A stretch of DNA of 64,000 nucleotides from Luteimonas rhizosphaericola (GTDB lineage: Bacteria > Pseudomonadota > Gammaproteobacteria > Xanthomonadales > Xanthomonadaceae): positions 480,935-544,934 of the forward strand of contig NZ_JARXRN010000021.1 in the NCBI RefSeq assembly GCF_029888045.1. The letters are read 5' to 3'. The notes beneath the pieces were generated by a model. The model searched no databases. It was not told the DNA's origin and saw only the letters and a list, made by a program, of their open reading frames with translations. Below, piece after piece: positions 1 through 64,000 of this stretch; position 1 is the stretch's first letter; each line of letters starts with the position of its first letter. The translations under genes were made by a program, and so were the position numbers.

Positions 1-706
1 GGACGTGGACGCCGCGGCTCCGGCGGAGGCCGACGCGCTCTGGCTGGACTTCATCGTCGACGAGGATCCCGGCGACGACGGTGCCTCGCGCATGCCGTCG
101 CTGCAGGGCGCGTTGCGCGCGCCGCCGGCGTGGACCGACCGCCTGCTCGAACGCGCCGATCCACCCTACGACGATCCCGTGCCGCTGCCGGCGCGCTGGC
201 GCGAACTGGGCACCACCGTCTCGGTGCTGTGGCGGATCCCGCCGCTGCCCTGGGCCGACTGGTCGCGGCTGCGTCCGGGCGACGTGCTGGTCGCTGGCCG
301 CCAGAGCCGTCCACCGCGCGCGCAGGCCTGCGCCGCCGGCCTTGCCTGGCCGATCGCTCCCGAATCCGGCGGCTGGCGCATCGACGGCCCGCCCGCTCCC
401 CTACCCAGTGCTGTGCAGGAGGCTTCCCCCATGAGCGACACCCCCCAGGACGACGGCAACCCGGCGGCGGCACCGGACGGCGACGCGCTCGCGCGGCGGC
501 TGCCGGTCGACATCGCGTTCGAACTCGGCCGCAGCGAGCTGCGCATCGGCGAGCTCTCGGCGCTGCAGCCCGGCTATGTCTTCCCGCTGGCTGCGCCGGT
601 GGAGGGCATGAACGTGACCATCCGCGCCAACGGCCAGGCCGTGGGCCAGGGCGAACTGGTCGCGGTCGGCGACACGCTCGGCGTGCGCCTGCTGTCGTGG
701 ACCTGA
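1..706 (+). CDS. sctQ: SctQ (YscQ/HrcQ) type III secretion C-ring protein, 5' partial
   Basis: The frame is open at the left edge, so the gene starts outside the window. The last ~70 residues form a SpoA (surface presentation of antigens) domain: hydrophobic strands around 'VDIAFELGRSELRIGELSAL' and a closing 'GEXVAVGDTLGVRLL' pattern, as in YscQ, SpaO and HrcQb. SctQ forms the cytoplasmic sorting platform (C-ring) below the injectisome export gate. It is followed at 41 nt by sctR, then sctS and sctT, which is the conserved Q-R-S-T order of non-flagellar type III systems; a flagellar FliN reading is disfavoured by that size and context. A Pro/Arg-rich linker separates the upstream part from the SpoA domain, and an internal start site lies in that linker (separate entry). 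Confidence 0.87.
   Translation, partial: DVDAAAPAEADALWLDFIVDEDPGDDGASRMPSLQGALRAPPAWTDRLLERADPPYDDPVPLPARWRELGTTVSVLWRIPPLPWADWSRLRPGDVLVAGRQSRPPRAQACAAGLAWPIAPESGGWRIDGPPAPLPSAVQEASPMSDTPQDDGNPAAAPDGDALARRLPVDIAFELGRSELRIGELSALQPGYVFPLAAPVEGMNVTIRANGQAVGQGELVAVGDTLGVRLLSWT
431..706 (+). CDS. Possible internally translated SctQ C-terminal fragment
   Basis: Inside sctQ and in its frame, a perfect AGGAGG at 417-422 sits 8 nt before an ATG at 431. Translation from there would give a 91-residue protein that is almost exactly the SpoA domain. In several type III systems (YscQ-C in Yersinia, the short SpaO and Spa33 forms) a SpoA-only product made by internal initiation is known and needed for C-ring assembly. 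What is seen here is the ribosome binding site, the start codon and the domain boundary; that the short product is made is inference. Confidence 0.5.
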   Translation: MSDTPQDDGNPAAAPDGDALARRLPVDIAFELGRSELRIGELSALQPGYVFPLAAPVEGMNVTIRANGQAVGQGELVAVGDTLGVRLLSWT

Positions 707-746
707 GCACCCGCCCCCGCCCCTCCCGCCGCGCCCCGGAGCCTGC

Positions 747-1769
747 ATGGACCTGAGCAGCTATTCCCCCGCCCTGGTACTGGTCGTCATCGTCGCGCTG
801 GCGCTGGCGCCCTTCGTCGCGGTGATGGTGACCTCGTTCACCAAGATCGTGGTGGTGCTGAGCCTGCTGCGCAATGCGCTGGGGCTGCAGCAGGTGCCGC
901 CGAACGTGGTCATCAACGGCCTGGCGATCGTGCTGTCGATCTACGTGATGTATCCGGTGATCCTGCAGACCTACGAAGCGGTGACCGCCCACCAGCAGGG
1001 GCGGCCGGTACCGGCCGAGGTGCAGGCGCAGGTGGACCGGCGCGAACGCGAGCAGGCCGCGCGCGCCCGGGCGCAGGCCGAACGCGCCGCGCAGCGGGCG
1101 CAGGCGCCGGGTGCGGACGGTGGTGCATCCGCCGCGGCGCCGGCCGGCCCGCTCGCGCAGGGTGCGGAGCCGCCGCCGGCGAGCCCGGCCGCGGCCGACG
1201 CCCTGCGTGCCGAATCCGAAGCGGAAACCGCGCGCGCGGCGTCCGAGCCCGGCCCGCTGTTCCGCAACGTCACCACCGGCGAAACTGCGGAGGGCGGCGA
1301 CGGCGCGCAGGCCGAGATCGTGGTGCCGGCGCCGGCGCAGTCGAGCCCGCCGGTGGCTGCCGGCACCGACGGCGCGCGCCTGCTGGCCATGTTCGAGGCC
1401 GGCAAGGAGCCGCTGCGCACGTTCCTGATCGAGCACTCGAACGACGCCGAGCGCGGCTTCTTCCTGCGCAGCGCGCGCAGCCTGCTGCCCGAATCGCGCC
1501 GCAACGACCTCAGCGTGGACGACTTCATCGTCGTGGTCCCGGCGTTCACCGTGAGCGAGCTGACCGCCGCGTTCCAGATCGGCTTCCTGATCTTCCTGCC
1601 GTTCCTGATCATCGACCTGGTGGTGGCCAACATCCTGCTCGCGCTGGGGATGATGATGATGTCGCCCACCACCGTCTCGCTGCCGTTCAAGCTGCTGCTG
1701 TTCGTGCTGATCGACGGCTGGGCCAAGCTGGTGCACGGACTCGTGCTCACCTACACGCCCGGGGGCTGA
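747..1769 (+). CDS. sctR: SctR (YscR/HrcR) export gate protein with a large insertion
   Basis: Export-gate membrane protein of the injectisome (FliP homologue). The N-terminal part has two hydrophobic segments (about residues 8-30 and 52-75) with the family pattern 'TSFTKIVVVLSLLRNALG'; the C-terminal part has 'FLPFLIIDLVVANILLALGM' and 'LPFKLLLFVLIDGW', both hallmarks of SctR. The protein is 340 residues, against roughly 215-220 for usual SctR. The extra length is an Ala/Pro/Glu/Arg-rich, low-complexity stretch at about residues 88-210 in the loop between the second and third membrane segments; both flanks match the family. Start ATG has GGAG 5 nt upstream. One nucleotide separates its stop from sctS. 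Confidence 0.93.
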   Translation: MDLSSYSPALVLVVIVALALAPFVAVMVTSFTKIVVVLSLLRNALGLQQVPPNVVINGLAIVLSIYVMYPVILQTYEAVTAHQQGRPVPAEVQAQVDRREREQAARARAQAERAAQRAQAPGADGGASAAAPAGPLAQGAEPPPASPAAADALRAESEAETARAASEPGPLFRNVTTGETAEGGDGAQAEIVVPAPAQSSPPVAAGTDGARLLAMFEAGKEPLRTFLIEHSNDAERGFFLRSARSLLPESRRNDLSVDDFIVVVPAFTVSELTAAFQIGFLIFLPFLIIDLVVANILLALGMMMMSPTTVSLPFKLLLFVLIDGWAKLVHGLVLTYTPGG

Positions 1770-1770
1770 C

Positions 1771-2037
1771 ATGGGCGAGACCCTCGAACTCACCCGCCAG
1801 GCGCTGTGGCTGGTACTGATGCTGTCGGGGCCGCCGATCGCGGCGGCGGCGATCGTCGGCCTGGTGGTCGCGTTCCTGCAGGCCGCCACCCAGATCCAGG
1901 AGCAGACCTTCGCCTACGCGCTGAAGTTCGTCGCCATCGTGCTGGCGCTGTTCGTCACCGGAGCGATGATCGGCGGCACGCTGTACACCTATTCGAACCG
2001 GATCTTCATCGAGTTCCCGTCGCTGATCCGGCGCTGA
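1771..2037 (+). CDS. sctS: SctS (YscS/HrcS) export gate protein
   Basis: Small 88-residue protein with two membrane segments (about residues 12-35 and 50-72), the usual size and architecture of SctS/FliQ. The family core 'ALWLVLMLSGPPIAAAAIVG' is followed by 'AFLQAATQIQEQTFAYALKF', the conserved QxQEQT-type region. SctS packs with SctR and SctT to form the helical export gate of the type III secretion apparatus. It lies one base after sctR and its stop codon overlaps the sctT start (TGATG), so the three genes are almost certainly translated from one message. Confidence 0.94.
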   Translation: MGETLELTRQALWLVLMLSGPPIAAAAIVGLVVAFLQAATQIQEQTFAYALKFVAIVLALFVTGAMIGGTLYTYSNRIFIEFPSLIRR

Positions 2038-2825
2038 TGGAAATCTTCTCGTCCGCGGAAACCGCGCTGCTGGCGCTGGGGCTGACCCTGCCGCGGATCG
2101 TCGGCGCGTTCATCATGCTGCCGCTGATCAGCCCGCAGAACATGCCGGCGATGGTGCGCAACAGCTTCCTGGTGAGCCTGGCGATCGTAGCCCTGCCGAT
2201 CGTGGTGACCACCGCGCCGCCGGGCACGATGAGCACGCTCTCGTGGCCGGCGCTGGTGGTCAAGGAGCTGTTCATCGGGATCGCGATCGGCTTCTGCTTC
2301 GGCATCGTGTTCTGGGCGATCGCCGCGGCGGGCAACGTGATCGACACCCAGGTGGGCATGTCGATGGCGGTAGTGTTCGATCCGATCCAGGGCCACCAGA
2401 CCTCGCTGCACAGCGAGTTCCTGTCGCATTTCGCGGCCTGGGTGTTCATGGCCAGCGGCGCGTTCCTGATCTTCCTCGACCTGTTGCTGGGCAGCTACGC
2501 GATCTGGCCGCCGACCTCGTTCTTCCCCAACCTGCCGGCCTCGGGCATGAACCTGTTCGTGGGCCACTTCAGCTACTTCATGACCACGATGCTGGTGCTG
2601 GCCGCGCCGGTGATGGTGATCCTGCTGATCGTCGACCTGTCCTTCGGCCTGGTGAACCGCTACGCGCCGCAGCTCAACGTGTTCGCGCTGACGCTGCCGC
2701 TCAAGGCCTGGGCGGCGACCGGGATCATCCTGCTGCTGCTGGGCGTGTACGTCGAGGTGCTGGTGCGGCGGCTGGGCGACAGCCAGGGGCTGGTGGAGAT
2801 GCTGCGGCGGACGTTCGGGAGTTAG
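2037..2825 (+). CDS. sctT: SctT (YscT/HrcT) export gate protein
   Basis: 262-residue integral membrane protein with about six hydrophobic segments, matching SctT/FliR. Family features include an N-terminal 'RIVGAFIMLPLISPQNMPAM', the segment 'VVKELFIGIAIGFCFGIVFW', and a 'NVIDTQVGMSMAVVFDP' region. The start ATG at 2037 overlaps the sctS stop; a longer reading frame upstream exists but would overlap all of sctS in another frame. SctT is usually followed by sctU, the autocleaving substrate-specificity switch; here the next gene is convergent opgH, so sctU must be elsewhere or absent. Confidence 0.92.
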   Translation: MEIFSSAETALLALGLTLPRIVGAFIMLPLISPQNMPAMVRNSFLVSLAIVALPIVVTTAPPGTMSTLSWPALVVKELFIGIAIGFCFGIVFWAIAAAGNVIDTQVGMSMAVVFDPIQGHQTSLHSEFLSHFAAWVFMASGAFLIFLDLLLGSYAIWPPTSFFPNLPASGMNLFVGHFSYFMTTMLVLAAPVMVILLIVDLSFGLVNRYAPQLNVFALTLPLKAWAATGIILLLLGVYVEVLVRRLGDSQGLVEMLRRTFGS

Positions 2826-2937
2826 CGGCCCGACCGGCCCACACCGTCGCCATTGGCGCGCCACGTCGCCAGCGCGCGATGTCCTTCCCCTCCGCGTGCA
2901 GGCGCACCCCGACGCACCGGCGCCGCGGTCCGCGCCA

Positions 2938-4860
2938 CTACGCCTGAGCCGGCCGCTCGACGGACTCGGGATGCCGGTAGCCGTCCGCGCGCGCCAGGAT
3001 CTCCGGCGGCGTGGTTTCCTCGGGCGTGGCGAACACGCCCGTGCGCCGCAGCCATTCGCCCGGGGAACGCGCCGACGTCAGCGCCACCACCGGGATCGAG
3101 AGCACCAGGCCCGCGATCACCGGCGACATCCACGCGGCCAGTCCGGGCGAGACCAGGTACGCCACGATACCCGCGCCGATCCCGAACAACGTCAGGCCAC
3201 CGTAGCGCGCCACCAGCGCCGACAGCGGCAGGCTGCCGTCGTCGCGGCGTTGCGCGTCCCAGCCCGAGTCCTTGCCGGCCAGCACTTCGGCCACGCCGCG
3301 CGACTGCAGGTACATGGTCACCGGCGCCATCAGCGCGGCGAGCACGGTTTCCAGCAGCGCGCCGGCCAGCAGCCGCAGCGTGCCGCCGCAGGCGCGCCGG
3401 GTGGCGCGGTCGAGCAGCGTGGCCAGCAGGCCGAGCAGCTTGGGCGCGAACAGCAGCCCCATGGTCAGCGCGAACACCCACAGGAAACGCTCGGGGTCGG
3501 CCTCGCGCCAGTAGCTCAGCGGCGAGTAGCGGCCGCCGCCGTCGGGCTCGGCATTCGCGGCTTCCAGCGGGATCGCCAGGCCCACCAGCATCAGCATCGC
3601 CCACATCGGCGCGGTGAAGTAGTGGCCGATGCCGACCAGCAGGTGGGTGCGGCTGATCCAGTGCAGCCCGCGCGCGGGCAGCACCATCGCATGCTGCAGG
3701 TTGCCCTGGCACCAGCGACGGTCGCGTACCAGCATGTCGGTCAGCGACGGCGGGCCTTCCTCGTAGCTGCCGTCCAGCCCGGGCTCCATGTGCAGCGCCC
3801 AGCCGCCGCGCCGCATCAGCGCGGCCTCGACGAAGTCGTGGCTCAGCACGGTGCCGCCGAACGGCTCGCGCCCGCCCAGTTCCGGCAGCCCCGCGCATTC
3901 GGCGAACGCGCGGGTGCGGATCATGGCGTTGTGGCCCCAGTAGTTGCTCTCCGCGCCGTGCCACCACGCCACGCCGTGCGCGACCACCGGGCCGTACACG
4001 CGCCCGGAGAACTGCTGCATGCGCGCAAAGATGGTGCTGCCGTTGACCACCACCGGCAGGGTCTGCACCAGGGCGAGGTCCGGGTGCCGCTCCATCGCGC
4101 CGGAGAGGCGGACGATCGTGGCGCCGCTCATCAGGCTGTCGGCGTCGAGGATCAGCATGTGCGCGTACGCACCGCCGAAGCGGCGCACCCAGCCGGCGAT
4201 GTTGCCGGCCTTGCGCTCGCGGTTGTCGTCGCGGCGGCGGTAGTACACGCCGATGCGGCCTGCCAGCTGCGCGCGCAGGGTGCCGAAGGCCTGCACCTCG
4301 GCCGCGGCGATGTCGGCCTTGCGCGTGTCGCTGAGGATGAAGCAGTCGAAGCGGTCGCCCTGCCCGGTGGCGACCACCGACTCGAGGATCGCCCGCACGC
4401 CGGCGAAGGTGCGCTGCGGGTCCTCGTTGTAGACCGGCACCAGCAACGCGGTGCGCGTGGACAGCTCCGGCAGCGGACCGCCCGTGTCCAGGCCCAGGCG
4501 CAGCGGCCGCCGCGCGACCACGCGCGCGAATCCCGCCAGCGCGCCCATGAACGACATCGCGATCCAGGCGAACAGCAGCACGAACAGCACCAGCAGCACG
4601 CCCTCCAGCACGCGCACGTCGCCGCTGCGCATCAGCCACCACATCTGGTAGGCCGCGACCAGGGTCAGCGCGGCCGTGCCGCCGAACACGAACAGCCGGC
4701 GCCATCCGATGCCCGGCGGCGTGGTCGGCAGGCGCCGGTTCGCGAGCCGGCCGGCGTGCAGCGCCTGCACCGGCATGTCCAGCGGTGCGTCGGGCGGCAG
4801 CCAGGGGGCATCGGTGGAAGGATCGAGCGGTGCCACAGCCCCCGCGCGCGGTTCGCTCAC
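2938..4860 (-). CDS. opgH: Glucans biosynthesis glucosyltransferase OpgH (MdoH/HrpM)
   Basis: Inner-membrane family 2 glycosyltransferase that makes the backbone of osmoregulated periplasmic glucans from UDP-glucose. Seen: two N-terminal membrane segments after a Pro-rich head, a cytoplasmic GT2 domain starting at '[20 protein letters not shown]', the nucleotide-binding '[11 protein letters not shown]', a second acidic motif '[10 protein letters not shown]', the processivity motif Q/RxxRW as 'RDRRWCQGN', then several C-terminal membrane segments. At 640 residues it has the short form size of Xanthomonas HrpM rather than the ~850 of E. coli. I chose the GTG at 4860 because its GTGA overlaps the opgG/D stop codon. 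In xanthomonads this gene is needed for virulence; here it converges with a type III secretion cluster. Confidence 0.93.
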
Positions 4861-6395
4861 GCCGGCCACCGCCACAGCCAGGTCTCCGACAGCGGCGCGC
4901 CGGCCGCATCGAGCAGCCGCGCCCGGAGTTCGACCACGTCCGCCTCGCCCGGGAACAGTTCGAAACTCATGCGCCAGCGGCCGTTCGCCGCCAGGCGATA
5001 GGCGACCGGGTTGCGCAGTTCGCCCGCCGAGGCGCTGGCCTCGACCCGCACCTGCGCATCGGCCGGCAACGCCGACAGCGCCTCGCCCTCCAGGTCGACC
5101 ACGAACTGGCGCGGACGCACGCCGTCGCCGTCGCCTTCGCCGCTGCGGGTCGCGGCCACGCGGGCCAGACCCGGCAGCCAGGCGTGGTCGCGGCACCAGT
5201 GCAGGCGGTAGCCGAAGCGGTGCTCGCGCCCGGCGGCCAGCGGTTCGCGCGGTCGCCAGAACGCGACGATGTTGTCGGCGAACTCGTTGCCGGTCGGCAG
5301 CTCCACCAGGTGCACCTCGCCGGCGCCCCAGTCGCCCACCGGCTCGACCCAGGCGCTGGGCCGCTTCTCGTACGAGGCTTCCGCGTCCTGGAAATCGGCG
5401 AACTCGCGCTTGCGCTGCATCAGCCCGAAACCGCGTGGATGTTCGTCCTGGAACCCGCTGTGGTCGACCTGCGCCGGATTGCGCAGCGGGCGCCAGACCT
5501 GTTCGCCGCGGCCGTTGAGCATCGCCAGGCCGTCGGAGTCGTGCACCGCGGGACGGAAGTCGTCGACGCCGACGCGGTCGCCGGGATCGAACTCGAACAT
5601 GCTCGTCAGCGGGGCGATGCCGGCGTTGCGCAGCGCCACGCGCGGATACAGGCGCGCGTCGACGTCCATCACGGTTTCCTCTCCCGCGGGCCGCAGCACG
5701 AAGCGGTAGGCACCGGCGACGCTCGGCGCATCGAGCAGCGCGTGCACGACGGCGTGGTCCGCGCCCGGCGCCGGGCGCTCGAGCCAGAACGCGCGGAACA
5801 GCGGGAACTCCTCCGGCCCCGGCTCGCCGCTGCCCAGCGCCAGCCCGCGCGCCGAGAGGCCGTAGACCAGCCCGCGCGCCACCGCGCGGAAATAGCTCGC
5901 GCCCAGGAACACGCACAGTTCGTCGAAGTAGTCGGGGCTGTTGACCGGCGCGTGCAGGCGGAAGCCGGCGTGTCCCAGCTGCGGATCGTCCGGCGGGGGG
6001 ACCTGCGGGCCGAAATCGAAGCGCTCGCGACGGTACGGCAGCGGTGCCGCGCGCCCGTCCTCGACCACATGCAGGTCGACCCGGTCCTTGAAGATGAAGC
6101 CGCGGTGGAACAGCTGCACCTGGAACGGCGCGCCGCCGTCGCGCCATAGCGCATGCTCGCCGCGGAAGCGGTAGTCGCGGAACTGGTCGTAGTCGATCGC
6201 GTCCAGCGCCGCCGGCAGCGTGCGCGAGGGCGGCACGTAGGCGCGCGTGGCGAGATCGCGCGCCAGCGCGGGCACGGTGTCGTCGTCGAACGGCGTGGAC
6301 GCATCGCCCGTGGCCGCGCGCACGGCCGCGAGGCCGGGCAGCGCGAGCATCAACGGCATCGACGCGCCGGCCGCAATCAGGTGTCGGCGTCGCAA
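4857..6395 (-). CDS. Periplasmic glucan biosynthesis protein OpgG/OpgD
   Basis: 512-residue exported protein of the MdoG family, which acts on the glucan chain in the periplasm together with OpgH. The N-terminus '[20 protein letters not shown]' is an arginine-led signal that resembles a weak twin-arginine signal, as in OpgD, followed by AxA. The body contains family stretches such as '[20 protein letters not shown]', '[16 protein letters not shown]' and '[20 protein letters not shown]'. It is translationally coupled to opgH by a 4-nt overlap. Sequence alone does not separate OpgG from OpgD; the arginine motif leans towards OpgD, the pairing with opgH towards OpgG. Confidence 0.88.
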
Positions 6396-6476
6396 GGCAA
6401 CCTCGCAGTGACGGCGGGTGGGGAAAAAGCGGCGCCCATTAGACGGACGGCCGCTTAACCGCGCGTCAAGGCGGCG

Positions 6477-8516
6477 TCAGGATACCGCGCCAGCCATGCC
6501 GGAGTGGCGCAGCAGCGCATCGATCCGCGGCGCGCGTCCGCGGAAGGCGCGGAAGTTCTCGGCCGCCGGCCGGCTGCCGCCGCGCGCCAGCACCTCGTGG
6601 CGGAAGCGCGCACCGGTCTGCGCCACCTGGTCCGGCGCTTCCTCGAACGCGGCGTACGCGTCGGCGCTCAGCACCTCGGCCCACTTGTAGCTGTAGTAGC
6701 CGGCCGCATAGCCGCCGGCGAAGACGTGGGTGAACTGGTGCTGGAACCGGTTCCACGGCGGCTGCACGTTGACCGCCACCTCGTCGCGCACGCGGTCGAG
6801 CAGCGACTGCACCGGTTCGCGATTGCTCCCCGCGTCCTGGTGCAGGGCCATGTCGAACAGCGCGAACTCCAGCTGGCGCACGGTGAACATGCCGCTCTGG
6901 AAGTTCTTCGCCGCCACCATCGCGTCGAACAGCGCGCGCGGCAGTGGCGCGCCGGTGTCCACGTGCGCGGTCATGGCCTCGACCCGCGCCCATTCCCAGC
7001 AGAAGTTCTCCATGAACTGGCTCGGCAGCTCCACCGCGTCCCATTCGACGCCGTCGATGCCGGACACCCCCGGCTCGCCCACGCGGGTGAGCAGCTGGTG
7101 CAGCCCGTGACCCATTTCGTGGAACAGCGTGGTCACCTCGGCATGGGTGAACGTGGCCGGGTTCCCGTCCACGCCACGGCCGAAGTTGCACACCAGGTGC
7201 ACCACCGGCGTCTGCACCCGGTCGCCGCGGTCGCGGCGGTTGCGGCAGTCGTCCATCCAGGCGCCGCCGCGCTTGCCTTCGCGCGCGTACAGGTCGAGGT
7301 AGAACTGGCCCACCAGCGCGCCGTCGCGGTCGACGATGCGGTAGAAGCGCACGTCCTCGTGCCAGACCGGCGCCTGGTCGGGCTCCACCCGCACCCCGTA
7401 CAGGTCGTGGATCAGGCCGAACAGTCCCTCCAGCACCCTGGGCTCGGTGAAATACCGCTTCACTTCCTGTGCCGAGTAGCTGTAGCGCGACTGGCGCAGC
7501 TTCTCGCTGGCGTAGCCCACGTCCCAGGCCTCGAGCGCGTCGAGCCCGAGCGACTGCTGCGCGAACGCTTCCAGCTCGGCGCGGTCCTGGCGCGCGTGGG
7601 GCTTCGCGCGCGCCGCCAGGTCGCGCAGGAAGCCGAGCACGTCTTCGGGCGTGTCGGCCATCTTCGTGGCCAGCGAATAGTGCGCGTAGCTCGGAAAGCC
7701 GAGCAGCGCCGCGAGTTCGGCGCGCAGGGCCAGGATGCGGTCGATCAGCGCGCTGTTGTCGAGCGCGGGATCGTCGCCGAGTTCGGAGGCGCGCACGGCG
7801 TTGGCGCGATAGAGGGTCGCGCGCAGCTCGCGGTCGTCGGCATAGGCCTGCACCGGCAGGTAGACCGGCATCTGCAGGCCGAGCTTCCAGCCCGCGCGCC
7901 CCTCGCGCTGCGCGGCGGCACGGCAGGCGGCGACCACGTCCGCCGGCAATCCGGCCAGGCGCGATTCGTCCTCGATGTACAGGGCGAAGGCATCGGTGGC
8001 ATCGAGCACGTTCTGCGAATACTTCGCCGACAGGGCCGAAAGCTCCTCGCGGATCGCCGCATGGCGGGCCTTGTCCGCCTCCGGCAGTTCGGCGCCGCCC
8101 AGGCGGAAATCGCGCAGGGCGTTCTCCACCACCTTGCGACGGGCATCGCCATGACCCGCGAACGCCGGCCCATCCGCCAGCCGCTGGTACTGCGCGAACA
8201 GCACCTCGTTCTGGCCCAGCGCGCTCCAGAAGCGCGTCACCGCCGGCAGCGTCTCGTTGTAGGCCGTGCGCAGCGCCGGCGTGCTCGCGACCGCCTCCAG
8301 GTGGGCCACCTGGGCCCATGCGCGCCCGAGCCGGCTGGTGGCCTCGTCCAGCGGCAGGACGAAACGCTCCCAGTCCACCGGCGCCACGGTCTCGGCCGCG
8401 CGCACCGCCGCCGACGCGTCGTCCAGCAGCTGCGCGATCGCGGGGGCGACATGTTCGGGCCGGATCGCGTCGAAGCGGGGCAGGCCGGAGAAGTCCAGCA
8501 GCGGGTTGTCGGTCAT
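6477..8516 (-). CDS. prlC: Oligopeptidase A (M3 metallopeptidase)
   Basis: Cytosolic zinc endopeptidase that degrades oligopeptides and released signal peptides. The zinc motif HEMGH is at residues 466-470, followed by 'GLHQLLTRV', and the third ligand lies in 'QFMENFCWEW', both characteristic of family M3A. At 679 residues it matches the usual length (about 680). The N-terminus 'MTDNPLLDFSGLPRFDAIRP' matches PrlC. It stands alone: 80 bp upstream of the opgG/D start signals downstream and 133 bp from the next minus-strand operon, with a long hairpin in between. Confidence 0.94.
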   Translation of the reverse strand: MTDNPLLDFSGLPRFDAIRPEHVAPAIAQLLDDASAAVRAAETVAPVDWERFVLPLDEATSRLGRAWAQVAHLEAVASTPALRTAYNETLPAVTRFWSALGQNEVLFAQYQRLADGPAFAGHGDARRKVVENALRDFRLGGAELPEADKARHAAIREELSALSAKYSQNVLDATDAFALYIEDESRLAGLPADVVAACRAAAQREGRAGWKLGLQMPVYLPVQAYADDRELRATLYRANAVRASELGDDPALDNSALIDRILALRAELAALLGFPSYAHYSLATKMADTPEDVLGFLRDLAARAKPHARQDRAELEAFAQQSLGLDALEAWDVGYASEKLRQSRYSYSAQEVKRYFTEPRVLEGLFGLIHDLYGVRVEPDQAPVWHEDVRFYRIVDRDGALVGQFYLDLYAREGKRGGAWMDDCRNRRDRGDRVQTPVVHLVCNFGRGVDGNPATFTHAEVTTLFHEMGHGLHQLLTRVGEPGVSGIDGVEWDAVELPSQFMENFCWEWARVEAMTAHVDTGAPLPRALFDAMVAAKNFQSGMFTVRQLEFALFDMALHQDAGSNREPVQSLLDRVRDEVAVNVQPPWNRFQHQFTHVFAGGYAAGYYSYKWAEVLSADAYAAFEEAPDQVAQTGARFRHEVLARGGSRPAAENFRAFRGRAPRIDALLRHSGMAGAVS

Positions 8517-8605
8517 CGGCGCGGCATCGAGGGGGCGGAGCCACTGACGTGGGTGCCGGGCCCGCCCGGATCAAGACCGGGCCGGCGATGTCACCGACCC
8601 ATGGC

Positions 8606-8637
8606 CCGCCGCGCCGCCCTCCCCGGCGGCGCGGCGG
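8606..8637 (-). terminator. Strong GC hairpin at the end of the TonB receptor-dgcN operon
   Basis: A 13-bp perfect stem (CCGCCGCGCCGCC at 8606-8618 with its complement at 8625-8637) and a 6-base loop. It lies 13 bp past the stop of the serine hydrolase gene on the minus strand. There is no clear U-tract, so it may stop transcription poorly on its own or stabilise the 3' end. Confidence 0.5.
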
Positions 8638-8649
8638 ACACACCCCCAC

Positions 8650-10239
8650 TCACTCGGTGGCGGCCTGCGGCACGAACCGCAGGTCGTGGTAGTCGTAGCT
8701 GAAATCCGCCAGCGGCGAGACCGCCTTCATCGTGATCCGCGCCACCCTGCCGTCGGCGTCGAGCGCGAAGGTGACGAAGGCCGGCTCGATCGAGGCGTCG
8801 TCCCAGTCCGCGCGGAAGGTGTCGTACTGCCAGTGGCGCAGCGTGCCGGTCATGCCCGGCGTGCGGGTGAAATCGATCCGCAGGTCGCGGCCGCGGGTGG
8901 CGATCGTCATCGGGCCGTACCAGGGGTCGGCATAGGTACCGGCGTAGCCGGCCGGCGGCAGCGACGGTCGCGAGGTCGTGTTGCGCCGCGCGTCGCCTGC
9001 CGCCTCCAGCGCGGCCAGCCCGCCCTGCAGACGCGCCTGGTTCCACTGCCCGAACGCCGCCACCCAGTCCTTGTGCTCGAAGCCGAGGTAGTGATCCAGC
9101 AGTTCCTGGCCCAGGCCGCGGATCACGTCGACGTCCTCGGCGTTGATCTGCAGCGCGATGCCGAGGTTGCGCTCGGGCACCAGCACCACGAAGGCGAGCA
9201 CGCCGAACACCGCGCCGCCGTGCTGCACGGTGCGCACGCCGCGATAGTCCTGCACGTTCCAGCCCAGCGCGTAGCTGGAGAACTGCGGCGTGAGCGCGTC
9301 GATCGGCGCCGGGTACTGCCGGACCGGCACCGGCACCTGCGGCGTCCACATCTCGCGCGCGGTCGCCTCGCTCCACAGCCGGCCGTCGCCGTCGGGCCGC
9401 GCGCCGAGCGCGAGCTGCACCTGCAGCCAGCGGGCGAAGTCGTTCGCGCTCCAGGACAGCCCGCCCGCCGGCGCGCCGACCTGGCCCAGCCCCTCGCGCT
9501 CGGGCAGCAGCTGCTGCTCGCCCAGCCCGCGCAGCTGCGGATGCAGGCGCGCGTGCGGTTGCGCGCGGTTGGCGGTGGCGAAGCGGCGGTCCTCGCGGCT
9601 CACGGCGGTGGCCATGCCCAGCGGCGCGAAGATGCGCTGCTCGACGAACGACTCCCACGACTGCCCGCTCACTGCTTCCACCAGCTCGCCGGCGACGATG
9701 TAGAGGATGTTGTCGTAGGCGTAGCCGCTGCGGAAGCTGGTCGCCGGTTCGATGTGGCGCAGCGCGCGCACGATGTCGGCGCGGCTGCGCGAGGTGCGCG
9801 GGATGAACAGCAGGTCGCCCGCGCCCAGCCCCAGCCCGCTGCGATGCACCAGCAGGTCGCGCACGGTCATCTCGCGCGTGACCCAGGCGTCGGACATGCG
9901 GAATTCGGGCAGGTGGTCGATCACCCGGTCGTCCCAGCCGAGCTTGCGGTCGTCGACCAGGATCGCCAGCGCGGCGGCGGTGACCGCCTTGCCGGTCGAG
10001 CCGGTGGGAAAGATCGTGTCGGCGTCGACCGGCTCGCTGCCGCCGAGCCGGCGCACGCCGTAGCCTTTCGCGTGCACGATGCGGCCGTCCTCGACGATCG
10101 CGATCGCCATTCCGGGCACGTCGCGGCTGCGCATCGCGGCTTCGACGCGCGCATCGAAGCCCTCGGGCGGCGCGGCGGCGGCGGGCGCCGCGAGGATCGC
10201 CAGCGCCAGCAGGCAGGTCAGGGCCAATGGAATGCGCAT
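8650..10239 (-). CDS. Secreted serine hydrolase of the beta-lactamase/PBP4* family
   Basis: 529 residues with a clear signal peptide (hydrophobic residues 4-20, cleavage near AAA-AP). The catalytic SxxK is S81-T-G-K84 and the second motif YxN is Y175-D-N177; a HGG at the third-motif position is also visible ('VQHGGAVFGV'). The last ~110 residues look like the accessory C-terminal domain (DUF3471-type) seen in such hydrolases. These enzymes include D-aminopeptidases, DD-peptidases and esterases, so the substrate is not set by sequence. Last gene of the operon TonB receptor-dgcN-permease; in that context a D-amino-acid peptidase acting in the periplasm is the most sensible guess. 19 bp separate it from the permease gene. 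Confidence 0.82.
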   Translation of the reverse strand: MRIPLALTCLLALAILAAPAAAAPPEGFDARVEAAMRSRDVPGMAIAIVEDGRIVHAKGYGVRRLGGSEPVDADTIFPTGSTGKAVTAAALAILVDDRKLGWDDRVIDHLPEFRMSDAWVTREMTVRDLLVHRSGLGLGAGDLLFIPRTSRSRADIVRALRHIEPATSFRSGYAYDNILYIVAGELVEAVSGQSWESFVEQRIFAPLGMATAVSREDRRFATANRAQPHARLHPQLRGLGEQQLLPEREGLGQVGAPAGGLSWSANDFARWLQVQLALGARPDGDGRLWSEATAREMWTPQVPVPVRQYPAPIDALTPQFSSYALGWNVQDYRGVRTVQHGGAVFGVLAFVVLVPERNLGIALQINAEDVDVIRGLGQELLDHYLGFEHKDWVAAFGQWNQARLQGGLAALEAAGDARRNTTSRPSLPPAGYAGTYADPWYGPMTIATRGRDLRIDFTRTPGMTGTLRHWQYDTFRADWDDASIEPAFVTFALDADGRVARITMKAVSPLADFSYDYHDLRFVPQAATE

Positions 10240-10258
10240 CGGGACAGTCTCCAGGGAG

Positions 10259-11374
10259 TCAGGCCGGCACGGCGCGCGGCGTACGCGCCCGCCACAGGTG
10301 CCAGGCGCCGAACGTGAGCAGCGGCAGCACGTAGACGAACAGGAACAGCCAGGCCAGCGCGCGGTAGCCGTGGGCGATCAGCGCCACCAGGCCGAAGCGC
10401 TCGGCGACGAAGATCGAACCGACCAGCAGCACCGTCGCCACGCCCAGCCGCGCCACGCGCGGGAACGCGCCAGCGTCGCGGCGCTGCCATGCCCCGGCGA
10501 TGCGTTCGTTGACCGCGTGCACCGCGCCGACCCCGCTTTCGAGCAGCGCCAGGAAGATCATCGCCTGGAAGCCGACGTGCAGCAGCGGCTGCTGCAGGCG
10601 ACGCAGCATGTAGTCCGACGGCAGCGCCTCGCCGGCGATCCCGGGCGCCCAGGCCAGCATGCAGGCGAAGAAGGCGATCGCCGGCGCGATCGCCAGCGGC
10701 CCGGCCAGCAGGCCGGCGGCCACCGCGTCGCGGCGGCGGGTGAAGTGGCGCAGCATCGGCAGGATCGCCACCGCACCGACGATGTTGTAGCAGGCGTAGG
10801 TCAGTCCGCCCGCGGCCCAGCCATCGACCGGCTGCGGCGTGCCGATCGCCTGCACGATGCGGTCTCCGAACGTGGTGAACGCGACCACCAGGAACAGCGC
10901 GTACATCGCGTAGAGGAACACCGAGGCCCAGCCGAACAGCCGCTCCACCGAGCGGTTGCCGAATGCCACCACCCCACCGATCGCCAGCACCAGCGCCAGG
11001 GTGCCCACGAGCGGCGGCCATCCCGTCAGCGCCGACACCACCGCGCCGGCGGCCGCGCCGAACACCGCGAGGATCAGCACCATGAACACCACGTAGGCCA
11101 GTTCGAACACCACCCACCCCGGCCCCACCAGCCGGGCGAAGAAACTGCGGTAGTCGTAGCTGCCGGTGGCGAAGGCGAAGACGAAGGTCAGCGCGCACAC
11201 CGCGCTCCACACGAGCATCGCCAGGCCCAGGCCGAGCAGGCCGCCCTGCGCCCCGCTGGGCAGGAAGTACTCGGCCAGTTCGCGTCCGGTGGCGTAGCCG
11301 CCGCCGATCACGAACCCCTTGAACGCCAGCCCCGGCAGCAGGAAGCGCTGGAAGCGCGTGGGCACGGAGGTCAT
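10259..11374 (-). CDS. YkvI-type multi-spanning permease (APC superfamily)
   Basis: 371-residue membrane protein with about ten hydrophobic segments and a signature start 'GLAFKGFVIGGGYATGRELA', which resembles the unwound first helix (GxGxxxGRE) of the YkvI-like branch of amino-acid/polyamine transporters. The arginine-rich loop 'LRHFTRRRDAV' falls after the fifth or sixth helix. No family member's substrate is firmly known to me. It sits 18 bp after dgcN and 19 bp before a secreted serine hydrolase, so uptake of an amino acid or small peptide released in the periplasm is likely. Confidence is high for the class of protein and low for the substrate. Confidence 0.75.
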   Translation of the reverse strand: MTSVPTRFQRFLLPGLAFKGFVIGGGYATGRELAEYFLPSGAQGGLLGLGLAMLVWSAVCALTFVFAFATGSYDYRSFFARLVGPGWVVFELAYVVFMVLILAVFGAAAGAVVSALTGWPPLVGTLALVLAIGGVVAFGNRSVERLFGWASVFLYAMYALFLVVAFTTFGDRIVQAIGTPQPVDGWAAGGLTYACYNIVGAVAILPMLRHFTRRRDAVAAGLLAGPLAIAPAIAFFACMLAWAPGIAGEALPSDYMLRRLQQPLLHVGFQAMIFLALLESGVGAVHAVNERIAGAWQRRDAGAFPRVARLGVATVLLVGSIFVAERFGLVALIAHGYRALAWLFLFVYVLPLLTFGAWHLWRARTPRAVPA

Positions 11375-11392
11375 CGCCGCGTGCCCGTCCGG

Positions 11393-12433
11393 TCACGCCA
11401 GGCAGGCTTCGACCAGGCGGTCGAACGCCTCGCCGCCGCGCACCGGGTCGGCCACCGGCAGGCCGAGGCGCGCGGCGGTGGCGTCGATCGCCTCGCGCGC
11501 GGCCGCCGCGTCGAGCGCGGCGGTGTTGAGGCTCACGCCGGCGCAGCGGATCTCCGGATTCGTGCGCGACCCCAGCCGCAGCGCCAGGTCGATCGTCTCC
11601 TCCAGCGAGGGCAGCGGGTAATGCGGATGACCGAGCACGCGCTCGCGGCCGTGCGCATGGCAGACCACGACCACGTCCGGCTGGCTGCCGTGCAGCAGCG
11701 CCAGCGACACGCCCGCGTAGGCCGGGTGCGAGAGCGACCCCTGGCCCTCGATCACGTCCCAGTGCGCGGGATCGGCATCGGGCGACAGGGTTTCCGCGGC
11801 GCCGGCGGCGAAATCGGCCACCACCGCATCCATCGGCACGCCCGCGCCGGCGATCAGGATCCCGGTCTGGCCGGTCGCACGGAAGTCGGCGTCCACGCCG
11901 CGCGCGGCGAACGCGCGCGCCAGCGACAGCGCGGTGTACTTCTTGCCCAGCGCGCAGTCGGTGCCCACGGTGAGCAGGCGGCGGCCGGAACGCTTGCGCC
12001 CGCTCGCCACCGGCAGCCCGGGCGGCGGCTCGCGCACGTCGATCAGGCGCCGCCCGTGCACCACCGCGGCGTTGCGCAGCGGTTCGATGTCGGCCAGCCG
12101 CGCGTGCATGCCGCCGATCAGGTCCAGCCCGGCCTGCAGCGCCTCGAGCAGCGGCGCGACCCAGGTCGAGGGAATGCGGCCGCCGGGATTGGCCACGCCG
12201 ATCACCATCGATCGCGCGCCCAGCATGCGCGCCTGCGCGGGCGAGAGGAACGGCAGCCCGGTGCTCACCGTGGCACCGGTGCAGGCGTACTCGCCCACGC
12301 AGCGCTCGCCGGCCCAGTCGCGCAGCCCGAACGCGGTCTTGGCGTAGCCCGGCTCGGTCACGTCGCCCAGGAACAGCAGGTAGGGCTGCGGCAGCGCTTC
12401 GGTCTCGCGCAGCGCGGGAACGGCGTGTGGCAT
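11393..12433 (-). CDS. dgcN: DgcN-type (DUF1611) D-glutamate N-acetyltransferase
   Basis: 346-residue cytosolic protein of the DUF1611 family. It has the two-part family layout: an N-terminal Rossmann-like half ('PYLLFLGDVTEPGYAKTAFG', then 'VIGVANPGGRIPSTWV') and a P-loop-like half with 'GTDCALGKKYTALSLA' (residues 157-172) and 'DVIEGQGSLSHPAYAGVSL'. From memory of recent work, DgcN acetylates D-glutamate and the partner DgcA racemises the N-acetyl product to the L form, giving a D-Glu catabolic route. DgcA is encoded in the sister operon of this locus, which supports the call. Start ATG at 12433 is the first plausible start after the receptor gene, 53 bp away. Confidence 0.78.
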   Translation of the reverse strand: MPHAVPALRETEALPQPYLLFLGDVTEPGYAKTAFGLRDWAGERCVGEYACTGATVSTGLPFLSPAQARMLGARSMVIGVANPGGRIPSTWVAPLLEALQAGLDLIGGMHARLADIEPLRNAAVVHGRRLIDVREPPPGLPVASGRKRSGRRLLTVGTDCALGKKYTALSLARAFAARGVDADFRATGQTGILIAGAGVPMDAVVADFAAGAAETLSPDADPAHWDVIEGQGSLSHPAYAGVSLALLHGSQPDVVVVCHAHGRERVLGHPHYPLPSLEETIDLALRLGSRTNPEIRCAGVSLNTAALDAAAAREAIDATAARLGLPVADPVRGGEAFDRLVEACLA

Positions 12434-12486
12434 GCGGCGTGGACCCCGGTCCGGTGGGTGTTGGCCGCCCGCGCGGGCGGCGCGGG

Positions 12487-14838
12487 TCAGAAGCGGAAGT
12501 CGATCTCGAGCCCGAACGTGCGCGGCTGCAGCGGCACGCCGGCGACATGCGAACGGGTCCCGGTGAGCGCGCCGTCCATCGGCGTCATCGTCAGGTATGC
12601 ATCCTCGCCGGTCACGTTGTTGACGTAGGCGCGCACTTCCCAGTTGTCCCGCCCGATCCCGGCGTACAGGTCGAGCGAGCGGTAGCTGTCGAGCTCCAGC
12701 GGCGCGGTGATCTCGTCCGGCTGCAGGATCGTCGATGGATCGCCCGGCGCGGTGACGCGCTGGCGCTCGGTGGTCTCGTTGAGCCGGTCGCCGGCGAAGC
12801 GCAGCGCCGCGCCCACCTGGCCGCCGAGGCCGCCGGCGGTCATGAACGCATACTCGGCCGTGGCCGCCCATGACAGTTTCGGCGAATACGGCATGCGATC
12901 GCCCGCCAGGCCGGACCAAAGGATTACGTCGAACAACGGATTGCCCAGCTCGTCGGCCTGCGGAATCACCGTGGGCGTGAAGTCGTTCTTGATGCTGGCA
13001 TCGGTGTACGCCGCGTTGAGCCCGAGCTGCAGGGCATCGGTGGCGCGGAACTGCGCGGTCAGTTCCAGGCCCTCGCTGGTCGCCTCGCCGCCGTTGACCA
13101 GGCCGCCCACGCCGTTGAACGAGGACGCCACCTGGATGTCCTCCCAGTCGATCCGGAACGCCGCCAGGTCGAGCGTCACCCGGCGGTCGGCGAACTGCGA
13201 CTTGAGGCCGATCTCGTAGCTGTCGAGCATCGACGAGTCGACCTGCGGCGGCATGCCGGCCAGCGCCACGTTCGGCCCGCCCGGCTGGTAGCCGGTGGCC
13301 ACGCGCGCGTACAGCATCACGTCCTCGGCCAGCTTGAACTGCGGGCTCAGGCTCCAGGTGAACACGTCCTCGGTGGATTCCCCGGGGGTGTCGGCGATCG
13401 GCGCCAGGATGCCGGTCGGCACGTTCTGGCTGAACCACTGGTCGTTGCGCGCCTGGCGCAGGCCGGCGTCGATCTTGAAACGCTCGCCGATGCGCCAGGA
13501 GCCGTTGGCGAACAGCGCGACCTCCTCGTAGGTGCTGGGCAGGTTGATGATCGCCAGCGTGCTGAAGTCCGACAGCGCCGCGGGCAGCGGCGAGCCGTCG
13601 CGCAGGCCGAGCCACGCGAACTGGCTCTGCAGCGCGTCCTCCCGGGTGTAGAACGCGCCGACCATCCATTCGAACGGGCCGCCGCTGCTCGAGGTGAGCC
13701 GGAACTCCTGCGTCACCTTGTCCATGTCGTAGCGATAGCGCACGAACGAGCTGCCCGGCTCGGGCAGACCCAGCAACAGGTCGGCCACTTCGCCGAACTG
13801 GATGGTGGAATCGATCTGGTCCTCCGCCGTGCTTTCCGACCAGCCCGTCGCGGAGATGAAGTTGCCCCAGCCCAGGTCCCAGTCGAAGGTCAGCGCGGCC
13901 AGGGTCAGGTCCTTGGCGAACGGCCGCGGCTGCCAGGCCAGGTCGTCGTCCTCGCCGAACAGCGGCGTGAGGGTCCCCGGCGCGAGCGCCACGCCGGCGC
14001 GGTCGTCGCTGCGGATGCGCTGGTGCAGCACCGACAGCCCCGCGTCCACCACGTCGCCCTCCCACGACAGCGCGGCACGCGCACCGATCTGCTCGCCGCC
14101 GTTGATGTCCTCGCGGCCGTCGACGGCGTTGTCGGTATAGCCCGGCAGGCCGTTGCGCGCGAAGCTCACGCGCAGGCCCAGGCGTTCGTCCTGCAGCGGC
14201 AGGGTCACGCCGAAGCGCGCGTTCCAGTCCTGGTCGCCGCCGCGCACCGAGCGCAGGCCGAAGCCGAGGCGGGTTTCCTCGCCCAACGCATCCGGCGCCC
14301 GGGTCACGTACTTGAGCAGGCCGCCGATCGCACCGGCGCCGTACAGCGTGCCCTGCGGCCCGCGCAGCACCTCGATGCGGCTGATGTCGTAGGGCAGCAG
14401 GTCGAGCATCAGCGTGCTCGCGCCCTGGTAGATGCCGCTCGATCCGACCGGCACCTCGTCGATGTAGGTCGCCACCGTGGCGCCCGAGGACAGCGCGGCG
14501 ATGCCGCGCAGCGACACCCGGGTCAGGCCCGGGCTGCCCTCGTTCTGCACCTGCAGGCCGGGAATGAAGGCGGCGTAGTCGGAGAGCGACACCGCGCCCA
14601 GGTTCTCCAGCTGGCGCTCGTTGAGGACGGTGATCGCGGCTCCGACCTCGCGCACGTTCTCCACGCGCTTGTTGGCGGTTACCAGCACGGTGTCGAGTTC
14701 CACCGCCTCGTCGGTCGCCGCGGCGTCGGCCGCTGCGTCCTGGGCGAGCGCGGGCGCCGCGGCGCAGGCGAGGGTCGCCGCGATCGCGAGCGACAGCGGG
14801 GAGCGGTACCACGGGCGGTCGGTCTGGGACGCGTGCAT
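12487..14838 (-). CDS. TonB-dependent outer-membrane receptor
   Basis: 783 residues: signal peptide ending near 'AAPALAQD' (residue 33), TonB box-like 'VELDTVLVTANK' (about 46-57), plug domain with 'RIEVLRGPQGTLYGAGAIGG', then a 22-strand type barrel ending in '...TFGLEIDFRF' with the terminal phenylalanine needed for outer-membrane insertion. It belongs to the FecA-like/CUB-style receptors common in Xanthomonadaceae, which take up many kinds of nutrients besides iron. First gene of an operon with dgcN, a permease and a serine hydrolase, so the ligand is probably a D-amino-acid-containing peptide or muropeptide. A promoter with a palindromic operator lies 78-115 bp upstream. Confidence 0.92.
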   Translation of the reverse strand: MHASQTDRPWYRSPLSLAIAATLACAAAPALAQDAAADAAATDEAVELDTVLVTANKRVENVREVGAAITVLNERQLENLGAVSLSDYAAFIPGLQVQNEGSPGLTRVSLRGIAALSSGATVATYIDEVPVGSSGIYQGASTLMLDLLPYDISRIEVLRGPQGTLYGAGAIGGLLKYVTRAPDALGEETRLGFGLRSVRGGDQDWNARFGVTLPLQDERLGLRVSFARNGLPGYTDNAVDGREDINGGEQIGARAALSWEGDVVDAGLSVLHQRIRSDDRAGVALAPGTLTPLFGEDDDLAWQPRPFAKDLTLAALTFDWDLGWGNFISATGWSESTAEDQIDSTIQFGEVADLLLGLPEPGSSFVRYRYDMDKVTQEFRLTSSSGGPFEWMVGAFYTREDALQSQFAWLGLRDGSPLPAALSDFSTLAIINLPSTYEEVALFANGSWRIGERFKIDAGLRQARNDQWFSQNVPTGILAPIADTPGESTEDVFTWSLSPQFKLAEDVMLYARVATGYQPGGPNVALAGMPPQVDSSMLDSYEIGLKSQFADRRVTLDLAAFRIDWEDIQVASSFNGVGGLVNGGEATSEGLELTAQFRATDALQLGLNAAYTDASIKNDFTPTVIPQADELGNPLFDVILWSGLAGDRMPYSPKLSWAATAEYAFMTAGGLGGQVGAALRFAGDRLNETTERQRVTAPGDPSTILQPDEITAPLELDSYRSLDLYAGIGRDNWEVRAYVNNVTGEDAYLTMTPMDGALTGTRSHVAGVPLQPRTFGLEIDFRF

Positions 14839-15149
14839 CGGTGTTCTCTCCCCCGGAGGCGTGACTGGACGGTCGGGACCCGGCGGGCGGCCTGCGCGGG
14901 CGGCGGCCGGATATCCTGATCAGGGATCATGATCCTAATCAGAGAATTGTCAACACGTCCGGAAAATGCGGCGCCCGCGCCGGGCGGACGGGCGCGTGGC
15001 GGCTCTACGAATCACGGCGACCGCCCCGCCACCGCTGCGCCGTTTCAAGCCGCGACACCCTGCGAGCGGCGCGGAACACGGGACATCCCTGGCTGACGGC
15101 GACGTTGCCGCCGCCGGGCTTAGGCTGGTGCAGCGCGTCCACGTCGCCA
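14839..15149. other. Intergenic region, 311 bp
   Basis: No gene is supported here. The part near the TonB receptor gene (14916-14953) holds its promoter and operator. The remaining ~190 bp to the stop of the DUF819 gene is GC-rich, codes for nothing convincing in either strand and shows no clear terminator. Confidence 0.6.
14916..14953 (-). promoter_or_regulatory. Promoter and palindromic operator of the TonB receptor-dgcN operon
   Basis: On the minus strand, TTGACA (14953-14948), a 16-bp spacer and CATGAT (14931-14926) form a sigma70-type promoter. An inverted repeat, CTGATCAGG-N9-CCTAATCAG on the plus strand (14916-14942), covers the spacer and -10. Its centre is the perfect palindrome GGATCATGATCC. 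Nearly the same arrangement precedes the sister operon at 19477-19515. A protein bound here would block RNA polymerase; the divergent XRE/cupin regulator is the obvious candidate. Confidence 0.72.
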
Positions 15150-16298
15150 TCAGCCCCCGGTGATCCGGAACACGCCGATCCCGACGAAGTTGCCCAGCGC
15201 ATAGCCGAGCACGCCGGTGGCGACCGCCGGGACCGCCAGGCGCCGCCAGCCGAACAGCACCGCGAACGCGACCGCGATCGGCGGACCGCCGATGCAGGCG
15301 GTGGACGCCACGATGATCTCGGCATGGTTGAGCCGCAGCAGGCGCGCGCCGGCGAGGATGAAGACCAGGTGCACCGCGAAGATCACCAGTACGTACGCGA
15401 AGAGCGACGGCGCCGCGCCCAGCATCGCGCCCAGGTCGGCACCGGCGCCGAGCACGGCGAAGAACAGGTATATCAGCAGGGTCGCCGCCAGTTCCGGGCC
15501 CGCGATGTCCTTCAGCCAACGGCGGCCGAAGGTGGCGATCGCGACCATCAGGGCCGTCGTGTAGAGGATCGCGTAGTGCGCATGCCCCATCGCAGCCGCG
15601 ATCGCGGCGCCGGCGGCGCAGGCCAGCGCCGCAAGCGCGAGCGCCAGCGCGAGGTCGAGCACCGTCGGTACGCGTTGCGCCGGCCCCACCGCATCGCCCC
15701 CACCCACCAGCTGCTCCGATCGCCATCCGAAGCGGCGCTGGAACCATGGCCAGGACGCGGACGCACCCACCGCCAGCAGGTAGCCCAGTCCGACCACGTT
15801 GTCGATCGCCACACCCGCGGCCAGTGCGGTCGGTTCGCGGAAACCGATCGCCTCGGCGACCGCGGCGAAATTGATCGAGCCGCCGACGTAGGTGGCGCTG
15901 AACACGGCCGCGTACTGCGCCTCCAACGGCCCCAGGTCGAGCCACGCCGCACCGAGCCACGCGCCGGCCACCACGCCCGCGGCGCCGAACGCGAACGCCG
16001 CCAGCGTACGCCCGCCTTCGACCACGATCCCCAGCAGGTCGGCGCGGATCAGGTACAGCGCGATCGCCAGCGGCACCAGGTAGGTCCAGATCGCGCCGTA
16101 CACCGGAGCCGACGCCGGGATCACGCGCAGCTGCGCCAGGACGATCGCGAGCGCGATCACCAGCATCACGCCCGACACCCGCTTGCCCAGGCGGGTGCGC
16201 TCCAGTCCCGCGCCGATCGCGGCGACGGCGAAGAACACCGCCAGCAGCGCGAACGCGTTGTCCGCCGCGATCAGCGCGCTGGCGGGCGCGGCTGTCAT
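15150..16298 (-). CDS. DUF819 family membrane permease
   Basis: 382 residues with about ten membrane segments and the family's repeated 'GGSINFAAVAEAIG' and 'ACIGGPPIAVAFAV' motifs, each in a re-entrant Gly-rich stretch and placed symmetrically in the two halves. DUF819 proteins (YjcL-type) are predicted transporters and are often found beside dipeptide epimerases and peptidases. The start ATG at 16298 overlaps the dgcA stop (ATGA), so expression is coupled to dgcA. With dgcA and a secreted hydrolase in the operon, transport of a D-Glu-containing dipeptide or N-acyl-glutamate across the inner membrane is inferred. Confidence 0.83.
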   Translation of the reverse strand: MTAAPASALIAADNAFALLAVFFAVAAIGAGLERTRLGKRVSGVMLVIALAIVLAQLRVIPASAPVYGAIWTYLVPLAIALYLIRADLLGIVVEGGRTLAAFAFGAAGVVAGAWLGAAWLDLGPLEAQYAAVFSATYVGGSINFAAVAEAIGFREPTALAAGVAIDNVVGLGYLLAVGASASWPWFQRRFGWRSEQLVGGGDAVGPAQRVPTVLDLALALALAALACAAGAAIAAAMGHAHYAILYTTALMVAIATFGRRWLKDIAGPELAATLLIYLFFAVLGAGADLGAMLGAAPSLFAYVLVIFAVHLVFILAGARLLRLNHAEIIVASTACIGGPPIAVAFAVLFGWRRLAVPAVATGVLGYALGNFVGIGVFRITGG

Positions 16299-17311
16299 GC
16301 CGCCGCGTCGGCGATGTCGGCGTGCACGCCCCAGACGGTGTCCGGGCAGTGGATCAGCCCGTCTTCGTACACCACCCCCGGGCTGCGGTCGCGGCGCAGG
16401 AACACCGGGCCGTCGAGGTCGACGATGTCGCACAGCTGGCCGAGCACGAATGCCGGCGCCGCGGCCAGGCTGGTGCCGCACATGTTGCCGACCATCACCT
16501 GCTTGCCGAGCGCGCGCGCGCGACGCGCCATCATCAGGCCTTCGGTGAGCCCGCCGCACTTGTCGAGCTTGATGTTGATCACGTCGAAACGGTGGTGGCG
16601 CGCCTCGAGCTCGGTCAGGTCGAGGATGCTCTCGTCGGCGGCGAAGGGCGGCACGTGCACGATGCCGTCGAGTTCGTGTTCGCGCCCGCGCACGCAAGGC
16701 TGCTCGAGCAGCGCCACGCGCGACTCGACCAGCGCCGGCATCAGCGCCGGCAACGTGTCTCCGCCGTAGCCCTGGTTGGCGTCGACCCCGATCCACAGCG
16801 CCGGGCAGCGCGCGCGCACCGCGCGCACGCGCGCCGCATCGAGCGACGCCTCGCCGGTGAGCTTGAGCTTGAGCGCGCGCGCGCCGGCGTAGGCGGCGGC
16901 GCGGTCGGCCATGGCCTCCGGCGCGTCCGCACCCACGGTGAAGGTGGTCAGCAGCGGGCGCGGCGGGCCGAGCCCGGCCAGTTCCCACACCGGCACTCCG
17001 GCGCGCCGCGATTCGAGCTCCCACAGCGCGCAGTCGAGCGCGTTGCGCGCGCCGCCGGCCGGCAGCACCTTGCGCAGCGTGGCGCGGTCCAGCCCGGCGG
17101 CGATCCGCGGCCGCAGCGCCTCGAGCGTGGCGCGCATGCCGTCGGGCGCATCGTCGTTGTAGTACACGCCCGCCGCTTCGCCGCGGCCGACGTGCGGCCC
17201 GTCGCGGAGCGTGACCACCAGCGCGGGCATCGCCTCGAACACGCGGCCGGCGATGCGGAACGGTTCGGCCAGCGGAAGGGGTTCGAGATGCAGCTGCAGT
17301 TCGACCGGCAC
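16295..17311 (-). CDS. dgcA: DgcA-type enolase-superfamily N-acetyl-D-Glu racemase / dipeptide epimerase
   Basis: 338 residues of the muconate-lactonising subgroup of the enolase superfamily. Visible active-site set: K148-L-K150 on strand two, metal ligands D177, E203 and D226, and the opposing base K248 in 'NIKLDKCGGLTEG'. These pair of lysines is typical of racemases and epimerases. A D-L-D at 298-300 resembles the DxD that in L-Ala-D/L-Glu epimerases holds the substrate ammonium, so dipeptide epimerisation is the main alternative to N-acetyl-D-glutamate racemisation; dgcN in the partner operon favours the latter. I chose GTG at 17311 because GGAGG lies 8 nt upstream. Overlaps the DUF819 gene by 4 nt and follows the hydrolase gene at 74 bp. 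Confidence 0.84.
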   Translation of the reverse strand: MPVELQLHLEPLPLAEPFRIAGRVFEAMPALVVTLRDGPHVGRGEAAGVYYNDDAPDGMRATLEALRPRIAAGLDRATLRKVLPAGGARNALDCALWELESRRAGVPVWELAGLGPPRPLLTTFTVGADAPEAMADRAAAYAGARALKLKLTGEASLDAARVRAVRARCPALWIGVDANQGYGGDTLPALMPALVESRVALLEQPCVRGREHELDGIVHVPPFAADESILDLTELEARHHRFDVINIKLDKCGGLTEGLMMARRARALGKQVMVGNMCGTSLAAAPAFVLGQLCDIVDLDGPVFLRRDRSPGVVYEDGLIHCPDTVWGVHADIADAAA

Positions 17312-17385
17312 GGCGCGGGCCTCCGGGTGGACGGGTCGTGGCGGGAAGGCGCCCGGCGGCACGCGGCCGCCGGGCACGTGGTGGA

Positions 17386-19404
17386 TCAGTAGTTGGCGCC
17401 GAAGCCGATCACGTGCTGGACGATGCCGGTCCACAGCACGAACACGCAGGCCAGCGCCAGCAGCAGCGCCCACAGCTTGGCCAGCAGCCGGCGCTTGCCG
17501 CGTAGCACGTGCCAGGCGTTCCACAGCGCGACCGCGGCGCCGAGCGGCAGCACGATCGTGGCGAACAGCCGCAGCGCGATGATCAGGCCGTCGTTGGACG
17601 GGCTGGTCATCTCCAGCTGGCTGAGCATCGCCACCACCAGCCCCAGCACCGCGCCCATCGCCAGCAGCACCAGCAGCGCGGCGATGCGCACCAGCCGGTG
17701 CATGCGCGCATCCGTGCCCTGCAGCCGGTACGGCGCGCGATAGTAGCGGCGCACCAGCGCCGAGACCGGCCAGGCGAGCACGGTCAGCAGCAGGATCGCC
17801 AGGCTCGCGACCAGCAGCGGCAGCGCCATCGCCTGCCACGCCGACAGGCGCTGGAACACCATGATCGGGGCATAGGGCTCCATGCTGAAGCGCACGACCC
17901 GGCCGTCGACCACGTCGGCCGCCAGCCGGTCGCTGCCGCTGGTGTCCTGCCACAGGTACGGCGACACCTCGCGCCAGGTCTTCGGTGCGCCGCCCGGGCC
18001 GAGCGCGAGGGTCACGGCGATCGTGCCGTCCTCGTTCGCGACCACCTTCACCGGGCCGAGCAGGTTGGCCAGCGACAGCACGTTGCTGTCCGGCCGCCGG
18101 CTGCTGGTGTAGGTGCCGGCGATCTGCTGCGCGTGCTCCCGCGCCACGTCCTCCGCGACGCCGGGACCGGCCGGCGTGCCGTCGCCGGGCAGGTAGCGAT
18201 CGGCGAAGCCGCGCGCGAGCGCACTGCGGATGTGGCCGGTCGCACCGTCGCGCCCGGAGCTGTTCATCGACACGAAGATGCCGACGCCGTCGTCCGGGAA
18301 CAGCTGCAGGTCGCTGTGGAACCACTGCGTGTCGCCGCCGTGCGCGATGGCGCGGTGGCCGTTCACCGAGGTCTCGTAGAAGCCGAGCATCATCCGGTTG
18401 AGCGGGCCGACCGAAGCCTGCCCTGTGGTGTGCATCTGCTCGGCCGTCGCCGCGCCGAGGATGCGCGCATCGCCGTACGCGCCGCGCTGCAGGTGGGCGA
18501 TCATGAAGCGCGCCATGTCCGCGCCGGTCGCGGCGAGGCTGCCGGCCGGCGCCAGGCTGATGAACTCGTATTCCTTAGCCTCGCCGTCGGATGCGCGCGA
18601 GTAGCCTTTGGACATGCCGTCCAGCAGCGCCTGCGGCAGCGGCTGGCGGAAGCTCGACCGCGCCATGCCCAGCGGCTCGAAGATGTGGCGATCGATGTAG
18701 TCGTCGAACGGTTCGCCGGACACGCGCTCGACAATGTAGCCGGCCAGCGCGGTGGCGTAGTTCGAGTACGCCGGGGTGGTGCCCGGCGCATGGATGCGCT
18801 CCGGGATCCAGTGCTTGAGCGCGTCGCCCAGCGGCACGATCTCGTCCGTGCGCGCGGTGATCAGGCCGCGGATCTGCTCCTCGAAGCCGGCGGTGTGGGT
18901 CATGATCTGGCGCAGGGTGACCGGCGTGCCCGCGTAGGCGGGCATCTCGAAGTCGAGGTACTGGTTGACGTCGGCGTCGAGGTCGAGCTTGCCCTGCTCC
19001 ACGAGCTGCATCACCGCGGTCCAGGTGAACAGCTTCGACACCGAGCCGGGGCGGAACAGGGTGGCCTCCGGATCGACCGGCGCGCGCGCAGCCAGGTCCG
19101 AATAGCCGTAGCCCTTCTGCACCAGCACCTCCCCGTCCTTGACCACCACGACCACCGCGCCGGCGATGTCGCCCGCGGCCAGCGCGTAGGGCATGAAGCC
19201 GTCCAGCCAGGCTTCCACGTCGCTGCGCACCAGCGTTCCGGGACCGGCATCCGGCAATGGCAGCGACGCGACGTCGCCATCGTTGTCGGCGGGCAGGACC
19301 GTGGGCGGCACCGCGTCGGGGGCGACCGCGGCCTCCTGCGCCGCGGCGGTGGCCATGCCGGCGGCCAGCAGCCAGCCGCTCAGGATCAGGGGAATCACGC
19401 GCAT
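17386..19404 (-). CDS. Serine hydrolase (beta-lactamase family) with C-terminal membrane domain
   Basis: 672 residues: signal peptide (1-22, 'GWLLAAGMATAAAQ'), a serine hydrolase domain with S121-V-S-K124, Y213-S-N215 and 'HGGDT' as the third motif, then four or so membrane segments in the last ~150 residues. The same build occurs in PBP-like hydrolases of unknown substrate that are anchored by their C-terminus, with the catalytic domain in the periplasm. I chose the ATG at 19404 (GGAG 8 nt upstream, directly before the signal peptide); an in-frame start further upstream would place the operator inside the coding region. It heads the operon with dgcA and DUF819, so release of D-Glu or a D-Glu dipeptide from a larger peptide is likely. 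Confidence 0.85.
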   Translation of the reverse strand: MRVIPLILSGWLLAAGMATAAAQEAAVAPDAVPPTVLPADNDGDVASLPLPDAGPGTLVRSDVEAWLDGFMPYALAAGDIAGAVVVVVKDGEVLVQKGYGYSDLAARAPVDPEATLFRPGSVSKLFTWTAVMQLVEQGKLDLDADVNQYLDFEMPAYAGTPVTLRQIMTHTAGFEEQIRGLITARTDEIVPLGDALKHWIPERIHAPGTTPAYSNYATALAGYIVERVSGEPFDDYIDRHIFEPLGMARSSFRQPLPQALLDGMSKGYSRASDGEAKEYEFISLAPAGSLAATGADMARFMIAHLQRGAYGDARILGAATAEQMHTTGQASVGPLNRMMLGFYETSVNGHRAIAHGGDTQWFHSDLQLFPDDGVGIFVSMNSSGRDGATGHIRSALARGFADRYLPGDGTPAGPGVAEDVAREHAQQIAGTYTSSRRPDSNVLSLANLLGPVKVVANEDGTIAVTLALGPGGAPKTWREVSPYLWQDTSGSDRLAADVVDGRVVRFSMEPYAPIMVFQRLSAWQAMALPLLVASLAILLLTVLAWPVSALVRRYYRAPYRLQGTDARMHRLVRIAALLVLLAMGAVLGLVVAMLSQLEMTSPSNDGLIIALRLFATIVLPLGAAVALWNAWHVLRGKRRLLAKLWALLLALACVFVLWTGIVQHVIGFGANY

Positions 19405-19476
19405 CGGGCGGTCTCCGGTCGGGGACGGGGCGGGCGCAGGAGCTGGCCGGGACGCGGGCGACCGCGGTCGGTTATC

Positions 19477-19515
19477 CTGATTTGGCGATAATGATCCCAA
19501 TCAGAGAATTGTCAA
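19477..19515 (-). promoter_or_regulatory. Promoter and palindromic operator of the serine hydrolase-dgcA-DUF819 operon
   Basis: On the minus strand, TTGACA (19515-19510), a 16-bp spacer and CATTAT (19493-19488) form a promoter. The inverted repeat CTGATTTGG-N10-CCCAATCAG (plus strand 19477-19504) overlies the spacer and -10. The sequence AATCAGAGAATTGTCAAC at 19499-19516 is shared almost base for base with 14937-14954, 4.5 kb away. The pair defines a small regulon; the divergent regulator gene starts 165 bp to the right. Confidence 0.74.
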
Positions 19516-19614
19516 CCAGTGCCGAAAGTCCCTGTGGCCGATGCCCCGCCTGGGCGCCTGGCAGATGCGTGGTGTCCGCCGTGCGCCTGCCCTTCCCACG
19601 CGTCGCCTCGTGAG

Positions 19615-19627
19615 GCGATGATGATCC
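19615..19627. promoter_or_regulatory. Possible operator half-site before the regulator gene
   Basis: GCGATGATGATCC matches 12 of 13 bases of GCGATAATGATCC in the operator at 19485-19497. It lies about 53 bp before the regulator start and could allow autoregulation, but only the core half is present, with no matching second arm. Confidence 0.3.
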
Positions 19628-19679
19628 TCCACGGGACACGCCACCCGCCAGCGGTCGCCACTCCGGAGATTCGGCAAGG

Positions 19680-20441
19680 ATGACATCGCCACACCCCACC
19701 ATCGGCGGACTGCTGCGCTCGCTGCGGGCGCGCAAGGGCTGGACGCTCAAGCAGATGAGCGAGCATTCGGGCATCCCGCTCTCGACCCTGTCCAAGGTCG
19801 AGCACGACCGGCTGACCCTGACCTACGACAAGCTGCTGCAGCTCAGCCAGCGCCTGAACCTGCGCATGTCCGAACTGTTTGCCGAACAGGCCGAGGCGCC
19901 GGAGCCGCCGGTGACCGCGCGCCGCAGCATCGGGCGCATCGAGGACGCGATCCGCGTCAACACGCCCAACTACGACTACTACTACCTGTGCCCGGAGCTG
20001 CGCCGCAAGCGCATGATCCCGGTGCTGACGCGCGTGCGCGCCAAGACCATCGAGGAATTCGGCGAACTGGTCCGGCATTCGGGCGAGGAGTACATCCACG
20101 TCCTGGAAGGCCGCATGGAAGTGCACACCGAGTTCTACGACCCGATGGTGCTGGAAACCGGCGAATCGGTGTACATCGACTCGAACATGGGCCACGCCTA
20201 CATCGCCGCCGAGGGCTGCGACGAGGTGCTGTTGCTTGGCGTGTGCTCGAGCGCGGACGAGCAGCTGCTGGAATCGCTCATGACGCTGCACGGCGAGGAG
20301 GGCGCCGCGCGCCAGGCGTCGCCGCAGCGGCTGCACGCGCCCCCGCGCGACCCGCGCACGGCCCCTGCGCGCCGCACGGCCGCGGCGGCGAAAACCGCCG
20401 CGGCGAAGAACGCGAAGAACAAAAAGGCCGCGCGTCGCTGA
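19680..20441 (+). CDS. XRE-family regulator with cupin sensor domain
   Basis: 253 residues. An HTH_XRE domain fills residues about 5-65 ('TLKQMSEHSGIPLSTLSKVE' is the helix-turn-helix) and a cupin barrel about 90-190 ('EEYIHVLEGRMEVHTEFYDP', 'DSNMGHAYIAAEGCDEVLLL'), the architecture of small-molecule responsive repressors such as PuuR. The last ~30 residues are an Ala/Lys-rich, histone-like tail, which is not part of the usual family and may add non-specific DNA contact. It is transcribed divergently from the hydrolase-dgcA-DUF819 operon and is the only regulator in the locus, so it probably binds the operators at 14916 and 19477. Confidence 0.88.
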   Translation: MTSPHPTIGGLLRSLRARKGWTLKQMSEHSGIPLSTLSKVEHDRLTLTYDKLLQLSQRLNLRMSELFAEQAEAPEPPVTARRSIGRIEDAIRVNTPNYDYYYLCPELRRKRMIPVLTRVRAKTIEEFGELVRHSGEEYIHVLEGRMEVHTEFYDPMVLETGESVYIDSNMGHAYIAAEGCDEVLLLGVCSSADEQLLESLMTLHGEEGAARQASPQRLHAPPRDPRTAPARRTAAAAKTAAAKNAKNKKAARR

Positions 20442-20561
20442 ACGCGCTGAACGCCGCCCGCGTGTCGCAGGCGTGATGCCGTCGGCGCACGCCGGCGCGA
20501 TCACGGTGCATTGATCGCCGCTGCCGCAGCCTCGGACCTCCCGAGCGCAGCGAGCACCCCC

Positions 20562-21725
20562 ATGCAGGCCTTGACCTACCAGGGATCGAAGGACGTCCGC
20601 GTCGAGACCGTCCCCGACCCGATCCTCGTCGAATCCGACGACATCATCCTCCGCGTCACCGCGACCGCCATCTGCGGCTCGGACCTGCACATCTACCGCG
20701 GCAAGATCCCGGGCATGGAGGACGGCGACATCCTCGGCCACGAGTTCATGGGCATCGTCGAGGAGGCCGGCCGGGACGTCACGAAAGTGAAGGTGGGCGA
20801 CCGCGTCGTGATCCCGTTCGTGATCGCCTGCGGGCGCTGCTTCCACTGCCTGCTCGACGAATTCGCGGCCTGCGAGACCACCAACACCGGGCCCGGCGCG
20901 GCCATGAACCGCAAGTCGATGAAGCCCCCGGCCGCACTGTTCGGCTACAGCGCGCTGTACGGCGGCGTGCCCGGCGGACAGGCGGAACTGGTGCGGGTGC
21001 CGAAGGCGAACGTGGGTCCGCTGGCGGTGCCCGATGCGCTGTCCGACGAGCAGGTCCTGTTCCTGTCGGACATCCTGCCCACCGGCTACCAGGCCGCGGT
21101 CAACGCGGGGATCAAGCCCGGTTCGAGCGTGGCGATCTTCGGCGCCGGCCCCGTCGGCTACATGTCGGCGGCGTGCGCACGCATGCTGGGCGCCGAGACG
21201 ATCTACATGGTCGACCACAATCCGTACCGCCTGGAGTTCGCGCGCCAGGCCTATGGCGTGCTGCCGATCAACTTCGACGACGAGGACGATCCTGCGCAGA
21301 CCATCGTCGACGCCACCGGCGGGCGCGGCGTGGACGCGTCGATCGAGGCGGTCGGCTTCGAGGCCAAGGGCAGCGCGACCGAAACCGTGCTCACCACGCT
21401 CAAGCTCGAGGGCTCCAGCGGCAAGGCGCTGCGCCAGTGCATCGCCGCCACCCGCCGCGGCGGCACGGTGAGCGTGCCCGGCGTGTACACGGGCTTCATC
21501 CACGGCTTCCTGTTCGGCGATGCGTTCGACAAGGGCCTGACCTTCAAGATGGGCCAGACCCACGTGCAGGGCCTGATGCCCGAACTGCTGGACGCGATCG
21601 GCGAGGGCAAGCTGTCGCCGGAGATCATCATCTCGCACCGCATGTCGCTGGCCGATGCGGCCAAGGGCTACCAGATGTTCAACGACCGCGAGGACGAATG
21701 CCGCAAGGTCGTGCTGACGCCGTGA
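20562..21725 (+). CDS. Zinc-dependent alcohol/formaldehyde-type dehydrogenase
   Basis: 387-residue medium-chain dehydrogenase. Catalytic zinc ligands are visible in 'AICGSDLH' (C38, H43) and 'GHEF' (H60, E61); the structural zinc site is C90-x2-C93-x2-C96-x7-C104. The nucleotide fold starts with '[20 protein letters not shown]'. The length and the '[19 protein letters not shown]' region resemble glutathione-independent formaldehyde dehydrogenase and its relatives rather than classic alcohol dehydrogenase. Start ATG at 20562 gives the family N-terminus '[15 protein letters not shown]'; an earlier in-frame codon adds a non-conserved tail. 120 bp separate it from the XRE/cupin gene; no sign of functional link. 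Confidence 0.86.
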
Positions 21726-21872
21726 CTGCCGCCAATTCCGGATGCGTGCGCGAACCTTGCCGCGGCGCCCGCATCGCGGGCGCGGGCGCATTGCGCCGGC
21801 CTCCCGGCCGATCCGCGCCCGCCGCGATGCCGCGGCGGGCGACCCGCCTGCACTGCTAGGGACGTCCGCAGC

Positions 21873-22634
21873 GTGGGCCGCGTTCGCGTGGGGTGTGCCG
21901 GGTGGTCGATCCCGGGCCGCCATCGCGCCCTGTTCGATGGCGGGGACAGCCAGCTGGCGCGTTACGCGACGCGGTTCGGCGCGGTCGAGATCAACTCCTC
22001 GTTCTATCGGCCCCACCGCCACGAGACCTACCGGCGCTGGGCCGGATCGGTCCCGCGCGGGTTCCGCTTCTCGGTCAAGCTGCCGCGCACGATCTCGCAT
22101 GACCTGCGGTTGCGCGGCGCGGCACCGTCACTCGACCGGTTCCTCGCGGAAGTCGACGGCCTCGGCAGCCGGCTCGGCGCGCTGCTGCTGCAGTTCCCGC
22201 CCAGCCTGGCCTTCGATGCGCGCCAGGCGTCGGCGTTCCTGCGCCTGTTCCGCCGTCGCAGCGACACGCCGCTCGCGTGCGAGCCGCGACATGCCAGCTG
22301 GTTCACGCCCCGCGCGGACGAACTGCTGCGCATGCACGGGGCGACGCGGGTCGCCGCGGATCCTGCGCGCGTTCCCGCGGCGGCGGTCCCCGGCGGCGAC
22401 ACGCGCTGGAGCTACTGGCGCTGGCACGGTGCGCCACGCATGTACTACAGCGCATATCCGGACGATGCACTCGCGGAGCTCGTCGGCCAGCTCCGCGCGG
22501 CGCACGGCCGTGGCACGGCCTGGGTGATCCTCGACAACACCGCCCATGGCCACGCCGTGGACGACGCCGCGCGGCTGCAGTCATTGCTCGCCGGCGCAGC
22601 CACGCGCACGTCGCGGAGGCCGCGCGGTGCCTGA
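21873..22634 (+). CDS. DUF72 family protein
   Basis: 253-residue protein of the DUF72 (YecE-like) TIM-barrel family, known by 'VGCAGWSIPG', 'GAVEINSSFYRPHRHETYRR', 'FRFSVKLPRTISHDLRL' and the C-terminal 'WVILDNTAHGHAV'. The biochemical role of the family is not established. It starts at GTG 21873 and its end overlaps the next gene, a base-excision glycosylase, by 8 nt, so the two are co-translated. That linkage hints at a part in nucleic-acid repair, but I cannot take this further. Confidence 0.86.
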   Translation: MGRVRVGCAGWSIPGRHRALFDGGDSQLARYATRFGAVEINSSFYRPHRHETYRRWAGSVPRGFRFSVKLPRTISHDLRLRGAAPSLDRFLAEVDGLGSRLGALLLQFPPSLAFDARQASAFLRLFRRRSDTPLACEPRHASWFTPRADELLRMHGATRVAADPARVPAAAVPGGDTRWSYWRWHGAPRMYYSAYPDDALAELVGQLRAAHGRGTAWVILDNTAHGHAVDDAARLQSLLAGAATRTSRRPRGA

Positions 22635-23355
22635 GGGTCCCTCGCTCGTGCTGCTGCGCGAGGCGGCCGCGAGGTTCCGCCGCCGCACCGTGCGCGACGT
22701 CGACGGCGACAGCACGCTCGACCTGCAGCGCATGCATGGCCGCCGCGTGGTCGCGGTGCGCACCTGGGGCAAGCATTTCCTGCTCGAGTTCAGCAGCTTC
22801 AGCCTGCGCGTGCACATGCTGATGTTCGGTTCGTGGCGCATCGACGATCCCAAGCCCAAGACGCCCCGGCTGGCGCTCGCCTTCGACAACGGCACCCTCT
22901 ACTTCTATGCGTCATCGTTGAAGTACGTCGAAGGTGACCTCGACGATACCTACGACTGGCGTCGCGACGTGCTGTCTCCGGATTGGAACCCGGGGCTGGC
23001 ACGCAGAACGCTCAAGCACGCTCTTGATGTCCTGGCCTGCGACGCGCTGCTCGACCAGGACGTGTTCGCCGGCGTCGGTAACATCATCAAGAACGAGGTG
23101 CTATTCCGTATCCGCGTCCATCCGTTGACGCCGGTTGGCGAGCTGCCGCCGCGCAAGCTCGGACAGCTCGTCGCGCAGGCGCGCGAGTACAGCGTCGACT
23201 TCCTGGAATGGAAACGCCAGGGCGTCCTGCGCCGGCACTGGCAGGTCCACCGGCAACGCAACTGCCCCTCCTGTGGCGGACGCCTGGAGAAGGCCAGGCT
23301 GGGCGAGCGGGAGCGCTGGGCGTACTTCTGCCCGCATTGCCAGCCGGGCGGCTGA
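22627..23355 (+). CDS. Fpg/Nei-family DNA glycosylase (endonuclease VIII-like)
   Basis: 242 residues. The mature N-terminus is Pro-Glu-Gly (P2 as nucleophile, E3), so the start must be the GTG at 22627. Conserved K49 in 'TWGKHFLLEF', the helix-two-turn-helix 'LLDQDVFAGVGNIIKNEVLF', and a C-terminal zinc finger with C213, C216, C235 and C238 are all in place. The family removes oxidised bases from DNA and cuts the abasic site. It resembles the Nei2-like branch more than Fpg (short, no Fpg-type loop). It overlaps the DUF72 gene by 8 nt. Confidence 0.9.
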   Translation: MPEGPSLVLLREAAARFRRRTVRDVDGDSTLDLQRMHGRRVVAVRTWGKHFLLEFSSFSLRVHMLMFGSWRIDDPKPKTPRLALAFDNGTLYFYASSLKYVEGDLDDTYDWRRDVLSPDWNPGLARRTLKHALDVLACDALLDQDVFAGVGNIIKNEVLFRIRVHPLTPVGELPPRKLGQLVAQAREYSVDFLEWKRQGVLRRHWQVHRQRNCPSCGGRLEKARLGERERWAYFCPHCQPGG

Positions 23356-23491
23356 CGCGCGCAGCGCTGCGCGGAACAAGCCATGCCGGGCGGTCCAGAC
23401 GCACACTCCAGCGTGCAGCAGGCCTGACCTGCAGCGAGAACGAGTGGAGGGCGAGCCGGCGGTCCCGCGGAGCGGCACCGTCGACGGGAGA

Positions 23492-23567
23492 TGGTGGGCC
23501 CACCAGGATTCGAACCTGGAACCAAGGGATTATGAGTCCCCTGCTCTGACCGTTGAGCTATAGGCCC
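23492..23567 (-). tRNA. tRNA with CAU anticodon, probably tRNA-Ile2 (lysidine type)
   Basis: 76-nt cloverleaf on the minus strand with encoded CCA. Acceptor GGGCCTA pairs with TGGGCCC; D-arm AGCTCAACGGTCAGAGCA; anticodon arm GGGGACTCATAATCCC with loop CTCATAA, anticodon CAT; T-arm CCAGGTTCGAATCCTGG. The anticodon stem and the TTGGT variable region resemble E. coli ileX/ileY tRNA-Ile2 rather than elongator tRNA-Met, so the C34 is probably changed to lysidine by TilS. Elongator Met remains possible. Just upstream, GGCCCCGCGCGGGGCC (23563-23578) is a palindrome that overlaps the 5' end. Confidence 0.93.
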
Positions 23568-23751
23568 CGCGCGGGGCCCATTATCGCCGCGGACGGTGCG
23601 GCCGCGCAGTGGCGGTGTCCGGCGCGGCGGTCGTGACACTCGGGAGAAGCGGCGCAAACCCGTGGCTGTCAGGCCGCGCAGCGATCCGCAACGCAAGATC
23701 GCGCAGCCGCAGCCGTTCGACGAGGTACCGGCTACGACCGCGCGACACGAG

Positions 23752-23774
23752 CCGGGCGGCGCGGGGCCGCCCGG
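23752..23774 (-). terminator. Hairpin downstream of the lipoprotein gene
   Basis: CCGGGCGGC (23752-23760) pairs perfectly with GCCGCCCGG (23766-23774) across a 5-base loop, 18 bp past the lipoprotein stop on the minus strand. There is no U-tract, so termination is only a guess. Confidence 0.35.
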
Positions 23775-23791
23775 TCCGTCGGGGTGACGAC

Positions 23792-24172
23792 TTACATGCC
23801 GTCGGTGTTGTTGTCGCCGTCGGCGGCCGCATTGGCCTCCTCGGCGGCGTCCTGCGCCTGCTCGGCGGCGTCGGCGGCCTTCTCGGCGGCGTCGGCCAGA
23901 TCCTCGCGACCGGTCGCGTCGTCGCCCGAACCCACCTGGCCGGCGATCTGCGAGGTCGCGTCGGCGGCGGCATCGGCGGCGCCCGCGGCAGCCTCGGCGG
24001 CCTGCGTGGCAGCCACGTCGCCGGTCGCGGCGGCGTTGGCGGCGGCCTGCTGCGCCTCGGCGGCCGAATCGGCGGCTTCCTGGGCGGAATTGGCGGCCTG
24101 GTCGGTGTTGGAGCAGGCGCTCAGGCCGGCGGCCAGGGCAAGGGCAAGCAGGGTCTTGGCAGTCGTCGTCAT
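23792..24172 (-). CDS. Alanine-rich small lipoprotein
   Basis: 126 residues. The N-terminus 'TLLALALAAGLSACSNT' is a lipoprotein signal with lipobox LSAC (Cys at 20). The rest is about half alanine with repeated short acidic or Gln patterns (AAEAQQ, AADAAEQA, DAAEEA), which should form one long helix or coiled coil, similar in style to Lpp-like or stress-related lipoproteins. I do not recognise a named family. Start ATG at 24172 has AGGAG 9 nt upstream. It lies between tRNA-Ile2 and the rpoD terminator, transcribed on the minus strand on its own. Confidence 0.75.
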   Translation of the reverse strand: MTTTAKTLLALALAAGLSACSNTDQAANSAQEAADSAAEAQQAAANAAATGDVAATQAAEAAAGAADAAADATSQIAGQVGSGDDATGREDLADAAEKAADAAEQAQDAAEEANAAADGDNNTDGM

Positions 24173-24298
24173 CGAAAAATTCTCCTGGTTCGGGCGCACG
24201 GTGCGCCGTCGGGACGCAACTCTGCCGCGACCGATGTGGGCGCCGTGCGAACGCCGCGCCAAGGCGGCGTGTAGCGTTCAGGTCGGCGCCGCACAGCG

Positions 24299-24333
24299 AA
24301 AAGCCCCGGCGCGCGGGGCGTGCCGGGGCTTTT
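24299..24333 (-). terminator. Bidirectional intrinsic terminator after rpoD
   Basis: AAAAGCCCCGGC (24299-24310) pairs perfectly with GCCGGGGCTTTT (24322-24333) around an 11-base loop. The T-run ends the stem on either strand, so it can terminate in both directions. It lies 43 bp past the rpoD stop. Confidence 0.88.
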
Positions 24334-24375
24334 CGAGGGCGGGACGGGCGTTCGCGATGCCCGGCATCCGCACCG

Positions 24376-26244
<1,869 letters not shown>

Positions 26245-26277
26245 GAGGCGCGCACCGGGGAGAAAAGTGAACCCGTA

Positions 26278-26286
26278 ATTATACCA
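26278..26286 (-). promoter_or_regulatory. Extended -10 promoter of rpoD
   Basis: TGGTATAAT on the minus strand is a perfect extended -10 (TGnTATAAT). Transcription would start near 26271, leaving an untranslated leader of about 27 nt. No good -35 is seen at the right spacing, as is common for extended -10 promoters. Confidence 0.6.
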
Positions 26287-26412
26287 TCGCCCCCGGTCCG
26301 GGTCCCGGCCGGGGGCATGCGGCCCGGGCTTCTCCACCGGGGCTGGAGACCATATGGGGGCCCGCGGTGCGGTTTCCACCCGGCCCCGCGGATCGGCGCC
26401 GGGGAGGCCCGG

Positions 26413-26853
26413 TCAGGCGCGCAGCAGGAACGTCACCGGCCCGTCGTTGGCCAGCCGCACCACCATGTGGGCGCCGAAGCGGCCACTGGCGACCGGTCCG
26501 GCATGGCGGGTCCGGCATTCAGCCAGGAGTCGGTCGAACACGCGCTCCGCCTGCTCCGGCGCCGCCGCGGTGCTGAAGCCCGGGCGCATGCCCGAGCGCG
26601 TGTCCGCCGCCAGGGTGAACTGGCTGACCAGCAGCAGCCCGCCCCCGGTGTCGGACAGGGAGCGGTTCATTCGGCCGGCCTCGTCGGCGAAGACGCGGTA
26701 GCCCAGCAGGCGCGTGACCATGCGGCCCACCTGCGCCTCGCCGTCGCCGGGCTCCACCCCGACCAGGGCCAGCAGGCCGGCATCGATGCGGCCGACCACC
26801 GCGTCGTCGACCGTGACGCTGGCATCGCTGACGCGCTGGATGAGGCTGAGCAT
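26413..26853 (-). CDS. dtd: D-aminoacyl-tRNA deacylase
   Basis: 146 residues, the standard Dtd length. The N-terminus 'MLSLIQRVSDASVTVDD' fits the family's MxxLIQRVxxAxV. Conserved 'LVSQFTLAADTRSGMRPGFS' (the family SQFTL motif) and the C-terminal 'GRFGAHMVVRLANDGPVTFL' (family GxFGAxMxVxLxNDGPVT, cross-subunit GP) are clear. It frees tRNA of D-amino acids. This gene lies far from the D-Glu locus; I see no operon link, though both handle D-amino acids. Confidence 0.96.
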   Translation of the reverse strand: MLSLIQRVSDASVTVDDAVVGRIDAGLLALVGVEPGDGEAQVGRMVTRLLGYRVFADEAGRMNRSLSDTGGGLLLVSQFTLAADTRSGMRPGFSTAAAPEQAERVFDRLLAECRTRHAGPVASGRFGAHMVVRLANDGPVTFLLRA

Positions 26854-27140
26854 GGAATCGGGCCGGACCGCGTGGTGGACAGCGCAGGAGCCTAGCCCGG
26901 TTTCGCCTGCCGGCACACCGGGCCCGCCGCCCACCGGCGCCCGGATCGCCGCGCCTGCCCCCCCGCGGTCTCTCGCGCCGTGAGTCGGGAGGTGGGCTGC
27001 CGGATGACTGCACGCGCCGCGCCCGCCTCCCGGCGGTGGCGGGTCAGCGGTGATCGGTGGCCGCGAGGATGACGCCCGCGATCCGCGGAGTCCCCGGCAG
27101 GACCGGCTGCGCGCAAGGCGCCCTCGCTACACTGCAACCG

Positions 27141-28058
27141 ATGACCGATGCGCTCGCCCGCCTGCTGCATGCCCTCGCTGCCCTGGCCGGCCGCCTGCCC
27201 TGGCCGGTGCTGCGCCGGCTCGCCGATGCGCTGGCCTGGGGCTGGCTGCGGACCGGTGCGCGCGAGAGCGTGGTCGCCCTGCGCAACCTCGAACTGGCCT
27301 ACCCGGACTGGACGCCGGCCGAGCGCGACGCCTGCCGCCGCGCCATCCTGCGCGCGACCGCGCTGCAGACGCTCGACACGCTGCGCCTGTGGACCCGGCC
27401 GCACGCCGAAAACCTGGAGCGGCTGCGGGAGATCGATGGCGAAGCGCTGTTCGACGCGGCGCTGGCCTCCGGCCGCGGGTTGATCGTGGCCGCGCCCCAT
27501 TTCGGCAACTGGGAGCTGCTCAACCAGTGGCTGGCGGCGAAGACGCCGCTGGCGATCCTGTACAAGCCGCCGGAATCGGCGATCGGCGAAGCCTTCCTGC
27601 GCCGGGTGCGCGCCGATACGGATGCCACGCGCGTCACCCAGGTGCGGGCCGAGGGCGCCGGCGTGCGCCAGCTGTACAAGCGCCTGCAGGCCGGCGGCGT
27701 GGTCGGCATCCTGCCCGACCAGCAGCCCAAGGGCGGCGACGGCGAGTTCGCGCCGTTCTTCGGCGTGCCGTCGCTGACCATGACCCTGCTCGGGCGCCTG
27801 GCCGCGCGCAGCGGCGCCACGGTGCTGTTCGCCTGGTGCGAGCGGCTCGGCGACGGGCCCGACTACGCGCTGCGCATCCAAGCCGCGTCGCCCGGGATCG
27901 CCGATCCCGACCCGGCCGTCGCCACCGCCGCGCTCAATGCCGACGTCGAACGCATTGCACGGCGCGACCCGGCCCAGTACCAGTGGACGTACAAGCGGTT
28001 CAAGGCGCGCCCGCCCGGCAGCACCACGCATCCCTACGCGGACCTGGAAGGCCGATGA
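27141..28058 (+). CDS. Lysophospholipid/lauroyl acyltransferase family protein (LpxL/HtrB-like)
   Basis: 305 residues with the HtrB/LpxL catalytic motif H-x4-E as 'APHFGNWELLN' and the 'GILPDQQPKGGDGEFAPFFG' block that shapes the acyl pocket. Members transfer acyl chains to lipid A, or to other lipids in some branches. One N-terminal hydrophobic segment anchors it to the membrane. Start ATG at 27141 is chosen over earlier in-frame codons, which add a non-conserved leader. Its stop overlaps the start of a PH-domain gene by 4 nt (ATGA), linking it to two envelope proteins. Divergent from dtd across 287 bp. Confidence 0.88.
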   Translation: MTDALARLLHALAALAGRLPWPVLRRLADALAWGWLRTGARESVVALRNLELAYPDWTPAERDACRRAILRATALQTLDTLRLWTRPHAENLERLREIDGEALFDAALASGRGLIVAAPHFGNWELLNQWLAAKTPLAILYKPPESAIGEAFLRRVRADTDATRVTQVRAEGAGVRQLYKRLQAGGVVGILPDQQPKGGDGEFAPFFGVPSLTMTLLGRLAARSGATVLFAWCERLGDGPDYALRIQAASPGIADPDPAVATAALNADVERIARRDPAQYQWTYKRFKARPPGSTTHPYADLEGR

Positions 28059-28609
28059 CCGGACCCGAGCCCGTCCCGCCCCCGGCACCCGATCCAGCCG
28101 CAGCCGACTCGGTCGACCCGGCGGGCGCGTCGATCGGCGACGGCTGGCGTCCGCTGCCGCTGCGCGCACGCTGGCTGTTCGTGCTCGGGAACCTGTTCGG
28201 CCTGGGCGCCCTGGCGATCGGCCTGCTGGTGCCGATCGGGCTGTTGCTGCGCGACACGCCGTTCGCGCTGCCGCTGGCGCTCGCGGTGCTGGTGGCGCTG
28301 CCGGCCTGGGGCGCGTGGCTGGCGGTGCGGCAGTACGCGTGCACCCGCTGGCGCCTGGACGCCCACGGCTACACCCTGCGCCGCGGCCGGCTGTGGCAGC
28401 GCGAGACCTTCGTGCCGCGCAGCCGGGTGCAGCACCTGGACCTGCAGCGCGGACCGCTCGAACGCCGCTTCGGCCTGGCGACCCTGGTCGTCCACACCGC
28501 CGGCACGCGCCACAACGCGGTGTCCACGACCGGCCTGGGCGAGGACGACGCCGAGTGGTTGCGCGACCAGCTGGCGCAGTGGATCGAGGCCGATGACGAC
28601 GACGCCTGA
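28055..28609 (+). CDS. PH-domain membrane protein (YdbS-like, bPH2)
   Basis: 184 residues: a Pro-rich N-terminus, two membrane segments (about 45-100), then a bacterial pleckstrin-homology domain around 'RWRLDAHGYTLRRGRLWQRE' and 'VPRSRVQHLDLQRGPLERRF', ending at 'LATLVVHTAG'. This is the YdbS-type bPH2 family, often paired with a longer YdbT-type protein as here. Function is not firmly known; B. subtilis YdbS/YdbT were linked to resistance to an antimicrobial. Overlaps the acyltransferase by 4 nt and the next gene by 17 nt. Confidence 0.86.
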   Translation: MTGPEPVPPPAPDPAAADSVDPAGASIGDGWRPLPLRARWLFVLGNLFGLGALAIGLLVPIGLLLRDTPFALPLALAVLVALPAWGAWLAVRQYACTRWRLDAHGYTLRRGRLWQRETFVPRSRVQHLDLQRGPLERRFGLATLVVHTAGTRHNAVSTTGLGEDDAEWLRDQLAQWIEADDDDA

Positions 28610-30110
28610 TCCGGGCGCCGCCGGCGACGATCGCCGCCTGCATCCCTGGTCGTGGCTGTTCGTGCTGATCGGCTCGGTGCGCCAGTTCCTGGTGCCGCTG
28701 CTGGTGCTGGTGATCTTCGGCGGCCGCCGCGAGGACGGCGTGCAGCTGGCCGTGGCCGGGGTGGCGGTCGCGGTGCTGGCGCTGCTGGCGGTGTGGCGCT
28801 ACTTCACCTACCGCTACCGGATCGAGGGCGACAGCCTGTTCATCCGCAGCGGCCTGCTCGAACGCAGCCTGCGCCAGGTGCCGTTCTCGCGCATCCACAA
28901 CGTCGAACTGCGGCAGACGCTGCTGCACCGGCTGTTCGGCGTGGCCGAAGTGACGCTCGAATCGGCCGGCGGCAGCAAGCCCGAGGCGCAGATGCGCGTG
29001 CTGCGCATGGGCGAGGCGCTGGCGCTCGAGCGCCTGATCCGCCACCGCGGACACGCCGCCGGCGACGCGACGGCGCAGGCGCCCGAGGAGGACGCGCAGA
29101 CGCTCCTGGCGCTGCCCACCGCCGAGATCGTGCGCCTGGGGCTGGTGTCCAACCGCGGCATGATCGTGGTCGGCGCCGCACTGGCGCTGGCCTCGCAGGT
29201 GATGCAGGACAACCTGTTCCGGCGCGCGTTCGACTTCGTGCGCGGCGAGGCGTCCGGCTACGTCGCCAGCTTCGACTGCGGCGGCCCGTCGCTGGCGCTC
29301 GCGGCGATCGCCCTGGTGCTGCTCGCGCTGGCCCTGCTGCGCGTGTTCTCGGTGCTGCTGGCGCTGGTGCGCTACCACGGCTTCCGCCTGCAGGCGCACG
29401 GGCGCCGGCTGACGGTGGAGCGCGGGCTGCTGGCGCGCGTGCGCAGCAGCGTCTCGCGCCGGCGCATCCAGGCCTGGACGCTGCGCGAAAGCGTGTTGCA
29501 TCGCCTGTTCCGGCGCCGCTCGCTGGCGATCGACACCGCCGGCGCGCAGCTGCAGGGCGGCGAAGGCGGGCAGTCGCGCGAACCGCCCGAGCTCGCGCCG
29601 ATCGCGACCCCGGCTGCGTGCGACGCGCTGCTGCAGGACCTGCTCGCCGACGCCGCCTGGCCGCCACGCGACTGGCAGCCGCTGCATCCGCGCGCGTGGC
29701 TGCGGCTGTGGCTGGGCGACCTCGTGGTCGCGGCGCTGCTGGCGGCGGCCCTGTGCTGGCATTTCGGCGCGTGGGGCCTGCTCGGCCTGCTGTGGCTGCC
29801 CTGGGGCGGGTGGCTGGCGCTGCGGCATGCGCGCTTCGCCGGCTGGCATGTCGACGCACGCCTGGTGGCGGTCCGCGAGGGCTGGTGGTCGCGGCACTGG
29901 CGCTTCGCCGAGATCGACAAGCTGCAGGCGCTGCAGCTGCGCCAGTCGCCGCTCGATCGCCGCTTCGGCATGGCCTCGGTATGGCTCGACACCGCCGGCG
30001 CCGGCGCCGCATCGCCGCCGCTGCGCGTGCGCCACCTGCCCGAGGCGCAGGCGCGCATGCTGTACGTCGACCTGGGCCGCGAGATCGCGCGACGCCGGCT
30101 GCGCTGGTGA
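28593..30110 (+). CDS. PH-domain membrane protein (YdbT-like)
   Basis: 505 residues with three YdbS-type modules in tandem, each a pair of membrane segments plus a PH domain, seen in the three repeats 'SRIHNVELRQTLLHRLFGV', 'RRRIQAWTLRESVLHRLFRR' and 'EIDKLQALQLRQSPLDRRFG'. This tandem layout is typical of YdbT. The start overlaps the YdbS-like gene by 17 nt, so the two proteins are probably made together and may form one membrane complex. Next to a lipid acyltransferase, an envelope-lipid role is likely; no enzyme motif is seen. Confidence 0.87.
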   Translation: MTTTPDPGAAGDDRRLHPWSWLFVLIGSVRQFLVPLLVLVIFGGRREDGVQLAVAGVAVAVLALLAVWRYFTYRYRIEGDSLFIRSGLLERSLRQVPFSRIHNVELRQTLLHRLFGVAEVTLESAGGSKPEAQMRVLRMGEALALERLIRHRGHAAGDATAQAPEEDAQTLLALPTAEIVRLGLVSNRGMIVVGAALALASQVMQDNLFRRAFDFVRGEASGYVASFDCGGPSLALAAIALVLLALALLRVFSVLLALVRYHGFRLQAHGRRLTVERGLLARVRSSVSRRRIQAWTLRESVLHRLFRRRSLAIDTAGAQLQGGEGGQSREPPELAPIATPAACDALLQDLLADAAWPPRDWQPLHPRAWLRLWLGDLVVAALLAAALCWHFGAWGLLGLLWLPWGGWLALRHARFAGWHVDARLVAVREGWWSRHWRFAEIDKLQALQLRQSPLDRRFGMASVWLDTAGAGAASPPLRVRHLPEAQARMLYVDLGREIARRRLRW

Positions 30111-30129
30111 GCGCGTGCCCGGGTCGTAG

Positions 30130-31143
30130 TCAGTCCCGGGCGAAGCTTCGGTAGAACGCGTCCAGTTCGCGCACCTTGTGCTCGACCCGCATCGACGCCA
30201 GCGCGTAGTCCCGGCGCGGCGCGCGCGCCGTGCCGGCCTGACGGAGCGCGTCGGCCATGGCGCCCACGTCGCCAGCGGCGACCAGCGGGGTGCCGATTAG
30301 CCCGGCGAGGTGGCGCGCGCCGCCGGTGGCGGTCGCGACCACGGGCAGCCGCGCCTGCATCGCCTCCAGCATCACCAGGCCGAAGGGCTCCTCGCGCGAC
30401 GGACTGACGAAGCAGTCGAACGCGGCCAGCCAGTCCTCGGGCGTTTCGACGAAGCCCGGCAGGGCCACGCCGGTGCCGGCGCGCGCGCGCAGCGCCTCCA
30501 GCTCGCGGCCGCCGCCCACGATCGCCAGGCGCGCGCCGGGCACGGCGGCGGTCGCGAACGCCTCGAGCAGGACGTCCATGCCCTTGCTGGATTCCATCCG
30601 GCCCAGCGCGCCGAACAGATACTCGTCCGGGCCGACGCCGATCGCGCGGCGGATGCGCTCACGCGCCCCGGGCGCGGCATCGCGCGGCAGCACCCAGTTG
30701 TCGATCTGCACCGAGCGCGCGCGCAGCGGCGCGGGGATGCCGGGCAACTGCCACGGGGCGATCGCGACCAACCCGTCCAGGTGCGCGTGCTGTTCCGGGA
30801 CGTAGTCGATATGCAGCGTCGCCAGGCGCGGGATCCCGCGCACGCCGCGCAGCGCGCGCGAGGCCGAACCCAGGTGCGCATGGGCGATGTCCGGCCGCAG
30901 CCGGCGCACCAGGGCGCGCGCATGCACGATCGCCGGCCAGCGGTCCACCAGGTCGTGTGTCAGCACCACCTCCACCCGCGGGTCGACGCGGTGCGCGATC
31001 GCGTCGGCGCGCGCCTGCGCCGCCTTGCGCCGGAGGATGAGCGTGACCCGATGCCCCATCGCCGCCTGCGCCGCGGTGAGCTCGAGCACGTGCCGTTCGG
31101 TGCCCGCGAAACGTTTCGTCAACAGCAGGTGGGCGATGTGCAT
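30130..31143 (-). CDS. Family 4 glycosyltransferase
   Basis: 337 residues with a two-domain GT-B fold. The C-terminal domain holds the GT4 signatures 'FGALGRMESSKGMDVLLEAF', 'VGGGRELEALRARAG' and the EX7E-type motif 'SREEPFGLVMLEAM'. Start ATG at 31143 begins 'MHIAHLLLTKRFAGTERHV', typical of GT4 sugar transferases. A candidate role is addition of a sugar to LPS core or another surface glycan, because GT9 and GT2 genes follow immediately. Convergent with the YdbT-like gene and divergent from the GT9 gene (172 bp apart). Confidence 0.9.
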   Translation of the reverse strand: MHIAHLLLTKRFAGTERHVLELTAAQAAMGHRVTLILRRKAAQARADAIAHRVDPRVEVVLTHDLVDRWPAIVHARALVRRLRPDIAHAHLGSASRALRGVRGIPRLATLHIDYVPEQHAHLDGLVAIAPWQLPGIPAPLRARSVQIDNWVLPRDAAPGARERIRRAIGVGPDEYLFGALGRMESSKGMDVLLEAFATAAVPGARLAIVGGGRELEALRARAGTGVALPGFVETPEDWLAAFDCFVSPSREEPFGLVMLEAMQARLPVVATATGGARHLAGLIGTPLVAAGDVGAMADALRQAGTARAPRRDYALASMRVEHKVRELDAFYRSFARD

Positions 31144-31315
31144 GCATCGGCGGGCGCGGGCGGGACGGCCATTCTCCCGCATCGGCGCGGGCGGTCCACC
31201 GGCCCCGGGCGCGCGTTCAACCGCCGCTGGGGTACGCTGGCGCGCCCCGCCAGGACCCGCCGCCGATGCCGCACCTCCGCCCCCGCCGACGCCGCGCCCG
31301 CGCGAGGGCGGGCGC

Positions 31316-32356
31316 ATGAGCGCACCCCCGCTCATCGTCCGCTGCGGCGCGTTCGGCGACATGGTGATGCTGACCACGCTGATGCGGGTGGTGTCGGCGC
31401 GCTACGGCAGTCCGGTCGACGTGGTGAGCTCGGGCGGATGGACGCCGCCGGTGCTCCAGCGCGAACCGACGCTGGGCCACCTGCAGATGGTGACCAGCCG
31501 CAAGACGCCCTACCTGCTGTGCCCGAGCCAGTGGGCCCTGGTGCGCTGGCTGCGCGCGCGCGGCCGCGGCCCGGTCTACCTCGGCGACACCGACCCCGAG
31601 ATGCGCGCCCTGCTCGCGCGCGGCGGCGTGCGCGAGGAGGACATCGTCGCCCGCGATCCCGCGGGCGAAGACGCGCCGGTCCTGTGGCCCGACCGCTGGC
31701 TGGCCATGGGCATGCGCGACCCGGTCGCGCGCTATCCGGTGCGCGACGTCGACCCCGTTCCGCTGCGTCTGCCGCGCCTGGTGGTGCGCGACGAGGAACG
31801 CGCCGAGGCGGCGGAATGGCTGTCCTCGCGCGGGCTCGCCGGACCGCTGGTGCTGCTGCAGCCGGGCAACAAGCGCACCCACAAGCGCGGACGCCTGCTG
31901 ACCGCCGACCATCCCAAGCACTGGGATGCGGCGAACTGGGCGGCGCTGGCGCAGGCGGTACTGGCCGACCTGCCCGACGCGCACGTGCTGCTGTGCGGCT
32001 CCCCGCCCGAGCACCCGCTGCTGGAGGACATCCATGCGGCGGCCGGGCGCCACCCACGCGTGCTCAACGCTGCCCGCGACCTGCCGATCCCGCGCCTGCT
32101 GGCGCTGCTGGAACGCGCGCACAGCATGGTCTCGGTGGACACCGGGCCGGCGCACGCGGCGGCCGCACTCGGCTGCCCGCTGGTGGTGCTGTTCGGCGCC
32201 GCGTCGCCGGACAAGTGGCGGCCGATCGGGCCGGGGCCGATCGCGGTCCTGGGCGGCACGCGCGGGCCCGCCAGCCGCGTCGCCGACCTGTCTCCGCCGG
32301 AGGTGATCGCCGCCTGGCGCAGCCTGCCCGCACGCGAGGCGCCGGCGCGCGGCTGA
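31316..32356 (+). CDS. Family 9 glycosyltransferase (heptosyltransferase-like)
   Basis: 346 residues of the ADP-heptose:LPS heptosyltransferase family. N-terminal 'LIVRCGAFGDMVMLTTLMRV' is the family's GxxGDxxxxTP-type loop, and the C-terminal 'MVSVDTGPAHAAAALGCPLV' with 'LFGAASPDKWRP' is the nucleotide-sugar site. Start ATG at 31316 with GAGG upstream. It stands with GT4 and GT2 genes. Whether the donor is heptose or another sugar is not decided by sequence. Confidence 0.9.
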   Translation: MSAPPLIVRCGAFGDMVMLTTLMRVVSARYGSPVDVVSSGGWTPPVLQREPTLGHLQMVTSRKTPYLLCPSQWALVRWLRARGRGPVYLGDTDPEMRALLARGGVREEDIVARDPAGEDAPVLWPDRWLAMGMRDPVARYPVRDVDPVPLRLPRLVVRDEERAEAAEWLSSRGLAGPLVLLQPGNKRTHKRGRLLTADHPKHWDAANWAALAQAVLADLPDAHVLLCGSPPEHPLLEDIHAAAGRHPRVLNAARDLPIPRLLALLERAHSMVSVDTGPAHAAAALGCPLVVLFGAASPDKWRPIGPGPIAVLGGTRGPASRVADLSPPEVIAAWRSLPAREAPARG

Positions 32357-32361
32357 TCGGC

Positions 32362-33228
32362 TCAGCGCGACGCCGCTGCGCTGGACGCGAGGGGCCGGGC
32401 GTCGTCGTTCGCCGCCCGCTTGACGATGCCGTGTGGCGTCCAGACGCGGCGCTGCGCGCGGGTCTCGGCCCGGATGGCGAGATTGGCGCGGATCGACTCG
32501 TCGGTGCGATAGCCGCGCGCGTGGTCCAGGTGCACGCAGATCGCGCGGTGGCGGATCTGCCTGCCGCGCACGCCGGCGTTCTCCAGCCGCTCCCCGAGCT
32601 CGCGATCGGGCCCGCCGTACTTCATGCGCTCGTCGTAGCCGTTGACCGCGATCAGGTCCGACTTCCATGCCGACGAGTTGCAGTTGTTGAACGTGGCGCC
32701 CGCGGTGGTGATGGCATCGAGCATGCGCGCGGCCACCGGGCCGGCGCCCAGCTTGCGCCGGTTCGACCCGCTCAGACGGCCCGCCGCCGCCAGCCAGGCG
32801 GGATCGAAGCAGCGGCCGCTGGCGATGTCGTCGGCGTCGATGCGGGTGCTGGTGTCCATGTCGAGCTTGCAGTAGCCGCCGGACAGGAACCGTCCCGGTT
32901 CGGCCAGCCGTGCATGGGTGGCGACGAAATCGCGCCGCGGGATGCAGTCGCCGTCGGTGAACAGCACGTAGCCGTGCGTCGCCAGCGGGATGGCCCGGTT
33001 GAGGATCTCCTGGCGGCGGTAGCCCTGGTCCTCGTGCCAGACATGCCGCAGGGGCACCGGAAACGCCGCCGCGGTGCGCGCGACCAGGTCGGCCGTCGCC
33101 GGGCCGGATCCGTCGTCGGCCACGATCACTTCGAACGCAGGATGGGTCTGCAGGGCGTACCCGGCGAGCACCTTCTCCAGCCAGGCCTCGGCGTTGTAGG
33201 TACTGACGATCACCGTGATGGGCAGCAT
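32362..33228 (-). CDS. Family 2 glycosyltransferase
   Basis: 288 residues with the GT-A signature 'TVIVSTYNAEAWLEKVLAGY' and the metal-binding DxD as 'LFTDGDCIPRR', plus a GPDRELGERLEN acceptor motif. This layout matches small soluble GT2 transferases of LPS core or O-chain synthesis, and the 'MKYGGPDRELGERL' region resembles chondroitin/LPS-core type enzymes. It converges on the GT9 gene with 5 bp between the stops. The three transferases probably act on one surface glycan. Confidence 0.88.
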   Translation of the reverse strand: MLPITVIVSTYNAEAWLEKVLAGYALQTHPAFEVIVADDGSGPATADLVARTAAAFPVPLRHVWHEDQGYRRQEILNRAIPLATHGYVLFTDGDCIPRRDFVATHARLAEPGRFLSGGYCKLDMDTSTRIDADDIASGRCFDPAWLAAAGRLSGSNRRKLGAGPVAARMLDAITTAGATFNNCNSSAWKSDLIAVNGYDERMKYGGPDRELGERLENAGVRGRQIRHRAICVHLDHARGYRTDESIRANLAIRAETRAQRRVWTPHGIVKRAANDDARPLASSAAASR

Positions 33229-33364
33229 GCGGGCCTCGGGCGGGCACGGTTGCAACGGGACCGGCGGCGCCGGCGTCGCGCGCATGGTCGTGCGGGACGG
33301 ATTGCGTCCGTGTGACGACGGCTGCGACCGGCCGTGACGACTCCCGACCCGGCGTTCCGGCGGC

Positions 33365-34678
33365 TTAGCCGGGCGCGTGCCCGAGCGCGGCGTAGAAGAA
33401 CCCGTCCATCCCCTGTTCGCCCGGCAGCCGCTGGCGGCCGTGGCCGGTGTCGCGACCGAACGTGTCGTCGAGGGGCAGCGCGACCGCGTCGGGCGTGCGC
33501 GCCAGGAAGCCGGCCACCTGGTCCTCGTTCTCCGCGGCGAGGATCGAGCAGGTGGCGTAGACCAGCCGCCCGCCGGGCGCGAGCAGGGGCCACAGTGCAT
33601 CGAGCAGGCGCGCCTGCAGCGCGACCAGCGCGGCGACGTCGGACGGGCGGCGGTGCAGCAGCACGTCCGGCTGCCGGCGGACGATGCCGGTCGCCGAGCA
33701 CGGCGCGTCGAGCAGGATCGCGACGAACGGCACGCCGTCCCACCAGGTCGCCGTCGCGGCGGCATCCGCGGCGCGCAGGTCCGCGTCCTGGCCCACGCCC
33801 AGGCGCGCATGGGTCTCGGCCACCCGCCGCAGGCGCCGGGGGTCGAGGTCGATCGCGGTCATCCGCAGCGAGGGATCGCGTTCGAGCAGGTGCGCGGACT
33901 TGCCGCCGGGCGCGGCGCAGGCGTCTAGCACGCGCGCGCCCGGCGTCGGCGACAGCACGTCGGCCACGCGCTGCGCGGCCGCGTCCTGCACCGACGCATC
34001 GCCCGCGGCGAACCCGGGCAAGGTGGCGGGCGCGACGGGCGCGTCGATGCGCAGCGCGTCGGGCAGTCCGTCGCAGGCCTGCGCGTCGACCCCGGCCTCG
34101 CGCAGCCGCGCCGCATAGCCGTCGACGCTCTCCCGCCGGCGGTTGACGCGCAGCCAGGTGGGCGCCTGCGCGGCGCCGGCGGCGAAGATCTCCGTGGCGG
34201 TCGCATCGCCCCAGTCGGCGCGCACCTGCGCGCGCAGCCACTCCGGCCACGCAGCATCGGGCGGAGCGGCCGGCAGTCCGTCGCGCTGGGCGCGGCGCAG
34301 CAGCGCGTTGACCAGGCCGGCCTGGTGCTGGCGTCCGCTGGCGCGCGCGGCTTCCACGGTCGCGGCGAGCGCGGCGTGCGCCGGCAGCGCGAGCGGATCG
34401 AGCTGGGCGAAGCCCGCGTACAGCAGGGCGCGCAGCGACGCGTCCCGGCGCGGCAGCGGCCGCGGCATCCACGCCGCGAGCGCGGCCTCGTAGCGCGGGC
34501 GATGGCGCAGCGCGGCGAAGCAGATCGCTTCGACCAGGGCGCGGTCGCGGGGATCGGACAGCCCGGGCAGCGCCGTCGCCAGCTCGGCCTTCAGCGAGCG
34601 TCCGCGATGCAGAACCGCGTCGAGCACGCCGGCCGCGCAGACGCGTACCGCGACGCCGGGCGGCAACGGGCCGGCCAT
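33365..34678 (-). CDS. rsmB: 16S rRNA m5C967 methyltransferase RsmB
   Basis: 437 residues. The N-terminal NusB-like domain ('[20 protein letters not shown]', '[19 protein letters not shown]') precedes a Rossmann methyltransferase domain with SAM motif '[15 protein letters not shown]'. Motif IV PC is '[15 protein letters not shown]' and the catalytic TC is '[12 protein letters not shown]'. It methylates C967 of 16S rRNA. One nucleotide separates its start from the fmt stop; fmt-rsmB is the usual order. Confidence 0.95.
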
Positions 34679-34679
34679 G

Positions 34680-35606
34680 TCAGCTGCGTCCCGTGCGCAG
34701 GTCGCTGCGCGCGTTGAGGTAGTCGGCCGCGGTCACCACCTTGCCCCCCGCGCGCTGCAGCGCGCGGATCCGCAATGCGCCGTCGCCGCAGGCCACGTCG
34801 ATGCCGTCGCGGCCGGCATGCAGCACGCTGCCCGGCACCATCGCGTGCGCCAGCGGCAGCGCGACCGCGCCGTGGACGCGCACGCGCTCGCCGGCGAGCT
34901 CGGCCTCGGCCACCGGCCACGGATCGAACGCGCGCACCTTGCGCGCCAGTTCGTCTGCCGGGCGTGACCAGTCCAGCCGGGCCTCGGCCTTGTCGAGCTT
35001 GCGGGCGTAGGTGACGCCGGCCGCGGGTTGCGGCCGCGGCGCCGGACGCATGCCCACGCGCAGCAGCGCCAGGCCGTCGGCCAGCACCTGGGCGCCGAGG
35101 TCGGCCAGGCGCGCGTGCAGCTGGCCGCCGGTTTCCTGCGGGCCGATCGGGGTCGACTGCGACAGCAGCACCGGACCGGTGTCCAGGCCCTGCTCCATCT
35201 GCATCAGGCATACGCCGGTCTCGGCATCGCCGGCCTCGATCGCACGCTGGATCGGCGCCGCGCCGCGCCAGCGCGGCAACAGCGAGGCGTGCACGTTCCA
35301 GCAGCCCAGGACGGGCGTCGCCAGGATCCTGGGCGGCAGCAGCAGACCGTAGGCCACGACGATCATCAGGTCCGGCTGCAGCGCGAGCAGCGCGCGGCGC
35401 GCCTCGACCGTGCGCAGCGTCTGCGGTTGCAGCACCGGCAGCCCCAGCCGCTGCGCCTCCTGCTTCACCGGCGAGGCGGCCAGCCCGCGACCGCGTCCGG
35501 CGGGCCGGTCGGGCTGGGTGTAGACCGCGACCACCTCGCCGCGCGACGCGGCGACGCGCAGCGAGGGGACGGCGAATTCGGGGGTACCGGCGAAGACGAG
35601 GCGCAT
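34680..35606 (-). CDS. fmt: Methionyl-tRNA formyltransferase
   Basis: 308 residues, normal length. The N-terminal domain has '[16 protein letters not shown]' and the folate-binding and catalytic '[20 protein letters not shown]' with conserved N, H and later D ('[10 protein letters not shown]'). The C-terminal tRNA-binding domain begins near '[17 protein letters not shown]'. It formylates initiator Met-tRNA. Start ATG at 35606. Followed one base later by rsmB; def lies upstream at 161 bp on the same strand. Confidence 0.96.
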
Positions 35607-35767
35607 GGGAGGGGGTCGGTAGGCAAGCGGTGTGGGAGGGGCCGGGGCGCGCGCGCTTGCGCGGCGAGGTCCGGTCAGCGGCTGCGGATACGCCGGCGCC
35701 GCATCCGCAGGCCGTAGGCCCGCAGGTCGCGGAACGGGGCGTCGGCGAAGCGGCGCGTGCTGCGTGC

Positions 35768-36283
35768 CTAGTCCCGCCCCTTCCTCAGTTTGTCCAGCTT
35801 CTTGATCGCGCGGTCGCGCTTGAGCGCCGAGAGGTGATCGATGAACAGCTTGCCGTCGAGATGGTCGACCTCGTGCTGCACGCAGGTGGCGAGCAGGCCG
35901 TCGACGCGCAGCTCGAACGGCTTGCCGTGGCGGTCGAGCGCCTCGACCACGATGCCGTCGGGGCGGGTCACGTCGGCGAACACGCCCGGGATCGACAGGC
36001 AGCCCTCCTGGTGCAGGCGCAGGTCCACCGAGCGTTCGCGGATCACCGGGTTGATGAAGGCCAGCGGCTGCTCGCGTCCTTCGGTGACGTCGATCACCAT
36101 GAAGCGCTGGTGGGTGTCGACCTGGGTCGCGGCCAGGCCGATGCCCGGCGCCTCGTACATCGTCTCGAACATGTCGTCGAGCAGGCGCTGGAACGCGGGG
36201 TCGTGCAGCTGGTCGACGTCCACCGGCCGGGCGACGGTGCGCAGCCGGGGATGGGGATACTCGAGGATCGGGAGCAGGGACAT
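35768..36283 (-). CDS. def: Peptide deformylase
   Basis: 171 residues with all three PDF motifs: 'GIGLAATQ', 'EGCLSIPG' (metal Cys) and 'QHEVDHLDG' (HExxH). This is the iron- or zinc-dependent enzyme that removes the formyl group from nascent proteins, functionally paired with Fmt. The leftward start '[18 protein letters not shown]' is typical. It is divergent from the LysM protein gene across 135 bp that contains the LysM promoter. Confidence 0.97.
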
Positions 36284-36347
36284 GGGCGCAAAGGGAGGCG
36301 GCGGTCACAACCGCGCGGAACGGCCTGTCATTGTAGCCCCGGGCGGC

Positions 36348-36378
36348 TTGCAACCGGTCGCCCCTTGTAGGCTATAGT
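36348..36378 (+). promoter_or_regulatory. Putative promoter of the LysM-dprA-smg run
   Basis: TATAGT at 36373-36378 is a good -10. TTGCAA at 36348-36353 is the best -35 but the spacer is 19 bp. A purine-rich ribosome binding site (AAGGGGAG) follows before the ATG at 36419. Confidence 0.4.
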
Positions 36379-36418
36379 GCCGGCGCTGCACGGGGAAATC
36401 TTCAAGGGGAGCAATTAG

Positions 36419-37591
36419 ATGGCCCGCATGCTTGAGCGCCTTTCTCAGGGGCTTCGTACGACGTGCGTCGTCGCATTGATGACGGTGGCCACCTACGCCA
36501 CCGCCCAGACCATGCGTGGCGACCATCCCGACACCTATGTCGTGCAGCGCGGGGATACGCTGTGGGACATCGCCGGCAAGTTCCTGCAGCGTCCATGGCT
36601 GTGGCCGGAAATCTGGCAGGCCAACCCGCAGATCAGCAATCCGCACCTGATCTACCCGGGCGACGTCATCAGCCTGGCCTACCTCAACCGCGTGACCGCC
36701 ACGCCGGGCCCGCGCGAGGACGTCCGGCCGATCGACGCGATCCCGCTGTCGGACATCGAGGCCTTCCTCAAGGACCTGCGCGTGGTCGACCAGTTCGAGC
36801 ACCTGCCCTACGTGGTCGGCCTCGAGGAAGACCGCCTGCGCACCACCCAGGGCCAGGTCGCCTACATCCGCGGCCTGCCCGAGGCGACCGCCGGCCAGCG
36901 CTACGCCGTCGTCCGGCCCACGGTGCGCTACACGCACCTGGACCGCAGCGGCCTGTGCTGTGACCTGTTCCACAAGGACGACCTCGACTTCCGCGGCAAG
37001 CGCACCGTCGACTTCCAGCAGTACTGGACCAACGTGGTCACGCCCGACAAGGGCCAGGAACTGCTGGGCTACGAACTGCAGCGCGTGAACGTGGGCACGA
37101 TCACCCGCGGCGAAGTGGGCGGCATCCAGGCCAGCACCCTGCTGATCGACGAGACCGGGCGCGAGGTGCGCATCGGCGACCGCCTGATCCCGATCGACGC
37201 CCAGCCCTACGACCTGCAGTTCTTCCCGCACCCGCCGGCGCAGCAGCTCGAATACGGCCGCGCGCGCGTGCTGGCGGTGGCCGACACGCTGTCCCACGGC
37301 GGCCCGCGCGACGTGGTGGTGCTGTCGGTCGGCGCCCGCGAGGGCGTGGACAACGGCACCGTGTTCTCGATCTGGCGCGAGGGCACCAACACCGTCGACC
37401 GCGTCGAGAAGGGCCCCGACCGCGATGCAGACACCGTGTTCTACGAGAACAAGGTGCGCCTGCCCGACGAGTTCGCCGGCCACGTGATGGTGTTCCGCAC
37501 CTTCGACAAGGTCAGCTACGGCCTGGTGATGAGCAGCGTCAAGCCGACCCGCATCGGCCACCACCTCAAGCACCCCGACGCGCCTTACTGA
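36419..37591 (+). CDS. LysM domain-containing exported protein
   Basis: 390 residues: signal peptide (cleavage near 'ATYATAQ'), then a LysM domain at about 38-90 ('TYVVQRGDTLWDIAGKFLQR' and 'EIWQANPQISNPHLIYPGD'), the peptidoglycan-binding fold. The remaining 300 residues form two unnamed beta-rich modules. The family sits upstream of dprA in xanthomonads and other gammaproteobacteria; its function is unknown to me. A GTGG-rich leader and a clear ribosome binding site precede the ATG; an intrinsic terminator follows at 37600. Confidence 0.9.
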   Translation: MARMLERLSQGLRTTCVVALMTVATYATAQTMRGDHPDTYVVQRGDTLWDIAGKFLQRPWLWPEIWQANPQISNPHLIYPGDVISLAYLNRVTATPGPREDVRPIDAIPLSDIEAFLKDLRVVDQFEHLPYVVGLEEDRLRTTQGQVAYIRGLPEATAGQRYAVVRPTVRYTHLDRSGLCCDLFHKDDLDFRGKRTVDFQQYWTNVVTPDKGQELLGYELQRVNVGTITRGEVGGIQASTLLIDETGREVRIGDRLIPIDAQPYDLQFFPHPPAQQLEYGRARVLAVADTLSHGGPRDVVVLSVGAREGVDNGTVFSIWREGTNTVDRVEKGPDRDADTVFYENKVRLPDEFAGHVMVFRTFDKVSYGLVMSSVKPTRIGHHLKHPDAPY

Positions 37592-37599
37592 GCGGCGCA

Positions 37600-37621
37600 C
37601 CGCGCCACGGCGCGGGGTTTT
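37600..37621 (+). terminator. Intrinsic terminator after the LysM gene
   Basis: CCGCGC/GCGCGG stem with a 4-base loop (37600-37615) followed by GGTTTT. It lies 9 bp past the LysM stop. Confidence 0.6.
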
Positions 37622-37633
37622 CCGACACGATCC

Positions 37634-37661
37634 GACGACGGCGCCCGAGGGCGCCGTCGTC
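37634..37661. other. 28-bp near-perfect inverted repeat before dprA
   Basis: GACGACGGCGCCC and GGGCGCCGTCGTC are exact complements separated by two bases (37634-37661). It would form a very stable hairpin just 12 bp before the dprA start. It could extend the terminator above or limit dprA translation; no function is evident. Confidence 0.5.
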
Positions 37662-37672
37662 GTCTGCGCGCC

Positions 37673-38812
37673 ATGCTGGGCGGCATGACCGAAGACGATC
37701 TCGCGCTCCTGCGGCTGGTGGCTGCCGGAGGCCGCTCAGGACCGCGCCGCCGCCTGCTCGACGCCTGCGGCGGCCCGGCTTCCGCGCTGGCCGCCGGCCC
37801 GCCGGCGTGGCGCGAGGCGGGCCTGTCGGCGCTCCAGGTCCAGGCGCTGCGCACGGCCGCACCTCCCGCACATGCCTGCGACTGGCTGGCACAGCGGCGC
37901 CGACGCCTGCTCGGCTGGCACGACCCGGACTACCCGGCCCTGCTGCGGCGCATCGCCAGCCCGCCGCTGGCGCTGTTCGTGGCCGGCGACGTGGACCTGC
38001 TCTGGCATCCCTGCGTGGCGATCGTGGGCACGCGCGCGCCGACCGCCGGCGGGCGCGAGCACGCGCGCGGGTTCACGCACGCCCTGGTGCGCGCGGGGCT
38101 GGGGATCTGCAGCGGGCTGGCCGCGGGCATCGACACCGTCGCGCACACAGGCGCCCTCGCCGCCGGCGGCGCGACCGTGGCGGTGCTGGGCTGCGGGATC
38201 GACCAGCCCTACCCGGCCGCGAACGCCGGGCTGCTGGACGAGATCGCCGCACAGGGCGCGGTGGTCAGCGAGCACCTGCCCGGCACCCGCGCCCGCCGCG
38301 AGCACTTCCCCGCGCGCAACCGGATCATCGCCGGGCTGTCCCTCGGCACCCTGGTGGTGGAAGCGGCGCAGCGCTCGGGCGCCCTGATCACCGCGCGGCT
38401 GGCGGCCGACGCCGGGCGCGAGGTGTTCGCGCTGCCCGGCTCGATCCGCAACCCGATGGCCCGCGGCTGCCACCGCCTGATCCGCGACGGCGCGACCCTC
38501 ATCGAGGCGCCCGGCGAGATCGTCGCCGCCCTGGCCCCGGTGGCGCAGGCGCTGGCCGACGCCTTGCGTAGCCGCTTGGCGGCCCCCATCGAGAGGGTCG
38601 AAGGCGTCGTCGCGGACGTCGCCGACACACCGTTGCCTGACGATCCCGACTACCAGCGCTTGTGGTCGGCGATCGGCCACGACCCAAGCCCTATGGATCA
38701 GCTGCTCGAACGATCCGGATTGACGACCGCGGTGGCCTCGTCCATGCTCCTGCTCATGGAGCTGGATGGCCGGGTCGTGCAGGCGCACGGCCGGTATTCC
38801 CGAAAGTCCTGA
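37673..38812 (+). CDS. dprA: DNA-processing protein DprA (Smf)
   Basis: 379 residues. The Rossmann domain is shown by '[20 protein letters not shown]', '[20 protein letters not shown]', '[16 protein letters not shown]' and '[20 protein letters not shown]', followed by a winged-helix C-terminus. DprA loads RecA onto incoming single-stranded DNA in natural transformation. The ATG at 37685, 12 bp inside, has a slightly better ribosome binding site and is a possible alternative start. Overlap or very short gap with the LysM gene region suggests shared transcription, despite the hairpins. Confidence 0.94.
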
Positions 38813-38844
38813 CTCACCGCGCCCCCGGGCGCAGGCCGGGGGAA

Positions 38845-39318
38845 ATGAAAGAAAGCATCCTGGACGTCCTGCTCTACCTGTTCGAACACTACTTCACCGA
38901 AGACGCGGACCTGGTCCGCGACCGCGACTCCCTCCAGGCCGGCCTGCTCCAGGCCGGGTTCAGCCCGGCGGAAATCAGCAAGGCCTTCGACTGGCTCGAC
39001 GCCCTCGCCGAGCAGCGGCCGGCGGCCGGCCGGCCGCGTGCCGACGGCCCGACCCGCGTCTACTTCGGCCCCGAACTGGACAAGCTCGACGTCGAGTGCC
39101 GCGGCTTCCTCCTGTTCCTGGAGCAGCACGGCGTGCTCGACGGCGACCAGCGGGAACTGGTGCTCGACCGGGCGATGGCGCTGGACCAGGACGAACTGGA
39201 CCTGGACGACCTCAAGTGGGTGGTCCTGATGGTGCTGTTCAACCAGCCCGGCAGCGAGGCTGCCTACGCCTGGATGGAGACCCAGATGTTCGCGGACGAG
39301 CCCGAGCCGGTGCACTAG
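38845..39318 (+). CDS. smg: Smg family protein (DUF494)
   Basis: 157 residues: '[20 protein letters not shown]', '[15 protein letters not shown]', '[20 protein letters not shown]' and '[15 protein letters not shown]' cover the family. Smg follows dprA in most gammaproteobacteria; its function is unknown. Start ATG at 38845 with GGGGGAAA before it, 32 bp after the dprA stop. Confidence 0.93.
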
Positions 39319-39411
39319 CCGGCCGCGGCCGCTCCCGCCCGGACGTCCGTCCGGGCCCGTGCCGGCGGCGTCCGGCGGGTTCTCCATCCACGTCCGCACG
39401 GGACCGCACGC

Positions 39412-39924
39412 GTGACCTCCTCCGCCCCGGGCGCGGCTCCACCGCCGCTGCCCCCCAGATCCCGCCCACCCGCGCGCCCAACCGGCCGCTCGCGCAGGCG
39501 CGGCTGCCTGATCGCGCTGGTGGTCGCGGCCGGCCTGACCGTGCCGCTGGTCGGGATCGTGGCCGCGATCGCGATCCCGGCCTACCAGGACTACCTCGCG
39601 CGCAGCCGGGTCGCGCAGACGCTCGCCGCCACCGCGGCGCTGCAGCCGGCCGTGGTGGCCTTCGTCGAGGCGCAGGGCCGCTGCCCGGGCAATGGCGATC
39701 CGGGGTTCGAGCCGGCCGAGGCCTATGCAGGACCGGGGGTCGCCGCGATCGTGTTCGGCGAGAGCGACGCCCGGGTCTGCGCGATCGAACTGCTGCTGCA
39801 GGACGATCGCCACGAGGAGGTCGACGGCCACCGGCTGTGGCTCGAATACGATGTCGCGGGGGGCGACTGGCGCTGCAGCGCCGAGGTCGAGGCCCGCTAC
39901 CTGCCCGCGCCCTGTCGCGGCTGA
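39412..39924 (+). CDS. Pilin-like protein with unusual N-terminus
   Basis: 170 residues beginning at GTG 39412. After a Pro/Arg-rich cytoplasmic head (about 32 residues), one hydrophobic helix 'LVVAAGLTVPLVGIVAAIAI' ends with 'PAYQDYLARSRVAQ', which is the N-terminal helix pattern of type IV pilins. The remaining ~100 residues contain four cysteines. There is no conserved Glu5 or clear GF prepilin site; 'RRGC' is the only possible cleavage point. It may be a membrane protein that borrowed the helix rather than an assembled pilin. No recognised family. Confidence 0.6.
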   Translation: MTSSAPGAAPPPLPPRSRPPARPTGRSRRRGCLIALVVAAGLTVPLVGIVAAIAIPAYQDYLARSRVAQTLAATAALQPAVVAFVEAQGRCPGNGDPGFEPAEAYAGPGVAAIVFGESDARVCAIELLLQDDRHEEVDGHRLWLEYDVAGGDWRCSAEVEARYLPAPCRG

Positions 39925-39977
39925 TCCGCGCCGCGGGGAGCGGCGCCCACTACTGCAGCAAGCAAGGGGGAGACACG

Positions 39978-40943
39978 ATGTCAATGTGGTACTACGCCGA
40001 TCGCGAGCATGCCCGACAGGGCCCGGTGGAGCCGGCCGAACTGGTGCGCCTGCGCCTGCAGGGACGGCTGGACTGGGACAGCCTGGTCTGGCGGGAGGGC
40101 ATGGCCGAATGGCAGCCGATGCGGGACTTCGCGGGCGAACTGGCGCAGGCCGACGACCACGGCATGGGGACCGCATCGGCTCCGCCCGCCGCGCCGGCCG
40201 GGGCCGGCGCGCCGAACGCCGACCGGGCAGCCACCGACGAAGGGGTGCTCGCGGGTTGGGCGCCCGCCGCCGAAACCGCCGAGCCCGCGTCGCCCTATGC
40301 GCCCCCGCGCGCCCCGGTATCCGCCGACCCGGCCGTGATCGCGGGGGGCGAGGTGGTGCAGGCCGGGTTCTGGAAGCGCTTCGCGGCCATGGTGATCGAC
40401 GGCCTGGTGACGGCGGCCGCCTCCTGGGCCGTGCAGATCCCGCTGTTCCTGCTCGCCGGGGCCGGGGCCGGCAGCCAGCTGCTGTCGACGGGCGGGTCGC
40501 TCGGGATCCTCATGGCGTCCTACGGCATCGGCTTCGTGATCCCGCTGTTCTATTTCGCCTGGATGCATTCCTCGTCCAGCCAGGCCTCGCTGGGCAAGCT
40601 GGCGGTGGGGATCAAGGTCGCCGGCGGATCGGGCGAGCGGATCAGCTTCGCCCGCGCACTCGGACGCTACGCGGCCTACTTCCTGACCGTGGTGTTCAGT
40701 TTCGGCCTGGGGGCGCTGGTGTCGGCGCTGACGGTCGGCCTGGGCCAGCGCAAGCAGGCCCTGCACGACATGATGTGCGACACCCTGGTGGTCGACCGCT
40801 GGGCCTTCACCGACCGCCCGGACCTGCAGCGGCGCGAGCTCGGGGTGGTGACCTGGGTGGTGCTGGTGATCGGCCTGGGGCTGCTGGGACTGATGCTGAT
40901 CGGAATCGTGGCGGCGATCGCAATTCCGGCCATGACCGGCTGA
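39978..40943 (+). CDS. GYF_2/RDD membrane protein
   Basis: 321 residues. The first ~50 form a GYF_2 (DUF4339) domain ('MWYYADREHARQGPVEPAEL' to 'MAEWQPM'), then a Pro/Ala linker, then an RDD domain (about 128-262; 'GFWKRFAAMVIDGLVTAAAS', 'SSQASLGKLAVGIKVAGGSG'). It ends with one more membrane helix 'VIGLGLLGLMLIGIVAAIAI' and PAMTG, which repeats the pilin-like helix of the previous protein. Function is not known. GGGGG precedes the ATG at 39978; the preceding gene is 53 bp away. Confidence 0.82.
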   Translation: MSMWYYADREHARQGPVEPAELVRLRLQGRLDWDSLVWREGMAEWQPMRDFAGELAQADDHGMGTASAPPAAPAGAGAPNADRAATDEGVLAGWAPAAETAEPASPYAPPRAPVSADPAVIAGGEVVQAGFWKRFAAMVIDGLVTAAASWAVQIPLFLLAGAGAGSQLLSTGGSLGILMASYGIGFVIPLFYFAWMHSSSSQASLGKLAVGIKVAGGSGERISFARALGRYAAYFLTVVFSFGLGALVSALTVGLGQRKQALHDMMCDTLVVDRWAFTDRPDLQRRELGVVTWVVLVIGLGLLGLMLIGIVAAIAIPAMTG

Positions 40944-40972
40944 CCGCCGGCGGCCGCCGCTGACGCGCTTGC

Positions 40973-41058
40973 TTGACACGGCTGCACGCGGCGTGATTCC
41001 ACTATAAATAGCGCCGCACCTGAACGGCGCCGACCGAACGCCCGGGCCACTCCCGGGC
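40973..41058 (+). promoter_or_regulatory. Possible promoter and leader hairpin of topA
   Basis: TTGACA at 40973-40978 and an AT-rich TATAAATA at 41003-41010 stand out in this GC-rich DNA, but the 24-bp spacing is too long for them to be a single promoter. A leader hairpin GCCCGGG-CCACT-CCCGGGC (41040-41058) follows before the ATG at 41122. I report it as a likely promoter region without fixing the elements. Confidence 0.35.
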
Positions 41059-41121
41059 GTCGTAGTCTTCGCATCCCCCCGAACGGCGTGGCCGGAAGCC
41101 GCGCCCGGAACCCTATCCCCG

Positions 41122-43671
<2,550 letters not shown>

Positions 43672-43988
43672 GGCGCGCGGCCGCGTCGCGGCGCCGGTGA
43701 CGACGAGGTCGCCGGCCATGCAGGGGCGCGTCTCCTCCGCCGCCGGGGACGCGTCCTTCCAAAGGCTGCTGACGAGCATCGGCGCCGGTGCCGGTGCCGG
43801 TGCCGGTGCCGGTGCCGCTGCCGCTGCCGCTGCCGCTGCCGCATTCCAGCGTATGCGCAGTGCGCGCAGTCGATCAGGTCGACCGGTCGCCAGGCCGCCG
43901 ATCGGATCGTCGCTGGCGTCGGCTGCAGCGGGCGTGCACGCCGCGCCGCACACTCCCCGGTCGATCCGACGTTCGCTAAGCTGGCCCG
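43672..43988. other. Intergenic region, 317 bp, with a hexanucleotide repeat
   Basis: No gene is supported. Reading frames across it in both strands give only Gly/Ala or Ala/Pro runs from the repeat at 43784-43843. The rest is GC-rich with no clear terminator for topA and no clear promoter for tsaC. Confidence 0.6.
43784..43843. repeat. Hexanucleotide tandem repeat (GCCGGT)5(GCCGCT)4
   Basis: Five perfect GCCGGT units (43784-43813) run directly into four perfect GCCGCT units (43814-43837) and a final GCCGC. The two blocks differ by a single base per unit. This is a simple sequence repeat of the type that changes length by slippage; it lies 146 bp before tsaC. Confidence 0.93.
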
Positions 43989-44555
43989 ATGCACGAGCCC
44001 ACGACCGCGGACATCGACCAGGCCGTCGCCCTCCTGCGCGGCGGCGGCATCCTCGCCTATCCCACCGAAGGCGTCTGGGGCCTGGGCTGCGACCCGTTCG
44101 ATGAAACCGCGGTCCTGCGTCTGCTGGCATTGAAACAGCGCACCGTCGACAAGGGCCTGATCCTGGTCGCGGCCGCCCCCGACCAGCTGGAGGGGCTGGT
44201 CGACTGGTCGACGCTGCCGGCGCCCCGGCGGGCCGACGTGCTGGCCAGCTGGCCCGGACCGAATACCTGGATCCTGCCGGTGACCCCGCGCGTGCCGCAG
44301 TGGATCCGGGGCGCTCACGACGGCGTCGCGGTCCGGGTCAGCGCGCATCCCGGCGTCGTCGCGCTGTGCGCCGGCTTTGGCGCCCCGCTGGTCTCGACCA
44401 GCGCCAACGTCGCCGGCGATCCGGCTCCCACCTCGCGCGCCGAGCTCGCCCCGGCGATTGCCGCCGGCGTCGACCTGACCGTTGCCGGGGAAACCTCCGG
44501 GCGGGGCATCCCGAGCACCGTGCGCGATGCGCGAACAGGTCGCCAACTCCGCTGA
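43989..44555 (+). CDS. tsaC: L-threonylcarbamoyladenylate synthase TsaC
   Basis: 188 residues of the YrdC/Sua5 family. The ATP/threonine pocket motifs 'GGILAYPTEGVWGLGCDPF', 'LKQRTVDKGLILVAA' and 'APLVSTSANVAGDPAP' are all present. It makes threonylcarbamoyl-AMP for the t6A37 modification of ANN-decoding tRNAs. The length is that of bacterial TsaC without the Sua5 domain. Start ATG at 43989; preceded by topA and followed by a small terminator-like hairpin. Confidence 0.94.
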   Translation: MHEPTTADIDQAVALLRGGGILAYPTEGVWGLGCDPFDETAVLRLLALKQRTVDKGLILVAAAPDQLEGLVDWSTLPAPRRADVLASWPGPNTWILPVTPRVPQWIRGAHDGVAVRVSAHPGVVALCAGFGAPLVSTSANVAGDPAPTSRAELAPAIAAGVDLTVAGETSGRGIPSTVRDARTGRQLR

Positions 44556-44580
44556 AAACACCCGGTTTTCGGCGGGTTTT
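44555..44580 (+). terminator. Weak intrinsic terminator after tsaC
   Basis: AAAACACCCG (44555-44564) pairs partly with CGGGTTTT (44573-44580) across an 8-base loop, ending in TTTTGCTTT. The stem is short and has one mismatch. Confidence 0.45.
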
Positions 44581-44611
44581 GCTTTCAACGGCAACTAACC
44601 GGAAGGCGCCG

Positions 44612-44640
44612 TTGCCGCGTCGCACAATTTGTGATCTAGT
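44612..44640 (+). promoter_or_regulatory. Possible gltB promoter
   Basis: TTGCCG at 44612-44617 and TCTAGT at 44635-44640 are 17 bp apart, each matching the sigma70 consensus in four of six positions. It would give a leader of about 85 nt before the gltB start. Confidence 0.35.
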
Positions 44641-44732
44641 CGACCCGTGGATGCGCCGCCGGGTGCTGTGTCACGACGCCCCGGCTCCGATTCCCACGCC
44701 ACCTGCCACCTGACCCAACGACGACGACGACG

Positions 44733-50829
<6,097 letters not shown>

Positions 50830-50932
50830 GCGGCGCGTTCCGTTGCCGCCGCCCGGGCCACGGGCTTGAATCCGTCCTGAGCAGAGTTTCATGCGGTTTG
50901 CCCCGTCGTGCCCGCGGCGGCAAGATGGGGCC

Positions 50933-51634
50933 ATGCGTCCACCGACCGTCGCCTGCCTGCTGATCCTGCTGCCCGTCGCCGGCGCGTCGCGTGCCGCCGA
51001 GCCGGTGACCGTGTATCGCTGCACCGATGCGCAGGGCCACGTGACCCTCGGCGACGTGCCCTGCCCGCAGGGCTCCACCCAGCAGACGCTGGCGATGCAG
51101 CGGCCGGTCGACGCCCCCCCGCCACCCCCGCGTGCGGAACCGTCGCCACCCGCGGACGAGGCGCTGCCTGTGAAGCAGGTGGTGGTGGCCCACACCCCGC
51201 GCCCGATGTACGAGTGCACCACGCCCGACGGCGAGCGCTACACCAGCGACGATGGCGACGGCAATCCGCGCTGGGTGCCGCTGTGGACGCTGGGGTATCG
51301 CGGCAGCCATGGCCCCACGTCCGACGCCAGTCGCCGCGGTACGCGCGAAGCCGGCTCGGTCTGGAGTCGCGTCGGTGCGCCGCCGCCCGAGCGACGCGGG
51401 GATCTGGCCAGACCGCCGCGACCGCCTCATGGCACACGCACGTATGGGGCAGGCACGTGGATCCACGACACCTGCCACGCCCTGCCCCAGGGCGAGGTCT
51501 GCGCGCGGCTGGTCGATCGGCGTGAGGAGATCCGGCAGCGCTTCTTCAACGCCCAGGAAAGCGAACGCGACACGCTGCGGCGCGAGGAGCGGGGCATCAA
51601 CGAACGTCTCGCCGCCGATTGCGGGAGGCGCTGA
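50933..51634 (+). CDS. Exported DUF4124-type protein
   Basis: 233 residues: signal peptide (cleavage near 'AGASRAAEP'), then a DUF4124-like head 'TVYRCTDAQGHVTLGDVPCP', in which two cysteines bracket the aromatic and Gly positions. A Pro-rich linker follows, then a second Cys-containing part 'MYECTTPDGERYTSDDGDGN' and a charged C-terminal region with three further cysteines. This is a xanthomonad-type secreted protein of unknown role. The stop overlaps the start of a similar protein (TGATG). Confidence 0.75.
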   Translation: MRPPTVACLLILLPVAGASRAAEPVTVYRCTDAQGHVTLGDVPCPQGSTQQTLAMQRPVDAPPPPPRAEPSPPADEALPVKQVVVAHTPRPMYECTTPDGERYTSDDGDGNPRWVPLWTLGYRGSHGPTSDASRRGTREAGSVWSRVGAPPPERRGDLARPPRPPHGTRTYGAGTWIHDTCHALPQGEVCARLVDRREEIRQRFFNAQESERDTLRREERGINERLAADCGRR

Positions 51635-52293
51635 TGGGCTGGCGCCTCCTCGCCGCGGGCGGCCTGGCCCTGCTGGTCGCCGTTGGCGCCGCGCCCGCCC
51701 AGGATGCGAACACGATCTACCGCTGCACGGCGGCCGACGGCGAGGTCACGATCCAGAACGGCACCCCCTGCCCGGCTGGCGCGCGCCAGGAGATCCGCCA
51801 GGTCGACGCCCTGCCTTCGCGTCCGCCACCGGCGGCGTCCGGCGGGCTGACCGTGGTCGAGGAGCCGGCGTACACGCCGCCGCCGCTGTCCGACTTCGTG
51901 CAGGTCGCCGGGCCGCAGGACGAACCGATCACCGGCCCGCCGCGTCCGGACCTGCCGCCCGCCGCGACGCTCGCCGCCGCCGACCGCCTGCCCCCGCCGC
52001 CGATCTACCGCTGCGAGACCTGGGACAACGACAGCTACGTCAGCGAGGATCCCGCGCCCAAGCCACGCTGCGTGCGCCTGGACACCGCCGGCGTCGGCGC
52101 CGCCTGCGAGAACAAGTACGACATGTGCGCGCGCATCGGCGATCGGGACGCCTGCGGCGGCTGGAAGCAGCGCCAGCGCGAGATCGAATCCGGCTGGCGC
52201 CACGCGCGCGGGCCGGACAAGCCGGCGCTGCAGGACGAATTCGCGCGGGTCACGAAGATCCTGACCGATTCCACCTGCGCGCTGCCGCCCTGA
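51634..52293 (+). CDS. Exported DUF4124-type protein, second copy
   Basis: 219 residues with a signal peptide (cleavage near 'GAAPAQD') and the same 'NTIYRCTAADGEVTIQNGTP' head as the gene before it. Five more cysteines lie in the last 80 residues ('YRCETWDNDSYVSEDPAPKP', 'ACENKYDMCARIGDRDACGG'), so intramolecular disulfides are likely. GGGAGG lies 5 nt before the ATG at 51634. The pair looks like an old duplication with divergence, particularly in the linker; function is not known. Confidence 0.77.
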   Translation: MGWRLLAAGGLALLVAVGAAPAQDANTIYRCTAADGEVTIQNGTPCPAGARQEIRQVDALPSRPPPAASGGLTVVEEPAYTPPPLSDFVQVAGPQDEPITGPPRPDLPPAATLAAADRLPPPPIYRCETWDNDSYVSEDPAPKPRCVRLDTAGVGAACENKYDMCARIGDRDACGGWKQRQREIESGWRHARGPDKPALQDEFARVTKILTDSTCALPP

Positions 52294-52299
52294 GCGCGC

Positions 52300-52734
52300 T
52301 CAGGCGTCGAAGCTGATGTGCACCGACGCCGCGCTGCGCTGCGCGGGCCCGTGGTACACCGCCTCGACGTTGTTGCCGTCGGGATCGAGTACGAACGCGG
52401 CGTAATAGCCTGGGTGGTAGGGCCGCTCGCCCGGCGCGCCGTGGTCGCGCCCGCCATGCGCCAGCGCGGCGGCGTGGAAGGCCTCCACCTGCGCCCGGTC
52501 GCGCGCCTGGAACGCGAAGTGGTGACGGCCGGTGAGTTCGCCCGCCGCCGCCTCGCTGTCGGCGCTGGAGACGAACAGCTCGTCGGCCCAGAACCAGTCC
52601 TCGCCGCCCCCGCCCATGGGGATGCCGAGGGCGCCGAGCACGGCCTCGTAGAAGCGGCGGCTGGCGGCGACGTCGCGCACCACCAGGTGCAGGTGGTCGA
52701 TCAGCCGTCCGCGGTGGATCTGCTGGGTTTCCAT
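52300..52734 (-). CDS. VOC-fold (glyoxalase/bleomycin-resistance type) protein
   Basis: 144 residues of the vicinal oxygen chelate superfamily, with 'IDHLHLVVRDVAASRRFYEA', 'HHFAFQARDRAQVEAFHAAA' and 'YYAAFVLDPDGNNVEAVYHG', whose H, H/Q and E fit metal ligands. The substrate cannot be told from sequence. The ATG at 52734 has GGAG 6 nt upstream; a second ATG 12 bp further upstream is less well placed. It is divergent from the ECF sigma gene and ends 6 bp past the second DUF4124 stop. Confidence 0.85.
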   Translation of the reverse strand: METQQIHRGRLIDHLHLVVRDVAASRRFYEAVLGALGIPMGGGGEDWFWADELFVSSADSEAAAGELTGRHHFAFQARDRAQVEAFHAAALAHGGRDHGAPGERPYHPGYYAAFVLDPDGNNVEAVYHGPAQRSAASVHISFDA

Positions 52735-52801
52735 GGCGTGCTCCAGTGGGGCGGCCATCATCCTAGCCCCCGCGCCGCCCGGGATGAAACCGGCGGGCCG
52801 G

Positions 52802-52830
52802 TGCATCCGCTGGCCCGCCTGGCGCGTATG
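52802..52830 (+). promoter_or_regulatory. ECF-type promoter of the sigma-chrR operon
   Basis: TGCATCC at 52802-52808, a 16-bp spacer and CGTATG at 52825-52830. The same two elements occur before the seven-gene operon at 54265-54294. The -35 resembles the ATCC core known for ECF sigma factors of the ChrR group. It implies autoregulation. Confidence 0.62.
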
Positions 52831-52872
52831 AGCCCGGGTCTATACGCCGTCCGAACATCCGCCTCGCCTACG

Positions 52873-53502
52873 ATGACCGCCCAACCCACCGACAGGACCG
52901 CATCGCCGTTCGAGGCGAGCCGCGCCGTGGCCACCACCGTGCAACCGCTGCGCGAGGCCCGTGACTGGTCCCCCGACATGGACGCGGTGGCGCGCTGGCG
53001 CGACCGCGACTGCTTCATGCGGATCTACGACCACTTCATGCCCAGGGTCTGCCTGTACCTGCGCGGGCTGGGGACGCCGGACGCGGTGGCCGAGGAACTC
53101 GCCCAGGACGCCCTGCTCAAGCTGTGGCTGCGCGCCCACCTCTACGACGCCGCGCGCAGCAGCCTGTCGACCTGGCTGTTCCGCATCGCCCGCAACCTCT
53201 ACATCGACCGTGTGCGCCGCGAACCGGGCTGGATGCAGGCGCAGGAGGCAGTGGCGCTGGCCGCGACCGAAGACGGGCTCGCGATCCCGTCGTCGGCCGA
53301 GTCCTACGTCGACCAGGCCCAGCTCAAGCGCCGCATCGACGCGCTGTCCTCGGTACAGGCGCGGCTGATCCGCATGTCGTACTTCGAGGCCAAGAGCCAC
53401 CAGGAGATCGCGGCCGCGCTCGGGATGCCGCTCGGCACGGTGAAGTCGCACCTGCGCCGCGCCTTCCTGCGGCTGCAGAGCGAGATCGAGGGCCAGCGAT
53501 GA
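52873..53502 (+). CDS. ECF sigma factor, ChrR-partnered (RpoE/ECF11-like)
   Basis: 209 residues. Region 2 'EELAQDALLKLWLRAHLYDA' and 'STWLFRIARNLYIDRVRREP', and region 4 'LSSVQARLIRMSYFEAKSHQ' with 'AALGMPLGTVKSHLRRAFLR'. These are the two domains of extracytoplasmic-function sigma factors, here with an N-terminal extension of about 45 residues. The ATG at 52828 would overlap the promoter -10, so 52873 is preferred. Its last codon overlaps the anti-sigma gene (ATGA). By analogy to the R. sphaeroides sigmaE-ChrR pair it should respond to singlet oxygen or organic peroxide. Confidence 0.9.
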   Translation: MTAQPTDRTASPFEASRAVATTVQPLREARDWSPDMDAVARWRDRDCFMRIYDHFMPRVCLYLRGLGTPDAVAEELAQDALLKLWLRAHLYDAARSSLSTWLFRIARNLYIDRVRREPGWMQAQEAVALAATEDGLAIPSSAESYVDQAQLKRRIDALSSVQARLIRMSYFEAKSHQEIAAALGMPLGTVKSHLRRAFLRLQSEIEGQR

Positions 53503-54176
53503 GCCCGTGCCACCATCTCGACCCGTCGACCGTGGTCAGCTACGCGGCCGGCGCGCTCCCGCCCGAGGTCAGCGCGGTGGTCGCGACGCATCTGGACGGC
53601 TGCGCGGCCTGCCGCAGGCGCATCGACGAAGCCGAGCACGTCGGCGGCCTGCTGGTCGAACAGCAGCAGCCCGCCGCCGCCCTGCTGCCGCACGCCGCGC
53701 AATTGCGCGAGCGGATGCTGGCGCGGCTGGAGACGGCCGGTGGGGTGGACGACGCCCGGGAGCAGGCGCCGGCCGCGCCGCCCGCTCCGCGCCGCGACCC
53801 CGACCGCCTGCCGACGCCGCTGCACCCCTACTTCGGCAGCTCGTACCGCGCACTGCGCTGGCGCTGGATGGCGCCGGGCGTGCATCTCATCCGCGCGCCC
53901 CAGAGCGCCAACCTGCTGCTGCTGAAGATCGCGCCCGGCAAGAGTCTGCCGCTGCACAGCCACGGCGCCTCGGAGGTCACGCAGATCCTGCAGGGCGCCT
54001 ACGACGACGCGCTCGGCCACTTCGCGCCCGGCGACATCGCCGACCTCGACAGCGACATCGAGCACCAGCCGGTCACCGCGCCGGGCGTCCCCTGCATCTG
54101 CGTGTCCGCGCTCGATGCGCCGCTGGAATTCCGCGGCTGGCTGGCGCGCAAGCTCCAGCCCTTGTTCAGGCTCTGA
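53499..54176 (+). CDS. chrR: ChrR-type zinc anti-sigma factor
   Basis: 225 residues in two domains. The N-terminal anti-sigma domain has a zinc-binding set H6, H31, C35 and C38. The C-terminal cupin has H153, H155, E159 and H189. As I recall them, the zinc ligands of R. sphaeroides ChrR are H6/H31/C35/C38 and H141/H143/E147/H177: the first set is identical in position and the second has the same spacing, shifted by 12. The ChrR call is therefore strong. It holds the sigma factor until singlet oxygen or a peroxide disturbs it. Overlaps the sigma gene by 4 nt. Confidence 0.93.
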   Translation: MSPCHHLDPSTVVSYAAGALPPEVSAVVATHLDGCAACRRRIDEAEHVGGLLVEQQQPAAALLPHAAQLRERMLARLETAGGVDDAREQAPAAPPAPRRDPDRLPTPLHPYFGSSYRALRWRWMAPGVHLIRAPQSANLLLLKIAPGKSLPLHSHGASEVTQILQGAYDDALGHFAPGDIADLDSDIEHQPVTAPGVPCICVSALDAPLEFRGWLARKLQPLFRL

Positions 54177-54264
54177 CGCTCTGCGGCGCGGTCGCAGGCT
54201 TGCGCCGCGCCGTCCTCGACGCTGACGAGCCGGTGACGTGCGTCCGACGCGTCGGTCGCACCGG

Positions 54265-54294
54265 TGCATCCGTTCGGCGTCGATCGCGCGTATG
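54265..54294 (+). promoter_or_regulatory. ECF-type promoter of the seven-gene lipid operon
   Basis: TGCATCC (54265-54271), a 17-bp spacer and CGTATG (54289-54294), the same pair as in front of the sigma gene. The GTG start of the desaturase gene follows at 54324 with AAGGGA 6 nt upstream, so the leader is about 25 nt. Confidence 0.65.
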
Positions 54295-54323
54295 CATCGT
54301 ATCCATCGCCCAAGGGATCCACC

Positions 54324-55319
54324 GTGCAGCCTCGTGACCCGGCGCGCCACCGCGACCCATTGCCACGACGCGATCGTGTCGCCGCCCTGCGCCGCTGGTT
54401 CGATACCTCCGCCCACGCCGGAGCCGGTCATGTCGGGGCCGGTGCAGACCACCCGGGCGACGACGAGCGCATCGACTGGCTGCGCGCGCTGCCCTTCCTG
54501 GGCATGCACCTGGCCTGCCTGGGCGTGTTCTGGGTCGGCGTGTCGTGCTTCGCCGTCGCCGTGGCCGCAGCACTGTACGCGCTGCGGATGTTCGCGATCA
54601 CCGCGTTCTACCACCGCTATTTTTCGCACCGCACCTTCCGCACCTCGCGTCCGCTGCAGTTCCTCTTCGCCCTGATCGGCGCGTCCAGCGTGCAGCGCGG
54701 GCCGCTGTGGTGGGCCGCGCACCATCGCAACCACCATCGCCACGCCGACGCCCCGGCCGACCCGCACTCGCCGCGCCACGGCTTCTGGCGCAGCCACGTC
54801 GGCTGGTTCCTGACCCGCGCGGGCTTCCGCACCGACTGGAGTCGCATCCCGGACCTGGCGCGCTACCCCGAGCTGCGCTGGCTCGACCGCTACGACACCC
54901 TGGTGCCGGTCGCGCTGGCGGTGGCGCTGTACCTGCTCGGCGCCGCGCTGCAGCGCTGGGCGCCTGGGCTCGGCACCAGCGGACCGCAGTTGCTGGTGTG
55001 GGGCTTCTTCGTGTCGACGGTGGTGCTGTTCCACGCCACGGTGACGATCAACTCGCTCGCGCACCGCTTCGGCAGCCGCCGCTTCGACACCCGCGACGAC
55101 AGCCGCAACAACGCCTGGCTGGCGCTGCTGACCTTCGGCGAGGGCTGGCACAACAACCATCATTTCTTCCCGGGCTCGGCGCGGCAGGGCTTCCGCTGGT
55201 GGGAACTGGACCTGACCTGGTACGGCCTGCGCCTGATGTCGGCGCTCGGCCTGGTCTCCGGCCTCAAGCCGGTGCCGGCCTGGGTGCATGCGCATGCGCG
55301 CGACGGAGCCGGCCGATGA
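54324..55319 (+). CDS. Fatty acid desaturase (acyl-CoA delta-9 type)
   Basis: 331 residues with three histidine boxes of membrane desaturases: HRYFSH (H97-H102), HRNHH (H134-H138) and HNNHH (H276-H280), which bind two irons, and four membrane segments. It introduces a double bond into an acyl chain. GTG at 54324 is preferred over an earlier GTG because that codon lies inside the promoter. First gene of a seven-gene operon in which every junction is a 4-nt ATGA or GTGA overlap. Confidence 0.9.
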   Translation: MQPRDPARHRDPLPRRDRVAALRRWFDTSAHAGAGHVGAGADHPGDDERIDWLRALPFLGMHLACLGVFWVGVSCFAVAVAAALYALRMFAITAFYHRYFSHRTFRTSRPLQFLFALIGASSVQRGPLWWAAHHRNHHRHADAPADPHSPRHGFWRSHVGWFLTRAGFRTDWSRIPDLARYPELRWLDRYDTLVPVALAVALYLLGAALQRWAPGLGTSGPQLLVWGFFVSTVVLFHATVTINSLAHRFGSRRFDTRDDSRNNAWLALLTFGEGWHNNHHFFPGSARQGFRWWELDLTWYGLRLMSALGLVSGLKPVPAWVHAHARDGAGR

Positions 55320-56605
55320 GCCGGCGCATCGCGGTGGTCGGCTCCGGCATCGCCGGGCTGGCGAGCGCGTGGTGGCTGTCGCAGCGCCACGAGGTGACGC
55401 TGTTCGAGCGCTGCGACCGCCTCGGCGGGCATACCCACACCCACGACATCGAGCTCAATGGGCGTGCGTACGCGGTGGATACCGGCTTCATCGTGTTCAA
55501 CGCCCTGCACTACCCGCTGCTGACCGCGCTGTTCGACGAGCTCGGCGTGGAAAGCCAGCCAACCACGATGAGCTTCTCGGTGCACGACGAAGCCAGCGGG
55601 CTTGAGTACAACGCGACTTCGCTCGACACGCTGTTCTGCCAGCGCCGCAACCTGGCCTCGCCCGCCTTCTGGCGGATGCTGCTCGACCTGCGCCGGTTCT
55701 ACCGCGAGGCACCGGCACTGCTGCACGGCGACGACGAGGGGCCGACCCTCGGCGACTACCTCGCGCGGGGCGGCTACGGCCGGCTGTTCGTCGAGCACCA
55801 CCTGGTGCCGATGGCCTGCGCGCTGTGGTCGTCGCCAGTCGCCAGCGTGCTGGACTTCCCGGCCCGCTACCTGGTGCAGTTCATGGCCAACCACCAGATG
55901 CTGCAGGTGCAAGGCCGCGCGCCATGGCGGGTGGTCCGCGGCGGTTCCTCGCGCTACATCGATGCGCTGCGCGCGCGGTGGCGGGTGCGGGTGCGCACCG
56001 GCGATCCGGTGCACGCCGTGCACCGCGGCGACGACGGCGTCGACGTCGACAGCGCCTCCGGCCGCCACCGCTTCGACGACGTCGTGCTCGCCTGCCACAG
56101 TGACCAGGCGCTGGCGCTGCTGCCCGACGCCGACGCCCGCGAGCGCGCGGTGCTGGGCACGATCCGCTACCAGGCCAACGACGTGGTGCTGCACACCGAC
56201 GAGCGCCTGCTGCCGCGCCACCGCAAGGCCTGGGCCGCGTGGAACGCGCACGTGCCGGCCGCGCCGGGCGCCGCGTGCACGGTCAGCTACTGGATGAACC
56301 TGCTGCAGGGACTGCAGGCACCGCGCCCGCTGGTGGTGACGCTGAACCGCAGCGAGGCGATCCGCCCCGACCGCGTGCTGCGCAGGATGGAGTACGCCCA
56401 TCCCGTGTACGACCACGCGATGGTGCGCGCGCAGGCGCGCAGGCACGAGATCCAGGGCCGCCGCCGCACCTGGTTCGCCGGCGCCTACTGGGGCTGGGGC
56501 TTCCACGAGGACGGCATCCGCAGCGCACGCGAACTGGTCGACGCCTACGAGGCCGCACGGCTTCACGAGGCGAATCCGGCCGTGCTCGACGGGGTGGCGG
56601 CATGA
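55316..56605 (+). CDS. FAD-dependent oxidoreductase (amine-oxidase-like)
   Basis: 429 residues with the dinucleotide motif '[15 protein letters not shown]' at the N-terminus, '[15 protein letters not shown]' (GG motif) and a long substrate region. It belongs to the flavin proteins that occur beside cyclopropane-synthase-like methyltransferases in ECF-ChrR regulons; a role in oxidising or desaturating lipid acyl chains is inferred. Overlaps the desaturase and DUF1365 genes by 4 nt each. Confidence 0.87.
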
Positions 56606-57366
56606 GCGCCAGCGCGATCTACACCGGTCGCGTCCGCCACCGCCGGCACCTGCCGCGGGCGCACGCGTTCGAATACGGCGTCGCGCAGCTGCTGCTCGAC
56701 CTCGACGAGGTCGATGCCGTGTTCGAGCGGCGCTGGCTGTGGTCGGTGGATCGTCGCAACCTCGCCGAATTCCGCCGCAGCGACTACCTCGGCGATCCCG
56801 AGCGGCCGCTGTCCGACGCGGTCCGCGACTGCGTGGCGGAGGGCACGGGCGAGCGTCCCGGCGGGCCGGTGCGCCTGCTCACCCACCTGCGCTACGGCGG
56901 CCACGTCTTCAACCCGGTCAGCTTCTACTACTGCCACGGCGACGACGGGCGCCTGCACAGCATCGTCGCCGAGATCACCAACACGCCGTGGAAGGAGCGC
57001 CACCCCTACGTGCTGCCGCTGTCGCAGGCGCGCATCAACGGCCGCTGCTGGCACTGGGATTTCGACAAGCGCTTCCACGTCTCGCCGTTCCTGCCGATGG
57101 ACTGCCGCTACGACTGGCGCTTCACCCCGCCCGGCGACGACCTGCACGTGCACATGCAGGTCTGGCGCGAGGATGCGCTGCAGTTCGACGCCGGGGTGGC
57201 GATGGCGCGCCGGCCGCTGGACGGTCCCGGCCTGGCGCGGGTGCTGGCGCGCTACCCGCTGATGACGCTGCAGGTGGTCGCCGGCATCCACTGGCAGGCG
57301 CTGCGGCTGTGGCTCAAGCGTACCCCCGTGTTCGACCATCCCGCCTCGCGCAGGACTCCTGCATGA
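56602..57366 (+). CDS. DUF1365 family protein
   Basis: 254 residues: '[20 protein letters not shown]', '[20 protein letters not shown]', '[16 protein letters not shown]' and '[19 protein letters not shown]' are family stretches. DUF1365 has no defined reaction, but it is nearly always next to an FAD oxidoreductase and a CFA-like methyltransferase, as here, pointing to a step in the same lipid pathway. Coupled by 4-nt overlaps on both sides. Confidence 0.9.
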
Positions 57367-58634
57367 ACCGCATCGCCGACACCCTGCCCTCGACCGCCGC
57401 CTCGCCCTTGGACCGGCTGCTGCGTCGCCGCCTGCTCGACACGCTGGCGGGGCTGCAGGGCGGCGCGATCGTGCTGTCCGATGCCTGCGGCACCACCGTC
57501 GTCGGCGATGCCGCCGCCGCGGGTCCGCGCATCGACGTGCATGTCGACGACATGCGCTTCTACCGCCTGGCCGCGGCCAGCGGCAGCGTCGGCGCCGGCG
57601 AGGCCTACATCGAGGGCTACTGGCGCTGCAGCGACCTGGTCGCGCTGGTGCGCCTGCTGGTGCGCAACCGCGACCTGCTCGACGCGATGGAAGGCGGGCT
57701 GGCGCGGCTCGGCGGCGCGGCGCTGCGGCTGTGGCACGCCGCGCGCCGCAACACCCGCACCGGCAGCCGCCGCAACATCGCGGCGCACTACGACCTCGGC
57801 AACGAGTTCTTCGCGCTGTTCCTGTCGCCGGACCTGATGTACTCCTCCGCGCTGTACGCCGCCGAAGACGACACGCTCGAGGCGGCCTCGACGCGCAAGC
57901 TGGAGCGGATCTGCCGGTGGCTGCAGCTGCAGCCGGGCGACCGCGTGGTCGAGATCGGCACCGGCTGGGGCGGGTTCGCCCTGTACGCGGCGCGCCACCA
58001 CGGTTGCCACGTCACCACCACCACCATCTCGCGCGAACAGCACGCCCTCGCGCAGCAGCGCGTGGCCGAGGCCGGGCTGCAGGACCGCGTCACCGTGCTG
58101 CTGCAGGATTACCGCGACATGGAGGGCCGCTACGACAAGCTGGTGTCGATCGAGATGATCGAGGCGGTGGGCGCGCGCTACCTGCCGACCTACCTCGGCA
58201 AGGTCGGCGAACTGCTGCAGCCGGACGGGCTGGCGCTGCTGCAGGCGATCACCATCGAGGACCACCGCTACCACCAGGCGCTGGCCAGCGTGGACTACAT
58301 CAAGCGCTTCGTGTTCCCCGGCAGCTTCATCCCGTCGATCGACGCGATCGTGCAGGCCAAGACCCGAGTCGGCGACCTGCAGCTGCTGGTGCAACACGAC
58401 TTCGGCCCGTCCTACGCGCTTACCCTGCAGGCCTGGCGGCAGCGTTTCCTGGCGCAGCTGCCGGCCGTACGCGTGCAGGGCTTCGACGAGCGCTTCATCC
58501 GGCTGTGGGAGTTCTACCTCGCCTACTGCGAGGGCGGCTTCCGCGAGCGCTCGATCGGGGTGTCGCACCTGCTGATGGCGCGCCCCGGCTACCGGCCGGC
58601 GGCGGGCGGGATCGCGATGGAAGGTCCGGCGTGA
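57363..58634 (+). CDS. Cyclopropane-fatty-acyl-phospholipid synthase family methyltransferase
   Basis: 423 residues. SAM motif I is '[20 protein letters not shown]', and '[20 protein letters not shown]' is the CFA family's substrate region, with '[11 protein letters not shown]' further down. CFA-type enzymes transfer a methyl or methylene group onto the double bond of a phospholipid acyl chain. The desaturase in the operon would supply that bond. In R. sphaeroides, CFA-like enzymes under ChrR-sigmaE control give methylated, furan-containing fatty acids. Product here is not known. Confidence 0.9.
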
Positions 58635-59440
58635 ACGCGCCGTTGGCCACCGTGCTGCTGGTGTTCGCGTTCGCAGCGGCGATGATGGCGCTCGGCTGGC
58701 GCTGGCAGCGGCGGCACACGAACATCGGCATCGTCGACGTGCTGTGGGCCTGCGGGGTCGGCATCGCGGCGGCGGTCGCCGCCTTGCTGGGCGAAGGCGC
58801 GGTGGTGCCGCGCGCCCTGCTCGCGTCGCTCGGCGCAGCCTGGGGCCTGCGCCTGGCCGCGCACCTGTGGCAGCGCGTGCGCAGCGAGCCGGAGGACGGC
58901 CGCTATCGCCACCTGCGTGCGCACTGGGACGGGCACCAGGGCAGGATCTTCGGCTTCTTCCAGTTCCAGGCGCTGCTGGTCGTGCTGTTCGCGCTGCCGT
59001 TCGTCGCGGTCGCGGCCAACCCGCGCGACGATGCCTGGGGCTGGTGGCTGGCGGCGGTGGCGGTGTGGATCGGGAGCGTGGCCGGCGAGGCGATCGCCGA
59101 CCGGCAACTGGCGCGGTTCCGCGCCGACCCGGCGAACCGCGGCCGGACCTGTCGCGAGGGGCTGTGGCGCTATTCGCGCCATCCGAACTATTTCTTCGAA
59201 TGGCTGCACTGGTTCGCCTACGTGCTGCTCGCGGTCGGCTCGCCGCTGTGGTGGCTGGCGCTGTCCGGCCCGGTGGTGATGTTCGTGTTCCTGCGCTGGA
59301 TCAGCGGCATCCCGTTCACCGAACAGCAGGCGCTGCGCACCCGCGGCGACGACTACCGCGCCTACCAGCGCAGCACGCCGATGCTGTTCCCGTGGTTCCC
59401 GTCCGACGATGCGCCACGCACCGAGGAGCATTCCCGATGA
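58631..59440 (+). CDS. DUF1295 membrane protein (steroid-reductase-like fold)
   Basis: 269 residues with about six membrane segments and the C-terminal motif 'LWRYSRHPNYFFEWLHWFAY' found in steroid 5-alpha-reductase and isoprenylcysteine methyltransferase relatives. These proteins use NADPH or SAM with lipid substrates; which applies here is unknown. GTG start overlaps the upstream stop (GTGA). Confidence 0.87.
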   Translation: MNAPLATVLLVFAFAAAMMALGWRWQRRHTNIGIVDVLWACGVGIAAAVAALLGEGAVVPRALLASLGAAWGLRLAAHLWQRVRSEPEDGRYRHLRAHWDGHQGRIFGFFQFQALLVVLFALPFVAVAANPRDDAWGWWLAAVAVWIGSVAGEAIADRQLARFRADPANRGRTCREGLWRYSRHPNYFFEWLHWFAYVLLAVGSPLWWLALSGPVVMFVFLRWISGIPFTEQQALRTRGDDYRAYQRSTPMLFPWFPSDDAPRTEEHSR

Positions 59441-60534
59441 CTAGCCAGGTCCAGTCCCTGCCCACCGCGCCGCCCGACTACTCGCCCGAGCTCGCCGGAC
59501 TCGCCGAACGCGGCCTGCTGCCGGACGCGCTGCTGCGCCTCGGCATCCGCCGGCGGTGCGCGCAGCGGCTGCGCGACGAGTGCGCAGGCGGCCTGGAGGC
59601 GCAGTCGGCGCGCTTCGCCGCGCTGGTCGACGAGCTGCGCACGAGCCCGGTGGCGCTGCACGTCGACGCGGCCAACCGCCAGCACTACGAGGTGCCGCCG
59701 GCGTTCTTCGAGCTCTGCCTCGGCAAGCGGCTGAAGTACAGCAGCGCCTGGTACCCCACCGGCGGCGAGACCCTCGACGAGGCCGAGGACGCGATGCTGG
59801 CGCTGTACGGCGAGCGCGCCGGGCTGGCCGACGGCCAGTCGATCCTGGAACTTGGCTGCGGCTGGGGCTCGCTGACCCTGTGGATGGCCGAGCGCTACCC
59901 GGGCGCGCGGATCACCGCGGTCTCGAACTCGCGCGGCCAGCGCGAATACATCCTGGCGCGCGCGGCCGAGCGCGGCCTGCGCAACATCGCCATCGTCACC
60001 GGCGACGTCAACCACGTCGAGCTGCCGCGCGAAGCCTTCGATCGCTGCGTGTCGATCGAGATGTTCGAGCACATGCGCAACTACGGCACGCTGATGTCGC
60101 ACATCGCCGCCAGCCTGCGGCCCGGCGGCAAGCTGTTCGTGCACATCTTCGCCCACCGCACGCTGATGTACCCCTTTGAAACCGAGGGCGAGGACAACTG
60201 GATGGGCCGGCATTTCTTCACCGGCGGGCTGATGCCGGCCGCCGACACCCTGCTCCATTTCCAGGACGACCTGCGGCTGTCGCGGCGCTGGCTGCTCGAC
60301 GGCACCCATTACCGCAACACCGCCAACCACTGGCTGCGCAACCAGGACGCCAACCGCGACGCCTGCATGGCGGTGCTGCGCGAGGCCTATGGCGCCGCGG
60401 CGGCGCCACTGTGGTTCCAGCGCTGGCGCATGTTCTGGATGGCGTGCGCGGAACTGTTCGGCTACCGCGACGGCCGCGAATGGGGCGTCGCGCACTACCT
60501 CTTCGATCGCCGCAACCCGGGAGACCCGCGATGA
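59437..60534 (+). CDS. Second CFA-family SAM methyltransferase
   Basis: 365 residues with SAM motif 'ILELGCGWGSLTLWMAERYP', the family 'SAWYPTGGETLDEAEDAMLA', and a 'HIFAHRTLMYPFETEGEDNW' region. It lacks the long N-terminal half of the first CFA enzyme and looks like the short class of CFA-like methyltransferases. Two different CFA-type enzymes in one operon suggest successive methylations or two substrates. Coupled by ATGA overlaps. Confidence 0.89.
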   Translation: MTSQVQSLPTAPPDYSPELAGLAERGLLPDALLRLGIRRRCAQRLRDECAGGLEAQSARFAALVDELRTSPVALHVDAANRQHYEVPPAFFELCLGKRLKYSSAWYPTGGETLDEAEDAMLALYGERAGLADGQSILELGCGWGSLTLWMAERYPGARITAVSNSRGQREYILARAAERGLRNIAIVTGDVNHVELPREAFDRCVSIEMFEHMRNYGTLMSHIAASLRPGGKLFVHIFAHRTLMYPFETEGEDNWMGRHFFTGGLMPAADTLLHFQDDLRLSRRWLLDGTHYRNTANHWLRNQDANRDACMAVLREAYGAAAAPLWFQRWRMFWMACAELFGYRDGREWGVAHYLFDRRNPGDPR

Positions 60535-61085
60535 ACGCAACCCGCTGGATCGTGTCCGGCCTCGCCCTCGCCCTGCTCGCCGCCTGCGCCACCCGCCCGC
60601 CGGCCATCCCGCCGGTGGCCGAGGTCGACGTGCCGCGCTTCATGGGCGACTGGTACGTGATCGCGCACATCCCCACACGTCCCGAGCGCGACGCGTACGA
60701 CGCGGTCGAGACCTACGCCTTGCGCGACGACGGCCGGATCCAGACCACGTTCCGCTACCGCGACGGCGGCTTCGACGCGCCGGTGGAGACCATGCATCCG
60801 GTGGGCACCGTGCGCGAGCACGGCAACGGCGCCATCTGGGGCATGCAGTTCTTCTGGCCGATCCAGGCCGAGTACGTGATCGTCGACCTCGACCCCGACT
60901 ACCAGCGCACCATCGTCGGCCGCAGCAAGCGCGACTACGTCTGGTTCATGGCGCGCACGCCGACCGTCAGCGACGCGCAGTACGAGGCCGCCCTCCGCCG
61001 CATCGGCGACCTCGGCTACGACGTCTCCAAGGTCCGGCGCGTGCCGCAGTCCGGCAACCCGCTGCCGCCGGCTCAGAACCCGTAA
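60531..61085 (+). CDS. Lipocalin (Blc-like) lipoprotein
   Basis: 184 residues: lipoprotein signal with lipobox LAAC (Cys 19), then the lipocalin GxW motif '[19 protein letters not shown]' and the barrel to '[20 protein letters not shown]'. Blc-type lipocalins bind fatty acids or lysophospholipids at the outer membrane. Last gene of the ECF-controlled operon; its end overlaps the convergent SDR gene by 13 bp. Confidence 0.92.
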
Positions 61086-61849
61086 CGCAGGAACCCGCCG
61101 TCCACGGCGATGCACTCGCCGGTGATATAGGCCGCGGCCGGCAGGCACAGGAACGCGACCGCGGCGGCGACCTCCTCCGGCTCGCCGACCCGGCCCATCG
61201 GTGTGCGCAGCAGCACCTCGTCCAGGTAGTCGGGGTCGGACAGCTTGTCCGAGGTGCGGCGCGTGCGGATGTACCAGGGCGCGACCGCGTTCACCCGTAC
61301 GCCGTCCTCGGCCCACTCGACCGCGAGGTTGCGCGTCATCTGGTGCATGGCCGCCTTGCTCATGCCGTAGGGCGCGCCGCTGCGCACGTGGGTGATGCCC
61401 GATACGCTGCCGACGTTGACGATGCACGAAGCCGCGTGCTGGGTGAGCAGGGGGTGCGCGTAGCGGCAGAGTTCGAACGCGCTGAACACGTTGACCTCGA
61501 AGATCTCGCGCCACTCGTCCTCTTCGTAGTCGTTGGCACCGCGGGTGAGGTTGCCGCCGGCGTTGTTGACGAGGATGTTCAGGCCCTCGCCCTGGTCCTC
61601 GACCCAGTCCAGCACCTCGCGCCGCTGCTCGTCGTCGGAGACGTCGCCGATGAAGGCGCGGATGTCGCCGGCGGGAAACTCGTCGGCCAGTTCGTCGCGC
61701 GCGGCCTCGAGCGCGTCGCCGTTGCGCGCGACCACCAGCACCGTGGCGCCGAAGCCGAGCAGTTCGCGCGCGATCGCGCGGCCGATGCCGGCGCTGCCGC
61801 CGGTCACCAGCGCGAGTTGTCTATCCAGGCGCCAGCGGTGTGGATCCAT
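61073..61849 (-). CDS. Short-chain dehydrogenase/reductase (tropinone-reductase-like)
   Basis: 258 residues. NAD(P)-binding '[20 protein letters not shown]', 'NNAGG', Ser in 'NVGSVSGI' and catalytic Y-x3-K in 'APYGMSK'. The end 'GGFLRYGF' is typical of the glucose/tropinone-reductase branch. Substrate unknown. The minus strand orientation and the LacI gene upstream suggest carbohydrate or keto-acid metabolism with the KdgK gene. Its 3' end overlaps the lipocalin gene. ATG at 61849 is the start with the best family fit; two upstream ATGs are possible. Confidence 0.86.
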
Positions 61850-61968
61850 CGTCGCATCCGGGCTCGCAAGGAACCCAAGCATAGCGCCAGCGGCAGCGGC
61901 GTCGGACATCTCGCGCCATCCGGCAGGCACCGGACCCGGCGGCGCCTGCGGCGACGTGCCAGAGCCTG

Positions 61969-63018
61969 CTACGCGGGGGGGCCGCAGGAGTCTCGCACCA
62001 CCAGGTGCGGGCGCACGCTCAGCCTCACGCCGGAGGCCGTGCTGTTCTGCAGCAGCAGGGCGGCCGCCATCCGGCCCGTGTCGCGTGTGTCGCGCCGGAC
62101 CGTGGTCAGCGGCGGCCACAGGCGGGTGGCCAGCGGGCTGTCGTCGTAGCCCACCACCGAGAGCTGCTGCGGGATCCGCACGCCTGCGCGCACTGCGACC
62201 CGATAGACGCCCGCCGCCATCTCGTCGTTGCCGCAGAAGATCGCCGTCGGCGGTGCCGGCAGCGCGAGCAGCCTCTCGGCGGCGGCCACGCCCGATTCGA
62301 AGGTGTAGCCGCCCTCCGCGAGGCGCTCGGGCGGGATCTCGATGCCGCGCCGCCTCAGCGCGCCGATGAAGCCCTCGCTGCGTTCCATCGCCGACCGGTA
62401 CGTCGCCGGGCCGGTGATCATCGCCAGCTCGCGGTGGCCCAGGGTCTGCAGGTAGTCGGCCACTTCGGCGCCGCCGTCGCGATCGTGGGTGACGACCATG
62501 CGCTCGGGGGAATCGAGCGCCACCGCGGCGATGCGCGCGTACCGGCAGCCGAGTTCGTCGAGCATGTCCGCGAGCGCCTGGTCCTCGGACACGCGCGGCA
62601 CCAGCATCACGCCGTGCAGCTTCTGCAGCTGGACGAACCTGCGCACGCCGTCGATGTAGCCGGGGCTGCGGCTGTCGCACGGATGCACGATCAGCTCGAA
62701 GCCCGAATCGCGCAGCGCGTCGAGCGCGCCGTACTGGATGTCGACGATGTACTGGGCAGTCGGATTGTCGTAGATCATCCCGATCAGGAACGAACGCCGG
62801 AACGCCAGCCCGCGCGCCATCGGATCGGGCACGTAGCCGACCTCGCGCATCAGCGTCTCGACCTTCTCGCGGGTGTCCGCACGCACCAGCGGGGACTGGT
62901 TGATCACCCGGGAGACGGTCTTCTTCGACACACCGGCCAGCCGGGCGATGTCGTTGATGGTGGCGGCCCTGCCCCGAAGCTCGGCCCTGGCGTCGTGTGT
63001 CCCGCGCGGTCGCGGCAT
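61969..63018 (-). CDS. LacI-family transcription regulator
   Basis: 349 residues. The N-terminal HTH '[20 protein letters not shown]' with the hinge helix, and a periplasmic-binding-like domain ('[20 protein letters not shown]', '[20 protein letters not shown]', '[19 protein letters not shown]'). It most likely represses the divergent KdgK gene and perhaps the SDR. Its start is 207 bp from the kinase start; I could not identify a convincing palindromic operator there. Confidence 0.91.
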
Positions 63019-63224
63019 GGTGTGTCCAGCAGCGGAGTACCGGCGCCAGTCTAGCGCGGCGGCTGCGGCCCAAGGCGCCGGTGCGCGAGGGAGCGCGACG
63101 CGCGCGCACCGCCCGGCTCTCGCGTTTCGCATCCCCGGCGCGGCGCGGCATACTCGCCGGCTTCGAGGCATCCCGTTCGCGCGCGTACCACCTGCGTCAC
63201 GACCCCGTCCCCTCCGGAGATCCC

Positions 63225-64000
63225 ATGCCCGGTTCGATCGCCTGCTTCGGTGAACTGCTGCTCCGCCTCGCCGCGCCCGGGCGCGAACTGCTGCTGCAGT
63301 CTCCGTCGCTCGAGGTCCGCATCGGCGGGGCCGAGGCCAATGTCGGCGTCTCGCTCGCACAGTTCGGGCATGCCGTGTCGATGCTGGGGACGGTGGCCGA
63401 CAACCCCCTCGGGCGCGCCGCGCTGGGCGAGCTGCGTCGCCATGGCGTCGATACCCGCCGCGTGCGTCTGGCCGACGGGCGCATGGGCCTGTACTTCCTG
63501 GCCACCGGCGCCGGGCACCGCCCCAGCGAGGTGCTCTACGACCGCGCCGCATCCGCCTTCGCGCTGGCGCCCGCCGCCGGCTACGACTGGACCGCGCTGC
63601 TCGGTGGCGCCGCGTGGCTGCACCTGTCCGGAATCACGCCGGCGCTCGGCGCCGCGACCGCCGCCGCGGCCGCCGACGCGGTGCGCGCCGCGGTCGCCGG
63701 CGGGGTGCGGGTCTCGTTCGACGGCAACTTCCGGCCCAGGCTGTGGGCGGCGTGGGACGGCGATCCGGCTACGCTCCTGCGCCCGCTGCTCGAGGGCGCC
63801 GAGATCGCCTTCGCCGACCATCGCGACATCGACGTGGTGCTAGGCCCGGGCACCGACGACGACGCCGACACCCACGAGCAGCGCTTCGCCCGCGCCGCGC
63901 GCCGGGCCTTCGACGCCTTCCCGCGGCTGCAGCGCATCGCCTGCACCACGCGCGCGCAGGCCAGCGTGGAGCATCACGCGCTGGGCGCGCTGATGGCCAC
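63225..64000 (+). CDS. kdgK: PfkB-family sugar (2-keto-3-deoxygluconate) kinase, 3' partial
   Basis: 258 residues before the window ends. PfkB fold with 'GELLLRLAAPGRELLLQSP' start, 'RIGGAEANVGVSLAQFGHAV' (the N-terminal PfkB signature), and 'VSFDGNFRPRLWAAWDGDPA', the DxNxR stretch of KdgK. It phosphorylates a sugar acid such as KDG in the Entner-Doudoroff or hexuronate pathway. GGAG lies 5 nt before the ATG. The C-terminal catalytic GxGD is beyond the window. Confidence 0.88.
   Translation, partial: MPGSIACFGELLLRLAAPGRELLLQSPSLEVRIGGAEANVGVSLAQFGHAVSMLGTVADNPLGRAALGELRRHGVDTRRVRLADGRMGLYFLATGAGHRPSEVLYDRAASAFALAPAAGYDWTALLGGAAWLHLSGITPALGAATAAAAADAVRAAVAGGVRVSFDGNFRPRLWAAWDGDPATLLRPLLEGAEIAFADHRDIDVVLGPGTDDDADTHEQRFARAARRAFDAFPRLQRIACTTRAQASVEHHALGALMA

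Follow-up and report, generated by a model that had tools for sequence, protein, structure and literature searches.

Bacterial cell walls and certain peptide natural products hold D-glutamate (D-Glu) in bound form. A locus of Luteimonas rhizosphaericola, at positions 8650–20441 of the window (the 64,000-nucleotide stretch of contig NZ_JARXRN010000021.1 that was analysed), raises the question of whether one regulated gene set could lead from peptides at the outer membrane to L-glutamate (L-Glu). The reading favoured here, with rather more confidence than doubt, is that the locus likely imports D-Glu peptides, cleaves them in the periplasm and turns D-Glu to L-Glu via N-acetylated intermediates. 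Gene order, the operator, the motifs of one hydrolase (H2) and the conserved gene set are read directly from the sequence; transport, cleavage and enzyme activities are what we infer.

Gene organisation of the locus

The locus consists of two minus-strand operons and a divergent regulator gene, that is, seven genes plus the regulator. Operon 1 begins with H2 (17386–19404), an S12 serine hydrolase whose C-terminal part contains membrane helices. After a gap of 80 bases it is followed by dgcA (16295–17305, predicted start codon GTG), encoding a DgcA-like enolase-superfamily protein and predicted N-acetyl-D-glutamate racemase. This gene overlaps by 4 bases with the last gene of the operon (15150–16298), which encodes a DUF819 permease of the CPA/AT clan (PF05684, 163 bits). 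Operon 2 is led by the gene for a TonB-dependent outer-membrane receptor (TBDR; 12487–14838; PF00593 and PF07715), followed after 53 bases by dgcN (11393–12433), which encodes a DgcN-like DUF1611 protein and predicted D-glutamate N-acetyltransferase. A YkvI-type permease gene (10259–11374) lies 18 bases further on, and the operon ends, after another 19 bases, with H1 (8650–10239), an S12 serine hydrolase of the beta-lactamase fold that looks secreted and carries a DUF3471 domain. The XRE-family regulator with a cupin domain (19680–20441, plus strand; PF12844 and PF07883) is divergent from operon 1. The earlier note had described two operons that keep dgcA and dgcN apart, each with its own hydrolase and permease, and all the genes it named were found at the places it gave.

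Conservation among relatives

Relatives were loci picked by DgcN similarity; 80 were taken, and the 77 of at least 13 kb were counted, with the shorter L055, L094 and L104 left out. Presence was scored by tblastn (E 1e-8; aligned stretches summing to 40% or more of the query; no identity floor). On these terms H2 is present in 75 loci, dgcA in 72, the XRE regulator in 70, the TBDR in 65, YkvI in 63 and H1 in 61. The collinear order H2, dgcA, TBDR, dgcN is found in 53 of the 77 loci; 39 of these add YkvI and H1, and 37 add the divergent XRE gene too. The gene set is kept together in many relatives, and this conservation supports the joined outer-membrane-to-cytoplasm layout that had been proposed.

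Across 297 genomes of the family, the dgcN type of the locus (at least 67% identity) occurs in 55, the copy in genome G292 being in pieces. H2 at 58% identity or more occurs in 47 genomes, all of which carry dgcN, and in 46 of the 47 the two genes lie within 12 kb on one contig. The unit also extends outside Xanthomonadaceae (Lysobacteraceae): the 80 loci include members from Sphingomonadales, Steroidobacteraceae, Rhodanobacteraceae and one Caulobacteraceae genome. A search of literature titles and abstracts returned no description of the two-operon unit; its results were in part swamped by N-acetylglucosamine papers, and there they are no evidence of absence.

Many relatives carry further genes that suit peptide use. 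M19 dipeptidases fall into two clusters (M19a and M19b) of 19 loci each among the 77, with PF01244 present in both of the two proteins tested. The POT permease of relatives often comes with a D-aminoacylase-like protein, which is found in 34 of the 77 loci; in the Luteimonas locus, the interval between DUF819 and the TBDR held no D-aminoacylase remnant above chance (best E 0.41). According to PMC12017989, N-acyl-D-Glu specificity is set by an arginine, and the alignment of the relatives' deacylase-like proteins to 3gip ends before this residue. The one such sequence examined for export signals, from L055, has a secreted-like start and no hydropathy segment over threshold.

A shared promoter-operator

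Each operon is preceded by a 29-base promoter-operator on the minus strand, at 19487–19515 for operon 1 and at 14925–14953 for operon 2, where TTGACA leads into CTGATTnGGATCATnATC. The pattern drawn from both sites fits each with 0 mismatches, and at up to 3 mismatches it matches these two sites and nothing else in the whole 3.9 Mb genome. The 21-base operator core returned the same two sites alone (≤3 mismatches), so that no wider regulon was found at this threshold, which more diverged sites would escape. The reversed 29-base pattern, used as a control, had 0 matches in the genome.

Among relatives, where up to 8 mismatches of 26 fixed bases were allowed, the operator precedes the operon-leading genes and almost never the inner ones. 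It stands before H2 in 57/75 cases, before the TBDR in 36/65 and before M19b in 11/19. Before dgcA (0/72), YkvI (0/64), H1 (0/61), POT (0/44), the deacylase-like gene (0/34), M19a (0/19) and DUF819 (0/7) it is absent, with 3/77 occurrences before dgcN and 1/70 before the XRE gene; the reversed pattern gave 0 for every gene. M19b often stands ahead of the receptor gene. Chance or artefact as the origin of the shared operator was rejected on the genome scan, the core scan and the footprint in relatives. The earlier proposal of an operator shared by the two operons holds, both from the two sole genome sites (≤3 mismatches) and from conservation before leading genes. The XRE-cupin protein, as predicted regulator, would bind both operators and may use its cupin domain to sense a metabolite of the pathway.

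DgcN-like and DgcA-like enzymes

Both DUF1611 domains of the DgcN-like protein score above cut-off (PF07755, 249 bits; PF17396, 72 bits). Against the DgcN equivalog model NF041892 it reaches 438.8 bits, below the cut-off of 480, and five further proteins of the same clade score 423–455 bits. The DgcA-like protein scores 344.4 bits against the DgcA equivalog NF042940 (cut-off 400, not reached) and 200.8 bits against the L-Ala-D/L-Glu epimerase model PRK15129 (cut-off 343, not reached), and is therefore nearer to the DgcA model. By these scores the two proteins form a sister clade of DgcN/DgcA. Because they stay below the equivalog cut-offs, they are named DgcN-like and DgcA-like here, and activity on D-Glu is predicted from the sister clade. 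The earlier claim that DgcN and DgcA act on D-Glu accordingly stands in part: the conserved loci support a D-glutamate centre, but both proteins fall short of the equivalogs (438.8 against 480; 344.4 against 400).

The first description of DgcN/DgcA reportedly had a marine focus and included a regulator, DgcR. In later reports, Shewanella psychrophila WP2 is said to handle D-Glu very likely mainly through DgcN-DgcA (PMC10845958), and EC 2.3.1.312 and EC 5.1.1.25 are listed for the pair in a Rhodobacteraceae strain (PMC11747546).

Hydrolases H1 and H2

H1 and H2 both match PF00144 above cut-off (217 and 223 bits); H1 also matches PF11954 (97 bits) and has an N-terminal hydrophobic segment. The H2 motifs S121xxK124, Y213xN215 and H355xG357, which we take to be the SxxK, YxN and HxG motifs of S12, are invariant in 40 aligned sequences. 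In a PDB profile search the top two matches of H2 were Lip3 (152.6 bits, 1.3e-43) and the Pyrococcus S12 peptidase homologue 2qmi (151.8 bits, 2.3e-43), which it resembles about equally on sequence profile. Lip3 is a DL-peptidase that cuts the lipopeptide syringafactin, according to a review (PMC13188892). Both H1 and H2 are predicted to cut next to D-residues.

Permeases

The YkvI-type permease had no match in Pfam or NCBIfam at E 0.001; among its nearest relatives, several bear the name YkvI family membrane protein, while others are called hypothetical or have none. Its AlphaFold2 model (mean pLDDT 86.2) matched AdiC, ApcT, LAT, MhsT and AgcS by Foldseek and VIA, and a LeuT/APC amino-acid-transporter fold is predicted. 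It may import free D-Glu or a small product.

The other permease slot holds POT in 44 of the 77 loci and DUF819 in 7, and never both (p 0.0018). The relatives' POT proteins score above cut-off for PTR2 and TIGR00924 in 2/2 tested; the permease of the Luteimonas locus has no PTR2 domain and matches PF05684 instead. DUF819 loci fall at four places of the DgcN tree, close to POT loci, and DUF819 may import cargo of the kind taken up by POT, the peptide permease whose place it holds. DUF819 and GltS belong to the same CPA/AT clan (PMC8396727).

DUF819 was found in 6 of 143 genomes of the class, the Luteimonas genome counted. The second DUF819 copy of this genome adjoins CstA, an OPT gene lying some 2 kb off, and one relative's copy adjoins CstA and S9, then OPT. 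These surroundings fit peptide use, but the cases are few.

Proposed function and alternatives

In the proposed route, the TonB receptor would carry a D-Glu peptide across the outer membrane, and H1 and H2 are predicted to cleave amide bonds at D-residues in the periplasm. The DgcN-like protein would then acetylate D-Glu using acetyl-CoA, the DgcA-like protein would racemise N-acetyl-D-Glu, and a general deacetylase would give L-Glu. The earlier note had described the locus as one for scavenging D-glutamate and murein peptides. The D-glutamate peptide reading is supported, but murein is not singled out: the POT, M19 dipeptidases and D-aminoacylase-like protein of relatives, together with the resemblance between H2 and the lipopeptide-cutting Lip3, suggest D-residue peptides as a whole. 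Murein is one possible D-Glu source, and D-Glu-bearing lipopeptides are another.

That free D-Glu or N-acyl-D-Glu alone is the cargo, with hydrolases and receptor accessory and peptides minor, appears unlikely. It draws on nine loci of the same family with a diverged dgcN (49–58% identity), which adjoins dgcA in 6/9 and passes the DgcN cut-off in 2/3 tested; a D-aminoacylase-like gene occurs in 4/9, GltS or a dicarboxylate symporter in 3/5 loci with partly scanned neighbours, and GltS falls in the clan of DUF819, CPA/AT (PMC8396727). Of these loci, however, 8/9 have no match to the receptor of the locus (L121 matches at 25%), in a search that an unrelated receptor would escape, and none has a close H2, an S12 gene being found at 33% in L118 and at 22–25% in L122 and L123. 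In the present locus type, by contrast, S12 hydrolases are almost always there, and POT and M19 are frequent. A similarly low probability attaches to the peptides being competitors' D-residue lipopeptides or other nonribosomal peptides, which the locus would both feed on and detoxify. This alternative overlaps the D-Glu peptide reading and differs in the peptide source. H2 resembles Lip3, described as a syringafactin-cutting DL-peptidase in PMC13188892, yet it is about as near to 2qmi, and the fold does not reveal the substrate; the D-aminoacylase-like protein of 34/77 loci suits such peptides, but the locus itself has no deacylase, and the secreted-like start of the L055 sequence comes without a hydropathy segment over threshold.

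Murein dipeptides are recycled in E. coli by YcjG-MpaA. Were the DgcA-like protein an L-Ala-D/L-Glu epimerase, the locus could do the same, which we regard as very improbable. The protein belongs to the same enolase superfamily, its second best solved match is the E. coli L-Ala-D/L-Glu epimerase 1jpd, and the relatives' POT and M19 suit dipeptides; against this, the protein fits the DgcA model better than the epimerase model (344 vs 201 bits), and dgcA accompanies dgcN in 72/77 loci, for which a dipeptide epimerase would have no need.

A broader version of D-Glu peptide scavenging, rather unlikely and put forward tentatively, is a D-residue peptide utilisation locus that follows the logic of polysaccharide utilisation loci and eats the murein peptides and D-Glu-bearing nonribosomal lipopeptides of other bacteria. 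Its parts would be the receptor, DL-peptidases, a swappable POT/DUF819 permease, an amino-acid permease, stereo-inverting enzymes and one dedicated operator; DUF819, as POT substitute, would then be a peptide or acidic amino-acid importer. A dedicated, regulated path that starts at the outer membrane, ends in L-Glu and is kept by many Lysobacteraceae and sphingomonads would widen the range of a pathway described mainly from the sea, suggest likely substrates for DUF819 and YkvI, two membrane families of obscure role, and give genetic handles on who eats D-residue peptides within a community.

Comparison with known systems

The locus shares with the DgcN-DgcA pathway the same two families, DUF1611 and a DgcA-type enolase-superfamily enzyme. 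It differs in that both proteins are below the cut-offs, lie in separate operons and are accompanied by a TonB receptor, two S12 hydrolases, two permeases and an XRE-cupin regulator. The dgcN-dgcA-deacylase-GltS loci of the same family likewise have dgcN and dgcA, with the D-aminoacylase-like gene in four of nine, but there dgcN and dgcA are adjacent in six of nine, a sodium/glutamate or dicarboxylate symporter occurs in three of five scanned, and the receptor is unmatched in eight of nine.

Of the Mlr proteins, MlrB belongs to the S12 hydrolases and MlrD to the POT family. The mlr microcystin-degradation cluster pairs peptide hydrolases with the oligopeptide transporter-like MlrD (PMC6563193), a combination that recalls the present one. 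Among 31 S12 matches in Sphingosinicella microcystinivorans, however, the one beside a POT gene, a candidate mlrB, is just 27–30% identical to H1/H2, and the idea that either is of the MlrB type was set aside. Lip3 of Paenibacillus (PDB 9sn1) has an S12 domain and 663 residues, against 672 in H2, and the alignment spans H2 residues 57–672 (442 aligned), whereas identity is 20–22%; the profile alignment with H2 stops at position 502, and any likeness in the membrane part would lie beyond it.

Gene organisation and operator

All eight genes of an earlier note on this DNA were confirmed at their coordinates. Those on the minus strand fall into two runs, predicted from strand and spacing to be operons. 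Operon 1 comprises the genes for an S12 serine hydrolase of the beta-lactamase fold (H2; 17386–19404), a DgcA-like protein (16295–17305) and a DUF819 permease (15150–16298), the latter two overlapping by 4 bases. Operon 2 comprises a TonB-dependent receptor gene (12487–14838), the dgcN-like gene (11393–12433), a YkvI-type permease gene (10259–11374) and a second S12 hydrolase gene (H1; 8650–10239), with intergenic gaps of 53, 18 and 19 bases. An XRE-cupin regulator gene (19680–20441) is divergently oriented on the plus strand. Past H1, and in its orientation, comes a gene (6477–8516) for an M3 oligopeptidase closely similar to oligopeptidase A; it occurs near the locus in 2 of 77 relatives. 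A zinc alcohol dehydrogenase gene (20511–21725) follows the regulator in the same orientation and is present there in 1 of 77 relatives; its top NCBIfam model, glutathione-independent formaldehyde dehydrogenase, gives 213 bits against a cut-off of 637.

The two operons were correctly proposed to share a single operator, TTGACAATTCTCTGATTnGGATCATnATC, which is found at 19487–19515 and at 14925–14953, the second copy lying in the 311 bases that separate DUF819 from the receptor. In the 3,898,385-base genome, this pattern has exactly two matches at three or fewer mismatches, namely those of the window itself, and its reversed form has none in the same scan; a 21-base core without the TTGACA part returns the same two. 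The operator sequence appears to resemble a −35 box leading into an inverted repeat. Upstream of the regulator, GGCGATGATGATCC (19614–19627) repeats part of the operator of operon 1, at 93% across 14 bases, and is either a candidate self-control site or a chance likeness.

Conservation of the locus

Relatives were drawn from the best 80 loci by DgcN similarity among the matches listed, of which the 77 of at least 13 kb were kept (L055, L094 and L104 were left out). A gene was scored as present at a tblastn E-value of 1e-8 with summed alignments covering at least 40% of the query and no identity floor. On this basis, H2 is present in 75 loci and H1 in 61, with overlapping matches of these homologous hydrolases assigned to the better one, such that a distant S12 gene can pass as either. 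Counts for the other genes are dgcA 72, the regulator 70, the receptor 65, YkvI 63, the peptide permease POT 44, a D-aminoacylase-like ("deacylase-like") gene 34, two M19 dipeptidase clusters (M19a and M19b) 19 each, a further amidohydrolase 10, DUF819 7, M3 peptidase 2 and alcohol dehydrogenase 1. The strict order H2, dgcA, receptor, dgcN occurs in 53 loci; 39 of these also have YkvI and H1, and 37 have the divergent regulator as well.

Among 297 Xanthomonadaceae genomes, 65 have a DgcN match of any kind and 55 a window-type dgcN (at least 67% identity; the G292 copy is in pieces). H2 is found at an E-value of 1e-120 in 64, at 58% identity or more in 47 and at 43–48% in 17. All 47 are among the 55 with window-type dgcN, and in 46 of them the two genes lie within 12 kb on one contig; in genome G176 they are on separate contigs. 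Among the organisms bearing the 80 loci are Lysobacteraceae, Rhodanobacteraceae, Steroidobacteraceae and sphingomonads, along with one Phenylobacterium. Two metagenome-assembled contigs (L055 and L061) are titled Chthoniobacterales (Verrucomicrobiota), and their dgcN nests with Lysobacteraceae in the tree; binning errors are more likely here than transfer.

The operator was sought from 260 bases upstream to 20 bases into each gene, with up to 8 of the 26 fixed bases allowed to differ. It stands before H2 in 57 of 75 loci and before the receptor in 36 of 65; for M19b, a gene that often comes directly before the receptor, the figure is 11 of 19. None was detected before the inner genes dgcA (0/72), YkvI (0/64), H1 (0/61), POT (0/44), deacylase-like (0/34), M19a (0/19) and DUF819 (0/7), while dgcN had 3 of 77 and the divergent regulator 1 of 70. 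The reversed pattern gave none in any gene class scanned, and a matrix trained on the loci placed the operator identically among the matches listed. Such a site is genuinely missing at 18 of the 75 H2 genes and at 29 of the 65 receptors, and several of these receptors belong to operons led by another gene. The locus stands as a real, conserved unit with one operator at the head.

Proposed exchange of permeases

In the 53 loci with collinear H2, dgcA and receptor, the interval from dgcA to the receptor is occupied by POT with the deacylase-like gene (17), POT (15), DUF819 with the deacylase-like gene (6), M19b (4), POT with M19b (3), two POT matches with M19b (1), or nothing recognised (6). DUF819 stands alone in one, the L. 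kalidii locus, which is arranged as in the window. DUF819 and POT co-occur in none of the 77 loci (hypergeometric p 0.0018, for loci related to one another), and the DUF819 loci occupy four places on the DgcN tree (the window with L032 and L034; L037; L044; L067 with L088 and L105), L037 standing beside the POT locus L050. This distribution suggests that the two permeases repeatedly replaced one another, and hence carry the same kind of cargo. The available part of PMC8396727 states no function for DUF819, and that of PMC12671195 describes a meningococcal variant in which it is paired with an M15 peptidase. A second, better-scoring DUF819 gene in the window's own genome (L167; contig C20, about 595487) adjoins CstA; an OPT oligopeptide transporter gene is located roughly 2 kb away.

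Predicted function and comparison with known systems

The proposed DgcN/DgcA pair held as protein likeness but not as strict assignment, since the two proteins score 438.8 and 344.4 bits against cut-offs of 480 and 400. For five other members of the DgcN-like protein's clade, scores are 423–455 bits. In a 90-sequence tree, the 81 DgcN of window type, including the window's own, form one group (support 99/99). The remaining nine (L115–L123), of the same family, do not: L122 and L123 are nearer the 81, the other seven are placed separately, L121 among them on a long branch. DgcN of three of these diverged loci scores 523.6, 492.1 (both passing) and 448.1 (failing), and DgcA of two scores 407.2 (passing) and 361.2 (failing). 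Given these scores and placements, D-glutamate activity is predicted by inference from the sister clade. Solved relatives (7xrj, 2obn and 2g0t) have GTD(C or M)xxGK and EGQG segments in common.

The deacylase-like protein finds no match in the window's genome, nor was a remnant found in the gap between DUF819 and the receptor. Within the genus, 26 of 41 genomes have some match, 10 at 82% identity or more. The window's genome has one M19 dipeptidase, located away from the locus. This lineage may use substrates lacking an N-acyl-D-residue step, or a different enzyme. In Sphingosinicella microcystinivorans (L142), an S12 gene adjoins POT and M19-like genes, possibly as part of the mlr region.

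Reading the locus as one for D-glutamate peptides is best supported. A literature search that covered few subscription papers found no account of the two-operon unit. In six of the nine diverged loci, dgcN and dgcA are same-strand neighbours 0–83 bases apart, and four of the nine have a deacylase-like gene. Ten neighbours were scanned in five of the loci (L115, L116, L120, L121 and L122), three of which have GltS or a dicarboxylate symporter: GltS adjoins dgcN at L115 and is in the same gene run at L116, and a dicarboxylate symporter adjoins dgcA at L122. No symporter was seen among the scanned neighbours at L120 and L121, the latter having nearby receptor (25%) and YkvI (40%) matches. S12 matches reach 33% at L118 and 22–25% at L122 and L123. 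The symporter-bearing loci look suited to free D-glutamate, whereas window-type loci have a receptor, S12 hydrolases and peptide permeases. The locus is a variation on the known DgcN–DgcA pathway, in which the new part is the added uptake and hydrolysis.
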